From positions 2,004,946-2,068,945 of the forward strand of contig JAKVOM010000001.1 of NCBI GenBank assembly GCA_022482815.1: 64,000 nucleotides of DNA, given 5' to 3'. The notes beneath the pieces are model-generated. The model made no database searches. It worked only from the letters and a program-made list of their open reading frames with translations, and was not told where the DNA came from. Below are positions 1 to 64,000 of this stretch, piece after piece. The stretch is from Acidaminococcus sp. (GTDB taxonomy: Bacteria; Bacillota; Negativicutes; Acidaminococcales; Acidaminococcaceae). The position numbers and the translations under genes are program-made. Every line of letters begins with the position of its first letter. The first letter of the stretch is position 1.

Positions 1-2
1 AC

Positions 3-518
3 AACGTGCCGAAGTGGCACCCCTTTATCGAAGGTATGGCCCTTTTCCCGCAGATGATTCCGAATATCGTGCTTGTCATCGGCATGATGATTTTCTGGAA
101 TAAGCTCTATGATGTCGTACCTCTGTACAATACGTTATATTTCATGCTGCTCGTGTATTCTGTCATGTTCCTTCCGTATTCCGTACAGTATGTCTCGTCA
201 TCTCTGCTACAGGTCAGCGACAGCCTGCTTCTGGCCGGGCGCGTGTGCGGCGGCAGCAAAGCCTACGTCTTTCGCCGAATTACGCTGCCCCTTGTCATGA
301 AAGGCATCCTGGCCGGGTGGATGATGACCTTTATCATCGTATTCCGCGAACTTGTGGCTTCGAGCCTTATCTCACCGCCTAATACGCTCACTGTATCGAC
401 CTTCATCATGAGCGAATTTGAGCAGGGGAGCGTCTCCGTCGGCATGGCTATGGCCGTGTTGTGCGTCTTGTTTACGCTGGCAGCGCTGCTCATTATGAGA
501 AGGATAGAGAAGGCGTAA
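3..518 (+). CDS. ABC transporter permease, FbpB-like, C-terminal part (cut by window start)
   Basis: The C-terminal ~171 residues of a binding-protein-dependent inner-membrane permease; the reading frame is open to the window edge, so the true start lies upstream. At least four hydrophobic segments are visible. Between them lies the cytoplasmic coupling loop (AGRVCGGSKAYVF followed by RITLPL), the family motif that docks on the ATPase. The tail FRELVASSL and the FEQGSVSVGMAMA stretch resemble the second half of FbpB-type iron(III) permeases, a group that also contains thiamine and phosphonate transporters. The substrate cannot be fixed from this fragment, and partner genes lie outside the window. 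Confidence 0.85.
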   Translation, partial: NVPKWHPFIEGMALFPQMIPNIVLVIGMMIFWNKLYDVVPLYNTLYFMLLVYSVMFLPYSVQYVSSSLLQVSDSLLLAGRVCGGSKAYVFRRITLPLVMKGILAGWMMTFIIVFRELVASSLISPPNTLTVSTFIMSEFEQGSVSVGMAMAVLCVLFTLAALLIMRRIEKA

Positions 519-544
519 AGGCAGATAGAAGAAGGCAAAAATGC

Positions 545-660
545 GCATGTAGCATATGACTTTTGGCATTTAGCCGAGCCTACGGAAGAGTGGTTAGCGG
601 CTAGAGGGCAGGGGTTAGTACGCTAATGCTTACATTTTTATTGGCAGACTCCTCAGATAG
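545..660. repeat. Decayed intergenic repeat modules
   Basis: Non-coding stretch carrying CTTTTGGCATTTAGCC (545-580) and ACATTTTTATTGGCAGA (630-648). Both recur in other gaps (near 17.8, 25.85, 38.35 and 58.55-58.66 kb). No gene is seen here. Confidence 0.5.
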
Positions 661-727
661 AATGCAGGCATCATTTACTCCTTAATTCCTGCAGTCAGTT
701 CGACGGGAGCGTAATATACGAAAAATC

Positions 728-770
728 GGCTGTGAAACAATAATTTTTTGTTGCTTCACAGCCAATTTTT
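728..770. terminator. Intrinsic terminator between convergent genes
   Basis: GGCTGTGAA pairs with TTCACAGCC around an AT-rich loop, with T runs on both sides. It follows the stop of the minus-strand helicase gene directly and could also end transcription from the plus-strand permease. It is a member of the TGTGAA/TTCACA hairpin family found all over this window. Confidence 0.75.
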
Positions 771-772
771 AC

Positions 773-3700
773 TTATTTTTCACACCAATTTTTGATTTCG
801 TCTATGCAAGACTGCAAATCGTCGCGAATTTGGTATACCCAAAAACGTTTGACGTCCCAGCCGAGTTCAAATAATCTTTGATTTCTTAGTTGATCTCGAT
901 AGCAAAGTTCTCCATTCCAATCTCTGTGATACCGTTCTCCGTCAACTTCAATATCAAGTTTCCTCTTTCCCTGCACAATAGCTAAATCAAGCTTGTATTT
1001 TTCCACTGGGTATTGGGGCATTGTTTTAATACCCTGATCATAGAGTGCTGTATAGAACTGACGTTCCCAGTCGGAGACTTGTTCAGGATTAGCTACCTTC
1101 GGATAATCATGGGATGATGGATACTCTCCTAATTCTACTTGAACTTCTTTAGATTTTTTTGTTGCCAGTTGATTAACGTAACTTACGAAATCCTTGATAT
1201 ATTTTACTTCACAGTTGGAACAGTAGTCGGCATTTCCAACGACAATGAGCACAGCACGGGCTCGGGTGACGGCGACGTTGAAAAGATTTCCTGTGCTTTT
1301 AAGAAACTCAAGGGCTCCGGGACTTACTCCATTTGAGATAACTGGCGAGAAAAACATTACGTCTCGTTCATCACCCTGGAATTTATGAACCGTATCAGCC
1401 AGAAAGTCATTCTTTACCAGTTCTTTCTTTAATTCAGGAATTGCTTCTATGGCCTTATTTACCTTTTCAGCTTGTGCACGAAATGGTGTGACAACACCAA
1501 TTGTTCCGCTGTACTGGTTGTCAAGCACCAGGTGTTTGAGTTCATCAACAATCCCTCTGACTTCAGCTTCATTATAAGCACTGCCGGAAGGAGGACGCAC
1601 AGTCTTTCCCTTGACATCAATCCAGCGAATACCCGGTTTTAGGTTTTTGGGGAACTTCAATTTATCGTAATTTGTGGCTACACGGAGCGTACCATCATAA
1701 AATTCCTGGTTGGAGAACTCAATGATGTCTCCATAGCTGCGATGGTGGTCGCGTAATTTAATAATTTGGTTTGGATTGACTAAACTGCTTGCCAGATTAT
1801 ACAAAGATGAGACGGAATAGGACCAGCTTAGTTGTTTTTCTAAATCATATTTTTGCAGGAGACTAATATCTTGTTTTTTAGAAATGGTGCTGATATGGCT
1901 CAGCTGTTTCGGGTCTCCGATGATTACAGCCCTTTTGGCTCTGTAGAGCATAGGGAGTGCAGAGGCTATGTCACACTGGCTTGCTTCGTCAATAATAACC
2001 AGATCAAAAATTCCCGGTTCAAAAGGAATCCGCCCTTTTGCCGATAAAGAAGTGACCGCCCAACAGGGAAGAAATTGTGTCATTTCTTGCTGTAATTTTT
2101 TGAACTGCTTACGGATGCTTGGATATTCCGAAATATCCACATTGCCAATTAGACGTATAGAAGCTACGTAATCACTCATTTCGCTTCGGCACTGGGAGTC
2201 CATATTGAGGGGTCTAGCTACCAACCATTTATTCCATAATTTTCCCGCTATTTCAGCTAGATCGGATTTTATCGTCAGTATTTCTCGGTCTATATTTTCA
2301 AGCTGTGGCTCTGCGAGCAGTTCCTGCAGTGCACTCCGATATTCTCCAATGATTTTTACTGATTCGAGAAATTGAGGAACTATTTTGCAGATTTTTGCAT
2401 GAGCATCTTCGGTAAGAGAGGCACTGTCCAGAGCTGGCGGCGTGTAACCATATTTTTGCAGGCAAGTGTTTATAGAAGATAGGCTTTTTTCGAGAATACT
2501 GGTTTTCTCTTTTCCAATCAGAAACCAAAAAATTCTTCCGGGGATTGAATGTCTTGTTTCATACCAATCCCGATAGGCCGCTTGATATTTATTAAATGCC
2601 TTCTCACAATTTTGGGCATCTTCCGCAGAAATCTTATTAAAATACTTCTCATAATCTTTACGAAGGCTGCAGGCTTTTTGTTCCAGATGGTCAGTACGAT
2701 TTCGCAAATCTATGATCGAAGCAGTCTTCTTTTTGGCATTTTTATAAGCTTCTACCTTTTCTTCATACTGCGAGAGATAAAATTTATATTCTTCCTGGTC
2801 ATTTTGATCAGCTTGGTACGACAGTAAAGATGAAATCAGTTCAGCTAAATGGTAGGCGTACTGCGTGCCGCCAATCCGAAGCATAATTGGCTGACGGCCA
2901 ATTGAGTTGACCCGTGTTTCTACGACATCTACGGCTTTATTATTTTTACTGGTAAAAAGAGTGCTTTCTTTTTTCCAGGCCGCATTAATCAGCAAATTGG
3001 TAACTACTTGTGATTTTCCAGTGCCTGGCGGTCCCGTGACGATAGTTAATTTATCATGGAAGGCGTGGCGAATTGCCTGTTCCTGTTCGGAATTAGTGGG
3101 CAATACTTCAAGTAAGGGAACGTCTTCTTCAGGTAGGGATGATTCGGAAGCTTCATGATGTATCCATTGATATAAAGCGGTATCCCGATATTCATCTTCG
3201 CTGATCTTCGAAAGCTTTGACAACTCAGATTCGAGACCTTCCGTGTATGGAGATTTTTCTGAGACGATAAAAATGGCTCTATTATAAAATCCTTCCTCAG
3301 TCAATGAACTGAGGGAAGGATCTGTAGTAATTTTGTCGGGGTTTAAGTCATCTTTCCATTCCCAGGTACGTAGAGTTTGTAAACGGGCAGCTAATTCGTC
3401 CAGATCAATATCGGCATCAGGAGCATTCAAACCCAATTCGCTTTCTAATTCAACAAGATCATAGACCTGTTGATTGATATCTTTTACTGAATAGTGCTTA
3501 ATGACCTCCATATTGATGTAGGGAAGGGACGCGATTTCTGCGCTTCCTCCTCGTAAATCCACTGAAAACAAGAAAACAGGCGCAACTTTATAATAATCCT
3601 GATTTGTTCTGCGGGAATGAAATTTTTCCAGAAGAACGGGATAGCCGATATGAGCCGTCAGATTTCTACTGCGGGTTACTTTAGAAATGAGCTTTTTGGT

Positions 3701-4078
3701 TTCGGGGTTTATAGTATTTAGTGAAATGCTGTTAAGCTCTGTATAATCAAGACTATATTTAGAAGTTTGATAAGCTGAAACACCATTGGATTCTTCCAGA
3801 CTTAAACAATTGAGATAATATTCACAAATGTGTTCCAATAGTTTATCAGTCGAAAAGTCCGGATAGTCAGAGGCGTTGCTGTCTTGGGACTCTTTTTGCT
3901 CTTTTAAAAACCAACAATAGCTGGAATCCTGGTAACATAATTGGTTAAGACTGCTGTATAATTCACGATTTACCGCTTTTCGGTCGAATTTGAGAAGAGA
4001 GGCGATTTTACTAGCTCGAATCCCAGGATGCGCTCTTATGGTTTTTAAAATACTCTTTTGGAATTGGGTTAAGACCAT
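773..4078 (-). CDS. wHTH - SF1 (Upf1/Dna2-type) helicase - PD-(D/E)XK nuclease, candidate defence protein
   Basis: A 1101-residue multidomain protein. Residues 1-60 look like a winged helix (KIASLLKFDRKAVNRELYS). About 60-320 is unassigned. The superfamily 1 helicase core follows: Walker A GPPGTGKS (~349-356), Walker B VIIDEASQ (~694-701), GDPKQL (~721), LRDHHRS (~776), TVHKFQGDERD (~896) and NVAVTRAR (~934). A charged insert at ~425-660 lies between motifs I and II, as in Upf1-like enzymes. Residues ~1000-1101 resemble the DUF559/MTES_1575/Vsr-like nuclease fold, with LDLAI and DIEVDGERYH as probable active-site strands. No partner gene is adjacent. The gene is visibly richer in A and T than its neighbours and stands alone between repeat-rich gaps, which suggests transfer. 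Helicase-nuclease fusions of this kind occur in antiviral systems (Mokosh-like logic); a role in defence here is inference. The start is uncertain because the nearest AAAGGA lies about 14 bases upstream. Confidence 0.85.
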   Translation of the reverse strand: MVLTQFQKSILKTIRAHPGIRASKIASLLKFDRKAVNRELYSSLNQLCYQDSSYCWFLKEQKESQDSNASDYPDFSTDKLLEHICEYYLNCLSLEESNGVSAYQTSKYSLDYTELNSISLNTINPETKKLISKVTRSRNLTAHIGYPVLLEKFHSRRTNQDYYKVAPVFLFSVDLRGGSAEIASLPYINMEVIKHYSVKDINQQVYDLVELESELGLNAPDADIDLDELAARLQTLRTWEWKDDLNPDKITTDPSLSSLTEEGFYNRAIFIVSEKSPYTEGLESELSKLSKISEDEYRDTALYQWIHHEASESSLPEEDVPLLEVLPTNSEQEQAIRHAFHDKLTIVTGPPGTGKSQVVTNLLINAAWKKESTLFTSKNNKAVDVVETRVNSIGRQPIMLRIGGTQYAYHLAELISSLLSYQADQNDQEEYKFYLSQYEEKVEAYKNAKKKTASIIDLRNRTDHLEQKACSLRKDYEKYFNKISAEDAQNCEKAFNKYQAAYRDWYETRHSIPGRIFWFLIGKEKTSILEKSLSSINTCLQKYGYTPPALDSASLTEDAHAKICKIVPQFLESVKIIGEYRSALQELLAEPQLENIDREILTIKSDLAEIAGKLWNKWLVARPLNMDSQCRSEMSDYVASIRLIGNVDISEYPSIRKQFKKLQQEMTQFLPCWAVTSLSAKGRIPFEPGIFDLVIIDEASQCDIASALPMLYRAKRAVIIGDPKQLSHISTISKKQDISLLQKYDLEKQLSWSYSVSSLYNLASSLVNPNQIIKLRDHHRSYGDIIEFSNQEFYDGTLRVATNYDKLKFPKNLKPGIRWIDVKGKTVRPPSGSAYNEAEVRGIVDELKHLVLDNQYSGTIGVVTPFRAQAEKVNKAIEAIPELKKELVKNDFLADTVHKFQGDERDVMFFSPVISNGVSPGALEFLKSTGNLFNVAVTRARAVLIVVGNADYCSNCEVKYIKDFVSYVNQLATKKSKEVQVELGEYPSSHDYPKVANPEQVSDWERQFYTALYDQGIKTMPQYPVEKYKLDLAIVQGKRKLDIEVDGERYHRDWNGELCYRDQLRNQRLFELGWDVKRFWVYQIRDDLQSCIDEIKNWCEK

Positions 4079-4695
4079 AACTTTATAGGTTATCCTTTCT
4101 TCAGAAAATTTCTGACTAGTTTTATAAAATGTGAAAATTAGAAATGCTAGTCACAGTAATCATAAATAATAGGTACAATTTTGTCAAAGAATTTACGAAA
4201 ATCAGAATAATTCAAGACTAAAAAAATAATGAGTAGATGAAATACGGATAAGATGGGTCAAGTCTCAGCAAATTCCTTTACAAATAAAAACTGCTATGAC
4301 TGCTATAAAATTATGTAATGGTAATTTTCTTTCTCTTAATTGCTGCCATTTTATTCCTACTATTTATCCTGCAAATAGAATGGTCTCATTCCTCTGCCTT
4401 TAAACTTTGTAATATTTCCGGCTACTTTATGATTTCCGGCGAAAGGCTAGTATCATGCTGCTGCAGGCAGGGCTAAATGCTATATGCCTAAAGCAAAAGA
4501 CGATTTCACGAACTTATAGCTAATTGCAGCTATCTGCTAAATGCTATCGGCTGTCTGCTGGGATTTTGCTCTGCAGCCTGCCCGTACGGTTGTATCAGCC
4601 ACTTTCGTTCCTGCTTTTTTTGCTTTATTCCATATAATAGGCTATACTCTTCATGTATGTCTATGCAGTAAGATTTGTAGGAAGGAAGTCAGGTA
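4079..4695. other. Gene-free gap: AT-rich leader, then repeat modules
   Basis: No plausible gene. 4079-4440 is very AT-rich and is probably the upstream region of the helicase gene; it holds an inverted repeat TGACTAG (4113-4119) / CTAGTCA (4147-4153). 4460-4565 holds degenerate GCTATCTGCTAAATGCTAT-type repeats. The promoter of the next gene sits at the end. Confidence 0.6.
4620..4648 (+). promoter_or_regulatory. Sigma-A type promoter of the NSS symporter gene
   Basis: TTGCTT (4620-4625), 17-base spacer, TATACT (4643-4648), about 47 bases before the start codon. Confidence 0.5.
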
Positions 4696-6063
4696 ATGAA
4701 GCAAAGAGAAACGTTAGGATCGCGGTTAGGTTTTATCCTGCTTTCGGCAGGATGTGCCATTGGAGTAGGGAATGTCTGGAGGTTTCCGTATATTACGGGG
4801 CAGTACGGCGGCGGTATTTTCGTCCTGATCTATGTACTGTTCCTGATGATTCTGGGAATCCCCATTATGACGATGGAGTATGCGATGGGACGCGCCACGA
4901 AGCGGAGTATTCTCCCGGCGTACCGGATGCTTGAGCCAAAGGGAAGCAAATGGCACATCATGGGCTATCTTTCCATGGCTGGTAACTATGTGCTCCTTAT
5001 GTATTATTCCGTGATTTCCGGTTGGATTTTTTATTACGCGCTGCAAATGGCCAAAGGCACTTTTTCAGGTCTCGGGACAAAAGAAGTGGGCGCCATCTTC
5101 AGCGGTATGATGTCTTCTCCGGAGATTCTCATTACGAGTATGCTTGTTGTCGTCATTTCTACGGCAGTCATCTGCAGCATGGGCCTTAAGAAAGGCGTGG
5201 AAAGCGTCACCAAGGTGATGATGATAGCGCTTCTCGTGCTGATGGTGGTCCTTGGTATCCGCAGCCTGATGCTCCCCGGAGCGGCAGAAGGTATTTCCTT
5301 CTACTTGATGCCAAACATTGCCAACATGCAGAAGGCAGGGCTCTGGAACTGTATGTACGCAGCGCTTAACCAGAGTTTCTTTACGCTCAGTATCGGTATG
5401 GGCGGTATGGAAATCTTCGGCAGCTATATTGATAAAAATAAGCGCCTTATGGGTGAAGCCGTCACGGTCACGGCGCTCGATACCTTCGTGGCAATTACCG
5501 CCGGCCTGATCATTTTTCCGGCCTGCTTTGCTTATGGTATTGCACCGGATGCCGGTCCGAAACTGATTTTCCTCACGCTGCCGCGAGTATTCAGCTCAAT
5601 GGCAGGCGGGCGCATCTGGGGAACGATGTTCTTTATTTTCCTTTCTTTTGCCGCTCTTTCTACGATGATCGGTGTGTTTGAAAACTTGCAGGCTTTTGCC
5701 ATTGACCTTAAGGGTGCTGCCCGCAAAAAAGCAGGTATCATTAACGGAATCGTTATTGCAATCTGTTCTGTGCCTTGTGCTCTGGGCTTCAACCTGTGGT
5801 CCTGGTTCCAGCCGCTGCGTCCCGGCAATACGGTAATGGATATGGAGGACTTCTTTGTCAGCAATATTTGTCTTCAAGTGGGTTCTCTCATCATTACCAT
5901 CTTCTGCTGCTGGAAATATGGCTGGGGATTCGACCATTTCATTGCCGAAGCCAATGAAGGTGACGGCATTGCCGTACCGAGGAAGTTCCAGTGGTATTTT
6001 AAGTATGTGCTGCCTGTTATTGTAGGCTTTTTGGTGGTGTATGGGATTGTGACATATTTTTAA
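4696..6063 (+). CDS. Sodium-dependent symporter, NSS (neurotransmitter:sodium symporter) family
   Basis: A 455-residue polytopic inner-membrane protein. The N-terminus has the NSS signature: SRLGFILLSAGCAIGVGNVW followed by RFPY and GGGIF in TM1-TM2, the segment that forms the Na+ and substrate site. About eleven to twelve hydrophobic segments follow, the usual number for bacterial members. It should import an amino acid or related amine with Na+; the substrate cannot be told from sequence. The ATG follows a GGAAGGAAG ribosome site. It appears monocistronic, with its own promoter upstream and a strong hairpin terminator downstream. Confidence 0.93.
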   Translation: MKQRETLGSRLGFILLSAGCAIGVGNVWRFPYITGQYGGGIFVLIYVLFLMILGIPIMTMEYAMGRATKRSILPAYRMLEPKGSKWHIMGYLSMAGNYVLLMYYSVISGWIFYYALQMAKGTFSGLGTKEVGAIFSGMMSSPEILITSMLVVVISTAVICSMGLKKGVESVTKVMMIALLVLMVVLGIRSLMLPGAAEGISFYLMPNIANMQKAGLWNCMYAALNQSFFTLSIGMGGMEIFGSYIDKNKRLMGEAVTVTALDTFVAITAGLIIFPACFAYGIAPDAGPKLIFLTLPRVFSSMAGGRIWGTMFFIFLSFAALSTMIGVFENLQAFAIDLKGAARKKAGIINGIVIAICSVPCALGFNLWSWFQPLRPGNTVMDMEDFFVSNICLQVGSLIITIFCCWKYGWGFDHFIAEANEGDGIAVPRKFQWYFKYVLPVIVGFLVVYGIVTYF

Positions 6064-6101
6064 GTTAGCGCAAAAACCGTGCTGAATTGATGCAGTGATT
6101 C

Positions 6102-6150
6102 AGACCTCTTCACTTTTTGAGAAATCAGAAGTAGTGAAGAGGTCTATTTT
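6102..6150 (+). terminator. Intrinsic terminator after NSS gene
   Basis: Perfect 13-bp stem AGACCTCTTCACT / AGTGAAGAGGTCT (6102-6114, 6133-6145) followed by ATTTTGT. Confidence 0.8.
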
Positions 6151-6314
6151 GTATACAATAATTTTATGTAATAATAAATATCGAAAAATACTATATTCTT
6201 TAAAATAATTATGATATAATTAACTCGCATATAATTTTTATTTATTGCCAGAAAATTTGCTTATTTGACTGGAAGTTTAGAATTGTACTACTGTGAAGTG
6301 ACGAGGAGAGACTT

Positions 6315-9300
6315 ATGATGAGGGAAGGATTGAGAAGGAAAGTATTGTTGGCGCTAAGTATGACTGTAGGGGTCATGGGAACGGCGATGCCGGTGGATGC
6401 AGAATATTTGCAGATTCCTGAGAGTGGTACATTAACCCAGGCGGGAGATATTTCTTATGTCGGCTCTGGGTTTAGTGGTTTTGCTATATCTTTTAAAAAT
6501 AATGACCAGCCCTATACATATACCATTAAAAGTACTGGAGGCAGTGTAACTGCCGATGGGTCTGTCGGCGGTATTTTCGTAAATAACAACCAAACATTAA
6601 CGGTGGAAGCAGCTAAAAATATAACTGTTTCAGAACTTGTTGATTCTTCAGGTATGATAGTTCTTGGCGGAAATGTCAATTTAGAAGCTGGAGAAGGTAT
6701 CACTATAAACGGGAATTTCTCTGGGGTGCGTGTTAGCGGGCTAGATTCTGATCCCACAACTGCTCCGGATGTAACTACACCGGGGGCTTCCGTTACTATG
6801 AAAACGGACGGGGATAATGTCATTTCGATTGGTGCTACGGGTATGCAAGGCGACGCTGTAGGAACGTATTCAGGCGTTAATCTGGCGATGACTGCCGGAG
6901 GAAGCAATCGAATTACAGCAGTGCCATCCTATATCCCAGAGTCATCAGATCTCAACTATTCCTTGGCTACATATGATCCTATTAACGGCATATCTCTCGG
7001 AGGCAGTCAAAGCAGTATTATGCCCTCTTTTGGAACTGTTGCACTGACGGCAGGGCAAGACAATGTGGTAAAAGGCAGCAGTAATGGCCTGATTGCTTCC
7101 GGGTATGCCAGTCTTGAATTCGATGAGGGTGATACCCTGCCGACGGTAGATTTTCTGCATAGTGACATCACTATGGATGCAGGCGGTGACAACCAGCTTA
7201 TCGGTGACTATGATACCGGGCTTGACATTTATGCCGGTACCACCGCCACATTGACTGCCGGCGGTACCAATATAATCCAGGGACCTCAGTTTGGCGCCCA
7301 CGTGGATTATTTTGCTGATCTTACTGTCAATGGCGATAGTGATATCTCGTCAGAGCAAATAGCACTCTGGACCGCTGGCAAGGCAGATACGATCCTGGAT
7401 GGTCAGGACGGAACGATATCCATTACGGCGGCTTCTTCCGATACGAACAGCGATAGTACTGCAACATCGACTCCCATTGCCGTTGCGGCTATGACAGGTG
7501 GTTATACGACACTGCAAAACGGGACTTTAAAAATCAACGGTGCGACGGCTTTGGCGGCAGCGCATACGTATTATCAAGGGTGTTCTATAGACGAATTTCC
7601 TGAGTTTACTCCATATAGCAATGGAATTACTGTCGCATCTGTAAGTGTCGTGCAGCCGTCTCTTTATGCTGTTGATGTGTCGTCTGCTTATACTAAGGAC
7701 AAAGAAAATCGTGCGTCCGTCATTACGGCCCTGTATGGCAAAGACAGTGAAATTAATGGCGATATCTACGCCTACGACCACGGTACGATTACGATTGCTC
7801 CGGAAGATGATGGGAAAATCGATATCAATGGGGATGTCTTTGCTTCCGGCGATGATTATCTTGCAGGCGGTGACACGCTGACGTATGCATACAACCTGAA
7901 CAATCCGGAAGATGACAATATCACCACTGAAAGTAAGGTTGATATAACTCTCGATAATGCATCGATACTTGTTGGAATGGCTGATACGGGAACCCTGATG
8001 AGAAGGGAACTCTTGTTGGCAGGAAATCCGGATTCTGATTCTATGACTGATGAAGACTGGGAAAATAGTTTACCTGAGGCAGGTATCCTTAACCTCACCC
8101 TTAATAACGGCAGTGAATGGACCATGACTGATTCGTCATCCGTCACGACGTTATCCGGTTCGGGAGGATATGTCACCTATGAAAATGGCGGCAATTCTCT
8201 GGAAATCGAAAACTTGTCCGGTAATTTGACTTTTAGTATGGACCTTGATGCTGAAGACGGCAGTCAGAGTGATATGCTGTATGTCGTGAACGGCGGCGGG
8301 ACGCAGACACTGAATGTAAAAAATCTTCAGTCGCTCGATAGCCAGATGGAAGTAGGAGATGTGGTCCGTTTTGCTACTATTAAGAATTCCCAGAATGAAT
8401 TTGTGGATGGCAGCACGGTGGCGGTCGTTACTTCCGGAATCTATAACAATAGTTATAATATACTTTATCGTGATTATGAATCCGATCCGCTCAATACGGA
8501 AGCATACAATAATGACCGGAACGGCGGCGCTGCTTACACAGAGGACAGCAGCAAACCGGGCACGGAAATCGTGGAATCTCTCTACGGTGGTGAAGGCGCC
8601 AAGAACGTATACCTCATCAAGAACCAGACTGTAAACGATGGGGCTAAGACGCCCTCAAGGGTCAGAGATCTTGTCTGGCGTTATATGAGTGATCTTGATA
8701 CGTTTACCAAGCGCAGCGGACAAAGTCAGTACTTTACGGATGAAGGAGACCGCGGCGGCTGGATCCGCCTTGGATATCACAATCTGGGCGTGGATGGCGT
8801 AGGCGAACTGGAAGGCAATACCTATGAATTAGGCTGGACCACGATTGCCCGTCAGAATGACGAACGGAAACATCGTTTCAGTGCTTCTGTGGCCTATGGG
8901 AAGCCGGATGGCTATTTTGAAGACTGGGGCGGCGACCTGACAGTACGCGACTTCTCCGTGAACCTGTACGATACTCATGAGTACTATCCTTCGGCTGAAA
9001 GTCTCGTCAATAAACCGGAATGGAAAAAGGAATCCCATGCTTACTGGGACAATTATCTGAAGTATCATCATGTAAAAACGGAATACAGTGCCATCGATCG
9101 TATGACAGGTACGATGTATGACGGCGACTATGACCAGGATATCTGGAGTCTTTCGACGGAATATGGTCATAAACTGATGATGAACAAGGATTGGTTCTGG
9201 GTGCCTCAGGCTCAGCTGCAGCTATCCTATATTGGTGGCTATGACTATAAGGATTCTCAGGGACTGAGCGTATCCGGCGACCATGACTGGAGCCTGATTG

Positions 9301-9593
9301 GTAGACTCGGATTTGATATCGTGAAGAAGATGGATCCGAAACTGGATAGTAAATTGTATTTCAAAGCCGGATTGCTCCATGAGTTTATGGACGGTAACGA
9401 TGTAACCGTATCTGCACAAGGTGACCGTTATTTTAATGAAGGCGACCAGAGCGGAACCTGGGGTGTTTTCGGACTTGGTTATTCTGCAAAAATCGGTGAA
9501 CAACAGTATTTCTATGCCGACTTTGAACGTTATGTAGGCAATGATTTCGAACGCACGTATAATATCCGTGCCGGTGTAAACTGGAAGTTCTAA
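6315..9593 (+). CDS. Autotransporter outer-membrane protein (type Va secretion)
   Basis: A 1092-residue exported protein. The signal peptide ends near PVDA (residue ~29). The long passenger (~30-790) is rich in G, T, N and D and low in charge. It contains a recurring glycine-asparagine motif: KTDGDN ~161, TAGGSN ~192, TAGQDN ~244, DAGGDN ~286, TAGGTN ~313, as expected of a right-handed beta-helix. The last ~290 residues, from about RGGWIRLGY (812), have alternating aromatic and hydrophobic strands and end in VNWKF with a C-terminal Phe, the sign of an autotransporter barrel inserted by BamA. It starts at the first of two tandem ATGs, 6 bases after GAGGAGA. This gene is strong evidence for an outer membrane. 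The passenger may be an adhesin; no protease or esterase motif was recognised. Confidence 0.9.
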   Translation: MMREGLRRKVLLALSMTVGVMGTAMPVDAEYLQIPESGTLTQAGDISYVGSGFSGFAISFKNNDQPYTYTIKSTGGSVTADGSVGGIFVNNNQTLTVEAAKNITVSELVDSSGMIVLGGNVNLEAGEGITINGNFSGVRVSGLDSDPTTAPDVTTPGASVTMKTDGDNVISIGATGMQGDAVGTYSGVNLAMTAGGSNRITAVPSYIPESSDLNYSLATYDPINGISLGGSQSSIMPSFGTVALTAGQDNVVKGSSNGLIASGYASLEFDEGDTLPTVDFLHSDITMDAGGDNQLIGDYDTGLDIYAGTTATLTAGGTNIIQGPQFGAHVDYFADLTVNGDSDISSEQIALWTAGKADTILDGQDGTISITAASSDTNSDSTATSTPIAVAAMTGGYTTLQNGTLKINGATALAAAHTYYQGCSIDEFPEFTPYSNGITVASVSVVQPSLYAVDVSSAYTKDKENRASVITALYGKDSEINGDIYAYDHGTITIAPEDDGKIDINGDVFASGDDYLAGGDTLTYAYNLNNPEDDNITTESKVDITLDNASILVGMADTGTLMRRELLLAGNPDSDSMTDEDWENSLPEAGILNLTLNNGSEWTMTDSSSVTTLSGSGGYVTYENGGNSLEIENLSGNLTFSMDLDAEDGSQSDMLYVVNGGGTQTLNVKNLQSLDSQMEVGDVVRFATIKNSQNEFVDGSTVAVVTSGIYNNSYNILYRDYESDPLNTEAYNNDRNGGAAYTEDSSKPGTEIVESLYGGEGAKNVYLIKNQTVNDGAKTPSRVRDLVWRYMSDLDTFTKRSGQSQYFTDEGDRGGWIRLGYHNLGVDGVGELEGNTYELGWTTIARQNDERKHRFSASVAYGKPDGYFEDWGGDLTVRDFSVNLYDTHEYYPSAESLVNKPEWKKESHAYWDNYLKYHHVKTEYSAIDRMTGTMYDGDYDQDIWSLSTEYGHKLMMNKDWFWVPQAQLQLSYIGGYDYKDSQGLSVSGDHDWSLIGRLGFDIVKKMDPKLDSKLYFKAGLLHEFMDGNDVTVSAQGDRYFNEGDQSGTWGVFGLGYSAKIGEQQYFYADFERYVGNDFERTYNIRAGVNWKF

Positions 9594-9599
9594 TTAAAA

Positions 9600-9646
9600 A
9601 GGTGGCTGAAGAAATGGAGGTTTCATTTCTTCAGCCACCTTTTTCG
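9600..9646 (+). terminator. Intrinsic terminator of autotransporter gene
   Basis: Long perfect stem AGGTGGCTGAAGAAATG / CATTTCTTCAGCCACCT followed by TTTTT; begins seven bases after the stop codon. Confidence 0.9.
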
Positions 9647-9742
9647 CTGTTCGTATTCCGCAGTCCGCCACCTGCTTGAGGAGGCAAAATTGCCGAGACA
9701 ATTTTGCTCTTTTTTATAAAAGCGGTGTGTAAATTCTATAGC

Positions 9743-9778
9743 AAAAAAATCGGGTCCCATGAAGGACCCGATTTTTAG
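9743..9778 (-). terminator. Intrinsic terminator of the M48 peptidase gene
   Basis: Stem AAATCGGGTCC / GGACCCGATTT; read on the minus strand it is followed by a run of seven T. It lies 78 bases past the peptidase stop. Confidence 0.75.
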
Positions 9779-9779
9779 T

Positions 9780-9855
9780 TATTTTTCACTGCAAACCGCT
9801 TGCGGTTTGTCACCTACAGTGCGACAGGCGACCTGCGACACGCGACCGGCGAATC
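9780..9855. repeat. Short-palindrome and GCGACCTGCGAC repeat modules
   Basis: Contains the mini-palindrome CAAACCGCTTGCGGTTTG and GCGACAGGCGACCTGCGACA. Related sequence recurs near 17.92, 18.73 and 58.67 kb. Confidence 0.5.
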
Positions 9856-11028
9856 TCATTTCTTCGGCTTAGCGTCTGCTTCAAGTTCTACTTCTCTATC
9901 AGGGACGGTGAAAGACTTGCTGCTCTTTAAGGAGTTGAGTCTCTGAGCCAGTGTATTCGCATCGGGGTCACCGTTGACGCTCGTCATAATAGCCTGGTTC
10001 CCGAGGTAAACCGTAGAACCGTCAGAAGTTGCAGGCTGCTGGTTCTGGTGATTCCGATAAGCTCTTACGAGGTTGCCCATTACGAAATAGGAGCGTTCTT
10101 TAGCCGACATATCGCCGCTTGCTGCCGGCGTAACAAACTCTTTACCGCCGATTTTAATCACGCCGTCGTCATCCTTGACATCACCGCCGGTCAGGTCGGA
10201 CAAGCGTTTGGCGTAGTTATCGCGGCGCTGTTTATTGGTCGGGTGGTCGGAAGGAGAGAAGACTTCGCGGATGGCGCTGCTGTTTGAGCTCTTGGTACGA
10301 TCCATGACGCGCTGCCACATAGCGGCCGACGCACCAGGGTTATAATCAGAGTGGAGCAGATAGGTGAGAGACAGGTTGTCCGCTTCCCATTCATCGGATT
10401 TTGTAATCTGGACACTATCGATTTGGTTAACGAGGATGTTCAGCAGATAATCCGTCAAACTGCTGCCTGCTGCGCCGCTGATGACACCCGCTGCAACGGC
10501 AAGACGCATCTTCTTGCGGGCTGCCGAGACGACGTGATCTTTCTGGCCGTGCCCCATTTCGTGGAGTAGTACAACCGCAATTTCATCGGGATTGGTCGTC
10601 ATGGAATACATACCCGTATTGACACTCATGACATGTCCCATACTGCAGAAAGCGTTAAAACTTGTATCGTTGTTGATGAAATAAAGATACGGTTTCTGAT
10701 AGATGGTATTATCTACAGATCCGATAGCACCGGTAAGGTTATCCATCATTGTCGAAAGCTGTCCGTTGAGGTTTCCGTCATAATTGACACCGAGTTTTTC
10801 CTTGTAGGTTTTCAGGAGTTCCTGGCGGCCTTCTTCGGTATTATTGTAGTGGTCCAGCGCCTTATCGACCTGAGCGTAGGCGGCCGCTCCCTGCACACCG
10901 GCAAGAATGGCACCTATAAAATCGGCATGGGCCTCCGGGACCGGCATAGTCGTAAAGGAAATCCCAATACCAAGTATTCCTGCCATAACGGTAGAAACTA
11001 ATTTCTTCCTTGCAAGATTCATCTTCAT
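9856..11028 (-). CDS. Exported M48-family zinc metallopeptidase
   Basis: A 390-residue protein with an N-terminal signal peptide (cleavage probably after PEAHA, ~35), so it acts outside the inner membrane. The catalytic zinc motif HEMGH is at residues 156-160, and the third ligand is probably the Glu in SDEWEAD (~215), both typical of peptidase family M48. No TPR repeats are seen, so it is shorter than BepA; it is closer in size to the LoiP/YggG or Oma1-like group. A role in outer-membrane or envelope protein quality control is inferred. The ATG at MKMNL follows AAGGAGG with 9-base spacing. Monocistronic, ended by the hairpin at 9743-9778. Confidence 0.9.
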   Translation of the reverse strand: MKMNLARKKLVSTVMAGILGIGISFTTMPVPEAHADFIGAILAGVQGAAAYAQVDKALDHYNNTEEGRQELLKTYKEKLGVNYDGNLNGQLSTMMDNLTGAIGSVDNTIYQKPYLYFINNDTSFNAFCSMGHVMSVNTGMYSMTTNPDEIAVVLLHEMGHGQKDHVVSAARKKMRLAVAAGVISGAAGSSLTDYLLNILVNQIDSVQITKSDEWEADNLSLTYLLHSDYNPGASAAMWQRVMDRTKSSNSSAIREVFSPSDHPTNKQRRDNYAKRLSDLTGGDVKDDDGVIKIGGKEFVTPAASGDMSAKERSYFVMGNLVRAYRNHQNQQPATSDGSTVYLGNQAIMTSVNGDPDANTLAQRLNSLKSSKSFTVPDREVELEADAKPKK

Positions 11029-11332
11029 TCCAAATACCTCCTTGATTAACTTGGCACAAAGAATGTAAGCTGTTTCTTCTTATTTTACTACAATCCGGAA
11101 AAGAAGGAAAAGAATTATTCGCTTTCCGCAGTCAGTACTACGCCAGGGCATCTAACTTCATGAATACATTGCTACTGTCATTTATTTTTATCGCCTCTTT
11201 ATTGCCTATCAGCCGGTTGACATCAGCTCTTAGCTATCTGCTAACTGCTATCTGCTGCTTTTCCAACTCTTTCATTCTCCCACCGTTTCATATATAATGA
11301 TTCCATAACTCATTTCAGAGGGGAGAAGTGAC
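11029..11332. other. Gap between divergent genes with repeat module and promoter
   Basis: No gene. 11222-11262 carries GCTATCTGCTAACTGCTATC-type repeats. A TATAAT (11293-11298), with a poor -35 TTTCAT (11270-11275) at 17 bases, is the likely promoter of the downstream gene. Confidence 0.45.
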
Positions 11333-12394
11333 ATGCAAAAACGTTTGCTCGTGTTCATTACTGCGGCGCTCATCGGCTATGTGCTGCGGCAACTGGGAAT
11401 CCCCATCCCGTACATGCTGGGCGGGATTATTTCAGCGTTCTCCTTCAAGACTTTTCGCGATAATTCCCTTTCCTGGCCGGTTAAACTGCGCAATGCTATG
11501 CTGGGCGTGGCCGGGTACGGCATCGGCAGCAATTGTACGTTCGAAACGTTTGTCAAACTGAGTCAGGAAACGATTGGTATTTTCGGCGCGTGTCTGAGTA
11601 CTCTTTTTGTTTCCGTCCTGGTAGCCATTTATATGCACCGTCATACTTTTGCCAATCTCTTAAGCAGCATTATGGGCTGCATGCCCGGCGGTATGACGCA
11701 GATGACGCTCCTCATGGAAGAGTACCGGGATGCTGACGAAAATGTCGTTGTTGTGTCACAGTGTCTGCGGCTTTTCGTCGTTGAGGTGAGTGTGCCTTTC
11801 CTTGCCATTAACCTGTTTGGCGGGACAATTACGAAAGCCGCTTCCATGGGGCTTGCCGCGACGGCAGTTTCTGATTTTATGAAGGTCTTTCATACGGGCT
11901 GGCTCGTGATGATTCCCCTGGCTGTTGCCGGTCAGTTCATTGCCAAAAAGATTCATATGCCGACAGGAAATCTGCTGGGTCCGATTCTTCTTACGGCCAT
12001 CTTTGCTACATTTTTCGGTCATACGCCTCCTGTGCCGCCGCCTGTCATGGCGTTTGCACAGCTGAATATCGGGCTTTACATCGGCATGATGCTGGGCCGT
12101 GAGAAACTGCTTCGGACGCGTGTTCTCATTCCGAACGTGCTGATTGGTTCGGTGCTTATGGTCGCAACGAGTGCAGCCGTGGCTGTCATCATTTCAAGAC
12201 TTTATCATTTTTCCTCCATTACAGCGTTTCTGGCAGTGGCACCCGGAGGCATTACGGAGATGTGCCTTGCCGGACTGGAGATGAATCAGAATGTTGCAAT
12301 CATCCTGACGTATCAGTTGATCCGTGTGCTGATGCTCAATTTTGCCGTCCCATTTGCGATTCGTCATTATTTCGGGAAAGAAGCTACGGGCTAG
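11333..12394 (+). CDS. AbrB-family membrane protein (PF05145 type)
   Basis: A 353-residue polytopic membrane protein built as an internal duplication. The first half has IPIPYMLGG then CMPGGMTQMTLL; the second half has MPTGNLLGPIL then VAPGGITEMCLAGLE. Paired LGG/LGP and PGG(M/I)T motifs are the mark of the AbrB/putative ammonia monooxygenase family, a poorly characterised group of transport-like proteins unrelated to the DNA-binding AbrB. The ATG follows GAGGGGAGAAG. It stands alone between a divergent peptidase gene and the methionine riboswitch operon. Substrate unknown. Confidence 0.85.
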   Translation: MQKRLLVFITAALIGYVLRQLGIPIPYMLGGIISAFSFKTFRDNSLSWPVKLRNAMLGVAGYGIGSNCTFETFVKLSQETIGIFGACLSTLFVSVLVAIYMHRHTFANLLSSIMGCMPGGMTQMTLLMEEYRDADENVVVVSQCLRLFVVEVSVPFLAINLFGGTITKAASMGLAATAVSDFMKVFHTGWLVMIPLAVAGQFIAKKIHMPTGNLLGPILLTAIFATFFGHTPPVPPPVMAFAQLNIGLYIGMMLGREKLLRTRVLIPNVLIGSVLMVATSAAVAVIISRLYHFSSITAFLAVAPGGITEMCLAGLEMNQNVAIILTYQLIRVLMLNFAVPFAIRHYFGKEATG

Positions 12395-12526
12395 GGAGTA
12401 GTCAATCTTTCTGTGCTTAAGGTCGTCAACTTGTGGGCAGACAGATGACATTTAGTTGTCATCTTGTTCATTTATTTACAGTTTTTCTAAATTTCTTTCT
12501 TCTTAAAAAATATTTTGATTATCTTC

Positions 12527-12555
12527 TTGACATTTTTGGAAAACAGTCGTACTAT
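12527..12555 (+). promoter_or_regulatory. Sigma-A promoter of the S-box operon
   Basis: Consensus TTGACA (12527-12532), 17-base spacer, TACTAT (12550-12555). Transcription would begin about 15-20 bases before the riboswitch. Confidence 0.8.
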
Positions 12556-12579
12556 CTGAAACATCAACTACATATTTCC

Positions 12580-12676
12580 TTCATCAAGAGCAGTCGAGGG
12601 ATTGGCCCGATGACACTGCGGCAACCCCCTTAAAAGGGATAGGTGCCAAGTCCAACGGTATTAACCGACAGATGAA
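12580..12676 (+). promoter_or_regulatory. SAM-I (S-box) riboswitch
   Basis: The conserved S-box core is present in order: ATCAAGAGCAG, GAGGGATTGGCCCGATGA, GCGGCAACC, GGTGCCAAGTCC, with P1 formed by TTCATC (12580) and GATGAA (12671). ACAGATGA (12668-12675) is the exact complement of TCATCTGT (12698-12705) in the terminator stem. The alternative antiterminator can therefore be read directly: SAM bound means P1 and terminator form, SAM low means read-through. Confidence 0.95.
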
Positions 12677-12691
12677 CGTATTTAGCGTTTG

Positions 12692-12718
12692 AAGCCGTCA
12701 TCTGTTGACGGCTTTTTT
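12692..12718 (+). terminator. Riboswitch-controlled terminator
   Basis: AAGCCGTCA / TGACGGCTT stem followed by TTTTT. It is mutually exclusive with the antiterminator pairing to 12668-12675. Confidence 0.9.
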
Positions 12719-12755
12719 CTTTGTGAGGGAAGAAAAGAAAGGAATTGATTTTGTC

Positions 12756-13580
12756 ATGAGAAACAAACTGAGAATCTTCGTCACGGGTGCTTTGATCGCT
12801 GCTTCCTGCCTTTCCATTCTGGGATGCGGTTCTTCCTCTGCAGATAAGAGTGCAGGAGCCAAGAAGGAAATCAAGGTCGGCGTAACCGCCGGTCCTCACG
12901 CAGAAGTCATGGAAGAAGTGGCCAAGGAAGCCGCTAAGCAGGGCATCACGATTAAAGTCGTTGAATTTAACGATTTTGTTCAGCCCGATAAGGCTCTTTC
13001 CGATAAGGACCTCGACATGAACTCTTACCAGCATCAGCCTTATCTTGACAACATTGTCAAAAAACAGGGTCTCAAGCTGAAATCCATCGGCAAGACCATT
13101 TTGATGCCGATGGCTGTATATTCCCACAAATATAAATCCCTGAAGGACGTCGAAGACGGTGCCAAGGTTACGATTCCTAACGATCCGACCAACGGGGCCC
13201 GCGGTCTTCTCCTGATTCAGCAAGCCGGGCTGATTAAATTGAAGAATGGCGATTCCATCGAAGCTACGCCGGCCGATATCGTAGAAAATCCGAAACATCT
13301 GCAGTTCATCGAACTGGATGCCGCTCAGATTGCCCGCAGCCTGGATGATTCCGATGTGGCCTGTGTCAACACCAACTATGCCATTCCTGCCGGCCTGAAC
13401 CCGGTGAAGGATTCTCTCCTGGTAGAATCCAAGGAATCTCCGTACGCCTGCGTCCTGGCCGTCCGTGAAGGCGATGAAAACAACGAAGATTATAAAAAAG
13501 TGCTTGCTGTTTACCAATCCGACCCGATCAAGAAATTTGTCCAGGATCATTTCAAGGGAACCATTGTTCCTGCATTCTAA
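12756..13580 (+). CDS. metQ: MetQ-type methionine-binding lipoprotein (first copy)
   Basis: A 274-residue lipoprotein of the NlpA/MetQ family, the extracytoplasmic binding component of the MetNIQ methionine ABC importer. The lipobox SILGC puts the lipidated Cys at residue 24. Family hallmarks follow: GVTAGPHAEVME, VEFNDFVQPDKAL, NSYQHQPYL, IPNDPTNGARGLLLI and a C-terminal KGTIVPAF. I chose the ATG at 12756, which keeps the signal peptide intact and lies after AAAGAAAGGA, over upstream in-frame starts that fall inside the riboswitch terminator. Control by the S-box riboswitch supports methionine as ligand. No metN or metI is present in this window, so the transporter core is encoded elsewhere. 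Confidence 0.93.
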   Translation: MRNKLRIFVTGALIAASCLSILGCGSSSADKSAGAKKEIKVGVTAGPHAEVMEEVAKEAAKQGITIKVVEFNDFVQPDKALSDKDLDMNSYQHQPYLDNIVKKQGLKLKSIGKTILMPMAVYSHKYKSLKDVEDGAKVTIPNDPTNGARGLLLIQQAGLIKLKNGDSIEATPADIVENPKHLQFIELDAAQIARSLDDSDVACVNTNYAIPAGLNPVKDSLLVESKESPYACVLAVREGDENNEDYKKVLAVYQSDPIKKFVQDHFKGTIVPAF

Positions 13581-13639
13581 GATTCTGCGAAACTAGTATC
13601 ATACATTATTTTTAATTTTTAACGAAGGTGACTGTATCC

Positions 13640-15040
13640 ATGAAAACGTATCAACCAGTAACGGATGAAGTGGTCGAAAAGCTTAAGGCCATTGTCGGTC
13701 CCAGCCATGTAAAAACTGACAAGGATATCCTCGTGCAGTATCAGACGGATTATGAAACCAATCCGGCGATGTTTCACATGCCTGAGGCGGCCGTCATTCC
13801 GGGAAATGCCGAAGAAATTGCGGCGATTGTCAAACTCGCTAATGAGTATGATTTCCCGATTACGGTTCGCAGCGGCGGTACGAGCCTGGCAGACGGTGCG
13901 ATTCCGGTCTGCGGCGGTATCGTTCTCAGCATGGAACGGCTCAATAAGATTCTGGAGCTGAACGAGGAAGGCATGTACATGACGGTGGAAGCCGGTGTCC
14001 GTACGATTGACCTGCAGAAGGAAGCCCACAAACACGGCCTTCTGTATGCAGGCGACCCTTCCAGTGCGGAAAGCTGCATGATTGGAGCCAATCTGGCTAC
14101 GAATGCAGGTGGCCTGGAAGCCGTTCGTTACGGGGTGACGCGTGACCAGGTTTATTGCCTGGAAATGGTTTCACCGACCGGTGAAATCGTACAGTGCGGC
14201 AGCATCCTGAAAAAGTGTTCTACCGGTTATGATCTGGAGCAGCTCATCATAGGCAGCGAAGGGACGCTCGGCATCATTACGAAAGTGACGGTCAAATTGG
14301 TGCCACTGCCTCCGTACCGCTTTGATGTGCTGGCAATCTACACGGATCCTCATAAGGCCCTCCACATGGTGCCGAAGCTGCTCAAGGCCGGAATCAATCC
14401 GACGAGCGTGGAATATATGGATAATTCCTATGTTCGTGGTTGCGCAGATTACTGTAAATATGATAATATGCCTCATTATGAGGATGGTATTTACGTCATC
14501 ATTACAGTGGAAACTTTCCGGGAAGACGAGCTCGACAGCAAGATGGAAACGGTCAGTGACATCTGTGAAGAATCGGGTGCCGTTGATGTCCTCGAAGCAG
14601 ATGAACGCGTCTGGAACATGCGCCGCAGCTGCCAGCCTTCGTGCGAACTCATCAGCAAGGTATTCCTGACAGATGATGTCGTGGTACCGGTTCATAAGAT
14701 TGCTTCCACTATAGAAAAAATTATGGAAATCAGTGAAAATTATCCCTTCCAGGCTAAAATCAATGCCCATATCGGCGACGGCAACATGCATATTGTATTG
14801 TGCAAGACCAATATGACCGATGAGGAATGGGAAAAGAACGTCGAGGAATTCCATCAGCAGGTATATGCTTATGCGTATTCCGTCGGTGGCAGACTGGCCG
14901 GGGAACATGGCATTGGCGCCAAGAAACTGAGATATATGGAAGAATTTACGCCGAGCAGCGAACTCAATGTCATGAAGACCATTAAGCGCGCCATGGATCC
15001 GAAACTGATCCTGAACCCGGGCAAAGTCATTGATGCATAG
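13640..15040 (+). CDS. FAD-linked 2-hydroxyacid dehydrogenase (GlcD/D-lactate dehydrogenase-like)
   Basis: A 466-residue flavoprotein. The N-terminal PCMH-type FAD-binding domain shows PITVRSGGTSLADGAIP, DPSSAESCMIGANLATNAGG and SEGTLGIIT. The C-terminal FAD-oxidase domain shows HIGDGNMHIV and GEHGIGAKK. The family oxidises D-2-hydroxyacids (glycolate, D-lactate, 2-hydroxyglutarate), passing electrons to a carrier such as an electron-transfer flavoprotein. The ATG at 13640 lies 9 bases after AAGGTG. Only 59 bases with no terminator separate it from metQ upstream and 38 from a second metQ downstream, so it should share the SAM riboswitch. That placement suggests a methionine-related hydroxyacid, for example 2-hydroxy-4-methylthiobutyrate, as substrate; this is inference. 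D-lactate or glycolate remain possible. Confidence 0.9.
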   Translation: MKTYQPVTDEVVEKLKAIVGPSHVKTDKDILVQYQTDYETNPAMFHMPEAAVIPGNAEEIAAIVKLANEYDFPITVRSGGTSLADGAIPVCGGIVLSMERLNKILELNEEGMYMTVEAGVRTIDLQKEAHKHGLLYAGDPSSAESCMIGANLATNAGGLEAVRYGVTRDQVYCLEMVSPTGEIVQCGSILKKCSTGYDLEQLIIGSEGTLGIITKVTVKLVPLPPYRFDVLAIYTDPHKALHMVPKLLKAGINPTSVEYMDNSYVRGCADYCKYDNMPHYEDGIYVIITVETFREDELDSKMETVSDICEESGAVDVLEADERVWNMRRSCQPSCELISKVFLTDDVVVPVHKIASTIEKIMEISENYPFQAKINAHIGDGNMHIVLCKTNMTDEEWEKNVEEFHQQVYAYAYSVGGRLAGEHGIGAKKLRYMEEFTPSSELNVMKTIKRAMDPKLILNPGKVIDA

Positions 15041-15078
15041 TTCATTAAAAAATTAAAATAAAAAAGGAGAGTCTCATT

Positions 15079-15903
15079 ATGAAAAAATTGATTGCATGCT
15101 TTTTGGCAGTGCTCGCCCTTGCTGGTCTCACGGCCGGCTGCGGCGGCGACAACAAGGATTCGAAGGCTGCCAGCGGGGACAAGAAAGCAGTCCTGAAAGT
15201 CGGTGCAACACCGGTACCGCACGCGGAAATCCTGAACCACATCAAAGATGCCCTGGCTAAAGACGGCGTGGATCTGCAGGTCGTGGAATTCACCGATTAT
15301 GTGAAGCCGAACCTGAGCCTGAACGACAAGGAACTGGATGCCAACTTCTTCCAGCATGAACCGTATCTGAAGAAGTTCTGTGAAGATCGGAAACTGAACC
15401 TCGTCGCTCTGTGCAAGGTACATATCGAACCGATGGGTGTATATTCCAAGCGCATCAAAGATATTAAAGATGTCAAGGATGGCGCTGTAGTGGCTATTCC
15501 TAACGATCCGACCAACGGCGGACGTGCTCTCAACATTCTTGAAAAAGCCGGCCTGATTAAACTGAAGGAAGGTATTGGCATCGCTGCTACGGTAAATGAT
15601 GTGACCGAAAATCCGAAGAACATCAAGATTCAGGAAGCTGAAGCTGCTATGCTGCCGCGTACCCTGGACGATGTTGACCTTGCCGTCATCAACTCCAACT
15701 TTGCACTGGAAGCAAAGCTGAACCCGACCAAGGATGCAATCTTCATCGAACCGAAAGATTCTCCTTATGCTAACGTCATCGCTGTCAGAAAAGGCGATGA
15801 AAACCGTCCTGAAATCCAAAAGCTGAAAAAAGCGCTGCTGACTGACGACGTAAAGAAGTTCATTGAAGAAAAATACAAAGGATCCATTGTTCCTGCATTT
15901 TGA
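15079..15903 (+). CDS. metQ: MetQ-type methionine-binding lipoprotein (second copy)
   Basis: A 274-residue paralogue of the metQ two genes upstream. The lipobox LTAGC places the lipid anchor at Cys21. Shared motifs are GATPVPHAEIL, VEFTDYVKPNLSL, NFFQHEPYL, IPNDPTNGGRALNIL and C-terminal KGSIVPAF. The sequences differ throughout, so this is an old duplication or separate acquisition rather than a recent copy. It could widen ligand range, for instance L- versus D-methionine or an oxidised or hydroxy analogue. The ribosome site is AAAAAGGAGAG. It is the last gene of the S-box operon and ends at a strong terminator. Confidence 0.93.
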   Translation: MKKLIACFLAVLALAGLTAGCGGDNKDSKAASGDKKAVLKVGATPVPHAEILNHIKDALAKDGVDLQVVEFTDYVKPNLSLNDKELDANFFQHEPYLKKFCEDRKLNLVALCKVHIEPMGVYSKRIKDIKDVKDGAVVAIPNDPTNGGRALNILEKAGLIKLKEGIGIAATVNDVTENPKNIKIQEAEAAMLPRTLDDVDLAVINSNFALEAKLNPTKDAIFIEPKDSPYANVIAVRKGDENRPEIQKLKKALLTDDVKKFIEEKYKGSIVPAF

Positions 15904-15914
15904 TGGAAGAATCA

Positions 15915-15947
15915 AGGGCCTGCCGCAAAAAGCGACAGGCCCTTTTT
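15915..15947 (+). terminator. Intrinsic terminator of the methionine operon
   Basis: AGGGCCTG / CAGGCCCT stem, loop CCGCAAAAAGCGA that can pair further, then TTTTT. Confidence 0.9.
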
Positions 15948-16230
15948 CGCATTCAGCCGTACCACGCTGCCGCAGGCCAGTTGCCGAAGGCGACCAAAGC
16001 TTTAATTCAGTCAAACCGAAGGTTTGGCTATCATCTGCAATCTCTTTCCACGCAGTCGGAAGGAAGGGCCACGAAGTGGCGGAGGATAGTTTTCTTCTTT
16101 TTGCGCGAAACGCCACAGCTTTTCGCTGTCTGCTGTCTGCCGCAATTTTCTTATCCTATTTTCCACCCACCATACCCATCCTTTCCATGTTACAATAAAA
16201 ATATATCAGTAAGAAAAGTGGGGGATTATC
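15948..16230. other. Gap with short palindromes and repeat remnants
   Basis: No gene. Holds short imperfect palindromes (AAACCGAAGGTTT, CCACGAAGTGG) and TTTTTGCGCGAAACGCCACA, which resembles TTTTGCGCGACAGCGCCAGA near 26.15 kb. TACAAT (16191-16196) is a possible -10 for the next gene. Confidence 0.45.
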
Positions 16231-17247
16231 GTGCCGTTTACCATCCTTAGACAAGATATTACACAGATGAAAGTCGACGCCATTGTGAATTCGGCCAATA
16301 AAGATCTTTCCATGGGCGGCGGTACCTGCGGCAGCATCTTTAAGGCTGCCGGTACCAAGGCACTCCAGGAAGCCTGCGCTAAGTTGGGACCTATTCGTAT
16401 CGGAGATGCCGTCATCACACCGGGATTTCATTTGCCGGCAAAATATATTATTCATACGGCAGGGCCTGTGTACAACCGGCTTCATTCCGCTCAGTGTGAA
16501 AAAGCGCTCCGGTCCGCCTATGAAGCTGCGCTTCAGCTTGCACTGAGGCAGCATCTGAAGAGCATTGCGTTTCCGCTGATTTCAACTGGTCTTTTCGGAT
16601 ATCCTAAGGCGGAGGCGCTGCAGATTGCTGTATCTGAAATCAAGCAGTTCCTTGAGCTCTATGAGATGGATGTCTATTTAGTCATTTATGATAAGGATTC
16701 CTTTATTATCAGTGAGTCTCTCATGGGTGATGTTCAGAGCTTCATCGATGAGCATTATGTGAAGACGCACGAGCCTCCGCTCAATCGTCGCCGGGATATC
16801 GAAATCAACGCATTGATGATTGAAAATCGAGGGCTGGATGTCACTCACGAAACCGGAGCACTTCCTGAGGATAAGAGTCTCCTGGAACAGCTTGAACATC
16901 TAGATGAGCCCTTTAACCAGGCTCTCCTGCGCCTGATTGATCAGAAAAAAATGAAAGATTCCGATGTCTATAAGAAAGCAAATATTGACCGCAAACTTTT
17001 TTCCAAGATTCGCAAGGGAAAAGGGTATATGCCGAGCAAAAAGACCATTCTGGCACTTGCTGTCGCACTGGAACTTACGCTTCCCGAAACGGATGCACTG
17101 CTCGCAAAGGCAGGATATACGCTCTCTGACAGCATCAAATTTGACGTGATTTTGCAGTATTTTATCGTAAACCGGAACTATGATATTTTTACCATCAATG
17201 AGGTATTGTTTAAGTTTGACCAGCCATTGTTGGGAAATGTAGGGTAA
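16231..17247 (+). CDS. Macrodomain protein with C-terminal helix-turn-helix domain
   Basis: A 338-residue cytoplasmic protein. Residues 1-~160 are a macrodomain: VDAIVNSANKDLSMGGG, the GSIFKAAG loop, AKYIIHTAGP and IAFPLISTGLFGYP, the residues that bind ADP-ribose or O-acetyl-ADP-ribose. After a linker (~165-215), residues ~220-290 look like an XRE-type HTH (YKKANIDRKLFSKIRKGKG, then SKKTILALAVALELTLPE). The family hydrolyses or reads ADP-ribose adducts; the added DNA-binding-like domain suggests a sensor or autoregulator. Start is GTG after GTGGGGGA; no better ATG is in frame upstream. Monocistronic, with a strong terminator. Confidence 0.88.
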   Translation: MPFTILRQDITQMKVDAIVNSANKDLSMGGGTCGSIFKAAGTKALQEACAKLGPIRIGDAVITPGFHLPAKYIIHTAGPVYNRLHSAQCEKALRSAYEAALQLALRQHLKSIAFPLISTGLFGYPKAEALQIAVSEIKQFLELYEMDVYLVIYDKDSFIISESLMGDVQSFIDEHYVKTHEPPLNRRRDIEINALMIENRGLDVTHETGALPEDKSLLEQLEHLDEPFNQALLRLIDQKKMKDSDVYKKANIDRKLFSKIRKGKGYMPSKKTILALAVALELTLPETDALLAKAGYTLSDSIKFDVILQYFIVNRNYDIFTINEVLFKFDQPLLGNVG

Positions 17248-17260
17248 TGCAGACTGCATT

Positions 17261-17309
17261 ACAAAGCCCGTTTCTGGCCTTAGTCAGGAACGGGCTTTGT
17301 TAATTTTTA
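17261..17309 (+). terminator. Intrinsic terminator of macrodomain gene
   Basis: ACAAAGCCCGTTTCTG / CAGGAACGGGCTTTGT, one G-T pair, then TAATTTTT. It also lies just after the stop of the minus-strand LysR remnant. Confidence 0.85.
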
Positions 17310-17310
17310 T

Positions 17311-17700
17311 TTATTCATTTTCTCCGAGTCTCTTTTTAAATTCCTGTAAAAAGAGGCGGGCAGGAGCCGAGAGATAACGGTACTTTTTCCAGATAAGATA
17401 ACTCGGCTCGGTAAGCTGCGGTGAAAGGGGACGAAAAATAAGTTCATCTGGATTTATCGGAGATAAATCTTTAAAGGTAAGAACATTCCCCATACCGCCC
17501 AGAACCATTTTGATTCCGTTATTGATGAGGGAGTATGTTCCCGTAATTGTCAAATTGGAAAGATTTTTGTGAAACCATTTTTCAATCGTTCCATTGCGGA
17601 TTGATTGTTCTGAGAGGATAAGAGGTTTATCGATGAGGTCTTCCGGTGTAAGCATATCTTTTTTGGTAAGTTCGCTATCTTTCTTCATAAGCAGGCTGCC
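17311..17700 (-). pseudogene. LysR-type regulator remnant, C-terminal half only
   Basis: About 125 residues match only the distal part of a LysR substrate-binding domain. SLLMKKDSELTKKDMLTPED corresponds to GVLMRRDDPLALKKSISPED in the intact LysR protein at 53.3-54.2 kb, and the tail PSYLIWKKYRYLSAPARLFL to EAFIIWKKYQIFSRAADRFL. The DNA-binding helix-turn-helix and the first half of the sensor domain are missing. Homology stops near 17700, exactly where a TAGCATTTAGCC-type intergenic repeat begins, so deletion or rearrangement at the repeat is likely. The in-frame ATG has no ribosome site, and I treat it as non-functional. Confidence 0.8.
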
Positions 17701-18032
17701 GATAGCATTTAGCCATTAGCTGCAGATAGCTTGAAGGCTACAAAAACGCATTTAGTTTCACTTTCGACAGAGTGGCCAGGGGATAGTGGTGTAGTGGGTA
17801 GTACAATCGTGTGGGCATTTTATTGGCGGATTCTTGATGTAGATTACAACTGAAATATTAAATTAAAGACTATTTTATTCATTTAAAGCTAAATTGCAGC
17901 AGCAATTTTTCATCCTCTGGCGACTGGCGACCTGCGACGTGAGACCAGCGGCATTTATCACTTGTCGCCTTCAAAGCGACCATTCTGCCTCTGAAACCAG
18001 TTAAGATAGAGTCAAATAAGGAGGCAGATACT
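17701..18032. repeat. Mosaic of intergenic repeat modules
   Basis: No gene. Contains GCATTTAGCCATTAGCTGC (~17707), GGCATTTTATTGGCGGATTC (17815-17834), and GCGACTGGCGACCTGCGACG (~17920). Each has relatives in other gaps of the window. Confidence 0.55.
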
Positions 18033-18677
18033 ATGAGCAACAAGACTGAATTGGTTTTTATCCTCGACAAATCCGGGTCCATGGGTGGTTTGGAATCTGA
18101 CACGATTGGCGGCTACAATACGATGCTTGAGAAGCAGAAAAAAGTTGATGGCACCTGCACGGTGACGACGGTACTCTTTAACCAGTCGAACCAAATTTTG
18201 CATGACCGCATCGATATCAGAGCTATCGAACCGCTGACAGAAAAGGATTATACCGTGGGCGGCGGTACGGCGCTCCTTGACGCCATCGGAACGACGATTC
18301 ACAAAATCAGTGCCGTGCAAAAGCACACAGCAAAAGACTATCGTGCGGATAACGTGCTTTTTGTCATCATTACTGACGGAATGGAAAATTCCAGTTGTGA
18401 ATATTCACCGCACCGCATTCGGAAGATGATCAAGGAACGACAGGAAAAGTACGGCTGGGAATTTATCTTCCTCGGTGCCAATATTGATGCCGAGGAGACG
18501 GCTGAAGGCTTTGGCATCAAGGCAGACCATGCCGCCGATTATCAGGGAGACAGCGTGGGAACAAAATTAAACTATGAGGTCATGAGTGATACAGTTGCGT
18601 CCTTCAGGGAAACCGGATCGCTCGATGTAAAAACGCTGGATAGAATCCGCAGCTACAAGGGAAAAGTGGAGAAATAA
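18033..18677 (+). CDS. von Willebrand factor A domain protein
   Basis: A 214-residue single-domain cytoplasmic protein. The metal-ion-dependent adhesion site is intact: DKSGSMGG (from Asp12), the Thr in GGGTALLDAI and the Asp in IITDGMENS. No signal peptide or membrane segment is seen. The family mediates metal-dependent protein-protein contacts, and small bacterial members often serve tellurite-resistance, chelatase or toxin-like systems; nothing next to it points to one of these. AAGGAGG precedes the ATG. Flanked by repeat-rich gaps, with its own terminator. Confidence 0.9.
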   Translation: MSNKTELVFILDKSGSMGGLESDTIGGYNTMLEKQKKVDGTCTVTTVLFNQSNQILHDRIDIRAIEPLTEKDYTVGGGTALLDAIGTTIHKISAVQKHTAKDYRADNVLFVIITDGMENSSCEYSPHRIRKMIKERQEKYGWEFIFLGANIDAEETAEGFGIKADHAADYQGDSVGTKLNYEVMSDTVASFRETGSLDVKTLDRIRSYKGKVEK

Positions 18678-18684
18678 GTATAAA

Positions 18685-18723
18685 AACAGTGCTGTGAGGC
18701 ATGTTCTCTCACAGCACTGTTTC
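18685..18723 (+). terminator. Intrinsic terminator of vWA gene
   Basis: Perfect stem AACAGTGCTGTGAG / CTCACAGCACTGTT; contains the GCTGTGA/TCACAGC core shared with other terminators here. Confidence 0.8.
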
Positions 18724-18953
18724 GCTGGCCGCTGGCCGCAGGTCGCTGGTCGCCGCTGGAAAAAAATTGCCGTGGCAATTTTTTTGAACATACAAAAACA
18801 AGCTCTTACAGTCAGGCTAAATGTTAAAAAATGGGTTTAGTTTCCATTTTAATTGTCCTAGGGCGCAGCAATCTGCCGAATATCCTGTAAGGCCTCGGAC
18901 GAACCTTTTCCAGGACGCCCGAGGCTTTGCTTATTTCTTATTTTATCAGTACT
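18724..18953. other. Gap with repeat module and a second hairpin
   Basis: 18725-18765 is a GCTGGCCGCAGGTCGCTGGT repeat. GCCTCGG (18892-18898) / CCGAGGC (18919-18925) followed by TTTGCTTATTTC may be a plus-strand terminator. No gene seen. Confidence 0.4.
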
Positions 18954-19952
18954 TCACTTACTTAATAAGGCCGTTGTGAAATGGGTGACCGTTTGCCAAA
19001 ATGCATTGGTTTTTTCTGCATTCGGCGCTGCATTATCGAATCCGTGATAAAGTCCGGGAATGACATGGAGTTCCGTTGTAATGCCATTTTCAATCAGTCT
19101 GTTTGCATACGCGATGTCTTCATTGACAAAAAGGTCCAGATCACCGACATAAATCAGAGCCGGCGGCAGATGGTCGAGGCGCTGCGCACGAATGGGCGAG
19201 AAATAGCCAACCTGGTCTGATGGAATCGTTTTGCCGCCGCGGAGCTTTTGCCAGGCAAAGACATTCGTTTCCGGATTCCATAAAATTTCACCCGTGTTCG
19301 GTGACTTGTACGGATCATCTTTGCTGCCGGTCCGATCATCCAGCATCGGATAAACCAGAACCTGTCCTTTTAAAGGAATTGCATCATGGTCACGATTATA
19401 GAATGCCATAGCTGCCGTAAGTCCGCCTCCGGCACTGTTACCCATGATGATGATTCGATTCTTGTCAAGTCCGAGCTGCTCGCTTTTGTCATAAAAATAC
19501 CGCAGTCCTTTATACGCATCTTCGACGGCCGCCGGGAATGGCGCTTCCATTGATGTACGATATTTGGGAGTCACTATGGCAGCCTGCAGCCGGTCAGCCA
19601 TTTTTTGATAGGAAGCAGAATGATAGTAGGCGCGCCGCATCAGATACCCGCCGCCATGCGAATAATAGATAATAGGCAGCTTGTCTGTCTGTGCTTGCTG
19701 CGGACGATAGATCCGCAGTTCCAAATCGTCAACCGTAAGGATAGAAGGATGGACTGCGCGGTCTTCTGTTGTGAGATGGACCTTGTCTTCCGCCTGTACG
19801 TCTTCATCACTGGTCAAATTCAGAGTGAGGTAGGGAATCGCTGCCCGATATTCAGGATCGACCTGATGGATGGTTTGTGGTGCTGCTATTGCAGATGGTG
19901 ACAGCAGCGAGATGGCTAAGGCTATTATAAGAATGAGTTTACGATGATTCAT
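18954..19952 (-). CDS. Exported alpha/beta-hydrolase esterase (hormone-sensitive lipase type)
   Basis: A 332-residue protein with signal peptide (hydrophobic ~6-22, cleavage near AIAA). Oxyanion-hole motif HGGGYL, nucleophile elbow GNSAGGG, an acid residue near DLDLFVNE and the catalytic His in YHGFD are all present, as in the HSL/AaeS family of short-chain carboxylesterases. It would act in the periplasm on acyl or acetyl esters. The ATG at 19952 (MNHRK) follows GGGAG; an upstream TTG in frame is less likely. It is the first of four exported alpha/beta-hydrolases in this window. Confidence 0.88.
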   Translation of the reverse strand: MNHRKLILIIALAISLLSPSAIAAPQTIHQVDPEYRAAIPYLTLNLTSDEDVQAEDKVHLTTEDRAVHPSILTVDDLELRIYRPQQAQTDKLPIIYYSHGGGYLMRRAYYHSASYQKMADRLQAAIVTPKYRTSMEAPFPAAVEDAYKGLRYFYDKSEQLGLDKNRIIIMGNSAGGGLTAAMAFYNRDHDAIPLKGQVLVYPMLDDRTGSKDDPYKSPNTGEILWNPETNVFAWQKLRGGKTIPSDQVGYFSPIRAQRLDHLPPALIYVGDLDLFVNEDIAYANRLIENGITTELHVIPGLYHGFDNAAPNAEKTNAFWQTVTHFTTALLSK

Positions 19953-20375
19953 TATCAATCACTCCCTTTATAATATGACATCCCCTCACAGGGATTCTCT
20001 CTTTTTCAATGAGTTGCCTCTGTTTGATATTTTCATTTTAGGACTGGAAATGGGATGACGGAAGGCTCGATATGTTATGCTGTGTTAACCCCAGGGTTAG
20101 GATGACTTTGAAGGATGCAAAAGCCAATTGCCGGGAGCATTCTTTATTTTTACTTTATTCCAGCCGTCAGGCCGTACTATTCTGCTGAAGAAGATACCCA
20201 AAACTATATGCAGCCATCAGCCTGCTATCTGTCTTAAGATAAACTAACGAACTGCCCGCACTGCGGCACTAATCACTAATTTCTACTCACTAACTTTCTT
20301 TCCTCAAATTTCTCCTTATGAAATTTTCTCAAATCTGCTACAATACAGACGAAGTTATCATAAGGAGGTTTCGTT
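19953..20375. other. Divergent gap between two esterase genes
   Basis: No gene. Holds a 14-bp palindrome TAACCC-CA-GGGTTA (20086-20099), and the plus-strand promoter TTATGA (20316-20321), 17 bases, TACAAT (20339-20344). AAGGAGG (20362-20368) serves the next gene. Confidence 0.5.
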
Positions 20376-21704
20376 ATGCGTGTGAATAAAGGTAAAAAAT
20401 CTTATTTAAGTGCTGCCCTTAAAGCTGTACTGCCCGTCATGATCGGCCTGTCTGCTGTTTTCCCGGCAGGAGTTTCTGCGGCACCGAAGGCACTCGATGT
20501 CATTGGGATAGCACGGGTTTTCGGTGACGGTGAAAAGGTCTCTGAAGCAGCTGTACTGTATTCCGAACCGATTGATCCCGCTACGGTGGATGCAGCAGAT
20601 TATGAAGTGGCAGGGAAAAAGATCGAGGCTGTTTCCGTAAATTCCATTCCTGCTATGTCCGCAAGGAAGGCTCCCGGAAAGTACGTTGTACTGAAGTTTA
20701 AACAAGAAAATACCGTTTCCATGAATCCCCTTGGCAAGAAACCGCCTCGCCGCGGCGGTGGTGATCCCGGTTCCGGTAAAACCATTTCTCATTCGGACCG
20801 CATGGCTCCTGACCTTTCCATCGCTGTGCAGCAGGTAGGCACAGTCGAAAATACCAAAGGGGAAGCAGCGCCTGTTATGACTGAACCTCTCAGCTCCTCG
20901 CGCACCCTGGAACCTGATCTTTCTCGTTTTACGCAGCAAGTTTACAACGATCCTAAAACGGGAATTCAGCTGCCGTACAATCTTTTCCTTCCAAAAAACT
21001 ATGATTCTTCGAAAAAGTATCCGCTGGTATACTTTGGCGTTGATATGAGCGGCAATAATAATGATTTGACGACGCCCCTTTATCAGGGAAACGGTGCTAT
21101 CGTCTGGACCGATCCTGAGTTCCAGAGGATGCATCCCTGCATTGTCGTGGCACCGCAGTACACGGATTCCCTGGTCAACAAGCTGGGAATGATGACGACG
21201 GACGATAATGTATGGACGCCGGGCCTTGAACTCGTGAAAGATTTCCTTTATGACATGCTCGATACTTATAGTGTGGATAAAGACCGCGTGTATGGTACCG
21301 GACAATCCCAGGGCGGCATGGCCAACATTGCCATCAGTGACCGTTATCCGGACCTCTTTGCAGCCCAGTACCTGGTGGCCTGCCAGTGGAACACGAATGA
21401 GATGATGGCGCTTAAAGATAAGAAGCTCTGGATTACGGTCTGCGAAGGGGATACGAAAGCATTCCCGGGAATGAACGCGGCCACGTCAATGTGGGAAAAG
21501 GCCGGCACGAAGGTAGCGCGTAATACGGAATTCTGGGACAGCACAGCTTCTCCTGCTGTTCTGGACAAGAAGGTAGACGCGCTGATTCGTGAAGGGGCGC
21601 CGATTAACTACACGGTATTCAAAGGCGGAAATCATATGTATACTTGGTCGTTTGCTTATCAAATTCCTGAAATCCGGGAATGGATTTTTGCGCAGCATAA
21701 GTAA
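20376..21704 (+). CDS. Exported esterase/prolyl-oligopeptidase-like hydrolase with N-terminal accessory domain
   Basis: A 442-residue protein with a signal peptide ending near GVSA (~35). Residues ~40-110 form a small beta-rich domain like the Ig-like N-terminal domains of secreted esterases, with a basic proline/glycine linker (KKPPRRGGGDPGSG) near 125. The catalytic alpha/beta-hydrolase domain (~180-442) opens with LPYNLFLPKNYDSSKKYPLV. It has the nucleophile elbow GTGQSQGG and a terminal His in GGNHMYTW, like feruloyl or acetyl-xylan type and PHB-depolymerase-like esterases. The substrate is probably an esterified sugar or dietary phenolic ester, which is inference. Its own promoter and a strong AAGGAGG are present; monocistronic. 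Confidence 0.82.
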   Translation: MRVNKGKKSYLSAALKAVLPVMIGLSAVFPAGVSAAPKALDVIGIARVFGDGEKVSEAAVLYSEPIDPATVDAADYEVAGKKIEAVSVNSIPAMSARKAPGKYVVLKFKQENTVSMNPLGKKPPRRGGGDPGSGKTISHSDRMAPDLSIAVQQVGTVENTKGEAAPVMTEPLSSSRTLEPDLSRFTQQVYNDPKTGIQLPYNLFLPKNYDSSKKYPLVYFGVDMSGNNNDLTTPLYQGNGAIVWTDPEFQRMHPCIVVAPQYTDSLVNKLGMMTTDDNVWTPGLELVKDFLYDMLDTYSVDKDRVYGTGQSQGGMANIAISDRYPDLFAAQYLVACQWNTNEMMALKDKKLWITVCEGDTKAFPGMNAATSMWEKAGTKVARNTEFWDSTASPAVLDKKVDALIREGAPINYTVFKGGNHMYTWSFAYQIPEIREWIFAQHK

Positions 21705-21724
21705 TTCGTCCACAATTTGAAGGA

Positions 21725-21785
21725 ACACAGTGCTTCCTGCGGATTGATAAGAGTCAGTTCGTAAGAAGTACTGTGTATTTTTATT
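21725..21785 (+). terminator. Probable terminator of esterase gene
   Basis: ACACAGTGCTTC / GAAGTACTGTGT stem (one mismatch) followed by ATTTTTATT. Confidence 0.65.
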
Positions 21786-21922
21786 CACACTTTTTATCTT
21801 AAATTTGTCAAGAATGTATCGGCAGTCTTTCAAACAAGAACGAATAGCTCGATAAGATATAATAAAAAATCATCAATTTTACTTAATCAATGATTATTGG
21901 TATAAGTTTCAAAAAAATTCAG

Positions 21923-21928
21923 TTGACT
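21923..21928 (+). promoter_or_regulatory. -35 half of the Fur-family gene promoter, separated from its -10 by the IS
   Basis: TTGACT lies 14 bases before the ISL3 element. If the element and one target copy are removed, TTGACT is followed after 16 bases by TATGAT (now at 23412-23417). The insertion thus seems to split the native promoter. Confidence 0.5.
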
Positions 21929-21988
21929 TTTGAAAAATATTAGGTTCTTCACGGAAATTTGTGGACTAAAAGACATTTGACTATTGAA

Positions 21989-22054
21989 AAAGGACATTAA
22001 CTCCTCCAAAATATAAGCGACGAAACCATACCTTGGGAGGAGAAAATGTCCTTT
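21989..22054 (+). promoter_or_regulatory. Hairpin sequestering the transposase start
   Basis: AAAGGACATT and CTCCTCC on the left (21989-22007) pair with GGAGGAG and AATGTCCTTT on the right (22036-22054). The stem buries both the ribosome site and the ATG at 22046. It would form only in transcripts entering from outside the element. Confidence 0.6.
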
Positions 22055-23395
22055 ACTAATTACACTATTCAAAATAATGCAGAATGTCAAGATGTCTTTT
22101 ACAATGTCTTCATGCCAGAAGACCCTTTTGATGACAGCCAGGAAATAGTTGTTTGCAGTGAAAAGAAATATACCGACTTCCGTTGTCCCAAATGCGGTCA
22201 GAAAATGTATTCCTACGAACCATTTTCCACCTACTTGAAAAGCTTCCCTGCGTATCCTGAGCATACCAGGATGATCCGCTTTGAAGGGCATCGTTTCCGT
22301 TGCTCCTGCTGCCATGCAACGATCACTGAACCTATTCCTTTTAAATATCCCGGAACTCGCATTACCATGAGGGCTTCCCTTTGGATTGAGACGCTGCTTC
22401 GTAATGGAATCCCTGCCAATGCAATTGCTAAGATGTCAGGAATTCACTGGAGCACGATTCGCTATGTCCACAAACAGCTCATGGATGAATCTCTCGATAA
22501 ATATGAAATGGAATTGGAGCTGACCTCTTACAAGCCCCGTTTCCTGGCCATCGATGAGTTTGCTATCCATAAGGGACACACCTATGCCACTTGCGTCATG
22601 GATTTAGCGACAGGTTATATTCTCTGGGTCGGCAGAGGTCGGGCGATAGCTGACTTCGAGCATTTCTTCAAGGAATATGATCAGACAAAGCTGACAGAGG
22701 TCAAGGCAGTCGCCATGGACATGAACGCTTCCTACAACAAGCTGGTACAAGAACATCTGCCGCAAGCTAAGGTCGTGTATGATCGTTACCACATGCAGGC
22801 TCAATTTGGGAAGGAAGTATTAGGTGTAGTAAGACTTGATGAGGCCAGAATGCATAGGGATAAAGCCAACGACATGCAAGAAGCATTAAAAGACGCAAGT
22901 GCTGAAGACAAGCCGGCTTTGAAAGAGCGGATATCCGAGGAAAAGAAGAACTACCGCACATTGAAGAAAGTCCGCTGGCCGTTACTCACCAATGAAGATA
23001 GGCTGAATCCTAAGAGCAAAGAAGCGTTGCAGGCCATCTTTGCAGAGCACGAGGATCTGGCAATATGTTATTCCATGAAGGAAGAGATGGTAGCCCTCTA
23101 TGAATTAAGGGACTATGACAAGGCTCTTGCAGGATGGAAGCGCTGGTTTAAAGCTGCACTAGGCAGCGGGATTCCGGCCCTGGTTAGGTTTGCTAAGATT
23201 AAGCTGCCAAGGATAGACGGTCTGGTGAACCATGCCCTGTACCCGATAAACACAGGGAAGCTTGAGGGTTTCAACAACAAGATTAAAGTGGCCAAAAGAA
23301 GAGCGTACGGATACAGAGATGATGAGTACTTTTTCACGTTAATTCGCTACCTCTCAATTCCGACCGTAAGAGGTATACTCCCGAAAAAAACGTGA
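22046..23395 (+). CDS. ISL3-family transposase
   Basis: A 449-residue protein. The N-terminal zinc finger has CPKCG and CSCCH pairs (~50-95), followed by an HTH-like stretch (IPANAIAKMSGIHWSTIRYV). The DDE catalytic domain shows FLAIDEFA, KAVAMDMNASY and KLEGFNNKIKVAKRRAYGYR. Length and domain order are normal for ISL3 transposases and no frameshift is seen. It is preceded by GGGAGGAG and its stop codon overlaps the right inverted repeat. Confidence 0.95.
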   Translation: MSFTNYTIQNNAECQDVFYNVFMPEDPFDDSQEIVVCSEKKYTDFRCPKCGQKMYSYEPFSTYLKSFPAYPEHTRMIRFEGHRFRCSCCHATITEPIPFKYPGTRITMRASLWIETLLRNGIPANAIAKMSGIHWSTIRYVHKQLMDESLDKYEMELELTSYKPRFLAIDEFAIHKGHTYATCVMDLATGYILWVGRGRAIADFEHFFKEYDQTKLTEVKAVAMDMNASYNKLVQEHLPQAKVVYDRYHMQAQFGKEVLGVVRLDEARMHRDKANDMQEALKDASAEDKPALKERISEEKKNYRTLKKVRWPLLTNEDRLNPKSKEALQAIFAEHEDLAICYSMKEEMVALYELRDYDKALAGWKRWFKAALGSGIPALVRFAKIKLPRIDGLVNHALYPINTGKLEGFNNKIKVAKRRAYGYRDDEYFFTLIRYLSIPTVRGILPKKT

Positions 23396-23484
23396 AGAAC
23401 CAAATATTATATATGATTATAAGTAGAAAACGATTATTTTTAATATTACCATTCCCGGTAAGATGTTAAGGGAGGGATAGGGTT

Positions 23485-23931
23485 ATGTATACCGCTGAAG
23501 AGCTTTCTAGTATTCTGAGGAGCAATGGATGTAAGGTGACTCCGCAGCGTTTGGTCGTGTATGATATGCTGGCACATACGACCGAGCACCCGACAGCCGA
23601 AATGATTTATGAGACGATTCGCCAGCAGTATCCGACGATGAGCTTTGCTACTGTCTATAAGTCCGTTGAAATTTTCAGGAGATTGGGCGTTATTCAGGTG
23701 CTCAATACGGGCGAGGACAGTTACCGCTATGATGCCAATATTTCCGAGCATCCTCATATTCGCTGCACCAAGTGCGATAAAGTATGTGATGTTTCCCATC
23801 TGGAAGCAGATGCAGTGGAACGCATGGTCGCGGAAGAGACCGGCTTTGATGTGAGGGGGCACCAGTTCTATTTCTATGGTCTGTGCCCGGACTGCCAGAA
23901 GAAATTAAAAGAAAGTCAAAAAAGAAGATAA
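23485..23931 (+). CDS. Fur-family transcriptional repressor (PerR-like)
   Basis: A 148-residue protein with the Fur fold. The winged helix spans ~1-85 (KVTPQRLVVYDML, MSFATVYKSVEIFRRLG). The C-terminal dimerisation and metal domain has the structural zinc pairs CTKC and CPDC and regulatory His/Asp candidates (SEHPHIRC, DVRGHQFYFYG). The short length and the absence of a His-rich tail fit PerR better than Fur or Zur, but the metal or peroxide specificity is not proven. GGGAGGGA precedes the ATG. An ISL3 element ends 83 bases upstream, between the apparent -35 and -10, so expression may be altered in this strain. Confidence 0.88.
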   Translation: MYTAEELSSILRSNGCKVTPQRLVVYDMLAHTTEHPTAEMIYETIRQQYPTMSFATVYKSVEIFRRLGVIQVLNTGEDSYRYDANISEHPHIRCTKCDKVCDVSHLEADAVERMVAEETGFDVRGHQFYFYGLCPDCQKKLKESQKRR

Positions 23932-23941
23932 GATCAGTTTC

Positions 23942-23973
23942 AGGCTGCTTCAGTTTTGAGGCAGCCTTTTTGT
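23942..23973 (+). terminator. Intrinsic terminator of Fur-family gene
   Basis: AGGCTGC / GCAGCCT stem followed by TTTTTGTTTT. Confidence 0.8.
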
Positions 23974-24007
23974 TTTATTCTGCTGTTTGCAGTTAGCTGC
24001 TGACTGG

Positions 24008-24055
24008 CCAGGTCCGTGAAAAATATTTATTTTTTACAGGCCTGGTTTTTGGCAT
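24008..24055 (+). terminator. Second hairpin terminator before the XRE gene
   Basis: CCAGG-TCCGTGAAAAA pairs imperfectly with TTTTTACAGGCCTGG, then TTTTT; probably insulates the next promoter. Confidence 0.5.
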
Positions 24056-24082
24056 TTAAAGAACCCGTTTTTTAGAATCGTA

Positions 24083-24111
24083 TTGACAATTGCAATAGAT
24101 AACTATATAAT
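24083..24111 (+). promoter_or_regulatory. Consensus sigma-A promoter of the XRE-cupin operon
   Basis: TTGACA (24083-24088), 17 bases, TATAAT (24106-24111): a perfect match to the consensus and therefore probably repressor-controlled. Confidence 0.85.
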
Positions 24112-24114
24112 GAA

Positions 24115-24156
24115 GGAAATTCCGATATAATGGAAATTCCAATATAATGAAATTTT
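24115..24156 (+). promoter_or_regulatory. Tandem operators GGAAATTCC at 17-bp spacing
   Basis: GGAAATTCC (24115-24123) and GGAAATTCC (24132-24140), each a palindrome about a central A, followed by the partial copy GAAATTTT (24149-24156). The spacers GATATAAT and AATATAAT are also alike. They begin 3 bases after the -10, a natural repressor site for the XRE-cupin gene they precede. Confidence 0.65.
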
Positions 24157-24195
24157 AGATACCCCATTTAAAATTCGACAGTAAGGAGGCGGAAT

Positions 24196-24750
24196 ATGAA
24201 TATCCAGGACAACATTGCCGATAACCTGAAAGAAATCCGTGCAAAAAAACAACTGACACTTGATGAAGCGTCGCGGCTCACGGGCGTTTCGCGAAGCATG
24301 CTTTCTTCTATTGAAAAGGGAGATGTGAATCCGACCATTTCCGTGCTCTGGAAAATTGCCAATGGGTACAAGGTTAAATTTTCTTCCTTGATGGAAGATA
24401 AGAAACAGCAGAACCGGATGATTCCGGTTGATACGATCCAGCCGTTGACTGAAGGCGACGGCCGTTATATCAACTATCCAATTTTTCCTTTTGATGAGAA
24501 GCGGCTTTTTGAAACGTACCGTATCCGCATTGACCGCGGCGGCCATCTGGAGGCACAGCCGCATATGCCCGGTACGGAGGAATATATTACCGTGTTTTCG
24601 GGAAAGGTCAGGATTACCGCAGGGGATGAAAGTTTCGATTTGAATGAAGGGGATTCCCTTCACTTTCTCGCTGATGTCCCTCATTCCTATCGCAATACGG
24701 GGACAAAGACGGTGTGGTTATCCATGATTTTATACTATCGACCATTGTAA
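24196..24750 (+). CDS. XRE-cupin transcriptional regulator
   Basis: A 184-residue regulator. The N-terminal XRE helix-turn-helix (~10-65) reads LTLDEASRLTGVSRSMLSSI followed by EKGDVNPTISVLWKIA. The C-terminal cupin (~105-180) has MPGTEEYITVFSGKVRI, LNEGDSLHF and DVPHSYRNTG, which would bind a small ligand. In this family such regulators usually control the adjacent metabolic gene, here a threonine aldolase starting 20 bases downstream. AAGGAGG precedes the ATG. The tandem operators just downstream of the promoter suggest autoregulation. Confidence 0.92.
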   Translation: MNIQDNIADNLKEIRAKKQLTLDEASRLTGVSRSMLSSIEKGDVNPTISVLWKIANGYKVKFSSLMEDKKQQNRMIPVDTIQPLTEGDGRYINYPIFPFDEKRLFETYRIRIDRGGHLEAQPHMPGTEEYITVFSGKVRITAGDESFDLNEGDSLHFLADVPHSYRNTGTKTVWLSMILYYRPL

Positions 24751-24769
24751 TAAAGGAGGTTCACTGATT

Positions 24770-25819
24770 ATGTATTCTTTTGCTTGTGACTATTTGGAAG
24801 GCTGCCATAAAGACGTGCTCAAGGCTCTCTGTGAAACCAACATGGAACAGGCTCCCGGTTATGGTGCCGACCGCTTTTCCAAGTTGGCCGCTGATGAAAT
24901 TTGTGAGGCCTGCGAAGACCCCAAAGCTTCTGTTTACTTTGTAAACGGCGGAACCCAAACAAACCAACTCATCATCGATACGATGCTGGAATCCTATGAA
25001 GGTGTCCTTGCGGCCCAGACCGGCCATGTCAATGTACATGAAGCCGGCGCTATCGAGTTCAGCGGTCATAAAGTGCTGACCCTTCCGGCCCATGATGGGA
25101 AGGCTTCTGCAAAAGATGTGGAAGAATATGTAACCCGTTTCTATAATGACGGGAACTATGAACATATGGTTTTCCCAGGTATGGTCTATATTTCTCATCC
25201 TTCTGAATACGGCACGCTTTATACGGCACAGGAATTAAAGGATCTCTCCGACGTCTGCCACAAGCATAATCTGAAACTCTTCCTCGACGGAGCTCGTCTC
25301 GGATACGGATTGGAAGCAGAAGGTACGGATGTGACGCTGCCTCTGATTGCCAAGCTTTGTGATGTGTTCTATATCGGCGGAACGAAAGTCGGCGCCCTGA
25401 ACGGTGAAGCTATCGTATTTCCACACGGCAAGGAACCGTCTCATTTCCTGACGAGAATTAAGCAGCACGGCGCTTTGTTTGCCAAGGGCAGACTTGTGGG
25501 CGTCCAGTTTGCCGCTTTGTTCAAGGATAACCTTTATCGCCGCATCAGTAAAAATGCCATCGAGAAGGCAAAACAAATCCGTCAGATTTTTGAAGATGCC
25601 GGATGCCCGTTCTATATTGATTCCCCGACAAATCAGCAGTTTGTGATTCTGGAAAACAGTGTTATAAAAGAACTCAGCAAGTACGTGGAATTCGGGTTCT
25701 GGGAAACCTATGACGCTAATAACACGGTGGTTCGCTTTGCTTCCAGCTGGGCGACTACACAGGAAGGCATCGAAGAGCTGCGCCGGGCCGTTGACATTTG
25801 TATCAAAAATAAAAAGTAA
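24770..25819 (+). CDS. ltaE: Threonine aldolase / beta-eliminating lyase family PLP enzyme
   Basis: A 349-residue fold-type I PLP enzyme. Motifs include NMEQAPGYGAD near the N-terminus, VNGGTQTNQL, the PLP-contact Asp in LFLDGARLGYGL and the Schiff-base Lys in YIGGTKVGAL. The family splits L-threonine (or allo-threonine) into glycine and acetaldehyde. ltaE is the best-known name, but close homologues act on other beta-hydroxy amino acids. AAAGGAGG precedes the ATG in the 19-base gap after the XRE-cupin gene, so the two form an operon and the regulator probably senses a product or substrate of this enzyme. Confidence 0.88.
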   Translation: MYSFACDYLEGCHKDVLKALCETNMEQAPGYGADRFSKLAADEICEACEDPKASVYFVNGGTQTNQLIIDTMLESYEGVLAAQTGHVNVHEAGAIEFSGHKVLTLPAHDGKASAKDVEEYVTRFYNDGNYEHMVFPGMVYISHPSEYGTLYTAQELKDLSDVCHKHNLKLFLDGARLGYGLEAEGTDVTLPLIAKLCDVFYIGGTKVGALNGEAIVFPHGKEPSHFLTRIKQHGALFAKGRLVGVQFAALFKDNLYRRISKNAIEKAKQIRQIFEDAGCPFYIDSPTNQQFVILENSVIKELSKYVEFGFWETYDANNTVVRFASSWATTQEGIEELRRAVDICIKNKK

Positions 25820-25929
25820 GATCATCGATAAAAGGGCTGTAAAAAAAATAAAAAGCGCTTTTGGCTTATGGCACTTAGCTTCACCTGCAACAGTGTGTTA
25901 ATGCATTTGATTTAAATAAAATGTTATAT

Positions 25930-25975
25930 AAAACTTGAAATTTAGCAGTTAACCTAAATTTCAAGTTTTATTTTA
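25930..25975 (+). terminator. Terminator of the XRE-aldolase operon
   Basis: AAACTTGAAATTTAG / CTAAATTTCAAGTTT perfect stem followed by TATTTTAT. Confidence 0.75.
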
Positions 25976-26224
25976 TAGGTTCATAGAAAAATGCCTTGGT
26001 CATTTTTCTTCCACGGGCGGGATGCGGACGGCGGGCTGCAGAAAGCGACAAGGGGCTGTGAAAAAATGAAATCATTTTTTCATAACCTGTTTTTAGTAAT
26101 GCCGCCGCAGGCGGCCACAGCGTCACAGCTTTCTTTTGCGCGACAGCGCCAGAGCTTTATTTTTTCTTTCCCTCTTTCCCGTGAATCCGCTATAATAGAA
26201 TCACTAACCAATAGGAGTGATATC
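25976..26224. other. Repeat-rich gap before PC4-like gene
   Basis: Non-coding. Holds a GGGGCTGTGAAAAAATG... imperfect hairpin (26052-26090), related to the common terminator family, and GCCGCCGCAGGCGGC (26102-26116). TATAAT (26191-26196) is a likely -10 of the next gene. A longer in-frame extension of that gene upstream is not believable because it runs through these repeats. Confidence 0.5.
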
Positions 26225-26452
26225 ATGGCAAAAGATGATTTTTCTTACGAAATCGTAGAACATATCGGTACCCTTTCGGAAAGTCCGAAGGGATGGGCGA
26301 AGGAATTAAATGTAGTTTCCTGGAATCATGGGAAACCGAAGTATGATCTGCGTGACTGGGCGCCTGACCACAGCAAAATGGGGAAGGGCGTGACCCTTTC
26401 TGCCGAAGAAATGGCGAAGCTGAAAGAACTCGTAATGAATGTAAAAGGATAA
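26225..26452 (+). CDS. Small PC4/YdbC-like ssDNA-binding protein
   Basis: A 75-residue protein. The core ELNVVSWNHGKPKYDLRDW followed by KMGKGVTLSAEEMAKLKEL matches the PC4/p15 fold of the YdbC family, small proteins that dimerise and bind single-stranded nucleic acid. Function in bacteria is not settled. I chose the ATG at 26225 because AGGAGTG lies just before it. Ends at a strong bidirectional terminator. Confidence 0.85.
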   Translation: MAKDDFSYEIVEHIGTLSESPKGWAKELNVVSWNHGKPKYDLRDWAPDHSKMGKGVTLSAEEMAKLKELVMNVKG

Positions 26453-26484
26453 ATCAGGAATCTAAAAGTGTCATACCAGAAATT

Positions 26485-26545
26485 AAACAGGAGTTATAAA
26501 GGATTGTATGATGTACTTTCCTTCATAACTCCTGTTTTTGTTTTA
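26485..26545. terminator. Bidirectional terminator, PC4 gene / efflux operon
   Basis: AAACAGGAGTTAT / ATAACTCCTGTTT with an inner AAGGA / TCCTT stem, then TTTTGTTTT on the plus strand; on the minus strand it follows the last efflux gene. Confidence 0.75.
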
Positions 26546-26553
26546 TTAGGTTT

Positions 26554-27669
26554 TTAGAGATTTGCTCTAAATAAATAACCGGCCGTAGTTAATGCAATGA
26601 TGGCAATTAGCGTCAGCGGTATCAAGTTCAGAGCCAGACTGCTGAGCGGCAGTCCTTCCAGGTAAATGCGGCGGATGAGTTCCAGACCGAAACGGAGCGG
26701 ATCCGCGTAGGTCAGATACTGCAGGAATGCCGGCATATTGGAAATCGGCGTGATAATGCCGGAAAGCAGTGCCATCGGGACCATAATGACAATAACGTAA
26801 ACCAATACCTGCTGCATATTTTTGGAAACGGAGGATACACAGAGGCCGAGTCCGGTGGAACTGAGGACATAAAAGGCAATTGCTACGTAAAAATCCACGA
26901 AGGAACCAGCAAAAGGTACCTTGAACCAGAAGAGACTGATGAGCAGCAAAATCGTGCACTGAATCAATCCGACAATAATAGGCGGAATTGCTTTACCAAG
27001 CAGGATCAGCGGTTCAGATATGGGCGCGACAAGAATCTGTTCAAATGTGCCTTCTTCGCGTTCGCGCGCGACGGAAAGACCAGCCAGCAGGAAAACCTGC
27101 GAAAAACTTAAGAGGCCGATGATGCCGGGCAGGAAGAACCAGCGGGTAATCTGGTTCGGGTTGAACCAGGTGCGGATCTGTAATTCAACAGGACTTTTGT
27201 GTCCTGTCCTTGCCTCGTTAAAGCGGCTGATAATCTGTCCCATGTCGCTTGCGGCCTGTCCCGCAATAACCGTATTGCGGCCGTCCGTAATCACCTGAAC
27301 CGGAGCAGTCTGGCCGCTGGAAAGGCGTTTTGCAAAATCCTGAGGGATAGTGATGGCCATAATGACATCGCCGTTGTCAATGTGTTTTTCGACCTGGTTG
27401 GCATTCTGGAGGGTCATTTTGCGCTTGAAGAACTGCGTGCCATCGATGGCTGCCAGAAGGTCTGCCGATTCTTTGCTGTGACTAAGGTCGACGACGGCAT
27501 AAGGGGCGTCTTCGAGGTTGTAGTTAGCTGCATAACCAAAGAGGAAACCCAGGATGATGCAGGGAATGACCACGATGAGCCGTGTAGCCTTGTCCTGCCA
27601 GATAGCAAGAATTTCCTTGCGGCACATAACGAGGAACTGCTGCAGATAAAGCTTTGCACCTTCCATCAT
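26554..27669 (-). CDS. ABC-2 type efflux permease (second of two)
   Basis: A 371-residue inner-membrane protein of the ABC-2 superfamily: one N-terminal membrane segment (LIVVIPCIILGFLFG), a ~130-residue extracytoplasmic domain, then five hydrophobic segments. The C-terminal half contains AREREEGTFEQILVAPIS, the cytoplasmic helix shared with the other permease. The ATG at 27669 overlaps the upstream stop as ATGA; an upstream extension in frame has no support. With its sister permease it resembles the YbhS/YbhR pair of E. coli. Last gene of the efflux operon. Confidence 0.9.
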   Translation of the reverse strand: MMEGAKLYLQQFLVMCRKEILAIWQDKATRLIVVIPCIILGFLFGYAANYNLEDAPYAVVDLSHSKESADLLAAIDGTQFFKRKMTLQNANQVEKHIDNGDVIMAITIPQDFAKRLSSGQTAPVQVITDGRNTVIAGQAASDMGQIISRFNEARTGHKSPVELQIRTWFNPNQITRWFFLPGIIGLLSFSQVFLLAGLSVAREREEGTFEQILVAPISEPLILLGKAIPPIIVGLIQCTILLLISLFWFKVPFAGSFVDFYVAIAFYVLSSTGLGLCVSSVSKNMQQVLVYVIVIMVPMALLSGIITPISNMPAFLQYLTYADPLRFGLELIRRIYLEGLPLSSLALNLIPLTLIAIIALTTAGYLFRANL

Positions 27670-28775
27670 TCCACCTTCTTTCGTGTCATGCCAAAAGCGG
27701 CACCGACAAAGAATACTGCATAAAGGCACAGCAGGCCGCCTTGTTTCAAGAGGATGCTCCAGTTCGTTCCAGAAAGGAAGAGAGAACGGATACACGTCAG
27801 GTAATGACTGAACGGCAGTACGGCCCCGACAATCTGGACGCCGATAGGCGTGGAACGCAGATCAAAGATGAATCCTGAGAGTACAAAGCAAGGCAGGAAA
27901 CTAATCAGAATGGATGTCTGGCAGGCCAGAAACTGATTCTTCGTGATGGCTGAAATGACAAGGCCGACGCCCAGGGCAACCATCAGGTAGAGCATTGAAA
28001 TGATGATAACCATGGCAAGCGACCCGACGAGAGGTACTTCAAAGAGGAAACGGGAAAGTACCAGACAGATAAAGACACCGATCATGGCAACACAGAAATA
28101 CGGGACGATTTTGGCAAGAACCAGTTCCATCGGCCGTACCGGTGTGACAAAAAGCGATTCGAAAGTACCGCGTTCCCACTCACGCGCCATGACGATGGCA
28201 GTCAGCATGATGCCGACAATCGTCACAATCAGCATAATAAGGCCGGGAAGGAAAAACCACGTACTGGAATTGGCATCGTTATACCACATGCGGGATTCTA
28301 TGGCGACGCGGGCTCCTCCCGCCATGCCGGGCTGGTGCATGAGCCACGAGGAAATACTGCTTTCAATGTAGCCTTTCGTAGTCATGGCCGTAGCCGTTTC
28401 AACGCCGTCGAGGGCAACAAATACTTTGGCATCTCCCTGGGCAAGCTTCGATGTAAAATCAGGCGGTATATCAATGATGACGCTGGCATCCCGGTTCAGA
28501 AATATCTTTTCGGCGTCTTTCAGGCTTGTCACGTAAGTCGGTGAGAAATAAGCCGACCCGTTCAGGAAACTCACCATATCCTGTGCTTTAGGAGAGGTAT
28601 CTTCCAGTACGACTACGGTGGGAATGTTCTTGATATCGAGAGAAATCCCATATCCGATGATCAGGATTAGGGCAATAGGCAGTACGATACCGAGCAGCAG
28701 CGAACTTGAGTCCCGGGAAAGCTGGAGGAATTCTTTGGTAATGAGCGCTTTCATGCGTCTGATGAAATCATTCAT
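27666..28775 (-). CDS. ABC-2 type efflux permease (first of two)
   Basis: A 369-residue inner-membrane protein with the same plan as the next gene: N-terminal membrane anchor (SSLLLGIVLPIALILIIGYG), large outer domain (~50-170), then a cluster of five membrane segments beginning near FFLPGLIMLIVTIVGIM. The conserved helix AREWERGTFESLFVTPVR follows. It overlaps by 4 bases (ATGA) with both neighbours, so translation is coupled. It would form a heterodimer with the other permease and be powered by the dual ATPase upstream. Confidence 0.9.
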   Translation of the reverse strand: MNDFIRRMKALITKEFLQLSRDSSSLLLGIVLPIALILIIGYGISLDIKNIPTVVVLEDTSPKAQDMVSFLNGSAYFSPTYVTSLKDAEKIFLNRDASVIIDIPPDFTSKLAQGDAKVFVALDGVETATAMTTKGYIESSISSWLMHQPGMAGGARVAIESRMWYNDANSSTWFFLPGLIMLIVTIVGIMLTAIVMAREWERGTFESLFVTPVRPMELVLAKIVPYFCVAMIGVFICLVLSRFLFEVPLVGSLAMVIIISMLYLMVALGVGLVISAITKNQFLACQTSILISFLPCFVLSGFIFDLRSTPIGVQIVGAVLPFSHYLTCIRSLFLSGTNWSILLKQGGLLCLYAVFFVGAAFGMTRKKVE

Positions 28776-30523
28776 TTGTTTTCCTCTCCTTTCTCACGTG
28801 CCTGCACGACGATATTCATGAAGATATCATCCATATCGGCACCTTCCATGTGGAGGTTATGCCGAATTTCGGCAGGGCTGCCGATAGCGAGCAGATGACC
28901 GTTATCCTGAATCATGAAACGGTCGCAGTATTCTGCTTCTTCCATGAAGTGAGTCGTAATGATAATCGTCGTGCCACGGGCTGCGAGCGTCGTGATGCGC
29001 CGCCAGAAATTGCGCCGCGTCAGCGGGTCGATACCGGATGTCGGTTCATCCAGGAAAAGAATCTTTGGCTGGTGCAGCAGTGCGCAGGCCATGGCAAGGC
29101 GCTGTTTATAGCCGCCCGGAAGGTCGCCTGCTTTCATGTCGAGGCGGTCCGACAGATAAAATTCATCGACAACGGCTTTGATTCTTTCCTTTCGCTGCTT
29201 AGGCGGCAGGCCATAAATACCACCGAAAAATTCCAGGTTGGCCATAACGCTCATATTCTTGTAGAGCGAAAATTTCTGTGCCACATAGCCTACGTTGGCG
29301 CGGGCTTGTGTACGGGCAACACGGAGGTTTACTCCGGCTACCGAAAGAAAGCCGCTTGTGGCAGGCAGAAGACCGCACAGCATCTTGAATGTCGTCGTCT
29401 TGCCGGCGCCGTTTGGGCCTAACAGTCCAAAAATTTCACCTTTGTGGACTTCAAAAGACGTATTGGCTACGGCCGTAAAATCCCCGAATTTGCGGACCAG
29501 ATTTTTGACAATAATGTTGACTTCATTACCGGGACGGCCGCCTTTATCGAGGAGGTCTTCTTCTTCCTGCGGTATGGGAAGACTTTCTGTTTCTGCCTTG
29601 TGCAGCAGCACCATGAAACCATCTTCCAATGTAGAAGCCACCGGTTTTGCCTTGATGCCATGTTTTTCAAGATAGGGCACAGAGGTTACGTTTTCTTTCA
29701 GGATATAATGCACTTCCCCTCCGCGCGGGACTGCGTCTACGATGTGTTCGGTGTCGTCTATGAGATGGGCCTGCAAAATGCGTGTCGGCACGCCTTCCGG
29801 AGGGGGAAAGCTGAAGCAGCGTCCCGCGGCAATCTGACATAGATCGTCAGGCGTACCATCGGCGAGGATTTCACCTTTGTTCAATACGTAGACGTGACTG
29901 CAGAGGGCTGCTTCATTCATGTATGCTGTGCTGACCAGCACGGAGAGATTTTCCTCCTTGACGAACTGCTGCACGATTTCCCAGAGTTCCTTGCGGGAAA
30001 AAGGGTCTACGCCGACCGTTGGTTCATCGAGGAGCAGCAGCTCCGGGGAACGCACGAGGGTGCAGGCAAGTCCCAGTTTTTGCTTCATGCCGCCAGACAG
30101 ATTGCCGGCGAGGCGCCCTGTGAAGCGTTCAAGCCCCATCATGGTGAGAAGCTTATTATAGCGCGCCGGACGCGTTTCTTCGGGGACGCCGTGCAGGTCG
30201 GCATAGAGGTTCATATTTTCCATGACCGTCAAGTCTTCATAGAGACCAAATTTCTGCGGCATATAGGAGATGCGCGTCTGGATTTCTTCGGCACCGCTGA
30301 CACTGTCAAGTCCCAGCACTGTGAGTTTGCCTTTTGTAGGATTCATCAGTCCCGCAACAAGACGCATAAAGGTGGTCTTACCGGCACCATCCGGACCGAT
30401 GATGGCCGTGAGTACTCCTTTTTTAACGGTCAGATCCAGGGATTTCAGCGCTTCTACCGTTTTTCCTTTTTTGATTGTAAAGGTTTTATTCAGTTGTTCG
30501 GCGCGGATTATGGTATCATCCAT
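28772..30523 (-). CDS. Dual-domain ABC ATPase of tripartite efflux system
   Basis: A 583-residue protein with two ATPase domains in one chain. The first has GPDGAGKT, NLSGGMKQKLGLA and LLLLDEPTVGVD. The second has GPNGAGKT, DLPGGYKQRLAMA (LPGG in place of LSGG) and ILFLDEPTSGID. A ~90-residue linker joins them. The layout equals YbhF of E. coli, which drives multidrug or cation export with YbhG, YbhS and YbhR. The ATG at 30523 (MDDTI) fits the GGGTGAGG site better than the GTG nine bases upstream. Four-base overlap with the permease downstream. Confidence 0.92.
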   Translation of the reverse strand: MDDTIIRAEQLNKTFTIKKGKTVEALKSLDLTVKKGVLTAIIGPDGAGKTTFMRLVAGLMNPTKGKLTVLGLDSVSGAEEIQTRISYMPQKFGLYEDLTVMENMNLYADLHGVPEETRPARYNKLLTMMGLERFTGRLAGNLSGGMKQKLGLACTLVRSPELLLLDEPTVGVDPFSRKELWEIVQQFVKEENLSVLVSTAYMNEAALCSHVYVLNKGEILADGTPDDLCQIAAGRCFSFPPPEGVPTRILQAHLIDDTEHIVDAVPRGGEVHYILKENVTSVPYLEKHGIKAKPVASTLEDGFMVLLHKAETESLPIPQEEEDLLDKGGRPGNEVNIIVKNLVRKFGDFTAVANTSFEVHKGEIFGLLGPNGAGKTTTFKMLCGLLPATSGFLSVAGVNLRVARTQARANVGYVAQKFSLYKNMSVMANLEFFGGIYGLPPKQRKERIKAVVDEFYLSDRLDMKAGDLPGGYKQRLAMACALLHQPKILFLDEPTSGIDPLTRRNFWRRITTLAARGTTIIITTHFMEEAEYCDRFMIQDNGHLLAIGSPAEIRHNLHMEGADMDDIFMNIVVQAREKGEENK

Positions 30524-30535
30524 GAACCTCACCCT

Positions 30536-31564
30536 TTATAAAGATACTTTGACCGTTGCAGGCATACCCATGCGGAGCAGATTGTCCGGGTCATCTACAT
30601 AGACGCGGACTTCATAGAGCAGGGCAGGACGCAGGTCACTCGTTTCTACATTTTTCGGTGTGAATTCGGCCGTTGAGGAAATATAGCCGACCTGACCGGA
30701 AATCGCTTTATTGGGATAGCTGTCGATATAGACGCTGGCTTCGCTGCCTTCATGCAGTTTGCCCAAATCTGTTTCCTTCACATAAACGCGTACCCACTTT
30801 TTCGTATTGAGGGAAATACGGAATACCGGCTTTTGCGGAGAAGCCATATCACCGGGTTCAAGGAGGCGGGAACGGATCACGCCGTCGCTCGGAGCAATCA
30901 GCTCGGATTGGCTGAGGGTATAATTTTCCTGATTGAGTTCGTTCTTGAGGCTTTCCAGTTTGGCTTCACCGGCTGCTACATCTTCGGCACGAGGACCAGC
31001 AATAGCAAGGTTATTCGCTTCCTCTGCTTCTTTAGCCCTGGCCACGGCAACATCCAGTTTAGACCGGGCGTCATCCAGGGCTTCACGGCTGACAGATTTG
31101 CCATTAGATGAGCTGTAGGCATTGGCCTTGCGGTCATATTCCCGCTGCAGGAAATCCCGTTCTGCCGTGGCTGCGTTGTACTTTGCGGCAGCCTGGGCCA
31201 GGTCTTCCTGACGTGTTCCGTTATGGAGTTTATCTACGGCAGCTTGCTGTGCCGCAATTTCCGATTCGGTAATTTTGATCTTATATTTCAAATCCTGCGT
31301 GTCGAGGCGAGCCAGCACCTGTCCTTTTTTAATCGTGTCGCCTTCTTCGACGAGAATTTCATCGATACGGTCACTGTTTTTGAAGGCAAGTGATACTTCG
31401 CGGAGATCTACGTTGCCGTTCAGTGTCAGCGTTTTGGCGGCAATGCGGGCCTGATGAGCCTTATAGAGAGCGGATATACAAAAGATAATGAGAAGGGCAA
31501 TAACCCCTATGGCTATCCCGGTCAATACTTTACTTCCTTTAATCTTTGCTATCAGTGCTTTCAT
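30536..31564 (-). CDS. HlyD-family periplasmic adaptor
   Basis: A 342-residue membrane-fusion protein: N-terminal membrane anchor (GIAIGVIALLIIFCISALY), split lipoyl domain (EILVEEGDTIKKGQVLARLD and SELIAPSDGVIRSRLLEPGD) and an alpha-helical hairpin between them (~75-205, rich in A, E, K and Q). The beta-barrel and membrane-proximal part follow. It bridges the inner-membrane ABC exporter to the outer-membrane channel encoded just upstream; the two genes overlap as TAATG. Closest in plan to YbhG. Confidence 0.93.
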   Translation of the reverse strand: MKALIAKIKGSKVLTGIAIGVIALLIIFCISALYKAHQARIAAKTLTLNGNVDLREVSLAFKNSDRIDEILVEEGDTIKKGQVLARLDTQDLKYKIKITESEIAAQQAAVDKLHNGTRQEDLAQAAAKYNAATAERDFLQREYDRKANAYSSSNGKSVSREALDDARSKLDVAVARAKEAEEANNLAIAGPRAEDVAAGEAKLESLKNELNQENYTLSQSELIAPSDGVIRSRLLEPGDMASPQKPVFRISLNTKKWVRVYVKETDLGKLHEGSEASVYIDSYPNKAISGQVGYISSTAEFTPKNVETSDLRPALLYEVRVYVDDPDNLLRMGMPATVKVSL

Positions 31565-33108
31565 TATTTCTGACTTCCTTTCTTTGAGGCTGCTGCGGCT
31601 TCCTGAGCTTCCTGCGCTTCAAGCGGTTTCCATCCGCCGCCAAGGGCCTTAAAGAGAGAAACCATGGAAGTCAGTTCTTTTCCTTTTGAAACCGTATAGT
31701 TCTGGTCAAGTTCCAGATAAGAGCGTTCGGCATCGAGCACATCCATATAGTCGGAAATGCCGTTGGCAAAGCGGTTCTGGGCAAGTCCATAAGCATCACG
31801 AGCTGCATTGCGGCCCTGTTCCAGGGTCTCGCGGCGAATGTGATCCTGTGTGATTGCTGTCATAGAAGAACGGACTTCGCCGGCTGCCTGAAGGACGGTC
31901 TTTTCATAGTTTGCCTGCATTTCTTTTTCCTTTTCTTTCTGCACGCGGACATTCTTTCTCAGCGCACCACCATGGAAGAGTGGGAAAGAGACCTGCGGCA
32001 GGATGGCAAAGCCCTGGCTGCCGGAAGAGAAGAGACCGCCGGTCAAAGTAGCAAAGCCCAAAAGACCAAGAATCGAAAATTTAGGTTTTAATTCTGCTTT
32101 GGCCGCGCTGGTCCGGGCAATCTGTGCGGCCCAGGCTCTTTCAGCCGCGTGGACGTCAGGGCGCTGACGCAGCACTTCGGCGGGAATCGCGTTATAAAGG
32201 CGTGCATCGATATCGGGAAGGGGCTGCCTGGTGAGCAGTTTGTCATTGAGGGCCCCGGGCACGGTTCCCGTAAGGACAGAAATCCGGTTCAGTGTATCGG
32301 CAATGGCTTTTTTGAGCTCCGGTACGCGGGCTTCGCTGCTGCGGAGCATGTACGTGGCCTGGTCGGTCGGAAGTGCTGAAACGAGACCTGCGTCGTGATT
32401 TACCTGAAGCAGGTCCAGATTTTCTTTTTGATTTTTAATGTGAGCTTCCGTCACGGCGAGTTCTTCCTGCAGCGTACGCAGCGTGATGTAATTCATAGCC
32501 ACTTCGGCAGAAAGACTGACCCAGGTACCATAGAGCTGAGCATTGCGTGCCTGCAGGGTATCGGAAGCAGCGCGAATCTTGGCACGCGTTTTGCCGAATA
32601 CATCAATTTCCCAGGATGCGTCAATACCCGCATAAGAACCTTCATCGGTATTTTCGATGCCGAGCGGGTATGATTTAAGCCCATCAGGGGTCAATCCATC
32701 TACGACATTATCCGGCACCTCACCACGCATCCAGCCACCGTTTACGTTGATCCAGGGCAGGCGTGCTGCCTTGGCAATGCCGACTTGTTCCCGTGCCTGG
32801 TTCAGGCGGGAACGGGCTGCTGTAATGTCTTTGCTGTTTGTGAGTGCGAGGTTAATTAATTCGTCGAGCGTATCGTCGTGAAATACTTTCCACCACTCGG
32901 AAAGTACTTCCGGAGTCATGACGCCGTCCGTACTTTCTGTTGCGTAAGGATTAGCGTATTCCTGTGCCAGCTCCGTCCAGGAAGTGCTGCGCAGATCCCG
33001 GCTTTCTGCCGGCTTTGCTTCTTCCGCCTGTAAAATGGGCGAAAGTGCGCAAAAAGCAGCCGTAATAAGGGCAATCCTCATGGCTGCTTCGTTATTCCAT
33101 CGTTTCAT
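31564..33108 (-). CDS. TolC/OprM-type outer-membrane efflux protein
   Basis: A 514-residue exported protein of the NodT/OprM group. The signal peptide lies in about residues 1-30 (RIALITAAFCALSPILQA). Two outer-membrane-factor repeats follow: DELINLALTNSKDITAARSR and, in the second half, RQRPDVHAAERAWAAQIART and DVLDAERSYLELDQNYTVSK. It forms the trimeric exit duct of the efflux system, one of the clearest signs of an outer membrane here. The ATG at 33108 (MKRWN) follows GGGGGTGG; an upstream in-frame start has no ribosome site. First gene of the operon. Confidence 0.92.
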   Translation of the reverse strand: MKRWNNEAAMRIALITAAFCALSPILQAEEAKPAESRDLRSTSWTELAQEYANPYATESTDGVMTPEVLSEWWKVFHDDTLDELINLALTNSKDITAARSRLNQAREQVGIAKAARLPWINVNGGWMRGEVPDNVVDGLTPDGLKSYPLGIENTDEGSYAGIDASWEIDVFGKTRAKIRAASDTLQARNAQLYGTWVSLSAEVAMNYITLRTLQEELAVTEAHIKNQKENLDLLQVNHDAGLVSALPTDQATYMLRSSEARVPELKKAIADTLNRISVLTGTVPGALNDKLLTRQPLPDIDARLYNAIPAEVLRQRPDVHAAERAWAAQIARTSAAKAELKPKFSILGLLGFATLTGGLFSSGSQGFAILPQVSFPLFHGGALRKNVRVQKEKEKEMQANYEKTVLQAAGEVRSSMTAITQDHIRRETLEQGRNAARDAYGLAQNRFANGISDYMDVLDAERSYLELDQNYTVSKGKELTSMVSLFKALGGGWKPLEAQEAQEAAAASKKGSQK

Positions 33109-33146
33109 TATTTCCACCCCCGTATAAGGTGATTTAATCATAGAAT

Positions 33147-33177
33147 TAATTATAGTATACCAAAAGTATAGACTACC
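33147..33177 (-). promoter_or_regulatory. Candidate MerR-style promoter/operator of the efflux operon
   Basis: On the minus strand: TTGGTA, a 19-base spacer, TATAAT. The spacer contains the dyad GTCTATAC-TTTTG-GTATAC. An over-long spacer with a central dyad is the hallmark of promoters activated by MerR-family regulators. Confidence 0.45.
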
Positions 33178-33377
33178 AAGTCAGGTAAATCAAGGAGAGA
33201 GAGCAAAGCAGTGACCGGAAGTACGAAAATTTCCATACCGGCGAAGTGATACTTCTTCTTTTCTATGCCTGTAAAGCATAGTTATCAGTGCATAATAAGC
33301 ATTAGCGAATATTAATTTTTTTTAGCTATGATAAGAGTAGGAATTTATATATGGTTACTAACGGAGGTGACTCTATT

Positions 33378-34394
33378 ATGAAACGTTTTGTTTCTTTCCT
33401 GGCATGTGCGGCTGTACTTTTAACACTAACGGGGTGCGGCGGTGGATCTGCCGGTGTAAAAGAACCTGCCCAGAATAAGGCTACGGCATCTGCTGCGGCT
33501 GCTGACAGTAAACTGGCCCATCAGGTAGACAAGGGTACAAAAGCACCTGTAGTCTACATGACAAAGAGTATTACCCCGGAAGGCCTGAAGCAAGTTTATG
33601 ATGCGCTCAAATGGACGCCGACGGGTAAGCTGGCGGTAAAACTTTCAACCGGCGAACCGCCTAACAGCAACTATCTGCGTCCTGCTTTGATCGGAGACCT
33701 CGTAAAGTCCGTAAATGGTACGATTGTGGAATGCAACACAGCTTACGGCGGGTCCCGCCGCGAAACGAAGATGCACTATCAGGTCGCCAAGGACCACGGA
33801 TTTACAGATATTGCTCCGTTCCAAATCCTTGATGAAAAAGGCTCCATCGCGCTTCCTGTCGAAGGCGGCAAACACCTGAAAGAGGACTATGTCGGTGCTG
33901 CTTTTAAGGACTATGATTCCTATCTGGTATTATCTCACTTTAAAGGCCATGCAATGGCTGGTTTTGGCGGCGCCATCAAAAATATTTCCATCGGACTCGG
34001 CTCCAGTAAAGGTAAACTCTGGATCCATAGCGGCGGTAAGAGCTTGGAAAATTTCGGCGGTGAGCAGGATGCATTCCTCGAATCCATGGCCGAAGCCGGT
34101 AAGGCAGTTGCCAATTCTCTTGGTGACCGCATTGTTTATGTCAGCGTCATGAATCGTCTTTCTGTGGATTGTGACTGCGACGGCAATCCGGCAGAACCGG
34201 ATATGCATGATATCGGAATTCTAGCTTCCACAGACCCCGTGGCGCTGGACCAGGCCTGCATCGATCTCGTCTACGCGGCTCCCGACAGCAAGTCCCTGAG
34301 GGAACGCATTGAATCCCGCAACGGACTGCATACGCTGGAATATGCGGCACAAATTGGTCTTGGCAGTCGGAATTATGTACTGGAAACCATCTGA
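33378..34394 (+). CDS. DUF362-domain lipoprotein
   Basis: A 338-residue protein with a lipoprotein signal (lipobox TLTGC, Cys20), so it is anchored on the periplasmic side. The rest is a DUF362-type domain: KLSTGEPPNSNYLRP, NTAYGGSRRET, SHFKGHAMAGFGGAIKNISI and STDPVALDQACIDLVY. DUF362 proteins are often fused to ferredoxin domains and the function is unknown; here the ferredoxin part is absent. It starts at the ATG after GGAGGTG. It leads an apparent three-gene operon with a PF03773 permease and an aldo-keto reductase that does carry ferredoxin motifs. Confidence 0.85.
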   Translation: MKRFVSFLACAAVLLTLTGCGGGSAGVKEPAQNKATASAAAADSKLAHQVDKGTKAPVVYMTKSITPEGLKQVYDALKWTPTGKLAVKLSTGEPPNSNYLRPALIGDLVKSVNGTIVECNTAYGGSRRETKMHYQVAKDHGFTDIAPFQILDEKGSIALPVEGGKHLKEDYVGAAFKDYDSYLVLSHFKGHAMAGFGGAIKNISIGLGSSKGKLWIHSGGKSLENFGGEQDAFLESMAEAGKAVANSLGDRIVYVSVMNRLSVDCDCDGNPAEPDMHDIGILASTDPVALDQACIDLVYAAPDSKSLRERIESRNGLHTLEYAAQIGLGSRNYVLETI

Positions 34395-34449
34395 GGTGGT
34401 CATCCGTCACTGCTTTGTTTATTCTTAAATGAAGGAGAGGGGATAACAC

Positions 34450-35352
34450 ATGTTTGCGATTCTACAACGTGAGTTTATCTACCTCTCCTATTATTTTGAG
34501 ATTCAGTTTCATCAGCTTTTTGAGTACTGGATTCTCGGTATCCTCATTGGATCCGTCATATCCGTCTTTTTCAAGACAAAAATTCATAATCTTATGCTTC
34601 GGATGGGACAGACCCGTTTAGGCATTCTGGGTGTAATCCCGGCAAGCCTTATCGGGATTGCCTCTCCGCTGTGTATGTACGGAACTCTTCCTATTGCCGC
34701 TACCTTTTCGCGGGGCGGCATGAAAGATTCCTGGCTGGCAGCTTTTATGATGAGTTCGATTCTGCTCAATCCGCAGCTCATTATTTACAGTACGGCTCTG
34801 GGCGGCACTGTACTGGCTATCCGGCTTGTGACCTGTTTCCTCTGCGGTGTCGGGGCGGGACTTTTGACTGCATTCTTTTACAAGGGGGATGGCTTTTTTG
34901 ATTTTTCCGCCTTTGGGGATCCGGAAAATCATGACACGGATCCTAACCCTTTGCTCAGGCTTCTGAAAAATATCGGCCGCAATATCAAGGCGACCGGCCC
35001 TTGGTTTTTGCTGGGTATTTTTCTTTCTGCCTGCTTTGAACGCTATGTGCCGATGGACCGATTCATCCGGCTCTTTGGTTCGCAGAAGGGATTCGGTATT
35101 TTGATGGCTGCTACCATCGGTGTACCGCTCTATGCCTGCGGCGGGGCAACGATTCCTCTTTTGCAGCAGTGGATTGCCGGCGGAATGGGACTCGGTAATG
35201 CAGCTGCTTTTATGATTACGGGACCCTCTACTAAGATTACTAATCTGGGAGCCCTGAAAGTCATTTTTGGCACCAAACATTTTTTGTTCTATTTACTCTA
35301 TGTCATTTTGTTCTCTCTTGCATGCGGAATTTTAATCAACGCTCTATTTTAA
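34450..35352 (+). CDS. PF03773-type permease (SO_0444/ArsP-like)
   Basis: A 300-residue polytopic membrane protein with two homologous halves. The first has GIASPLCMYGTLPIAATF and the second VPLYACGGATIPLLQQW; Cys residues sit in or near both re-entrant motifs, and GPSTKITNLGAL lies near the end. The family includes ArsP (organoarsenical efflux) and SO_0444 (metal-related efflux). The substrate here is unknown; conserved Cys in the pore motifs would suit a thiophilic metal or metalloid. AAGGAGAGGGG precedes the ATG. Middle gene of the operon. Confidence 0.82.
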   Translation: MFAILQREFIYLSYYFEIQFHQLFEYWILGILIGSVISVFFKTKIHNLMLRMGQTRLGILGVIPASLIGIASPLCMYGTLPIAATFSRGGMKDSWLAAFMMSSILLNPQLIIYSTALGGTVLAIRLVTCFLCGVGAGLLTAFFYKGDGFFDFSAFGDPENHDTDPNPLLRLLKNIGRNIKATGPWFLLGIFLSACFERYVPMDRFIRLFGSQKGFGILMAATIGVPLYACGGATIPLLQQWIAGGMGLGNAAAFMITGPSTKITNLGALKVIFGTKHFLFYLLYVILFSLACGILINALF

Positions 35353-35379
35353 ATACTAAATAGGAAAGGAAGTTTATCA

Positions 35380-36528
35380 ATGCACTACAGACCTCTTGGC
35401 AAAACGGGCCTTACCGTCAGCGAAATCGGTATGGGCTGCGAAGGCTTTTTCGAAGATAATAATGCTATGGCAAAGCAGCTTTTTGATGAGGCGGAAAAAG
35501 ATGGGGTGAACTACTTCGACCTCTATTCTCCTGACCCTGACATGCGCCGTGCTGTCGGAAAAGCACTGAAGGGAAGAAGGGACAAATTTATCATCCAGGG
35601 GCACCTTTGCTCTGTGTGGAAGAACGGCCAGTACCTGCGTACGCGAAACCTCAAGGAAGTCAAGGCCGCGTTTGAGGATATGCTGAAGATTCTTGGCGTA
35701 TCGTATGTGGATATCGGTATGATCCATTACTGTGATTCTATGAGAGATTGGGAAACCATCAATGATAATGGAATCCTTGACTATGCAATTGCACTTAAAA
35801 AGGCCGGGAAAATCAAACATATAGGGATGTCTTCCCATAATCCTGTCGTCGCGCTGAAAGCAGTGGAGACAGGAATCATTGAAGTTTTGATGTTCAGTGT
35901 CAATCCTTGTTATGACCTGCAGCCCGCAGGGGAAGATGTGGAGCAGCTGTGGGCGGACGAAGCGTATGCCAAGCCCTTGCTCAATATGGATCCGGATCGT
36001 CAGAAACTGTATGAAGTCTGTGCGGAACGCGGAGTAGGTATTACGGTCATGAAGGCCTTTGGCGGCGGAGATTTGCTGGATGCTTCTTTGTCTCCTGCCA
36101 AAGCTGCGCTTACGCCGGCACAATGCATCGGGTATGCTTTGAGTCGTCCGGCTGTTGCTACAATCTGCTGCGGCGCTCATTCTGTGGAGCAGCTGCGCCA
36201 GTGCGTCGCCTATGAAGCATTGCCGGAAAAAGAAAAGGACTTTGCCGAAGCTCTGGCTTCCTTCCCGAGTATCAGCTGGAAAGGTCACTGCATGTACTGC
36301 AATCATTGTCTGCCTTGTCCGAAGCAGATCAATATTGCCGATGTGACGAAATTTTATAATCTTACCGTGGCAGAAGGTACTATCCCCGAGACGGTGCGGG
36401 AACATTATAAAGTGCTGGAGCATCATGCCGGTGAATGTATCCGCTGTGGTGTCTGCGAAACGCGCTGTCCTTTTGATGTCAATATCCGGGAGAATATGGA
36501 AAAAGCGAAGGAGACCTTCGGGTATTAA
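35380..36528 (+). CDS. Aldo-keto reductase with C-terminal 4Fe-4S ferredoxin motif
   Basis: A 382-residue protein. Residues 1-~285 form an aldo-keto reductase barrel (RPLGKTGLTVSEIGMGCEGF, NYFDLYSPDPDMRRAVGKAL, GKIKHIGMSSHNP). The C-terminal ~95 residues have the cysteine clusters CMYCNHCLPC and CIRCGVCETRC, which can hold iron-sulfur centres. This architecture occurs in many anaerobes and suggests ferredoxin-linked rather than purely NADPH-linked reduction. It lies 27 bases after the permease with AGGAAAGGAAG before the ATG. The IS3-family element sits 22 bases past its stop. Confidence 0.9.
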   Translation: MHYRPLGKTGLTVSEIGMGCEGFFEDNNAMAKQLFDEAEKDGVNYFDLYSPDPDMRRAVGKALKGRRDKFIIQGHLCSVWKNGQYLRTRNLKEVKAAFEDMLKILGVSYVDIGMIHYCDSMRDWETINDNGILDYAIALKKAGKIKHIGMSSHNPVVALKAVETGIIEVLMFSVNPCYDLQPAGEDVEQLWADEAYAKPLLNMDPDRQKLYEVCAERGVGITVMKAFGGGDLLDASLSPAKAALTPAQCIGYALSRPAVATICCGAHSVEQLRQCVAYEALPEKEKDFAEALASFPSISWKGHCMYCNHCLPCPKQINIADVTKFYNLTVAEGTIPETVREHYKVLEHHAGECIRCGVCETRCPFDVNIRENMEKAKETFGY

Positions 36529-36609
36529 GAGTAAAAGGCAGATAGCAGATTGATATGCTCCCCTTAAGACGGAGAAAAAAATTATGTCAATGTTTTAAGG
36601 AGGCATGTC

Positions 36610-37311
36610 ATGGTAAAGAGCAATAATAAATTCATCTCTCCTGAGATTAAACTTAACGCTGTCAAAGATATCCTTGAACACAGATCCAACACCTACCAAG
36701 TGGCTAAAAAGCTTGGTATCCGGCGGCAGAACGTTTCTGTTTGGGTAATGAATTACAAGAACGAGGGTGCAGAAGCCTTTTCCCCGAAAAAGGGAAAGAA
36801 AACCTATCCCCTTTCCCTTATGGAAAATGCCGTTAAGGATTATCTGAATGGTAAAGGCAGCTACATTCAAATCTGTAAGAAATACAAGATCCGTTCCCCC
36901 AGGGTTCTTGCAGACTGGGTTAAGCATTATAATATTCATGGAGAATTAGATTCTTACGCTTATCAAGAGAGATGTGATAAATCCATGAAAGGTAAGGCAA
37001 GTACCCTTGAAGAACGCTGCAAAATCGTCAAGGAATGTCTGGAATCCAACCGTGATTACCGTTCTGTAGCCGAAAAATACGGTTATTCCTATCGTCAGGT
37101 CTACAACTGGGTTAAACGCTACGAAAAGGACGGGAATTCAGGACTGGCCAACCATCAGGGTAGACCCAAGAAGAAGCCGATGGATCCTTCCCACAAGGAA
37201 ACAAAAGATGAGGAACTGGTGCGCCTGAGACAAAAAGTCAAGGATCTCGAATTGGAGATTTTGCTTCTAAAAAAACTGGACGAGTTGACGAAAAGGAATC
37301 GCTTTCGTTGA
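36610..37311 (+). CDS. IS3-family OrfA (copy 1)
   Basis: A 233-residue DNA-binding protein with two helix-turn-helix units (SNTYQVAKKLGIRRQNVSVW at ~20-40 and RDYRSVAEKYGYSYRQVYNW at ~145-165) and a C-terminal leucine-zipper-like stretch (LRQKVKDLELEILLLKKLDE). It is longer than many IS3 OrfA proteins and IS150-like. The last codons contain the slippery site that produces OrfAB. AAGGAGG precedes the ATG. Confidence 0.93.
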   Translation: MVKSNNKFISPEIKLNAVKDILEHRSNTYQVAKKLGIRRQNVSVWVMNYKNEGAEAFSPKKGKKTYPLSLMENAVKDYLNGKGSYIQICKKYKIRSPRVLADWVKHYNIHGELDSYAYQERCDKSMKGKASTLEERCKIVKECLESNRDYRSVAEKYGYSYRQVYNWVKRYEKDGNSGLANHQGRPKKKPMDPSHKETKDEELVRLRQKVKDLELEILLLKKLDELTKRNRFR

Positions 37312-37316
37312 CTCGT
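37269..37316 (+). promoter_or_regulatory. Programmed -1 frameshift signal (copy 1)
   Basis: Slippery heptamer A AAA AAA (37269-37275) lies in the correct orfA phase. Four bases later a 14-bp stem follows: ACGAGTTGACGAAA (37280-37293) pairs with TTTCGTTGACTCGT (37303-37316), with two G-U pairs. The -1 frame is open from here into orfB, giving an OrfAB fusion of about 540 residues. Confidence 0.8.
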
Positions 37317-38228
37317 AATCGTAAGCAGTATGAAGCGATTCAAGAGGTTTGCGAGGAAAATGGGGCTTCCGTGCAAAAGTGTTGTGCTATCCTGCACGTT
37401 TCCCCCTCTGCCTACTATAGCTGGCGCAAGACGCCCCTTAGCCTGAATGAGCTCATAAACAAGGGGATCTGCTGCCATATTCTCAGGCTTCATATTAAAT
37501 ATCCTGAAGCGGGATACCGCATGATGGCTGATAAATTAAGGGAAGAATGCAACATCGATATCTCTGATAAACGGTGTTACCGTCTTTTTCGTAAGCTGCA
37601 TATTCATTCCCAGATTAAATGGAGACCAAAAGGCTGCACCCATAGCCGTGTAGGCAAGAACAGTCCACGCAAAGCAGAGAACGTACTGAACAGGAAATTC
37701 CATGCAGACATGCCTGACCAGAAGTGGGTGACAGATGTATCCGAATTCCGGCTTAACATTCCAGGCCCTGTCAGTGGAACTTATATTGTTAAACATCTCT
37801 ATTTAAGCGCGATTTTAGATCTATATGACCATAGAATTGTATCCTATGCGATGAGTGACCGTAATGATACACCTCTTGTTATGGAGACTTTCAGGAAAGC
37901 CTTCAAACAGAATCCCAATGCACATCCATTGGTCCATACAGACCAGGGTTTTCAATATACAAGCAATGAATATCTGGAAATGGCAGAACAGTACAACTTA
38001 ACAAGAAGTATGTCCAGAACCGGCAGATGCCTTGATAATGCCCCAATGGAAGGGTTCTGGGGAATGTTAAAGCGGGAAAGAATCTATATGCATACATACT
38101 ACAGTATCGAAGAACTGGAGTGGGATATCCGGGATTACATTCTATATTACAATACAAAGAGAACTCAACGTAAACTGATGAGAATGTCCCCGATGGCGTT
38201 CCACAATTTCTATGCCAGTGCTGTTTAA
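37308..38228 (+). CDS. IS3-family OrfB, DDE transposase domain (copy 1)
   Basis: A 306-residue integrase-like catalytic protein. The rve domain (~125-300) has the DDE residues in WVTDVSEF, VHTDQGFQYTSNEY and NAPMEGFWGMLKRE. It overlaps orfA by 4 bases; its nominal start is a TTG without a good ribosome site. In this family it is normally made as an OrfAB fusion by -1 frameshifting. Confidence 0.95.
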   Translation: MTRNRKQYEAIQEVCEENGASVQKCCAILHVSPSAYYSWRKTPLSLNELINKGICCHILRLHIKYPEAGYRMMADKLREECNIDISDKRCYRLFRKLHIHSQIKWRPKGCTHSRVGKNSPRKAENVLNRKFHADMPDQKWVTDVSEFRLNIPGPVSGTYIVKHLYLSAILDLYDHRIVSYAMSDRNDTPLVMETFRKAFKQNPNAHPLVHTDQGFQYTSNEYLEMAEQYNLTRSMSRTGRCLDNAPMEGFWGMLKRERIYMHTYYSIEELEWDIRDYILYYNTKRTQRKLMRMSPMAFHNFYASAV

Positions 38229-38303
38229 GAATATGTAAGAAATGATACATTTTTAAGCAGGATTTTGAAATGTTTTAGTCTCCGCTTGACGGGGAGCACA
38301 CCA

Positions 38304-38370
38304 GATAGCAGTTAGCAGATAGCCGATAGGAAAAGAGCGCATTCAGCTTTTGGCATTTAGCCAGATGTGC
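38304..38370. repeat. AGCAGATAGC and GGCATTTAGCC repeat modules
   Basis: GATAGCAGTTAGCAGATAGC continues, across the IS, the GCAGATAGCAGAT found at 36539-36550; GCTTTTGGCATTTAGCC follows. The IS therefore inserted into an existing repeat. Confidence 0.55.
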
Positions 38371-38390
38371 ACGGGCTTCAGAAAGCGTGC

Positions 38391-38440
38391 AAAAGGGACT
38401 GTGAAATAATTCACACGCATTATTTCACAGTCCCTTTTTA
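38391..38440. terminator. Bidirectional terminator after IS copy 1
   Basis: GGGACTGTGAAATAAT / ATTATTTCACAGTCCC (38395-38434) followed by TTTTT; read on the minus strand it follows the peptidase C26 gene. Member of the shared TGTGAA hairpin family. Confidence 0.8.
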
Positions 38441-38471
38441 TTGCAGCTTTTCCTTTTGAGGGGCCTTTTGG

Positions 38472-39218
38472 TTATCCTTTTTTGCAGGCCTTAACGAAGG
38501 TCTCGAATAGTTTCGGCTGTTCCGGCGCGTCAAACATCATTTCGGGATGCCACTGGACGCCGACAATGAAGGGCGCACCACCCTTGATTTCGATTCCTTC
38601 TACAGCGCCGTCTTCAGCTTGTGCTGTGATGGTCACATTTTTACCGGGTTCATGGATGCCCTGGTGGTGGAAACTGTTAGTCCGCACAGCATCGCCGAAA
38701 ATTTTGTGGAGAAGGGAACCTTCAGCAAAACGGGTCTCATGGGCCCGGTAATTCTTGGAAGCTACATCCCCCATATAGCAGTGAATTAAGTGGGCTTCCT
38801 TACCCAGATCCTGGTAAACGGTTCCTCCCATGGCCACATTCATGACCTGGATGCCGCGGCAGATTCCCAGCATAGGCAGTTTGTGCTCATAACCGTAGTG
38901 AAAAATCGTGAGGTCGTAGTCGTCCCGTTCAGGCACTACTCTGCCGCAGTAGGGCATAGGACGCGCACCGAAACGATTGGGGTCGATATCGTGGCCTCCG
39001 CTGATCAGGATTCCATCGACTTTTTCCAAAATGGCCGTCAGGTTTTCTTTGTCTCTGCAGTAGGGAATAAGGAAGGGAATGCCGCCAGCCTTTTCAACAG
39101 CGTAAATATAATCGCAGGCAAGAAATTCCCAATCCTGGCCGGGAAGGCCCAGCCCGGGGACTCCGATAACGGTGTCGCGGGGATCGTAATTTACGGTAAT
39201 TCCAATAATGGGTTTCAT
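38472..39218 (-). CDS. Peptidase C26 / gamma-glutamyl hydrolase family (PuuD-like)
   Basis: A 248-residue class I glutamine-amidotransferase-like protein. The catalytic triad is visible: Cys120 in MLGICRGIQ, and His224 and Glu226 in VQWHPEM. The family hydrolyses gamma-glutamyl bonds, for example gamma-glutamyl-GABA in putrescine catabolism. The rest of a putrescine pathway is not present, so the true gamma-glutamyl substrate is open. It lies 24 bases downstream of an alanine/glycine-type symporter gene in the same operon, which suggests use of an imported gamma-glutamyl or free amino acid. Confidence 0.9.
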   Translation of the reverse strand: MKPIIGITVNYDPRDTVIGVPGLGLPGQDWEFLACDYIYAVEKAGGIPFLIPYCRDKENLTAILEKVDGILISGGHDIDPNRFGARPMPYCGRVVPERDDYDLTIFHYGYEHKLPMLGICRGIQVMNVAMGGTVYQDLGKEAHLIHCYMGDVASKNYRAHETRFAEGSLLHKIFGDAVRTNSFHHQGIHEPGKNVTITAQAEDGAVEGIEIKGGAPFIVGVQWHPEMMFDAPEQPKLFETFVKACKKG

Positions 39219-39242
39219 TTTATTTCCTCCATTCTTCAGAAT

Positions 39243-40658
39243 TCACTTTGCGGAAACTTTTTCCTGTCGGAAGGCACGTTCCATGGCTTCCCATTTCGGC
39301 CACTTCTGGTGTTCCCATTTTAACGGGTCTGCAAAATATTCTTTAGTCACCTTTACAACCTGGTTGTGGCAGAGGAGCACGCAGACCATATTGATGATTG
39401 TCATAAGGGCGGTTCCGAAATCTACGTAATTGATCATGGTTTCGATACCTACCATGCCGCCTACAAATGTCATGAACAGCAGCACCCAGCGTCCGTAAGT
39501 CCTTCCCTTTTCTCCAATCATTTTGACCAGGGATACGCAGGAAAACTCAATCTGGGCGCAGGCTGTCGTGAAGGTGAAGAGCAGCAGGGCAATGGATACA
39601 ATCCAGGACCCGACTTTTCCTATTGTCGAGGAAAAAGCGACTGCTGTCATTGTGGCGGAAGTAACGCCGGGAACTGTCCAGGTATCGGTGCAAAGGATAG
39701 CAAAACAAGTAAGGTTGCAGACCACCAGGGTATCAAAGAAGGCCTCAAATACGCCCCACATGCCCTGTTGAACGGGATGGTTTACTGAAGCAACGGTGTG
39801 AACCATCGTGGTATAACCGGTACCGGCATCATTGGAATAGACACCGCGGCATATGCCCCATCTGATGCAGGCTGCAAGCGTTGCACCGGCAAATCCTCCT
39901 ACGGCTGCCCGTCCTGTAAAGGCGTAGCGGAAAATAGAGAAGAAGGCACGAGGAAGATTTTCAATATTGAGGAGAATGACGACGAGGGCACCGCCTACAT
40001 AGAGCACACTCATGAATGGAACAACCTTTTCACTGACTGCCAGAAGATTCTTCATCCCGCCGACTACTACGGCGATGCAAAGAAGCGTAAGGATGGCAGC
40101 AGAGACGGTACGGTCGGCGCCTAAAGCTACGAGATTGTCCACGCCGGACCCAATCTGAGCGGATGCGGCGAGGAACAGAGCAAAGAGGCAGAGTACGGTA
40201 TAAAGCTGGCCCGTCCACTTCCAGCCGGTGGCACTGCCCAGATAGTACTGAGGTCCGCCGACCCAATTTCCTCTTTTATCGAGTTCGCGATGAAGCATGG
40301 CCGTTGTGACTTCCGTATATTTAACGGCACAAGCGGCAAGACCGGCAATCCAAAGCCAGAATACGCCGCCCGGTCCGCCGAAAGCGATAGCCATGGCCGT
40401 TCCTACGATATTTCCGGCCCCCAGCGTGGAGGCAAGAGCACCGCTGGCGGCCTGCCAGGCACTGAATTTTCCATCCGCTTCCGGATCTTTACGAAAAGAT
40501 TTCCCAATCGTATTCTTTAAGATAAAAGGCAATTTTTTGTAGGGAATCAAGTCCAGCCGCACGGCGAGGAAAAAGCCACCGCCTACGAGCAGAATCAGCA
40601 TGGGAATGCCCCAACCCCAGTTTGTAAAGGCAAGTATTGCATCTAAAAACGCTTTCAT
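39243..40658 (-). CDS. Alanine/glycine:cation symporter (AGCS family)
   Basis: A 471-residue polytopic inner-membrane protein. Family motifs include ASTLGAGNIVGTAMAIAFGG followed by PGGVFWLW near residue 75, GGPQYYLG, and RWGICRGVYSNDAGTGYT in the middle. It imports a small neutral amino acid with Na+ or H+. AAAGGAGG precedes the ATG. The peptidase C26 gene follows after 24 bases. A MerR-methyltransferase fusion is divergently transcribed upstream and is a possible regulator. Confidence 0.93.
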   Translation of the reverse strand: MKAFLDAILAFTNWGWGIPMLILLVGGGFFLAVRLDLIPYKKLPFILKNTIGKSFRKDPEADGKFSAWQAASGALASTLGAGNIVGTAMAIAFGGPGGVFWLWIAGLAACAVKYTEVTTAMLHRELDKRGNWVGGPQYYLGSATGWKWTGQLYTVLCLFALFLAASAQIGSGVDNLVALGADRTVSAAILTLLCIAVVVGGMKNLLAVSEKVVPFMSVLYVGGALVVILLNIENLPRAFFSIFRYAFTGRAAVGGFAGATLAACIRWGICRGVYSNDAGTGYTTMVHTVASVNHPVQQGMWGVFEAFFDTLVVCNLTCFAILCTDTWTVPGVTSATMTAVAFSSTIGKVGSWIVSIALLLFTFTTACAQIEFSCVSLVKMIGEKGRTYGRWVLLFMTFVGGMVGIETMINYVDFGTALMTIINMVCVLLCHNQVVKVTKEYFADPLKWEHQKWPKWEAMERAFRQEKVSAK

Positions 40659-40778
40659 GGATGACCCTCCTTTTTTGTGATTCGTTCATCAGGCTGTCGA
40701 CACCCTTTTTTCTGCTTACATAGTAGGAGATGAGTCAGACTTGATGTCAATGGCAGAATCTTAAAAAATCAGCAAAAA

Positions 40779-40841
40779 GGTGGAGTAGGCTCCATCTTTT
40801 TCTCTTATCCTATTCACAAGCGGGAAAAAGACGGGTAGAAT
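40779..40841 (+). promoter_or_regulatory. Dyad and promoter between AGCS and MerR-fusion genes
   Basis: Dyad GGTGGAG-TAG-GCTCCATC (40779-40796), then promoter TTCACA (40813-40818), 17 bases, TAGAAT (40836-40841) for the plus-strand gene. The dyad is a candidate MerR-type operator, although the T run after it could also make it a hairpin. Confidence 0.4.
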
Positions 40842-40888
40842 AAAGTTATATGAAGGGCGGATAAAAAAGAACCGGAGGAGTTTTTATC

Positions 40889-42139
40889 ATGAAAATAGGC
40901 GCTTTTTCCCGGTCCGTCGGCGTGAGTATTGACACGATTCGCTATTATGTCTCCCAGGGACTTCTGGTGCCCGACGTCAGTGGTGCCCAGATGTCCTTTG
41001 GGGAACGTGAACAAAGGGATATGAAAATCATCCTCAGGATGAAACGTTTATATTTTTCTCTGCATGAAATCCACGAATATCTTGATATTCTGCGGATGAG
41101 CAATATGGTGGAGGCAGAGAGTATCGTCGACATCAAAAAGATTCTTTCCCGCAAGCTGGACGAACTGGATGGAAAAATTGACGGGCTGCAGTCTGCCAAG
41201 GCTGAAATTGCCGAACTGATGGGGCAAGTGGTCCTGCCGTCAGATAAGGGAACGAGAACAGGTGTACCGCTTTCTGCGCTGTCGCTTCTTGCTTGTCCGA
41301 AGTGCGGCGGTTCATTTGCGCTGACGGATGCTTCCCTGGATCAGCGTTATATCTACCAGGGACGGCTGCGCTGCACCTGCGGCTGTGAGATGCTGATTGA
41401 AGATGGTATCGTCAAGACAGGAAACACATATAAGGGAGCCTATGATCATCCCGATTTGCAGCGCCGGATCTACCATGACATCAACGAGAATCTTGCGACG
41501 AACCTGCAAAAATGTTCCGATTATATTGTCTCGGGCATGAAAGGAAGGGCTGTTAAAGGTCAGGTCGTGCTCGAAGGTCATATCAACGGGTACTTTTTCC
41601 TTTATACTAACTTCAAGTCCCTTGACACTGGCTGCCAGTATGTCTTGATAGATAAATATCCGGAGATGCTCGCCATGTACAAGTCAAATATCGAACAACT
41701 CCATCTGAACCTTGATATTCTCTATATTGCTGATGCCAGCAATAAGCCACCCCTCAGGAAACACTGCGTCGATCTCCTGATTAGTTTTACAGGTGACAAT
41801 GAGCACAGCCTCTATTTCCGCTCGCCCTACATTGCAGATATGGAACCTTATTTGAGTCCTGATGCCCATGTGCTGGGTGCCACGCTGGAATATGAACCCA
41901 ATGCCCTCAGTCTGAAAAGGCTTCGCCAAAGCTATCCCGAAGGAACCGGAGACGGCTACTGCCGTGGAATGACTCGCAAAGCTTACGAGCGTCTGGGATT
42001 TCGCTGGGAGGAACAGCCCATCGGGGATATGAAAGTGATCCGCAAGGAGTTCGCCTATCGGAATCATGTAGATGGGGAAAAAATGCAAATTAACTGTTTC
42101 CATGCATGCAGGGCGCCCGCTTTTTTGAAAAAGAAATGA
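40889..42139 (+). CDS. MerR-family regulator fused to zinc ribbon and methyltransferase-like domain
   Basis: A 416-residue protein. Residues 1-70 are a MerR winged helix (IGAFSRSVGVSIDTIRYYVS); ~75-115 form the usual dimerising coiled coil. Residues ~135-175 look like a zinc ribbon (LACPKCGGSF and RLRCTCGCEML). Residues ~190-370 resemble a class I SAM methyltransferase: a motif-I-like VVLEGHINGYF, an acidic residue in YVLIDKYPEML and ADASNKPPLRKHCVDLLIS. The glycine loop is poor, so SAM may be bound without catalysis. Zinc ribbon plus methyltransferase recalls RlmA. It is probably a ligand-sensing regulator; the divergent AGCS gene is a candidate target. Confidence 0.85.
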   Translation: MKIGAFSRSVGVSIDTIRYYVSQGLLVPDVSGAQMSFGEREQRDMKIILRMKRLYFSLHEIHEYLDILRMSNMVEAESIVDIKKILSRKLDELDGKIDGLQSAKAEIAELMGQVVLPSDKGTRTGVPLSALSLLACPKCGGSFALTDASLDQRYIYQGRLRCTCGCEMLIEDGIVKTGNTYKGAYDHPDLQRRIYHDINENLATNLQKCSDYIVSGMKGRAVKGQVVLEGHINGYFFLYTNFKSLDTGCQYVLIDKYPEMLAMYKSNIEQLHLNLDILYIADASNKPPLRKHCVDLLISFTGDNEHSLYFRSPYIADMEPYLSPDAHVLGATLEYEPNALSLKRLRQSYPEGTGDGYCRGMTRKAYERLGFRWEEQPIGDMKVIRKEFAYRNHVDGEKMQINCFHACRAPAFLKKK

Positions 42140-42189
42140 TTAGGCTTTATCGTTATGCTCTATACTGAGAATTTCCATTAAAAATTAAT

Positions 42190-42236
42190 AAGGCTGTGAA
42201 GTGGTGATTGCTCACTGCTTCGCAGCCTTATTTTTT
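42190..42236 (+). terminator. Intrinsic terminator of MerR-fusion gene
   Basis: AAGGCTGTGAAGTGGTGA / TCACTGCTTCGCAGCCTT with T-rich tail; TGTGAA-family hairpin. Confidence 0.8.
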
Positions 42237-42306
42237 GTTTGCTGTCAGAAGGGCAGGCACGATCTCTGATGATCAAAGTATCTCTTTTTTGAAATATGCA
42301 CCCCGT

Positions 42307-42335
42307 GATATTCCAATTTGGATATACGATATTCC
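42307..42335. promoter_or_regulatory. Candidate regulator site upstream of acetolactate synthase gene
   Basis: GATATTCC occurs at 42307-42314 and 42328-42335 (21 bp apart, two helical turns). The first, with the following AATTTGGATAT, makes an imperfect inverted repeat. It lies before a TATACT (-10 candidate near 42370). Confidence 0.4.
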
Positions 42336-42408
42336 GAAGATGAATTTTTAAATATGAGGAAGGGTCACTATACTAGTAAGTACACCAACAGGTTCAGGAG
42401 GGATTTTA

Positions 42409-44058
42409 ATGCAGACATCTGGACAGTTACTCGTAAAATGTTTGGAAAACGAAGGCGTTAAATATGTGTTTGGCATCCCGGGGGAAGAAAACCTGGAATT
42501 TGTCGAAGCACTTGCAAAATCGGATAAAATTAAGCTTGTTGTGGTGAGACACGAACAAGGGGCTGCATTTATGGCAGAAATCTATGGACGACTCACCGGT
42601 CACGCCGGTGTGTGCATGGCAACACTCGGCCCCGGCGCGACGAATCTCGTTACCGGTGTTGCTGATGCACATTTGGATGGAGCTCCTGTTGTAGCGATTA
42701 CGGGACAGGTAAACTCATCCTTGATGCATCTGACTAGTCATCAGTATATTGATCTTGAAAAAATCTTTGAATCCATCACGTGGAAAACCAAAATGGTTAT
42801 TCAACCGGATACCATCAATGAAATCTGCAGACTTTCTTTCAAATATGCAGAAGGTGCCGTTGGCCGCAGGGGAGCTACGCATATTGACCTGCCGGTAGAT
42901 GTGGCGAAGATGGAAGTCAGCGACAGTGAAAAACCGCTGAAAAGAGAGGAATTCCGCAAAGAAGATCCTCGCGAAGAAGATGTAGTAAAGGCAGCCAATT
43001 TAATCAATCAGGCTAAGAGGCCTTTGATTCTTATCGGTAATGATGCAAATTATTACCGTAATAAAAGCATTGTATCTGAATTCGTGAATACATTAAAAAT
43101 TCCGGCGGTCAGCACGATGATGGCCAAAGGGGTTGTTCCATGCGACTCTCCTTACTCCATGATGACAATCGGTATTCCAGACAGAGACTACGTGAACCTG
43201 CTTTTTGATGAGGCCGATATCGTGATTGCCATCGGATATGATATTACGGAAGTGAATCCGAAAAAATGGAACCCAAAGAGAAATCACAAGATTGTGCATA
43301 TCAATAAGTGGACCGCAGATGTCAACAAGTACTACCAGTGTGATGTGCAGGTAAGAGGCAACAGCTGGAATACTCTCCAGGAGATTTTAAAATATACTCA
43401 GCCGAAGGAAGAACCGGAGTGGGCGTTTAAAATTAAACAGGAGTATATGAATTCTATCGAGAGCGCCTGCAGGGATGACGCATTTCCGATGAAACCGCAG
43501 AGGATTCTTACTGATATCCGGAAAGCCCTCGACGGAAGAAATGATATTTTGATTTCTGATGTCGGTGCCCATAAAATTTGGATTGGCAGGCAATACGAAT
43601 GCTATGAGCCGAATACCTGTCTCATTTCTAATGGGTTTGCCAGCATGGGAATCGGTGTTCCCGGTGCCGTAGCTGCGAAACTGGTTTATCCGGAAAGACG
43701 GGTTCTCACTGTGACCGGCGACGGCGGTTTCATGATGAACTCGCAGGAGCTGGAGACAGCAGTGCGGCTGAAGCAGAATTTTGTGGTAATTATTTTTGAA
43801 GACTGCCACTATGGACTGATCCGGTGGAAAGAGGATGCCCAGTACGGGGAGGAAGCCGGTGTCAGTTTCTCTAATCCGGATTTTGTCAAACTGGCAGAAG
43901 CCATGCATTGTAAAGGTGTCAGAATTAATAATGCCGGTGAATTGATTCCGGCGATTCAAAAAGGATTTACGGAGAATGTGCCGGTCATCATTGATGTGCC
44001 TGTAGATTATTCCGAGAATATGCGGCTTACTGAATCCCTGAAAAATCTGCCTAAATGA
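42409..44058 (+). CDS. alsS: Acetolactate synthase (catabolic AlsS-like), thiamine diphosphate enzyme
   Basis: A 549-residue three-domain ThDP enzyme. The catalytic Glu lies in VVRHEQGAAFMAEIYGRLTG (~50); TLGPGATNLVTGVADAHLDG marks the PYR domain. The cofactor motif GDGGFMMNSQELETAVRLKQ lies near residue 440, followed by FEDCHYGLIRW. It condenses two pyruvates to acetolactate. There is no ilvN-type regulatory subunit or ilvC nearby, which favours the catabolic AlsS type (acetoin route); no acetolactate decarboxylase is adjacent either. Another ThDP decarboxylase activity cannot be excluded. TCAGGAGGG precedes the ATG. A LysR gene follows after a terminator. Confidence 0.85.
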   Translation: MQTSGQLLVKCLENEGVKYVFGIPGEENLEFVEALAKSDKIKLVVVRHEQGAAFMAEIYGRLTGHAGVCMATLGPGATNLVTGVADAHLDGAPVVAITGQVNSSLMHLTSHQYIDLEKIFESITWKTKMVIQPDTINEICRLSFKYAEGAVGRRGATHIDLPVDVAKMEVSDSEKPLKREEFRKEDPREEDVVKAANLINQAKRPLILIGNDANYYRNKSIVSEFVNTLKIPAVSTMMAKGVVPCDSPYSMMTIGIPDRDYVNLLFDEADIVIAIGYDITEVNPKKWNPKRNHKIVHINKWTADVNKYYQCDVQVRGNSWNTLQEILKYTQPKEEPEWAFKIKQEYMNSIESACRDDAFPMKPQRILTDIRKALDGRNDILISDVGAHKIWIGRQYECYEPNTCLISNGFASMGIGVPGAVAAKLVYPERRVLTVTGDGGFMMNSQELETAVRLKQNFVVIIFEDCHYGLIRWKEDAQYGEEAGVSFSNPDFVKLAEAMHCKGVRINNAGELIPAIQKGFTENVPVIIDVPVDYSENMRLTESLKNLPK

Positions 44059-44150
44059 GAAAATGTGAGTAATTCCTGAGCAGTTAGACGTTGATGTCGT
44101 CCCGGGCAGTAAGGTATGGAGTTGCCGTCGGGGAAACAAAATTTATAAAA

Positions 44151-44212
44151 ATAAAACAGGAGTTGGGAAGAAGTTTGTGTAAAATTTCTTTACAGCTCCT
44201 GTTTTGTTTTGC
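44151..44212 (+). terminator. Terminator of acetolactate synthase gene
   Basis: AAAACAGGAG pairs with CTCCTGTTTT across an AT-rich inner hairpin, followed by GTTTTG. Confidence 0.65.
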
Positions 44213-44275
44213 AGGGAAACATATTTGATGAAGATGATATAATAGTAGAAAAATGCTGATCATACGGAGCGAGAT

Positions 44276-45151
44276 ATGAGAGATTCAGACTGGAAAATTT
44301 TAGATGAACTGTATAAAACAAAAAATATTACCAGGGCAGCAAATCGTCTTTTTATGACTCAGCCGTCTCTGACAAAGCGTCTGAAGCAGATGGAAGAGGA
44401 ATTTCAGGTAACAATTGTGGAGAGAACCTCGAAAGGAGTTGCTTTTACACCGGAAGGAGAACTGCTGGCGTCTAAAGCGAGGGAATACTTGAATTTTATG
44501 GCTGGCCTGCGCCGCGACTTGAGTACCATGACAGGCAGTGAAAAGACAATCATAATGCTCGGGGCCTCCTACACCTTCAGCAGAAATGAACTGCCTGAGA
44601 TTATCATGAATTACACACAGAAGGAGCCGAATGTAAAATTTGATCTGCACATAGAACAAAGTAATCTGCTCTTTAGAAAAGTATGTGATGGGGAACTTGA
44701 TGCAGCTTTCATTCGTGGTGATTATGAAGGAGATGCGGAAAAGAAATTGGTTGGACAATATCGTGCCTATCTGATTACGAAGAACTTCGTTACCTTGGAT
44801 GAACTGCCGGCCATGCATCGGATTGATTATCAGACAAATGATAAGACTATTGAAATTTTAAAGAACTGGTGGAAAGAGCAATTCGGCACTGACGTCTCTG
44901 AAGAGACGAATATTGGCTACAGTGATGTCGCATTGAAGATTATTGGGCGCAGTACCGACTATTTCACTCTCGTTTTTCTGCCGGATAATTACCGCCTTCC
45001 TTACGAATTGACTGTCATGCCTCTTGTGCATAAGGACGGTACTCCGGTATTACGAAATAGTTGGTTTGTATATCGTAAACGAAAGAATAAGCTGCCTGCT
45101 CTTCGAAGGTTTATTAAATATATCGACACAACTATTGCTGTGAAGATGTGA
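44276..45151 (+). CDS. LysR-type transcriptional regulator
   Basis: A 291-residue LTTR. The N-terminal winged helix is ILDELYKTKNITRAANRLFM followed by TQPSLTKRLKQME. The C-terminal periplasmic-binding-like sensor spans ~90-290. The start ATG follows GGAGCGAG. It lies downstream of, and codirectional with, the acetolactate synthase gene and is separated by a terminator, so it is probably transcribed alone. It may act on the repeats at 42307-42335. The effector is not predictable. Confidence 0.92.
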   Translation: MRDSDWKILDELYKTKNITRAANRLFMTQPSLTKRLKQMEEEFQVTIVERTSKGVAFTPEGELLASKAREYLNFMAGLRRDLSTMTGSEKTIIMLGASYTFSRNELPEIIMNYTQKEPNVKFDLHIEQSNLLFRKVCDGELDAAFIRGDYEGDAEKKLVGQYRAYLITKNFVTLDELPAMHRIDYQTNDKTIEILKNWWKEQFGTDVSEETNIGYSDVALKIIGRSTDYFTLVFLPDNYRLPYELTVMPLVHKDGTPVLRNSWFVYRKRKNKLPALRRFIKYIDTTIAVKM

Positions 45152-45173
45152 TGTATCTTTAGCAAAAAGCTGG

Positions 45174-45212
45174 AGCTGTGGAAAATGAAAATTCGTTTTT
45201 CACAGCTTTTTC
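45174..45212 (+). terminator. Intrinsic terminator of LysR gene
   Basis: AGCTGTGGAAAATGAAAA / TTTTTCACAGCT stem then TTTTTC; TGTGAA-family hairpin. Confidence 0.75.
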
Positions 45213-45294
45213 TTTTAAGTGTTCATGGTATTCTATGTTATAATTTTATATAGTAAATCTTAAGAAAAATTCTGGTGCTGGAGGTGAATCATAG

Positions 45295-46245
45295 ATGGAT
45301 CAGAAATTATTGAAAGAGTCCATTCAAAAATTAGGGGATGACTTTCCCAATTTGCCATGGAATTTCAGACCGGATCCTTCCGGCGGCCGTAATGCAGCCA
45401 TATCCCAGTGGCTTGGAGAGGAAAAAGAAGAAGTGATGGCCTGTCTGTTCAAAGGCAAAAAAATCCATGAAGAATTTCACCGCCAGGATTTTTTCTTTAT
45501 CAATTTTGCTTATCAGGGAGACTATCAGGCCTTGAGTGCCCGGTTTGACAACGAAATCACACTCAAGGAGGGCGATTGTTATATCGGACAGCCTTATAAC
45601 GGCTACGCGCTCCGTGGCTGCAGCGACGACGATATTATCATTGCCGGTATTTTGATTCGCAAGGATGTCTTTTTCAGTGAATATCTTGCACCGCTTACGT
45701 CGGAACCGGAGATGCTGCATTTTTTCCTGGAACCTCGTATAGACCGGTTTTCGGATGAATTTATTCGTCTGCGTATCGGCTGGGACGATGCCATCTGGGA
45801 TCTGCTCGATATGATGATTGTGGAATATGCGCACAAACAGGAAGATACGCAAAAAGTGATGAAGGCACTCGCTTTCTCCATGCTGATGCTGCTGGCAAGG
45901 AAATACAGCAGTACAGAATGCAAACGTTCTGAAGGATCACTTCTCGACAGGATTCTGTATTATATGGAACGCCATCTCGATTCTGTGACCTTGTCCGATT
46001 TGTCTTCCGAATTCGGCTACCACCCAAATTACATTTCCAGTGTGCTTCACAAAAAATCGGGCAGTACTTTTTCTCAGATGCTCCTGAAACTCCGGATGCA
46101 GCGGGCGGTGCTGATGATGAAACACACAGAGCTTCCGATTGAGCAAATTGCCGATATCGTCGGCTATCACAATCCTTCGAATTTCTATAAAGCGTTCCGC
46201 ACATTTTACGGCGTCTCGCCGAGGAACTATTTGGAAAGAGTGTGA
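45295..46245 (+). CDS. AraC-family transcriptional regulator
   Basis: A 316-residue regulator. The N-terminal ~200 residues are a cupin-like sensing domain (LKEGDCYIGQPYNGYALRG). The C-terminal ~100 residues hold two helix-turn-helix units: VTLSDLSSEFGYHPNYISSV followed by LHKKSG, and PIEQIADIVGYHNPSNFYKA followed by FRTFYGVSPRNY. GGAGGTGA precedes the ATG. It converges on the eight-gene minus-strand operon and may or may not regulate it; the divergent LysR at the other end is the stronger candidate. Confidence 0.92.
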   Translation: MDQKLLKESIQKLGDDFPNLPWNFRPDPSGGRNAAISQWLGEEKEEVMACLFKGKKIHEEFHRQDFFFINFAYQGDYQALSARFDNEITLKEGDCYIGQPYNGYALRGCSDDDIIIAGILIRKDVFFSEYLAPLTSEPEMLHFFLEPRIDRFSDEFIRLRIGWDDAIWDLLDMMIVEYAHKQEDTQKVMKALAFSMLMLLARKYSSTECKRSEGSLLDRILYYMERHLDSVTLSDLSSEFGYHPNYISSVLHKKSGSTFSQMLLKLRMQRAVLMMKHTELPIEQIADIVGYHNPSNFYKAFRTFYGVSPRNYLERV

Positions 46246-46283
46246 AAGAGAGGAATGTGAACTATTTTCCTGAAAAGGAATAA

Positions 46284-46326
46284 GGGCTGCGAAGCAGTGG
46301 TAATCATTGTTTCGCAGCCCCTTTTT
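46284..46326. terminator. Bidirectional terminator, AraC gene / hydrolase operon
   Basis: GGGCTGCGAAGCAGTG / CATTGTTTCGCAGCCC stem then TTTTT. Same architecture as the TGTGAA hairpin family, with TGCGAA in the core. Confidence 0.8.
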
Positions 46327-46356
46327 AGTATTCTGTTAGGCTACAGCCGCATTTTT

Positions 46357-47481
46357 TCAATTAGTTTTATGTAAATTTTTGCTGAAGAAATCATTTAGCT
46401 TATCAAACGGAATCAGTTCGGTCTTATCATAGAGATCTACGTGGCCGGCACCCTTTACGTAATAGAGTTCTTTCGGCTCCTTAGCGCGGCGATAAGCATC
46501 TTCACTGAATTCCTTGGAGTGAGCATGGTCGCCTGTGATAAAGAGCATGGGGCGCGGAGAAATGGTTTCTATATCTTCAAAAGGATAGAAATTCATAAAT
46601 TTCACGTTGCTTGTATAGGTCGGATGGGTCGTCGTATTCATATCCTGTCCCTTACCATGAGCAGCACCGCGGGTAGTACGGTAAAAATCGTAGAATTCCT
46701 GCTGCACTTCATCGGCTCCTTGAAGGGTATGGGTCGTACCACCCATGAGCTTATGCGGTGCTCCCTGGAATTCTTCGTAACGTCTCTGGGCGGCGTCAGC
46801 AATATAGGCTTCCCGCTGAGCCAGCGTTTGAGAATGATTCAAACCATTGCGGTTGGCAGCACCCATGTTGTACATCGATACCGTGGCAACGGCCTTGATG
46901 CGCGGATCAATCTTAGCTGCGCTGATAAGGAAGGAACCACTGCCACAAATCCCGATACCTCCGATATTATCACGATCCACAAAGTCCCGCGTACCGAGAT
47001 AGTCGACAGCCGCCATCCAGGCTTCGGAATAGAGGTCCGGCAGCACACTGTTGCGAGGTTCGCCGGCACTGGAGCCCCAGAACGGAGTATCAATGGCCAG
47101 TGTGATAAACCCGTGCTCTGCCATTTTCTGTGCATACAGCGTGCCGCTCTGCTCTTTTACAGCGCCCATCGGGTGTCCCACGATGATAGCGGGCAGCTTC
47201 TGTCCCTTCTTGTAGGACTTCGGAATGTAGAGGTTCCCTGCGACATCCATGTTGAACTGATTCTTGAACGTAACAGGCGTCTCTGTCACTTGTGTACTCT
47301 TATAGAAATTGTCGGCGCCGTGGTCAGCATGCTGAGGAGCCGGCGTAACAGTTGGCAGGGGAGCAAACCAATCCGCTTCGGACTGTGCGGCCTTCGCCGT
47401 CCCGCTCATACCGACTGCTGCCAGAATCATAGCGGCACCAAACCCTGCTGCCACCTTTTTAAATAGCTTTATTTTTTTCAT
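46357..47481 (-). CDS. Exported alpha/beta-hydrolase (dienelactone-hydrolase-like)
   Basis: A 374-residue protein with a signal peptide ending near GTAKA (~32). The hydrolase domain starts with LYIPKSYKKGQKLPAIIVGH. Its nucleophile elbow reads IGICGSGSFL, with Ser or Cys as possible nucleophile. FITGDHAHSKEF and GAGHVDLYD supply the acid and His. A Cys in the elbow region resembles dienelactone hydrolases. The ATG at 47481 follows TAGGAGGG; an upstream in-frame extension runs into the neighbouring gene. Last gene of the operon; paired with a second exported hydrolase 31 bases upstream. Confidence 0.85.
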   Translation of the reverse strand: MKKIKLFKKVAAGFGAAMILAAVGMSGTAKAAQSEADWFAPLPTVTPAPQHADHGADNFYKSTQVTETPVTFKNQFNMDVAGNLYIPKSYKKGQKLPAIIVGHPMGAVKEQSGTLYAQKMAEHGFITLAIDTPFWGSSAGEPRNSVLPDLYSEAWMAAVDYLGTRDFVDRDNIGGIGICGSGSFLISAAKIDPRIKAVATVSMYNMGAANRNGLNHSQTLAQREAYIADAAQRRYEEFQGAPHKLMGGTTHTLQGADEVQQEFYDFYRTTRGAAHGKGQDMNTTTHPTYTSNVKFMNFYPFEDIETISPRPMLFITGDHAHSKEFSEDAYRRAKEPKELYYVKGAGHVDLYDKTELIPFDKLNDFFSKNLHKTN

Positions 47482-47512
47482 AATAAACCCTCCTATTACT
47501 CGTTTCTCACTT

Positions 47513-48451
47513 TTATTTCGTTTCACCGGGAAGAACGTCCTGTTCTTTCAGAAAAGTTACGATTTCGTGCATAGCTTCATTCAGGCTGCTCCGTTCCGGG
47601 AACATATGGTCTGTACCATGGATGATATGAAGCTTTCCCTTCGGATAAACCGCTGCTGCCTTCTTGGAATATTCCAGCGGTACTGCTTGATCCTTATCGC
47701 CATGAATCAAGAGTACCGGCTTTTTGAACTTGCCCATATCTTTATAGACGTCGAAATTCCACATATCGGCCACATATCTTTTCCCAACCGTAATCCATCC
47801 GCGATAATTAATGACATCTTCTACATCATCCAGGGAAGCGTACGTCTTGTGCAGGTCATCGGTAATGACAAAAGCTGGATACAGCAGAATCATTGACTGC
47901 AGCTCGTCAGCATGGCGGCTGGCCACAATGGAAGCTACTGCGCCTCCCTGGCTGCCTCCCAAGAGAACGATATGGTCCTTATCCACAAAATCCCACTTTT
48001 CGGCGGTCTTCAATACGGATTCCAAATCGGAAACCTCCGTCATCACGGACATGTCCGTAGTCTTCCCATCACTACGGCTGTGATCGCCGCCTCCGCAATA
48101 GTCGAAAATATAAACGGCAGCTCCCCGCGAAGCAAGTTCTTTGGCATAATCAACACCTGTTTCATGGCTGGCGGCAAGCTCATGGGAAAAAATAATGAGA
48201 GGGATTTTCCCGCTGCGTGCCGGACGATAAAGCTCTCCATAAATATATTTTCCGGCATTAAAGGTCGGGTGTTCCGTAACCGTGTATGCATAACGCTGTG
48301 CAAGTACTTTGTCGGCAGTCTGAGAAGAGGATTCCGATACCACTGGTGCTGCTGCCTTTGCAGAAGCAGCAGGCATATTCGGAGCTCCTGCCATCAAAAC
48401 TGCAGCTGACAAAACAGCCATCATCACTCGCAACGATTTCTTTTTTCCCAT
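47513..48451 (-). CDS. Exported alpha/beta-hydrolase
   Basis: A 312-residue protein with a signal peptide (cleavage near ASA, ~31). Motifs are FSHELAASHETG, the nucleophile elbow LLGGSQGGAVAS, the acid in LIHGDKDQAVPLEYS and the catalytic His in HGTDHMFPE. It looks like a serine esterase or peptidase of the S9/BAAT-like group acting outside the inner membrane. TAGGAGGAAAG precedes the ATG. The 87-base gap upstream to the flavoprotein gene is the widest in this operon, so an internal promoter is possible. Confidence 0.87.
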   Translation of the reverse strand: MGKKKSLRVMMAVLSAAVLMAGAPNMPAASAKAAAPVVSESSSQTADKVLAQRYAYTVTEHPTFNAGKYIYGELYRPARSGKIPLIIFSHELAASHETGVDYAKELASRGAAVYIFDYCGGGDHSRSDGKTTDMSVMTEVSDLESVLKTAEKWDFVDKDHIVLLGGSQGGAVASIVASRHADELQSMILLYPAFVITDDLHKTYASLDDVEDVINYRGWITVGKRYVADMWNFDVYKDMGKFKKPVLLIHGDKDQAVPLEYSKKAAAVYPKGKLHIIHGTDHMFPERSSLNEAMHEIVTFLKEQDVLPGETK

Positions 48452-48538
48452 CTTTCTTTCCTCCTATAAAATGCTGTCACAAAATTTCAGAAAGCGTTAG
48501 TCATTCAGCAATTTCATAAATTGATTCGTGTGAAGATG

Positions 48539-49063
48539 TCAAAATGACGCTCCCAGCATTTTTGCTTCCTGAAGTTTTTCTTTTGATTTGTTCTTAAACC
48601 CGTACGCCGTAACGATGCCGGTATTTTGAAGACCGAGGTAGCCGACAAAATCTTCATTGAAGGAGTAAATCGCTCCTTCATAAACATCATCAGCTCCGGA
48701 ACTCAGCAGCATCGCAATCTTACGAAGCTTCAGTTCCCCAGGTGCTCCTATGGCATAGAAACGGTCAATCGTACATTTTAGCTGACCACTGAATCCATGG
48801 TAGTAGATGGGCGAAGCAAGGACGAGAACATCTGCTTCCTGAAGCAGGGGATAGATCTTCTGCATATCGTCATTTTGCACGCATTTTCCATGGCCACGGG
48901 TATGGCAGTATTCACAGCCAAGGCAGCCATGAATATTCATTTTGGCAACGTCAGCTTCTTTTACTTCGTGCCCTTTGGAAATTGCACCTTCCTTAAAAGC
49001 ATCAACCAAGGCTTTTGTATTTCCATTCGGATGCGGACTTCCGTTCAGTATCAGTATCTTCAT
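48539..49063 (-). CDS. Iron-sulfur flavoprotein (NADPH-dependent FMN reductase-like)
   Basis: A 174-residue flavodoxin-fold protein. LNGSPHPNGNTKALVDAF is the FMN phosphate loop. The cysteines C47, C50, C53 and C61 fit the compact CX2CX2CX7C motif of Isf-type iron-sulfur flavoproteins of anaerobes, which carry a 4Fe-4S cluster beside FMN and reduce O2, peroxide or quinone-like acceptors. ASPIYYHGFSGQLKCTIDRF is also conserved. The ATG at 49063 follows AAAGGAG. It belongs to the redox-rich operon divergent from the LysR gene. Confidence 0.87.
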   Translation of the reverse strand: MKILILNGSPHPNGNTKALVDAFKEGAISKGHEVKEADVAKMNIHGCLGCEYCHTRGHGKCVQNDDMQKIYPLLQEADVLVLASPIYYHGFSGQLKCTIDRFYAIGAPGELKLRKIAMLLSSGADDVYEGAIYSFNEDFVGYLGLQNTGIVTAYGFKNKSKEKLQEAKMLGASF

Positions 49064-49077
49064 CAGGTGTTTCTCCT

Positions 49078-49296
49078 TTACTTTTCTTCCAGCTCGTAGA
49101 GCAGGTAGTCCAGACATTCCAGATGCCTGTTTTCCTGATGCAGTTTCTCGAGAATTTTTGTACGTTTCATAGCCAGATTGTGACGCTGTGACTCAAGGTC
49201 ACCGCTGTTCACATAGATCATAAACCGGTCTGCTGTGGCTTTGGTATAACCGGCATCCAGCAGGTTTTGATAGATTTCCTCGCGCGTTTTGCTCAT
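49078..49296 (-). CDS. Small helical hypothetical protein (72 residues)
   Basis: Not a family I can name. The protein is charged and predicted largely helical: EEIYQNLLDAGYTKATADRF, then MKRTKILEKLHQENRHLECL. No signal peptide or metal motif is seen. The ATG at 49296 follows AAAGGA and the gene lies 13 and 14 bases from its neighbours, which supports it as a real, translated member of the operon. It may be an accessory or regulator of the flavoprotein or alcohol dehydrogenase beside it. Confidence 0.7.
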   Translation of the reverse strand: MSKTREEIYQNLLDAGYTKATADRFMIYVNSGDLESQRHNLAMKRTKILEKLHQENRHLECLDYLLYELEEK

Positions 49297-49309
49297 ATAG
49301 GGATTCCTT

Positions 49310-50479
49310 TCACAGACTCTTTCTGAAAATCTCCGCAATTTCTTTTTCGTCGAGAACCTTGTAACCGCCCTTCAGAATGATGGTGCTTTTTACAAGTTCA
49401 GGAATCATGCTTTCCTTAGCACCAAGCTCTGTGATGTTCATGACGACACCGATTTCCCTCATCCACTGTTCCATGGCGTCAAGTCCATCCTCAGCGATTT
49501 CCTCGTCCATCTTTCCCTTCGGATCTACATGCCATACATTTTCGGCAAAGCGGACAAATTTCTTCAGACCATATGGCATGATATATCTGTAATAAGGCAT
49601 AGAAACCGCAGCCAGCGTCATCCCGTGCGTAGCGTTAGTCACGGCACCGACCGCCTGTCCCAGCATGTGAACCATCCAGTCTGCTGTCTTTCCTTTGCCA
49701 ATGAGCGTGTTGAGTGCCCAGGTAGCCGTCCACATCAGGTTGGACCGGGCTTCGTAGTTCTGTGGGTCTTTATTGGCAACGCGTCCGGAGTGGATGACAG
49801 AGCGCATCAATCCTTCGGCGATGTAGTCACTCGCATTGTCATCGTAACCGGAGAAATACTGTTCGCAGATATGATTGAAAATATCATAGATACCGGAGAC
49901 CATCTGGTAATGGGGAAGGGTCATCGTATAGCGCGGATTCAGGATGGCAAAGCACGGCATGATTTTCTCATCACCGAAGGTATGGCCGATTTTGAGCTTC
50001 TGTTCCGGATTGGTGATGACGGCACAGGAATTCATTTCCGAACCGGTGCCGACCATGGTCAGGACGGCGCCGACAGGGAGGGTCTCGCACTCCGGTTCTT
50101 CAAACTTCAGGTAATATTTTTCCCAGGGATCGCCATCATAGTTTACGGAAACGGAAAGCGCTTTGGAATAGTCAATGACGGAACCGCCGCCTACGGCAAG
50201 AATGAAATCCGCCTTGGCTTTCCGTGCAATCTGTACGCCTTCCTTAAGTTTTGCGACTGTCGGGTTCGGCATGACGCCGCTAATTTCAGTTACGGTCTTT
50301 CCTGCGTCTTTAAGCACCTTCCTGACTTCATCATAGATGCCGTTTTTCTTGATGGAACCGCCGCCGTATGTCAGGACGACATTGTTTCCGTATTTTTTCA
50401 GTTCTTCAGGCAGATTCTCCAGGGCATGTTCTCCGAAATAAAGCTTTGTAGGGTTACAGAAAGTAAAATCTCCAAGCAT
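49310..50479 (-). CDS. Iron-containing alcohol dehydrogenase (YqhD/BdhA-like)
   Basis: A 389-residue group III alcohol dehydrogenase. GGGSIKKNGIYDEV and AVGGGSVIDYSKAL are the NAD(P) motifs. The metal ligands are visible: Asp and His in IYDIFNHICEQ, His in WMVHMLG and His in NATHGMTLA. The family reduces aldehydes with NADPH, often in aldehyde detoxification. The second His of the HMLGH motif common in YqhD is Gln here (HMLGQ), which may shift substrate range. The ATG at 50479 follows TGGAGGA. Confidence 0.92.
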   Translation of the reverse strand: MLGDFTFCNPTKLYFGEHALENLPEELKKYGNNVVLTYGGGSIKKNGIYDEVRKVLKDAGKTVTEISGVMPNPTVAKLKEGVQIARKAKADFILAVGGGSVIDYSKALSVSVNYDGDPWEKYYLKFEEPECETLPVGAVLTMVGTGSEMNSCAVITNPEQKLKIGHTFGDEKIMPCFAILNPRYTMTLPHYQMVSGIYDIFNHICEQYFSGYDDNASDYIAEGLMRSVIHSGRVANKDPQNYEARSNLMWTATWALNTLIGKGKTADWMVHMLGQAVGAVTNATHGMTLAAVSMPYYRYIMPYGLKKFVRFAENVWHVDPKGKMDEEIAEDGLDAMEQWMREIGVVMNITELGAKESMIPELVKSTIILKGGYKVLDEKEIAEIFRKSL

Positions 50480-50507
50480 AGTTAAATCCTCCAGAGTGTA
50501 TTTAGAA

Positions 50508-51278
50508 TTAAAGGAATGCACCATTGCATACCTGAATGACCTGGCCTTTTACATGGCGGCCCATCTTACTTGCAAGATAGAGGCAGGCATAGGCCTGATC
50601 GATGGGGTCACATTCAGGACCCGGAAAATACACATAATGTCCGCTGTACTGCAGCATCTTGGCACCGCCGGGCTGCTTTCCTGCCTTGTTGGCAAGGTGA
50701 GCGGGCGTAATCGTGGAACCAGGAGCTACAGCGTTGCATCTGATGTTCGTATCAATCAGACGCATGGCCACGTTTTTGGTCAGCGTGTTGACTGCACCTT
50801 TCGTTGAAGTATACGTGGCGCCGCAGAAAGGTCTCGTTCCGTTGACGGAAGAAATATTGATGATGCACCCGTCGTTCTTGGGAAGGAAAATCTTCAGGGC
50901 CTCGCGGATATAACGCATAGGTCCGCCGAGGTTCGTGTTCATGACCATCATCATCCAGTCGTCATCGGTTTCATCAATCATTTTCTGTTCCCCGATGCCG
51001 GCGTTATTGATCAGGATATCGACATCGCCGAATTCTTTCAGTGCTGTGGCAAAGACCTTTTTAGTGTCTTCCGTCGAGCATACGTCTGCTACGACGCCAA
51101 CGGCATGCTGCCCTTTGCTGTTGATCCCATCGACGACTTCCTTCAGTTTATCTCCGTGTCTTGCCGTCAGAACGACTGAAGCACCTTCTTCCGCAAAGAG
51201 TTCTGCCATGGTGCGTCCCATGCCATAGCTGGCTCCCGTAATGATAGCTACTTTATCTTTCAGCATTTCCTTATCCAT
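50508..51278 (-). CDS. Short-chain dehydrogenase/reductase
   Basis: A 256-residue classical SDR. The NAD(P) loop TGASYGMG, NNAG, the catalytic Ser in NISSVNG and the Tyr/Lys pair in YTSTKGA are all present. ARHGDK after beta-2 favours NADP(H). Numerous SDRs reduce keto-acyl, sugar or steroid substrates; the substrate is unknown. The ATG at 51278 (MDKEM) follows AAAGGAG. The neighbouring Fe-ADH and flavoproteins suggest a set for reductive handling of carbonyl or quinone compounds. Confidence 0.92.
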   Translation of the reverse strand: MDKEMLKDKVAIITGASYGMGRTMAELFAEEGASVVLTARHGDKLKEVVDGINSKGQHAVGVVADVCSTEDTKKVFATALKEFGDVDILINNAGIGEQKMIDETDDDWMMMVMNTNLGGPMRYIREALKIFLPKNDGCIINISSVNGTRPFCGATYTSTKGAVNTLTKNVAMRLIDTNIRCNAVAPGSTITPAHLANKAGKQPGGAKMLQYSGHYVYFPGPECDPIDQAYACLYLASKMGRHVKGQVIQVCNGAFL

Positions 51279-51322
51279 AATTTTGCTGCTCCTTTCATTT
51301 TGCAAACGTCATTAAACTTTTA

Positions 51323-52459
51323 TCAATCGGCCGAGAAAGTCATCTGTACGCCACCTTTTCCGACGGCTTCAGCCAGACCTTCGGGATTCGTAATTTTGCC
51401 AATCCTTGTATAACTGTACGGTGTTTCGAAGCTCTCATAGAAAACTACAAGACAGTCATCTCCATAAAGCATCAGGTCGCCTGCTTCAATGCGTCCGACA
51501 GCTTTTGCGTGAGAGGGAAGAGAAATACCGTACGTATATTTTTCGTTACCGTTCAGTTCCTTCATCTGCAGCGTCTGTGGAAGCTTTTTGAGGAAAGCCT
51601 CAGCCGTATCGTTATTTTCTAATTGAGCATTAAAAGTTTTTCCATTCATTTGAATTTTTATCGTTTGACTTTGAGCCATAGTTGTCTCCTTTTTTGGTTC
51701 ATATTTCTTTTTAAGATCCGCAGCTGCAGCGCGAACTTCCGATTCTGATTCGGCTGTGCGGCCCTGGGAAACCGCGATGCCTTGTACTACCTTTGCACCG
51801 GGTTCTGCCGCTTGAACCTTCTCCATGGTATCTGCAAAACCGCTTCCGGCGTTTGTCGTGAAGCAGACGATGGTTTTGCCGGAAAGGTCATAATCTTTGA
51901 GAAAAGAGGCAACCGGTGCCGGCATGGTGTAGTGCCAGATCGGTTCTACGAGATAGATCAGGTCGTAGGAAGAAAGATCAATCGGATTGATGAGAGCCGG
52001 ACGAACGCTGTCCTTATCCTGACCTTCGCCGACGTCAACGGTTTGATCGTAATCTACCGGGTAGGTGTACATGGTCTGAATGGGGTAAAGGTCGCCGCCT
52101 GTTTCATTAGCAATCCATTCCGCTATCTGCTGTGCATTTCCCCGTGCTGTCTTGTCTTTCTGTACTTGAAGACTAGCAGAAGATACGGCATCGACGCCGT
52201 TAAGGGAAGTGTTGGCGGAGCGGGAGAAATAAGCCACTAGAATATTTCCGGCACTCCCGTAAATTTTTCCTGCATCTTTTGCCTTTACAGGCGTGTGATT
52301 TGCATAGCGGGTGTAGTTTTTGATTTCGTCTCCATTAGCCGCCCAGGCACTTGCGGCCGCGGAAGAGGGGCTGTTCACGGAAGCACTTGACGAAGTGCCG
52401 CATCCGGCGAGCAGTATAGCTGCCAGGATTCCTGCGAAAAATACTTTTTTGCTCTTCAT
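51323..52459 (-). CDS. Lipoprotein: flavodoxin domain fused to cyclophilin-like domain
   Basis: A 378-residue lipoprotein (lipobox LLAGC, Cys20). Residues ~70-245 are a flavodoxin-like domain (NILVAYFSRSANT, LVEPIWHYTMPAPVASFLKD, TNAGSGFADTMEK). Residues ~265-378 are a cyclophilin-like fold (IKIQMNGKTFNAQLENNDTA, LMLYGDDCLVVFYESF). These two domains are usually separate cytoplasmic proteins. The junction KKETTMAQSQTIKIQ contains a Met that looks like the former start of the second protein. Export of a flavin protein on a lipid anchor is unusual. A second cyclophilin-like lipoprotein is encoded 19 bases upstream. Confidence 0.85.
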   Translation of the reverse strand: MKSKKVFFAGILAAILLAGCGTSSSASVNSPSSAAASAWAANGDEIKNYTRYANHTPVKAKDAGKIYGSAGNILVAYFSRSANTSLNGVDAVSSASLQVQKDKTARGNAQQIAEWIANETGGDLYPIQTMYTYPVDYDQTVDVGEGQDKDSVRPALINPIDLSSYDLIYLVEPIWHYTMPAPVASFLKDYDLSGKTIVCFTTNAGSGFADTMEKVQAAEPGAKVVQGIAVSQGRTAESESEVRAAAADLKKKYEPKKETTMAQSQTIKIQMNGKTFNAQLENNDTAEAFLKKLPQTLQMKELNGNEKYTYGISLPSHAKAVGRIEAGDLMLYGDDCLVVFYESFETPYSYTRIGKITNPEGLAEAVGKGGVQMTFSAD

Positions 52460-52478
52460 TTTCGCATCATTCCTTCTG

Positions 52479-53072
52479 TTACTTATCTAACTCGACAGTG
52501 ACATCATAGCTTCCGCTAAGGGCATCAATGTCTGCAATCGGGGACGTGATCACGCCGATGTTTACCTGATATCCATACTGTTCAGATTGTTTTTCATCTT
52601 TGAAAAGAATCGTGAAATACGGAGCATCAATAGCGTAATCGATATCACCGTTCAGCCATCCGTAATGAACTTCTTCTTCATGGTAAGGGAGCTTATCCGT
52701 CACACCGCAGAAATCATGGGAATAACGGCTCATATGAACGGTATACGGGAGTTTTTTAATCAGCGCTTTGGCAGTATCACTGTCATTCAGCACGCCTTTG
52801 ATTACGACATCATTGCCGAAACGAATATTGATTTTTGTACCGTTTTTTGGCGGAATTCTCGTGGCAATAGATTTATCTTTGGTCTGCATTTCTGCACCGT
52901 CAGATGCTACGCGTTTCGTTGTTTGTTTCATGTTCACACTCTCCTCACTTGAAATTACGTTTTGGGATGAAGTCGCTGCCTGATTAGATACAGCCGCTTT
53001 TGTGCTGCTGTTGCCGCAGGCAGAAACTACCAGTGAAAGCAGAATGGCTGCCGCCGCAATTTTTATTTTCAT
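52479..53072 (-). CDS. Cyclophilin-like domain lipoprotein
   Basis: A 197-residue lipoprotein (lipobox VVSAC, Cys19) with a low-complexity S/T/A/Q linker and a C-terminal cyclophilin-like domain (~75-197). KINIRFGNDVVIKGVLNDSD, ALIKKLPYTVHMSRYSHDF and DIDYAIDAPYFTILFKDEK match the second domain of the fused lipoprotein downstream, so the two are paralogous. Function unknown. First gene of the eight-gene operon, divergent from a LysR gene. Confidence 0.83.
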   Translation of the reverse strand: MKIKIAAAAILLSLVVSACGNSSTKAAVSNQAATSSQNVISSEESVNMKQTTKRVASDGAEMQTKDKSIATRIPPKNGTKINIRFGNDVVIKGVLNDSDTAKALIKKLPYTVHMSRYSHDFCGVTDKLPYHEEEVHYGWLNGDIDYAIDAPYFTILFKDEKQSEQYGYQVNIGVITSPIADIDALSGSYDVTVELDK

Positions 53073-53179
53073 GATTTATCATTCTCCCTTCTCATTCTTT
53101 AACAGACGTGAGCTCGTTTGGAGCCTCTTCGCTAAACGATGGCGCTCTCTCAAATGTCTGATTACAGGATTTATCTTTG

Positions 53180-53208
53180 TCCTACTAAGAGTATAGAAGC
53201 TAAATCAT
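53180..53208 (-). promoter_or_regulatory. Candidate promoter of the redox operon
   Basis: On the minus strand TTTCAA, 17 bases, TATACT (53185-53180), about 110 bases before the first start codon. Confidence 0.4.
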
Positions 53209-53236
53209 AAAATTGAAAATACTTTGTCTAAATGTA

Positions 53237-53264
53237 TTTCACTAGATAAAATCTATGGTATACT
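53237..53264 (+). promoter_or_regulatory. LysR gene promoter with T-N11-A box
   Basis: TTTCAC (53237-53242), 16 bases, TATACT (53259-53264). The spacer holds TAGATAAAATCTA (53243-53255), a perfect inverted repeat of the T-N11-A form bound by LysR proteins. Autorepression, and control of the divergent operon, is the natural reading. Confidence 0.6.
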
Positions 53265-53287
53265 TTAGAAAGAAGCGAGGTGGGACG

Positions 53288-54205
53288 ATGGAACTGCGTG
53301 TATTGGAATACTTTTTGGCAGTGGCAAGAGAACAGAATATTACGGCCGCAGCGGAATCCCTGCATCTGACCCAGCCGACACTTTCCATTCAGCTGAAAGC
53401 GCTTGAAAAAGAGCTGGGAAAACCGCTGCTCGTGCGTGGAACAAAAGGATCCCGGAAAGTCACCCTGACCGAGGACGGAAAACTTCTTCGTGCCCGGGCA
53501 GAGGAGATTTTGAGTCTTGTGGAAAAAACTGAAAATGAAATTCATCAGGCAGGCGACACGGTGGCAGGTGATGTCAGGATTGGAACCGGTGAGTCGGATA
53601 CAATCCGTGTTTTCGCACGTGCTGCCAAAAAATTGCAGAAAACTTGCCCGGATATCCATTACCATTTCATGAGCGGCAATGCGTCCTATGTCATGGAACA
53701 GTTGGATAAGGGACTTATTGATTTTGGTCTTTTGTTCAGTGAGGCGGATTCAAAAAAATACGACATCATGCGCATTCCAATCAACGAACATTGGGGTGTT
53801 TTGATGCGGCGGGATGATCCATTGGCACTGAAGAAAAGCATCTCTCCCGAAGATTTGAAGGATTTGCCGCTTATTACCTCCGCCCAGGAGAATGCAAGGA
53901 AAAAGCTGGCCGGCTGGTTGCACAAACCGGCATCTCGTTTAAAGATTGTGGCAACCTATAATCTCATCTTGAATGCGGCTATTCTTACGGATGAAGGGCT
54001 TGGTTATACCATCGGTTTTGATAAACTCCTGGATACTGTCATGGACCGGGGAAATTCATCATTGTGTTTCAGGCCGCTATTGCCCGTTATGGAGGATGAA
54101 GCTTTTATTATTTGGAAGAAATACCAGATCTTTTCCCGTGCTGCGGACCGTTTCTTACAGCAGATCAGGAAAGAACTTTATCCTTCTAGAGACGCAGAGC
54201 AATAA
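53288..54205 (+). CDS. LysR-type transcriptional regulator of the divergent redox operon
   Basis: A 305-residue LTTR. The N-terminal helix-turn-helix is VAREQNITAAAESLHLTQPT followed by LSIQLKALEKELG. The sensor domain follows from ~90 with RDDPLALKKSISPEDLKDLP. The ATG at 53288 (MELRV) follows GAGGTGGG; an earlier in-frame start has no ribosome site. It is divergent from eight genes for redox and hydrolase functions, which marks it as their likely regulator. The truncated LysR remnant at 17.3-17.7 kb is a close relative of its C-terminal half. Confidence 0.93.
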   Translation: MELRVLEYFLAVAREQNITAAAESLHLTQPTLSIQLKALEKELGKPLLVRGTKGSRKVTLTEDGKLLRARAEEILSLVEKTENEIHQAGDTVAGDVRIGTGESDTIRVFARAAKKLQKTCPDIHYHFMSGNASYVMEQLDKGLIDFGLLFSEADSKKYDIMRIPINEHWGVLMRRDDPLALKKSISPEDLKDLPLITSAQENARKKLAGWLHKPASRLKIVATYNLILNAAILTDEGLGYTIGFDKLLDTVMDRGNSSLCFRPLLPVMEDEAFIIWKKYQIFSRAADRFLQQIRKELYPSRDAEQ

Positions 54206-54252
54206 AAATGGACTGTAAAACAATTGATTCGTTGTTTTACAGTCCATTTTTC
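54205..54252 (+). terminator. Intrinsic terminator of LysR gene
   Basis: AAAATGGACTGTAAAACAA / TTGTTTTACAGTCCATTTT, a perfect 19-bp stem, then TTCG. Belongs to the CTGTGAA-type hairpin family. Confidence 0.8.
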
Positions 54253-54374
54253 GTTTACCATACCGTTGCCATAAACAGATAACCTATATTGCAATTATTC
54301 TAAGCGCCGTTAAAGCAGGTAATCATACAACTGTTCTAATCACTGTACACAGGCTTTTTCACTATCTCTTCTTT

Positions 54375-55253
54375 CTAATTTATTTCGTTCCGGTACTTGA
54401 TATATTCCAGAAATTTCTGTACTGCCTTTGACGCGCTGTGTAAATCTTTCATAGCGATTCCAATCTGCCGGCGGGCGGGGACAGTAAGAGGACGAATAGC
54501 GATATGGTACGGCATTCTCTTTAAGATAAGAGAGTGAAGCAGCCCTATTCCGAGTCCTTTTTCGACCATAGCCATGATGGCATAATCGTCCCATGTGGTA
54601 AAGCGAACGTCCGGTGTGACATGATATTTTTCAAGATAATGAGATACTTCTGTTTTCCCGCCATGCTCCAAAAGAAGGAAAGGTTCACCATTCAAGTCTT
54701 CCGGAGCAATTTTTTCTTTCTTTGTCAGGGGATGCTCCGGAGGCAGGGCTGCCACCAGTTCATCGTCTTCAATCCATTTTGCATAGAAATCAGAACGCGT
54801 CGGGAGCAGCAAAAAGCCACAGTCTACTGTGCCGTTTTCAATCCAGGTCTCGATTTCATCATAATCTCCCAGCTGCAGTTCATAACGGACCTGCGGATAA
54901 TCACGCTGGAACGTACGAATGATATTGGGCATCCACTCTTCAGCGGCACTGGCAAAAAGGCCTACACGGATGGTTCCTGCGGTAAGCCCCGACAATTCAC
55001 TTACCTGCTCATTGAGGTTTTCATAGGAAGCAAGCAGCGACCGTATAGCCGGCAGCAGCGCTTTTCCGTCAGAAGTAAGAGAGACACCGTTTTTGCCGCG
55101 GTCAAAGAGAATGATGTCCCATTCTTTTTCGAGGTCGGCAATCATTTTGCTTACTGATGATTGGGAGTATGAGAGCTCCAGGGCTGCTTTTGTAATATTT
55201 CCCGTTTCCACGGTTTTAAGAAACGCATGATATTTTTGCAGGGCACGATCCAT
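54375..55253 (-). CDS. LysR-type transcriptional regulator, divergent from the MATE gene
   Basis: A 292-residue LTTR. The helix-turn-helix is VETGNITKAALELSYSQSSV followed by SKMIADLEKEWD. The sensor domain runs ~90-290. The ATG at 55253 (MDRAL) follows TGGAGGA. It starts 114 bases from the divergent MATE efflux gene, which is interrupted by an IS copy, so the regulator may have lost its main target. The effector is unknown. Confidence 0.92.
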   Translation of the reverse strand: MDRALQKYHAFLKTVETGNITKAALELSYSQSSVSKMIADLEKEWDIILFDRGKNGVSLTSDGKALLPAIRSLLASYENLNEQVSELSGLTAGTIRVGLFASAAEEWMPNIIRTFQRDYPQVRYELQLGDYDEIETWIENGTVDCGFLLLPTRSDFYAKWIEDDELVAALPPEHPLTKKEKIAPEDLNGEPFLLLEHGGKTEVSHYLEKYHVTPDVRFTTWDDYAIMAMVEKGLGIGLLHSLILKRMPYHIAIRPLTVPARRQIGIAMKDLHSASKAVQKFLEYIKYRNEIN

Positions 55254-55840
55254 TTTATCCTCCAAACATTCAAAATCACGATGGATATCATCTGAAACAT
55301 TCTCTTTTATGATTATAAAACTCGCTTTACAATGAAGCAAGATAGAACATCAAAGGGGATGCATGAAATGAATCCGATTCTTGAGGGACCGCTCTTTAAA
55401 AATATTTTTCTGTTTGCCATGCCTATTGCTGCTTCCAGTATTTTGCAGCAGCTTTTTAATTCGGCGGATACGGCAGTCGTTGGCCGCTTTGCCGACATGG
55501 AAGCACTCGCGGCGGTTGGTATCAACGCGGAAGTTGTTGCTTTGCTGGTGAGTTTATCAGCAGGTCTTGCAGTCGGCTGTAATGTCCTCCTTGCCTGGGC
55601 TATCGGACGCAGGGAGACAGGGAGAATCCGCGGCGTCATGCACAGCGGCCTTGTACTTGCGGTGCTCGCTGGTATTTTTCTGATGGGTCTCAGCCTCGTG
55701 GCAGGCGAACCACTGCTGAGACTCATGGAGACGCCGGAAGAAATTCTTGATGAAGCTCTTTTATATCTGCGCATCTATGCGTGATATGCTCCCCTTAAGA
55801 CGGAGAAAAAAATTATGTCAATGTTTTAAGGAGGCATGTC

Positions 55841-56542
55841 ATGGTAAAGAGCAATAATAAATTCATCTCTCCTGAGATTAAACTTAACGCTGTCAAAGAT
55901 ATCCTTGAACACAGATCCAACACCTACCAAGTGGCTAAAAAGCTTGGTATCCGGCGGCAGAACGTTTCTGTTTGGGTAATGAATTACAAGAACGAGGGTG
56001 CAGAAGCCTTTTCCCCGAAAAAGGGAAAGAAAACCTATCCCCTTTCCCTTATGGAAAATGCCGTTAAGGATTATCTGAATGGTAAAGGCAGCTACATTCA
56101 AATCTGTAAGAAATACAAGATCCGTTCCCCCAGGGTTCTTGCAGACTGGGTTAAGCATTATAATATTCATGGAGAATTAGATTCTTACGCTTATCAAGAG
56201 AGATGTGATAAATCCATGAAAGGTAAGGCAAGTACCCTTGAAGAACGCTGCAAAATCGTCAAGGAATGTCTGGAATCCAACCGTGATTACCGTTCTGTAG
56301 CCGAAAAATACGGTTATTCCTATCGTCAGGTCTACAACTGGGTTAAACGCTACGAAAAGGACGGGAATTCAGGACTGGCCAACCATCAGGGTAGACCCAA
56401 GAAGAAGCCGATGGATCCTTCCCACAAGGAAACAAAAGATGAGGAACTGGTGCGCCTGAGACAAAAAGTCAAGGATCTCGAATTGGAGATTTTGCTTCTA
56501 AAAAAACTGGACGAGTTGACGAAAAGGAATCGCTTTCGTTGA
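55841..56542 (+). CDS. IS3-family OrfA (copy 2)
   Basis: Identical in sequence to OrfA of copy 1: 233 residues, two helix-turn-helix units and a C-terminal zipper-like helix. The slippery A7 lies at 56500-56506 and its stem at 56511-56547, which give the -1 frameshift into OrfB. Confidence 0.93.
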   Translation: MVKSNNKFISPEIKLNAVKDILEHRSNTYQVAKKLGIRRQNVSVWVMNYKNEGAEAFSPKKGKKTYPLSLMENAVKDYLNGKGSYIQICKKYKIRSPRVLADWVKHYNIHGELDSYAYQERCDKSMKGKASTLEERCKIVKECLESNRDYRSVAEKYGYSYRQVYNWVKRYEKDGNSGLANHQGRPKKKPMDPSHKETKDEELVRLRQKVKDLELEILLLKKLDELTKRNRFR

Positions 56543-57459
56543 CTCGTAATCGTAAGCAGTATGAAGCGATTCAAGAGGTTTGCGAGGAAAATGGGGCTTC
56601 CGTGCAAAAGTGTTGTGCTATCCTGCACGTTTCCCCCTCTGCCTACTATAGCTGGCGCAAGACGCCCCTTAGCCTGAATGAGCTCATAAACAAGGGGATC
56701 TGCTGCCATATTCTCAGGCTTCATATTAAATATCCTGAAGCGGGATACCGCATGATGGCTGATAAATTAAGGGAAGAATGCAACATCGATATCTCTGATA
56801 AACGGTGTTACCGTCTTTTTCGTAAGCTGCATATTCATTCCCAGATTAAATGGAGACCAAAAGGCTGCACCCATAGCCGTGTAGGCAAGAACAGTCCACG
56901 CAAAGCAGAGAACGTACTGAACAGGAAATTCCATGCAGACATGCCTGACCAGAAGTGGGTGACAGATGTATCCGAATTCCGGCTTAACATTCCAGGCCCT
57001 GTCAGTGGAACTTATATTGTTAAACATCTCTATTTAAGCGCGATTTTAGATCTATATGACCATAGAATTGTATCCTATGCGATGAGTGACCGTAATGATA
57101 CACCTCTTGTTATGGAGACTTTCAGGAAAGCCTTCAAACAGAATCCCAATGCACATCCATTGGTCCATACAGACCAGGGTTTTCAATATACAAGCAATGA
57201 ATATCTGGAAATGGCAGAACAGTACAACTTAACAAGAAGTATGTCCAGAACCGGCAGATGCCTTGATAATGCCCCAATGGAAGGGTTCTGGGGAATGTTA
57301 AAGCGGGAAAGAATCTATATGCATACATACTACAGTATCGAAGAACTGGAGTGGGATATCCGGGATTACATTCTATATTACAATACAAAGAGAACTCAAC
57401 GTAAACTGATGAGAATGTCCCCGATGGCGTTCCACAATTTCTATGCCAGTGCTGTTTAA
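56539..57459 (+). CDS. IS3-family OrfB, DDE transposase domain (copy 2)
   Basis: Identical to OrfB of copy 1 (306 residues, intact DDE triad). Probably made as OrfAB by frameshifting. Its 3' end and the IS right end are followed directly by the severed MATE coding sequence. Confidence 0.95.
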   Translation: MTRNRKQYEAIQEVCEENGASVQKCCAILHVSPSAYYSWRKTPLSLNELINKGICCHILRLHIKYPEAGYRMMADKLREECNIDISDKRCYRLFRKLHIHSQIKWRPKGCTHSRVGKNSPRKAENVLNRKFHADMPDQKWVTDVSEFRLNIPGPVSGTYIVKHLYLSAILDLYDHRIVSYAMSDRNDTPLVMETFRKAFKQNPNAHPLVHTDQGFQYTSNEYLEMAEQYNLTRSMSRTGRCLDNAPMEGFWGMLKRERIYMHTYYSIEELEWDIRDYILYYNTKRTQRKLMRMSPMAFHNFYASAV

Positions 57460-58499
57460 GAATATGTAAGAAATGATACATTTTTAAGCAGGATTTTGAA
57501 ATGTTTTAGTCTCCGCTTGACGGGGAGCACACCAGCGGCAGGACTGCCTTTCCTCCTGCTTTATGATTTTGGCTCTGCCATTGAACGGGCACGTGGGAAT
57601 AGCAAGAGACCGCTTTACGCGCTGATAGCTTCAGGTGTACTTAATGTACTGCTTAATTTACTGCTCGTAATCGTTTTTCATCTCGGGGTAGCCGGTGTGG
57701 CAATCGCAACGGATATCTCAACGGCAGCAAGCGCATGTGTGACGCTATACTGGCTTAGCCGGGAGAAGGGAGAATTCCGCTTTTCATTACGTTATCTTTG
57801 TTTTCAAAAAGATGCCGTACTGGGCATTCTGCGCATCGGGATTCCTGCGGGAGTACAAAGCGGTGTATTCTGTTTTGCCAATCTTTTTGTGCAGTGGGCT
57901 ATCAACCGCTTTGGCGCTGCTGCGGTCGCGGGCGTTACCGTTTCACTGAATTTTGAATATCTGACTTACTATATGATTATGGCCTTTGCCCAGACGGCTA
58001 CTACGTTTACGAGCCAGAATGCGGCAGCAGGCGAGCAGAAACGGTGCCGGAATATTCTCTGGATCTGCCTACTGCAGGGGTTTATCCTCAGTGCGCTCAT
58101 TAGTACGCCTACATCTCTTAAGTACCGCTATTTTGCAGGGATTTATTCCGATGATCCTGCCGTCATAGAAATGGCTGGTGTAAGGATGCGGTTACTTCTT
58201 TTCCTGACTCCGATTTCTACTTTCTATGAGGTACCGGCCGGCTTCCTTCGCGGTCACGGACTTTCAGTACTTCCGGCAATCGAAACCATCACGGGCATCT
58301 GCATTCTTCGAATTTGCTGGATTTTATTTGTACTGCCTTCCTACCAGACTTTATTCATGCTTTTTATAGTGTTTCCCATTTCCTGGATTGTAACGACAAT
58401 CATGATGTGGGGGAGCATGGGGTATCTGCATCACTCACTGAAATATCGGCCTGCAGGTCAGACAAGAGTCGAAGCAGCAAAGCTGTGATGCTGTGGAAG

Positions 58500-58695
58500 T
58501 ACATAGTTTGATGAAAAACGGAAAGAAGCTGTTGAAAAAATAAAAGCGCTTTTGGCATTTGGCCTATAGCCTATAGCATATAGCCGGAAGTGGTTGGTGA
58601 TGAAAGAACAGCGGTTAGTTTCTGTAGTGCGGGCATTTTTATTGGCGGATTCTTGACGGCAATTTTGGTTCCACGAGCGGCCGGCGACCTGTGTA
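58500..58695. repeat. Cluster of intergenic repeat modules
   Basis: Contains AAAAGCGCTTTTGGCATTTG (58542-58561), GCCTATAGCCTATAGCATAT, GGGCATTTTTATTGGCGGAT (58631-58650) and GCCGGCGACCTG. This is the richest collection of the dispersed modules seen in the window. No gene. Confidence 0.55.
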
Positions 58696-58696
58696 A

Positions 58697-58745
58697 AAGA
58701 GGCTGTGAAATAATGCGTGCGCATTATTTCACAGCCTCTTACTTA
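58697..58745 (-). terminator. Terminator of the phosphatase/ABC operon
   Basis: AAGAGGCTGTGAAATAATGC / GCATTATTTCACAGCCTCTT, a perfect 20-bp stem with TTTTAC following on the minus strand. Canonical member of the TGTGAA hairpin family. Confidence 0.85.
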
Positions 58746-58773
58746 GTTTATGGTGTTGTTTAAGAATTTGTCA

Positions 58774-60024
58774 TCACAAACTGGTTCCTACGGTTACTTT
58801 CAGCTTTTTCTTAAGTACTGTCATAGGAAGCAGGCTTGCTAAGATGCCGACAACTACCGCGCCCGCAAGAAGTGCAATGGCAAGCGGCGGCAGGGAAATC
58901 GGCAGCGTCACAGCAGTACTGGCTGCAAGGAAATGAGCCAGAATGGCATACACAGCAAGGCCGAGGCAGGTGCCGAGCACGGTGCCGCCGGCAATGAGGA
59001 AGGTGTTCTGCCAGAGCCAGATGGCCGCAATCTGTTTTTCTCTTGCTCCGAGGGCCCGCAGTACCGCGTATTCACCGAGCCTTGTCAAGGTGGAAAGATA
59101 GGATGTGATGACGACAATCAAGATGGACAGCGCCATCAGGAAACTACCGACAGGCCGCCACATTTTTTCACCTCTGCCCATGAGATTAAAGAACTGGACA
59201 ATAGTCTGAGCAGGGAAAACAAGCATGGCGTCTTTACGGGACTGGTATTGGCTGGCAAGCTGATAAGCCTGGCTGTAGCCGACCGGTTCCACCAGAATAG
59301 CACTGACTTCTTTTTCATGCTTTTCTTCCGGCAAAGGCTTACCCGTCTTTTGAGCGAGTTCCAGGGCCAGTTTATTTTGCTCCTTATGAGCATGGACTTC
59401 CCAGACGGATTCAATCGGAGTCAGGATGACCTGATTATAAGGCCCCTGTACATCTTTCAAGATGCCGACTACCGTAAAAGGATGCCCCTTGTGAGATTGC
59501 TTACTCTTGGGAAGCAGTCCGTGCGTGGATTCAAATGAGGAGCCGATGGTGAGATGAAGTCTGGAAGCGACATCCTGCCCGATGACGGCTTCAAAAGGTT
59601 TTTCAAAGGGTCGTCCTTCCCTGAGGGAAAGCCAGGGCGCTGCATTGGGTGATGCTTTCATCTGAAAGATTGCCTGCGTGGCACCTACGATCCGGTACCC
59701 CTTGTAAGAGTCACCAAAGCCAAGCGGAATCGCCGCTTTGACAAGTTTTTCTTTCTTTTGAAGTGCCGTGACTTCTTCGTAAGGAATATTAGGAAGAGGC
59801 CGGTCCTGCAGGAAAACAGCGTTCAGGACCAACTGATGCTGGCTTCCGGGCGCACTGACGAGCAGACTGAATGGTTCTGTAGCGAATGTCAGTCCTTTTT
59901 GCAGTCCCTCGTGCAGCGTCATCAGAAAGACGCTGACACCGACGGAAAGAGCGATGATAAGGAGCAGCAGGCCTGTCGTGACAGGACGGCGCCGGAGCTG
60001 TTTATAGGCTAGCTTCGTGATCAT
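58774..60024 (-). CDS. FtsX/MacB-type ABC permease
   Basis: A 416-residue permease. An N-terminal membrane segment (GLLLLIIALSVGVSVFLMTL), a ~220-residue periplasmic domain, then three membrane segments with the FtsX motif LTRLGEYAVLRALGAREKQI before the second-last ones. The MacB/LolE class does mechanotransmission or lipoprotein release rather than solute transport. The ATG at 60024 follows AAAGGAGG and overlaps the ATPase gene by 23 bases. With the DUF3299-like protein upstream it recalls the Vibrio zinc-regulated zrg cluster, as far as I remember it. Confidence 0.9.
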   Translation of the reverse strand: MITKLAYKQLRRRPVTTGLLLLIIALSVGVSVFLMTLHEGLQKGLTFATEPFSLLVSAPGSQHQLVLNAVFLQDRPLPNIPYEEVTALQKKEKLVKAAIPLGFGDSYKGYRIVGATQAIFQMKASPNAAPWLSLREGRPFEKPFEAVIGQDVASRLHLTIGSSFESTHGLLPKSKQSHKGHPFTVVGILKDVQGPYNQVILTPIESVWEVHAHKEQNKLALELAQKTGKPLPEEKHEKEVSAILVEPVGYSQAYQLASQYQSRKDAMLVFPAQTIVQFFNLMGRGEKMWRPVGSFLMALSILIVVITSYLSTLTRLGEYAVLRALGAREKQIAAIWLWQNTFLIAGGTVLGTCLGLAVYAILAHFLAASTAVTLPISLPPLAIALLAGAVVVGILASLLPMTVLKKKLKVTVGTSL

Positions 60025-60685
60025 GGCGTCCTCCTTTCGTGAGCGGCAGTCTGTGCTCGAATGCATCAATGACCATGGCATCATGACTTGCGATAAGAAG
60101 CATGGCCTCATTCTTGGCAACGTAGTCTTTAAGGAGCTCAATCACAATCTGGCTGTTATCGGCGTCCAGGTTGGCCGTCGGTTCGTCGGCAAGAATGAGC
60201 GGTGGTTTCTTGATGAGGGCACGGGCAATGGCTACACGCTGCTGCTCACCCTGGCTTAGTGCATCCGGATACTGGGAAAGAAGTTCCGTAATGCCCATTT
60301 GCCGGGACAGTGTTTCCAGACGGGAATTTGCTTCGTCTTTTTCTACACCGGCAAACCAGGCCCCGGTCAGGATATTTTCACGAGCTGACAAGAAGGGCAG
60401 CAGATTGAATTTCTGAAAGACATACCCGATACAGACAGCCCGCCAGTGATCAAGCTCCTTTTCATTCTTGCCGCCTGTAATTGCTTTTCCGTTCCAGGCA
60501 ATCGTTCCTTTTGTCGGATGGATCAGACCGGAAATGCAGTGAAGCAGTGTGGACTTCCCGCTGCCGCTGGGGCCCGTGATGCACCAGGAGCTGCCTTTTT
60601 CCGCCTTAAAATGAGGGAGTGATAAAGCGGTAATTGTGGCATGGCCATCTTGATAGACCTGTACCAGATCTGTGATTTCAAGCAT
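60002..60685 (-). CDS. LolD/MacB-type ABC ATPase
   Basis: A 227-residue ATPase. Walker [11 protein letters not shown]-loop region [20 protein letters not shown], signature [15 protein letters not shown] and Walker [13 protein letters not shown] are intact. These features place it in the LolD/MacB/FtsE group that pairs with FtsX-fold permeases. The ATG at 60685 follows AAGGAGG. Only 10 bases separate it from the DUF3299-like gene upstream, and it overlaps the permease gene downstream. Confidence 0.93.
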
Positions 60686-60695
60686 GGCATCCTCC

Positions 60696-61139
60696 TTATT
60701 CGACAGATGCACTTAATAACCGAACCTGGCTGACAAAGCCCGTATTATCATCTACATAGCTGCCGATATCAAGCGTACCCGTAACGCTCACTTCCTGATC
60801 ATAGGGCAGGGCTTCAACGGAACCGTCCACATAGACTACGACTATGTTATAAGGCCAGTCTGCGTCGGTAGAACAGAACGGGCATACAGACATTGGCGTT
60901 TCCGTCAGCACAAAAAAGTCAATGCTCGGTTTTAAAGGGGGTGCCATATATCCTGTCATGGTAACCGAAGAGCCGGCAAGTTCATTCAGCTTATCGGAGA
61001 AAACTAGTCCCTCCGCGGAAGCACCGGCATACATTTCGGAAAAGTCCATATAAGCTGCAAAGGCCCCCGCAGGGAGGGCCAGTACAGCAACCAAGAGGAG
61101 AGAGAGTATTCGTTTTTTAAAGCTCAGAAGAAAACTCAT
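60696..61139 (-). CDS. Exported DUF3299-like protein with CPFC motif
   Basis: A 147-residue protein with a signal peptide (hydrophobic ~11-27, cleavage near AFAA). The rest is a small beta-rich domain: VTMTGYMAPPLKPSIDFFVL, then CPFCSTDADWPYNIVVVYV. This follows the DUF3299 pattern G-(F/Y)-M-x-P, a Cys-containing turn, N-x-(I/V)-x-V-x-V. The CxxC could bind zinc or another metal, or be redox-active. It overlaps the phosphatase gene by 4 bases (ATGA), so translation is coupled. A role in delivering metal to the ABC system or to the phosphatase is inference. Confidence 0.75.
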   Translation of the reverse strand: MSFLLSFKKRILSLLLVAVLALPAGAFAAYMDFSEMYAGASAEGLVFSDKLNELAGSSVTMTGYMAPPLKPSIDFFVLTETPMSVCPFCSTDADWPYNIVVVYVDGSVEALPYDQEVSVTGTLDIGSYVDDNTGFVSQVRLLSASVE

Positions 61140-63037
61140 TTCTGAGCACCTTCCTGAGAGGTGAACGGTACTTCCGGAGTTCCTTTGGAGGCATCTACGC
61201 CGAGGGCGCGGAGGATACCGAAGAAGACTTCCGTATTATCCATTACACCGTGGAAGTATTCAGATCCAGGACCTTGTGCCATCAGGACTACATCGTCGGC
61301 AGAATGGCATTCCTGGGTTTCGCCGGTGGTCGTAGGAATATCGCCTTCGACAAGGCGGGCACCCTGCGGAGCACGCTTCGGGTTAGCGGTCACTTTACCT
61401 TTGGCGTCCACCGTAGCAGGTACGGTCGGTTCCTGCTGGAAGCGGTAGTTTTCGTAGTGGTCAGGTGCATTTGCGTACTGTACAGCCAGCGTTACATCAG
61501 GATCCGGATTATCCGGGAATCCATCGTGGTTGGCATCGACGAAGGTCGGCCACTTGGCATCGCCGTAGACACGGACAGCTTCACGGCCAACTTTGCCGTT
61601 TTCTTCTTTATAAGTACCGGAAATGCTGACACCGTGAGCATGGTCAGCAACGACGATAATCAGGGTGTCATCATTATGCTTCTTTGCATAATCCTGAGCC
61701 CATTCAATCGTCTTATCGAATTCGATGGTATCGTACGTAGCACGCTGCCAATCCATCGTATGCAGCTGCTTATCGATAGAACCGCCTTCACTCATGAGGA
61801 AGAAACCGTTCGGGTTCTTTTCCAGGACGGATACAGCCTTTTTGGTCATGTCGAGCAGGCCGGGCTGATCCATGAAGCCCTTCAGAACCTTCTTGTTCTT
61901 CGGAAGGAATTCACGATCCATGTATACGTTCATATGGCTCATCGTAAAGAGGCCGAGAATCGGCTTGTCACTGTCAAGTGCGTTCAGTTCGGCTTTGGTA
62001 CCGGCAAATTGATACCCTTTTTCCTTGAATTCGTTGATGAGGTTGCGGTTATCCTTACGCTTGGAACCAGGCGTGGAGAGCGGCAGGAAGAACTGGGCAC
62101 CGCCGCCCATGACAACTTTCGGCGGATTGTTGCGGTTCAGGTATTCACTGGCAATGTAGTTCTGCTCACCGCGGCGGCGCGTATGGCTCATGACGGCAGC
62201 CGGCGTAGCGTCGGTGATGGCAGCAGTGGAAACCATACCATAGGACATCTTCTTACTGCGGGACAGGATTTCTGCCACCGTTTCGACTTTCGGGTCGTCA
62301 AGAGGCGTCTTGGTCTTATTTTCATATACACCCATGGCGTTTACGACGGATTTGTTACCAGTCATATAAGCGGACATACTGTTGGCCGAGTCGGTTACGA
62401 GGGAATCATAGCCGGAAGTTGTGATGAGAGCCATGTTTGGCATCTTTTCCATGGCAAGCAGGTCATTAAATTTGCCGTCGGACAGGCCTTTCGAAAGGAT
62501 ACGGCCCAGTTCCTTGGCCTGCATACTCATGCCGTCACCGATGAAGAGAATGACGTTCTTTGCTTTTCTTTTGGCTGCTTCTTTCACGACAGTGTAGTTG
62601 GCTCTCTTGGAAAGATTGCCGATTACGCCGCTGGCCGTGGCAGAAACTGCTTCAGAACCGGGTTTGGAGAAGGTGACATTATTGATACGGTAGGAGATAT
62701 GCGTACCGTAGTTTGTGATTGTCGCTTTCTTTCCAAAAACATCTTCGGCATCTTTACCATTGATGGTTACTTTTTGGTTCGTGCTGCCGGTCGGGAATTC
62801 CACTTCGAAATCGAAGCGCTGGCCAGCCCACAGTTTAGCGCGGTTTATTGGAAGAATTGTGATGGAATCTTCAGTGACCACACTGCCTCTGGCGTTGTTG
62901 TGAAATTCAGCCTGCTGGGAAATCGCTGTCGGTGCGGCAGCGGGAGCGGCGGCCTGGGCCAGGGAGCCAAAGCTCATGGAAAGAGCTCCGACCAGGGAAA
63001 GTTGTACAAACACTTTGAGACGACGGTTTACGTTCAT
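61136..63037 (-). CDS. Exported alkaline phosphatase (PhoA-type)
   Basis: A 633-residue exported enzyme. The signal peptide ends near LAQAA (~30); ~35-150 is an extra N-terminal beta-domain. The alkaline phosphatase core follows with NVILFIGDGMSMQ, nucleophile Ser in VTDSANSMSAYMTG, and metal ligands in DATPAAVMSHTRRRG, MSEGGSIDKQLHTMDW and VVADHAHGVSISGTY. It hydrolyses phosphomonoesters with two zinc ions and one magnesium. GTAGGAGG precedes the ATG. It heads a four-gene operon with a DUF3299-like protein and an ABC transporter, and an 11/20-bp spaced GTAAA array lies upstream, consistent with phosphate-starvation control. Confidence 0.92.
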   Translation of the reverse strand: MNVNRRLKVFVQLSLVGALSMSFGSLAQAAAPAAAPTAISQQAEFHNNARGSVVTEDSITILPINRAKLWAGQRFDFEVEFPTGSTNQKVTINGKDAEDVFGKKATITNYGTHISYRINNVTFSKPGSEAVSATASGVIGNLSKRANYTVVKEAAKRKAKNVILFIGDGMSMQAKELGRILSKGLSDGKFNDLLAMEKMPNMALITTSGYDSLVTDSANSMSAYMTGNKSVVNAMGVYENKTKTPLDDPKVETVAEILSRSKKMSYGMVSTAAITDATPAAVMSHTRRRGEQNYIASEYLNRNNPPKVVMGGGAQFFLPLSTPGSKRKDNRNLINEFKEKGYQFAGTKAELNALDSDKPILGLFTMSHMNVYMDREFLPKNKKVLKGFMDQPGLLDMTKKAVSVLEKNPNGFFLMSEGGSIDKQLHTMDWQRATYDTIEFDKTIEWAQDYAKKHNDDTLIIVVADHAHGVSISGTYKEENGKVGREAVRVYGDAKWPTFVDANHDGFPDNPDPDVTLAVQYANAPDHYENYRFQQEPTVPATVDAKGKVTANPKRAPQGARLVEGDIPTTTGETQECHSADDVVLMAQGPGSEYFHGVMDNTEVFFGILRALGVDASKGTPEVPFTSQEGAQK

Positions 63038-63360
63038 AGATTTGCCTCCTACCTTTTGGTTAAGTTCGGAAAAACTTCGTAAAATTAAAGTTTTTCGGGT
63101 ACATCTTAAGACACGGGTAGTGTACCATGGGTAGTTGGTAAATCCTGAAAAAACGGCGTAAAAACGAAGTAAAAGATTTTTACATAGTGTAAAAAGAAGG
63201 TAAAGGGTCTGTCCTTCGGCTGCTATGCTGCGTGTACCTGCCAGCTTTGGTACTGTGACAACAGTTCAATCTATCCATTTCTTTCCTATCTATGGTAAGA
63301 TACGTATTATATGATTCTGAATATTAGTAAAAAAGTTTTTGAAGTCGAGGAGGAATTTAC
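63038..63360. other. Divergent gap between phosphatase operon and nudC
   Basis: No gene. Contains the Pho-box-like array (listed separately). AGGAGG lies just before nudC. Confidence 0.5.
63138..63204 (-). promoter_or_regulatory. Pho-box-like direct repeat array
   Basis: GTAAA (minus strand TTTAC) begins at 63138, 63158, 63169, 63189 and 63200, i.e. at 20, 11, 20 and 11 bp. The 11-bp direct repeat of a TTTACA-like unit is how PhoB/PhoP response regulators bind. TACACT (minus strand, 63123-63118) would be the -10 of the phosphatase operon. Confidence 0.6.
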
Positions 63361-64000
63361 ATGATCCAGGACATTGGTTCCGGTCTTTTTCATAATGAGT
63401 TTGGGCATCCTGAGCCGCAGGCTGACGATTGGGTCTTTTCCTTTGAAAATCGGACGGTACTTCTGCGTGAGGGTGCAAAGGGGATTGAAGTGCCCCTCGT
63501 ACGTGAGCTGCCGGTGGATAAGCAAAACACTGCCAGTCTCCAATTTTTGTTCCGCGTAAACAGGAAAGCTTGTTATCTCTGGTATGAAAAAGAGCCGCTT
63601 ATGGTAACTTCTTATTCTTACGAAAAGCTGCGTCTTTTACGCAGTGCCCATCCGCAGGATGTCTGTTTTGCCGGTGAAACGGCATTCCAGCTTTATGGCT
63701 GGTACCGGGATAATCAATTTTGCGGCCGCTGCGGTAAGCCTATGCACCCGGATAAGGTGGAACGGGCCATGAAATGTGATGCCTGCGGTCATATTGTCTA
63801 TCCCAAGATTATGCCGGCCGTTATTGTCGGTGTACTCTGGAACGATAAAATCCTGACAACCCGGTATGCAGGGCGGGAATTCAAGGGACGGGCCCTGATT
63901 GCCGGATTCTGCGAAATTGGGGAAACCGGGGAAGATACGGTCAGACGTGAGGTCATGGAAGAAGTGGGACTTCGCGTCAAGAATATTCGTTATTTTGCCT
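63361..64000 (+). CDS. nudC: NADH pyrophosphatase NudC (3' end beyond window)
   Basis: The first 213 residues of a NudC-type Nudix hydrolase; the frame is open to the window edge. The N-terminal domain (~1-115) is followed by a zinc ribbon (FCGRCGKPM and MKCDACGHI, ~120-145). The Nudix box GFCEIGETGEDTVRREVMEE then VG fits GX5EX7REUXEEXGU. The enzyme splits NADH to NMNH and AMP and can remove NAD caps from RNA. The diagnostic SQPWPFPxS motif would lie past the window end, so the assignment rests on domain order. GAGGAGG precedes the ATG. Confidence 0.9.
   Translation, partial: MIQDIGSGLFHNEFGHPEPQADDWVFSFENRTVLLREGAKGIEVPLVRELPVDKQNTASLQFLFRVNRKACYLWYEKEPLMVTSYSYEKLRLLRSAHPQDVCFAGETAFQLYGWYRDNQFCGRCGKPMHPDKVERAMKCDACGHIVYPKIMPAVIVGVLWNDKILTTRYAGREFKGRALIAGFCEIGETGEDTVRREVMEEVGLRVKNIRYFA

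What the first reader, a model, noticed from the sequence alone, without database searches (positions are those of the whole stretch)
12527..15903. SAM riboswitch operon with an FAD hydroxyacid dehydrogenase between two metQ genes
Seen: promoter, S-box, terminator and antiterminator pairing, then metQ, dehydrogenase, metQ with no terminator between. Known: S-box operons serve methionine and cysteine supply; GlcD-type enzymes oxidise D-2-hydroxyacids. Inference: the enzyme may oxidise 2-hydroxy-4-methylthiobutyrate (methionine hydroxy analogue) or a related acid to the keto acid, with the lipoproteins delivering ligand: a methionine scavenging route not described to my knowledge.
Basis: partly seen in the sequence, partly recalled or inferred. 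Interest (0 to 1): 0.62.

Follow-up and report, generated by a model that had tools for sequence, protein, structure and literature searches.

The report
SAM-switch operon with hydroxy-acid dehydrogenase
In a gut bacterium, an RNA switch that senses low methionine supply appears to control two methionine-binding proteins and, unusually, a flavin enzyme that probably turns a hydroxy acid into a keto acid, which hints at an untested way to recover methionine from its hydroxy form.

Summary
A SAM-I (S-box) riboswitch (85 bits, cut-off 44.4) with terminator and competing antiterminator precedes metQ1, a LctD/LDHD-type FAD 2-hydroxyacid dehydrogenase and metQ2; no terminator is seen between the genes and a strong one follows. 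The genome's other three S-boxes precede metK, metNI without metQ, and metQ-M20 hydrolase.

The methionine-hydroxy-analogue reading remains inference. For: 11 of 16 carriers of this dehydrogenase have a MetQ gene within 5 kb, against 1 of 17 loci of related enzymes; catalytic residues are kept; selection is purifying. Against: only the window has the enzyme behind the S-box; in 8 of 16 it lies upstream of S-box-metQ1; 5 of 16 have no MetQ nearby.

The unit is a lineage-specific assembly: metQ2 moved from beside malic enzyme, while the dehydrogenase and metQ1 resemble those of Megasphaera. MetQ1 has Cys in place of the Asn that holds methionine's amino and carboxyl groups; MetQ2 keeps Asn.

Verdict: a real S-box unit with an unusual member. 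Methionine-hydroxyacid scavenging is plausible (about 0.4); a captured general D-hydroxyacid dehydrogenase is nearly as likely.

The parts
12527..12555 (+). sigma-70-type promoter-like hexamers (TTGACA, 17 nt, TACTAT)
   Evidence: consensus match only
12578..12678 (+). SAM-I (S-box) riboswitch aptamer, RF00162
   Evidence: 85 bits, gathering 44.4, one of four in the genome
12668..12675 (+). P1 3' strand that can pair with 12698-12705 (antiterminator)
12691..12715 (+). intrinsic terminator hairpin followed by U run
12756..13580 (+). metQ1, MetQ/NlpA lipoprotein; Cys232 (codon 13449-13451) in place of the methionine-clamping Asn
13640..15040 (+). FAD 2-hydroxyacid dehydrogenase (LctD/LDHD type), R328, H377, H384, E422, H423 kept
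15079..15903 (+). metQ2, MetQ lipoprotein with all seven canonical methionine-site residues
15914..15944 (+). intrinsic terminator closing the unit

Best explanation
A SAM-repressed transcription unit that raises methionine supply when SAM falls. Well supported by sequence: with SAM bound, P1 is held and the terminator stops transcription; with little SAM the antiterminator lets metQ1, the dehydrogenase and metQ2 be made. MetQ2 looks like a canonical methionine-binding lipoprotein and would feed the S-box-controlled MetNI core, whose locus lacks a metQ. Inferred: MetQ1, with its altered clamp, takes a methionine derivative; the cytoplasmic flavoenzyme oxidises a D-2-hydroxyacid, most likely D-2-hydroxy-4-methylthiobutyrate (D-HMTB), to 2-keto-4-methylthiobutyrate, which an aminotransferase turns into methionine; electrons go to ETF or another carrier. 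Step likelihoods (my judgement): SAM control 0.9; D-2-hydroxyacid dehydrogenase 0.85; methionine-related substrate about 0.4.
For: S-box, terminator, antiterminator. The other three S-boxes of the genome precede metK, metNI and metQ4-M20 (Pfam). MetQ gene within 5 kb in 11 of 16 carriers and S-box-metQ1 beside the gene in 9 of 16, against MetQ in 1 of 17 loci of related enzymes (Fisher p 2.3e-4 without correction for shared descent). Distinct arrangements: S-box-metQ1 downstream; convergent metQ3-like gene in G020; dehydrogenase-dehydrogenase-metQ-M20 on one strand in G018 (and a metQ directly after the tandem dehydrogenases in its congener G030); metQ2 moved in next to the gene in the window. 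Residue 333, beside the pocket, is T or P in 11 of 11 clade rows and E in 46 of 46 other rows; the five catalytic residues are in 57 of 57 rows. dN/dS 0.04-0.07 for the dehydrogenase, 0.08 metQ1, 0.05 metQ2. Mouse LDHD oxidises D-2-hydroxyacids with hydrophobic side chains (PMC10589216, passages read). In animals D-HMTBA conversion is assigned to a D-2-hydroxyacid dehydrogenase (PMC6662248, one passage).
Against: The enzyme is behind an S-box in 1 of 16 carriers only; in G001 a promoter-like TTGACT-17-TATGAT lies between it and the S-box (by eye). 5 of 16 carriers have no MetQ within 5 kb. The linkage may be inherited once and kept by chance. Pocket residue Q332, where LDHD has Trp, also occurs in 17 of 46 other rows, most of them from loci without a MetQ neighbour. 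Megasphaera-family metQ1 orthologues that were examined keep Asn. The genome has a homoserine O-succinyltransferase (MetA) orthologue (79%), so a need for scavenging is not evident. No substrate data exist.
Confidence: 0.42

Rival explanations
1. A general D-lactate or short-chain D-2-hydroxyacid dehydrogenase, passing electrons to ETF, was captured behind S-box-metQ1 by a rearrangement; SAM control is incidental and the enzyme has no methionine role.
For: Closest solved relatives are LctD and D-LDHs by sequence and fold; the unit is lineage-specific and contains a moved metQ2; enzyme behind an S-box in 1 of 16 carriers; two ETF-alpha genes in the genome.
Against: Repeated linkage to MetQ in several arrangements; no ETF gene beside it; pocket residues 332 and 333 differ from LDHD.
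Confidence: 0.36
2. The enzyme oxidises the 2-hydroxy form of another amino acid (branched-chain or short-chain), and the linked MetQ-family proteins and M20 hydrolases scavenge amino-acid derivatives in general.
For: T-box operons near the gene in the Megasphaera family appear to carry different specifier codons (ATG in L016 and L018, GTG in L017, CTG in L015; read by eye, with the Rfam alignment for L017 and L018 only); M20-family genes recur beside MetQ.
Against: Specifier reading is by eye; S-box control in the window points to methionine or SAM.
Confidence: 0.15
3. D-2-hydroxyglutarate or glycolate dehydrogenase.
For: Same superfamily; GlcD and D2HG dehydrogenase family models hit below their cut-offs.
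Against: GlcD score 366 against cut-off 567.9, no GlcE or GlcF in the unit; the D2HGDH pocket named in the LDHD paper (Thr390, Asn443, Lys401) corresponds to Q332, V386 and L343/T344 here (the D2HGDH offsets are recalled).
Confidence: 0.04
4. The three genes are not one transcript: an undetected promoter or terminator separates the dehydrogenase.
For: No transcript data; in G001 and seven Megasphaera-family loci the gene lies upstream of the S-box, outside its control.
Against: Gaps of 59 and 38 nt without hairpins beyond chance, terminator only after metQ2.
Confidence: 0.03

Closest known systems
SAM-I (S-box) riboswitch units for methionine uptake and SAM synthesis (metNIQ, metK, metT)
   Same: Aptamer, terminator and antiterminator; MetQ genes; metK and metNI under the same switch in this genome
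   Different: A FAD 2-hydroxyacid dehydrogenase inside the unit and two different MetQs without metNI
LctD of Acetobacterium woodii (PDB 7qh2) and mouse LDHD (8jdc and others)
   Same: Two FAD-oxidase domains, metal-binding His/His/Glu, substrate Arg and His; best (LctD) and fifth-listed or lower (LDHD) sequence and fold matches
   Different: No etfAB neighbours; Gln332 where LDHD has Trp351; S-box control
Vertebrate D-HMTBA to methionine route (D-2-hydroxyacid dehydrogenase, then transamination; the second step recalled)
   Same: Proposed chemistry
   Different: Bacterial, riboswitch-controlled, linked to MetQ; unproven here
metQ-M20 S-box unit of the same genus
   Same: S-box, MetQ, then an enzyme that could free methionine from a derivative
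   Different: M20 hydrolase in place of dehydrogenase; present in the window's genome and in 4 of 4 same-genus stretches that I fetched at S-box-metQ pairs

Membership tests
SAM-I riboswitch (RF00162) | aptamer above the gathering score | tested here: met
   85 against 44.4 bits
SAM-I riboswitch (RF00162) | mutually exclusive terminator and antiterminator | tested here: met
   pairing and energies computed, switching not observed
SAM-I riboswitch (RF00162) | SAM binding and SAM-dependent termination | not testable with these tools
   needs in-line probing or in vitro transcription
VAO/PCMH D-2-hydroxyacid dehydrogenases (LctD/LDHD) | FAD_binding_4 plus FAD-oxidase_C domains | tested here: met
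   1.4e-40 and 6.3e-45
VAO/PCMH D-2-hydroxyacid dehydrogenases (LctD/LDHD) | Arg347, His398, His405, Glu442, His443 of mLDHD | tested here: met
   R328, H377, H384, E422, H423 (roles)
VAO/PCMH D-2-hydroxyacid dehydrogenases (LctD/LDHD) | LDHD hydrophobic subsite B (Val101, Trp351, Ser365, Ile407) | tested here: inconclusive
   L83, Q332, L343, V386: three hydrophobic, one polar
VAO/PCMH D-2-hydroxyacid dehydrogenases (LctD/LDHD) | D-2-hydroxyacid oxidation | not testable with these tools
   needs assay
LctD-EtfAB electron-bifurcating complex | etf genes in the same unit | tested here: not met
   ETF-alpha genes at 1803574 and 2935655 of the genome, not in this unit
Glycolate oxidase GlcD | TIGR00387 equivalog cut-off and GlcE/GlcF partners | tested here: not met
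   366.2 against 567.9 bits; the unit holds only two MetQ genes besides it
D-2-hydroxyglutarate dehydrogenase | Thr390, Asn443, Lys401 for the second carboxylate | tested here: not met
   Q332, V386, L343/T344 by offset from conserved residues (D2HGDH offsets recalled, its alignment was not shown)
MetQ methionine-binding lipoprotein | Lipoprotein_9 domain and TIGR00363 cut-off | tested here: met
   both proteins; the stricter PRK11063 cut-off is reached by neither
MetQ methionine-binding lipoprotein | site residues Y81, F98, H100, Y103, R156, N213, N238 of N. meningitidis MetQ, in MetQ2 | tested here: met
   7 of 7 (roles from PMC6739813, passages; columns placed by motif)
MetQ methionine-binding lipoprotein | the same seven residues in MetQ1 | tested here: not met
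   F, Y, H, Y, R, N, C; N238 replaced by Cys
HMTB-to-methionine salvage enzyme | activity on D-HMTB | not testable with these tools
   needs assay

The most novel reading that the evidence does not exclude
A SAM-riboswitch-controlled bacterial route for recovering methionine from its D-2-hydroxy analogue: a dedicated clade of flavin dehydrogenases, linked to MetQ genes and passed between Megasphaera and Acidaminococcus-type gut bacteria, with a MetQ variant whose methionine clamp has been remodelled for a ligand without the usual amino-group contact.
Probability: 0.3. Interest if true: 0.72.

Novelty: new variant of a known kind. Interest (0 to 1): 0.5.

Why it matters
If the substrate is D-HMTB, gut bacteria would have a regulated way to use a compound that is fed to livestock as a methionine source, and S-box regulons would gain an enzyme class. 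The genome also shows how a methionine regulon can be assembled: one S-box-controlled MetNI core without its own metQ, and separately placed S-box-controlled binding proteins, each beside a different enzyme (M20 hydrolase or FAD dehydrogenase) that could convert a derivative. Even if the enzyme proves to be a plain D-hydroxyacid dehydrogenase, the assembly (Megasphaera-like genes plus a relocated native metQ) is a clear example of operon building under a riboswitch.

Tried and rejected
Glycolate oxidase and D-2-hydroxyglutarate dehydrogenase were set aside on family cut-off and pocket residues. An origin of metQ2 by tandem duplication of metQ1 was rejected: the two are 47% identical and metQ2 groups with the genus's own metQ beside malic enzyme. 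Repeats at the junctions that could mark a mobile element: none found, in the window and nine other own-genome stretches only. Synteny of the flanking abrB-type and macro-domain genes in relatives gave no clean empty site (five abrB neighbourhoods read). A link between the Asn-to-Cys change and the dehydrogenase was tested on 87 MetQ rows, a sample (60 stretches chosen from the list plus MetQs in earlier loci; most metQ2 orthologues outside the genus were left out): Cys in 5 (window and G001 metQ1, plus G059, G037, G014), Met in 16 (the metQ3 clade), Leu in 3 (the metQ5 clade), Ser in 1, Asn in 62; the Megasphaera-family metQ1 rows keep Asn, so the link holds for the window and G001 only. The AlphaFold model has low confidence near the active site (mean pLDDT 73.3), so it was used for fold only. 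My first ORF picking hid metQ genes lying opposite longer spurious ORFs; tblastn replaced it. Literature: a 2004 survey of methionine regulons in Gram-positives (recalled) is not held. No report of this gene combination was seen in the listings; several listings were capped (20 of 1,181; 15 of 431; 15 of 25; 12 of 15), none of the papers listed held the HMTB term, and only an open-licence library was searched. The MetNI-Q selectivity paper PMC12357092 was searched for hydroxy, N-acetyl and other analogues without a match.
Full report
What is there. The window lies at 2004946-2068945 of a 3.06 Mb single-contig genome. Its nearest relative by these genes, G001, has a contig of the same length as L014, titled 'uncultured Acidaminococcus sp. 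isolate RUG075', so I take the host as an Acidaminococcus-type member of the Negativicutes; no taxonomy was computed. The only Rfam match above gathering score in 64 kb is a SAM riboswitch at 12578-12678. It is followed by a terminator at 12691-12715 that contains a sequence able to pair with the 3' strand of the aptamer's closing helix (8 bp, 12668-12675 with 12698-12705). Three open genes follow: metQ1, the dehydrogenase, metQ2. The gaps of 59 and 38 nt hold no hairpin beyond chance and a strong terminator follows metQ2. The promoter is a consensus match and such matches are about as common in the region as expected by chance.

The regulon. The genome has four SAM riboswitches. The genes behind the other three are metK, metNI without a metQ (MetN has the NIL domain), and metQ4 with an M20-family hydrolase (Pfam). 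The metQ4-M20 unit with S-box is also in 4 of 4 same-genus stretches, which I fetched because an S-box preceded a metQ there. A second, divergent metN2-metI2-metQ5-M20 locus (L029) has T-box-like leaders by pattern match. So one S-box-controlled MetNI core appears to be served by binding proteins placed at separate S-box units.

The enzyme. It has FAD_binding_4 and FAD-oxidase_C domains. It falls short of the GlcD equivalog cut-off (366 against 567.9). The best solved relative by sequence is LctD of Acetobacterium woodii, followed by D-lactate dehydrogenases and a putative dehydrogenase, mouse LDHD among them; a moderate-confidence model also puts LctD first. The five residues that LDHD uses for metal and for the glycolate moiety (PMC10589216, passages) are kept: R328, H377, H384, E422, H423, present in 57 of 57 aligned homologues. 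The pocket differs from LDHD: Gln332 at Trp351, Leu343 at Ser365, Val386 at Ile407, Leu83 at Val101. The D2HGDH second-carboxylate residues are missing by offset counting. Gln332 is in 11 of 11 clade rows and 17 of 46 others. Residue 333 is Thr (9) or Pro (2) in the clade and Glu in 46 of 46 others. This marks a change beside the pocket confined to this clade; what it does is unknown.

History of the unit. In a tree of 57 homologues the window enzyme sits in an 11-row clade (100/100) with G001, Megasphaera-family rows and G020, and the window-G001 pair lies in a 7-row set (99/93) whose other five rows are of the Megasphaera family. G002-G008, 7 of 8 other same-genus genomes, have only a 54-57% paralogue as best match. 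Transfer between the two lineages is therefore likely, direction unproven. metQ1 shows the same pattern: 82% to G001, 75-77% to three Megasphaera-family loci, 69% to M. micronuciformis, and 73-76% in further loci. metQ2 is different: its orthologues (75-88%) are in 8 of 8 same-genus genomes, directly after malic enzyme in the 7 stretches that reach that gene (L095 is cut), with no S-box in those stretches. In the window's genome the malic enzyme locus has no metQ (L121). So metQ2 most likely was moved behind the dehydrogenase and came under S-box control.

Linkage to MetQ. I counted 16 carriers: the window, G001, G020 and 13 of 17 genomes of G043's family (the Megasphaera family; match at E <= 1e-215). 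Five of these (G061, G062, G067, G073, G074) were assigned to the clade by identity (79-85%) and not placed in the tree. A MetQ-family gene lies within 5 kb in 11 of 16: window, G001, G020, G043, G061, G062, G066, G067, G069, G070, and G071 (metQ5 at 4.8 kb; its other side is cut by the contig end). G064, G073, G074, G075 and G076 have none; G064 has an S-box about 8 kb downstream. In 8 of 16 an S-box and metQ1 lie downstream of the enzyme on the same strand, in most with an opposite-strand gene between; with the window, 9 of 16 have S-box-metQ1 beside it. In 17 loci of related enzymes (L066-L082, several with short flanks) 1 has a MetQ neighbour, G018, where dehydrogenase, dehydrogenase, metQ and M20 follow on one strand; G030, not among the 17, shows a metQ at the same place by coordinates. 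Fisher's test on 11 of 16 against 1 of 17 gives 2.3e-4, but the rows share descent, so the true weight is lower. Within the flanks held, the enzyme is behind an S-box in the window only. In G001 the sequence between the enzyme's stop codon and the aptamer holds TTGACT-17-TATGAT (read by eye).

The binding proteins. N. meningitidis MetQ holds methionine's amino and carboxyl groups with R156, N213 and N238; N238A weakens L-Met binding more than 10^5-fold (PMC6739813, passages). MetQ2 keeps all seven listed residues. MetQ1 has Cys at N238, Phe at Y81 and Tyr at F98. The Cys is shared with G001 and not with the Megasphaera-family rows. In a sample of 87 MetQ-family rows Asn is in 62, Met in 16 (the metQ3 clade, which also has a one-residue insertion there), Cys in 5, Leu in 3, Ser in 1. 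MetQ1 of the window is thus unlikely to bind L-methionine in the usual way; a ligand without the amino group is one explanation, loss of affinity another.

Function. All three genes are under purifying selection (dN/dS 0.04-0.08 in the five pairs tested; synonymous changes near saturation). Mouse LDHD accepts D-2-hydroxyacids with hydrophobic side chains, and animal D-HMTBA use is credited to a D-2-hydroxyacid dehydrogenase (PMC6662248, one passage). S-box control plus MetQ linkage makes D-HMTB the most reasonable special substrate, at about 0.4. A plain D-lactate-type enzyme caught in the unit is nearly as likely (0.36). The genome has two ETF-alpha genes elsewhere and a MetA orthologue, so neither the electron acceptor nor a need for scavenging is settled.

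Novelty. No report of this combination was seen in the listings, several of them capped, in an open-licence library; the 2004 survey of Gram-positive methionine regulons that I recall could not be read. I rate it a new variant of a known kind.

Noticed in passing
window 13449-13451 (MetQ1 Cys232): Asn-to-Cys at the methionine clamp; Cys is also in single MetQ paralogues of G059 (second of a tandem metQ pair), G037 (a long branch) and G014, suggesting a recurrent change of ligand.
   Followed up: partly
L025 4311-5138 (metQ3) and 15 relatives: A whole MetQ clade (metQ3) has Met and a one-residue insertion at the clamp position; in the own genome it has no S-box and lies beside HxlR-type regulator and flavin-reductase-like genes.
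   Followed up: partly
L015, L016, L017, L018, L194: T-box leaders near the dehydrogenase in the Megasphaera family; specifier read by eye as ATG before M20-metNIQ (L016, L018), GTG and CTG before URO-D/ABC transporter operons (L017, L015).
   Followed up: partly
L069 8632-9405; similar starts in L066-L068, L070: A protein with 4Fe-4S motifs (Pfam hits for L069 only) is encoded directly upstream of tandem dehydrogenases in sister genera: a possible redox partner.
   Followed up: partly
L063 10037-11431: In G001 a Na+/H+ antiporter family gene follows S-box-metQ1 on the same strand, reminiscent of the S-box transporter MetT of the NhaC superfamily (PMC2940859, passage).
   Followed up: no
L121 6552-10504: Where relatives have metQ2 after malic enzyme, the own genome has about 4 kb with a GntR/aminotransferase-type regulator gene on the other strand.
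   Followed up: no
window 16231-17247: Macro-domain protein with a C-terminal Cro-type HTH; full-length relatives at 45-55% in five of 20 relatives searched.
   Followed up: no
window 6315-9593: 1092-aa protein with an autotransporter beta-domain at its C-terminus, upstream of the abrB-type gene.
   Followed up: no
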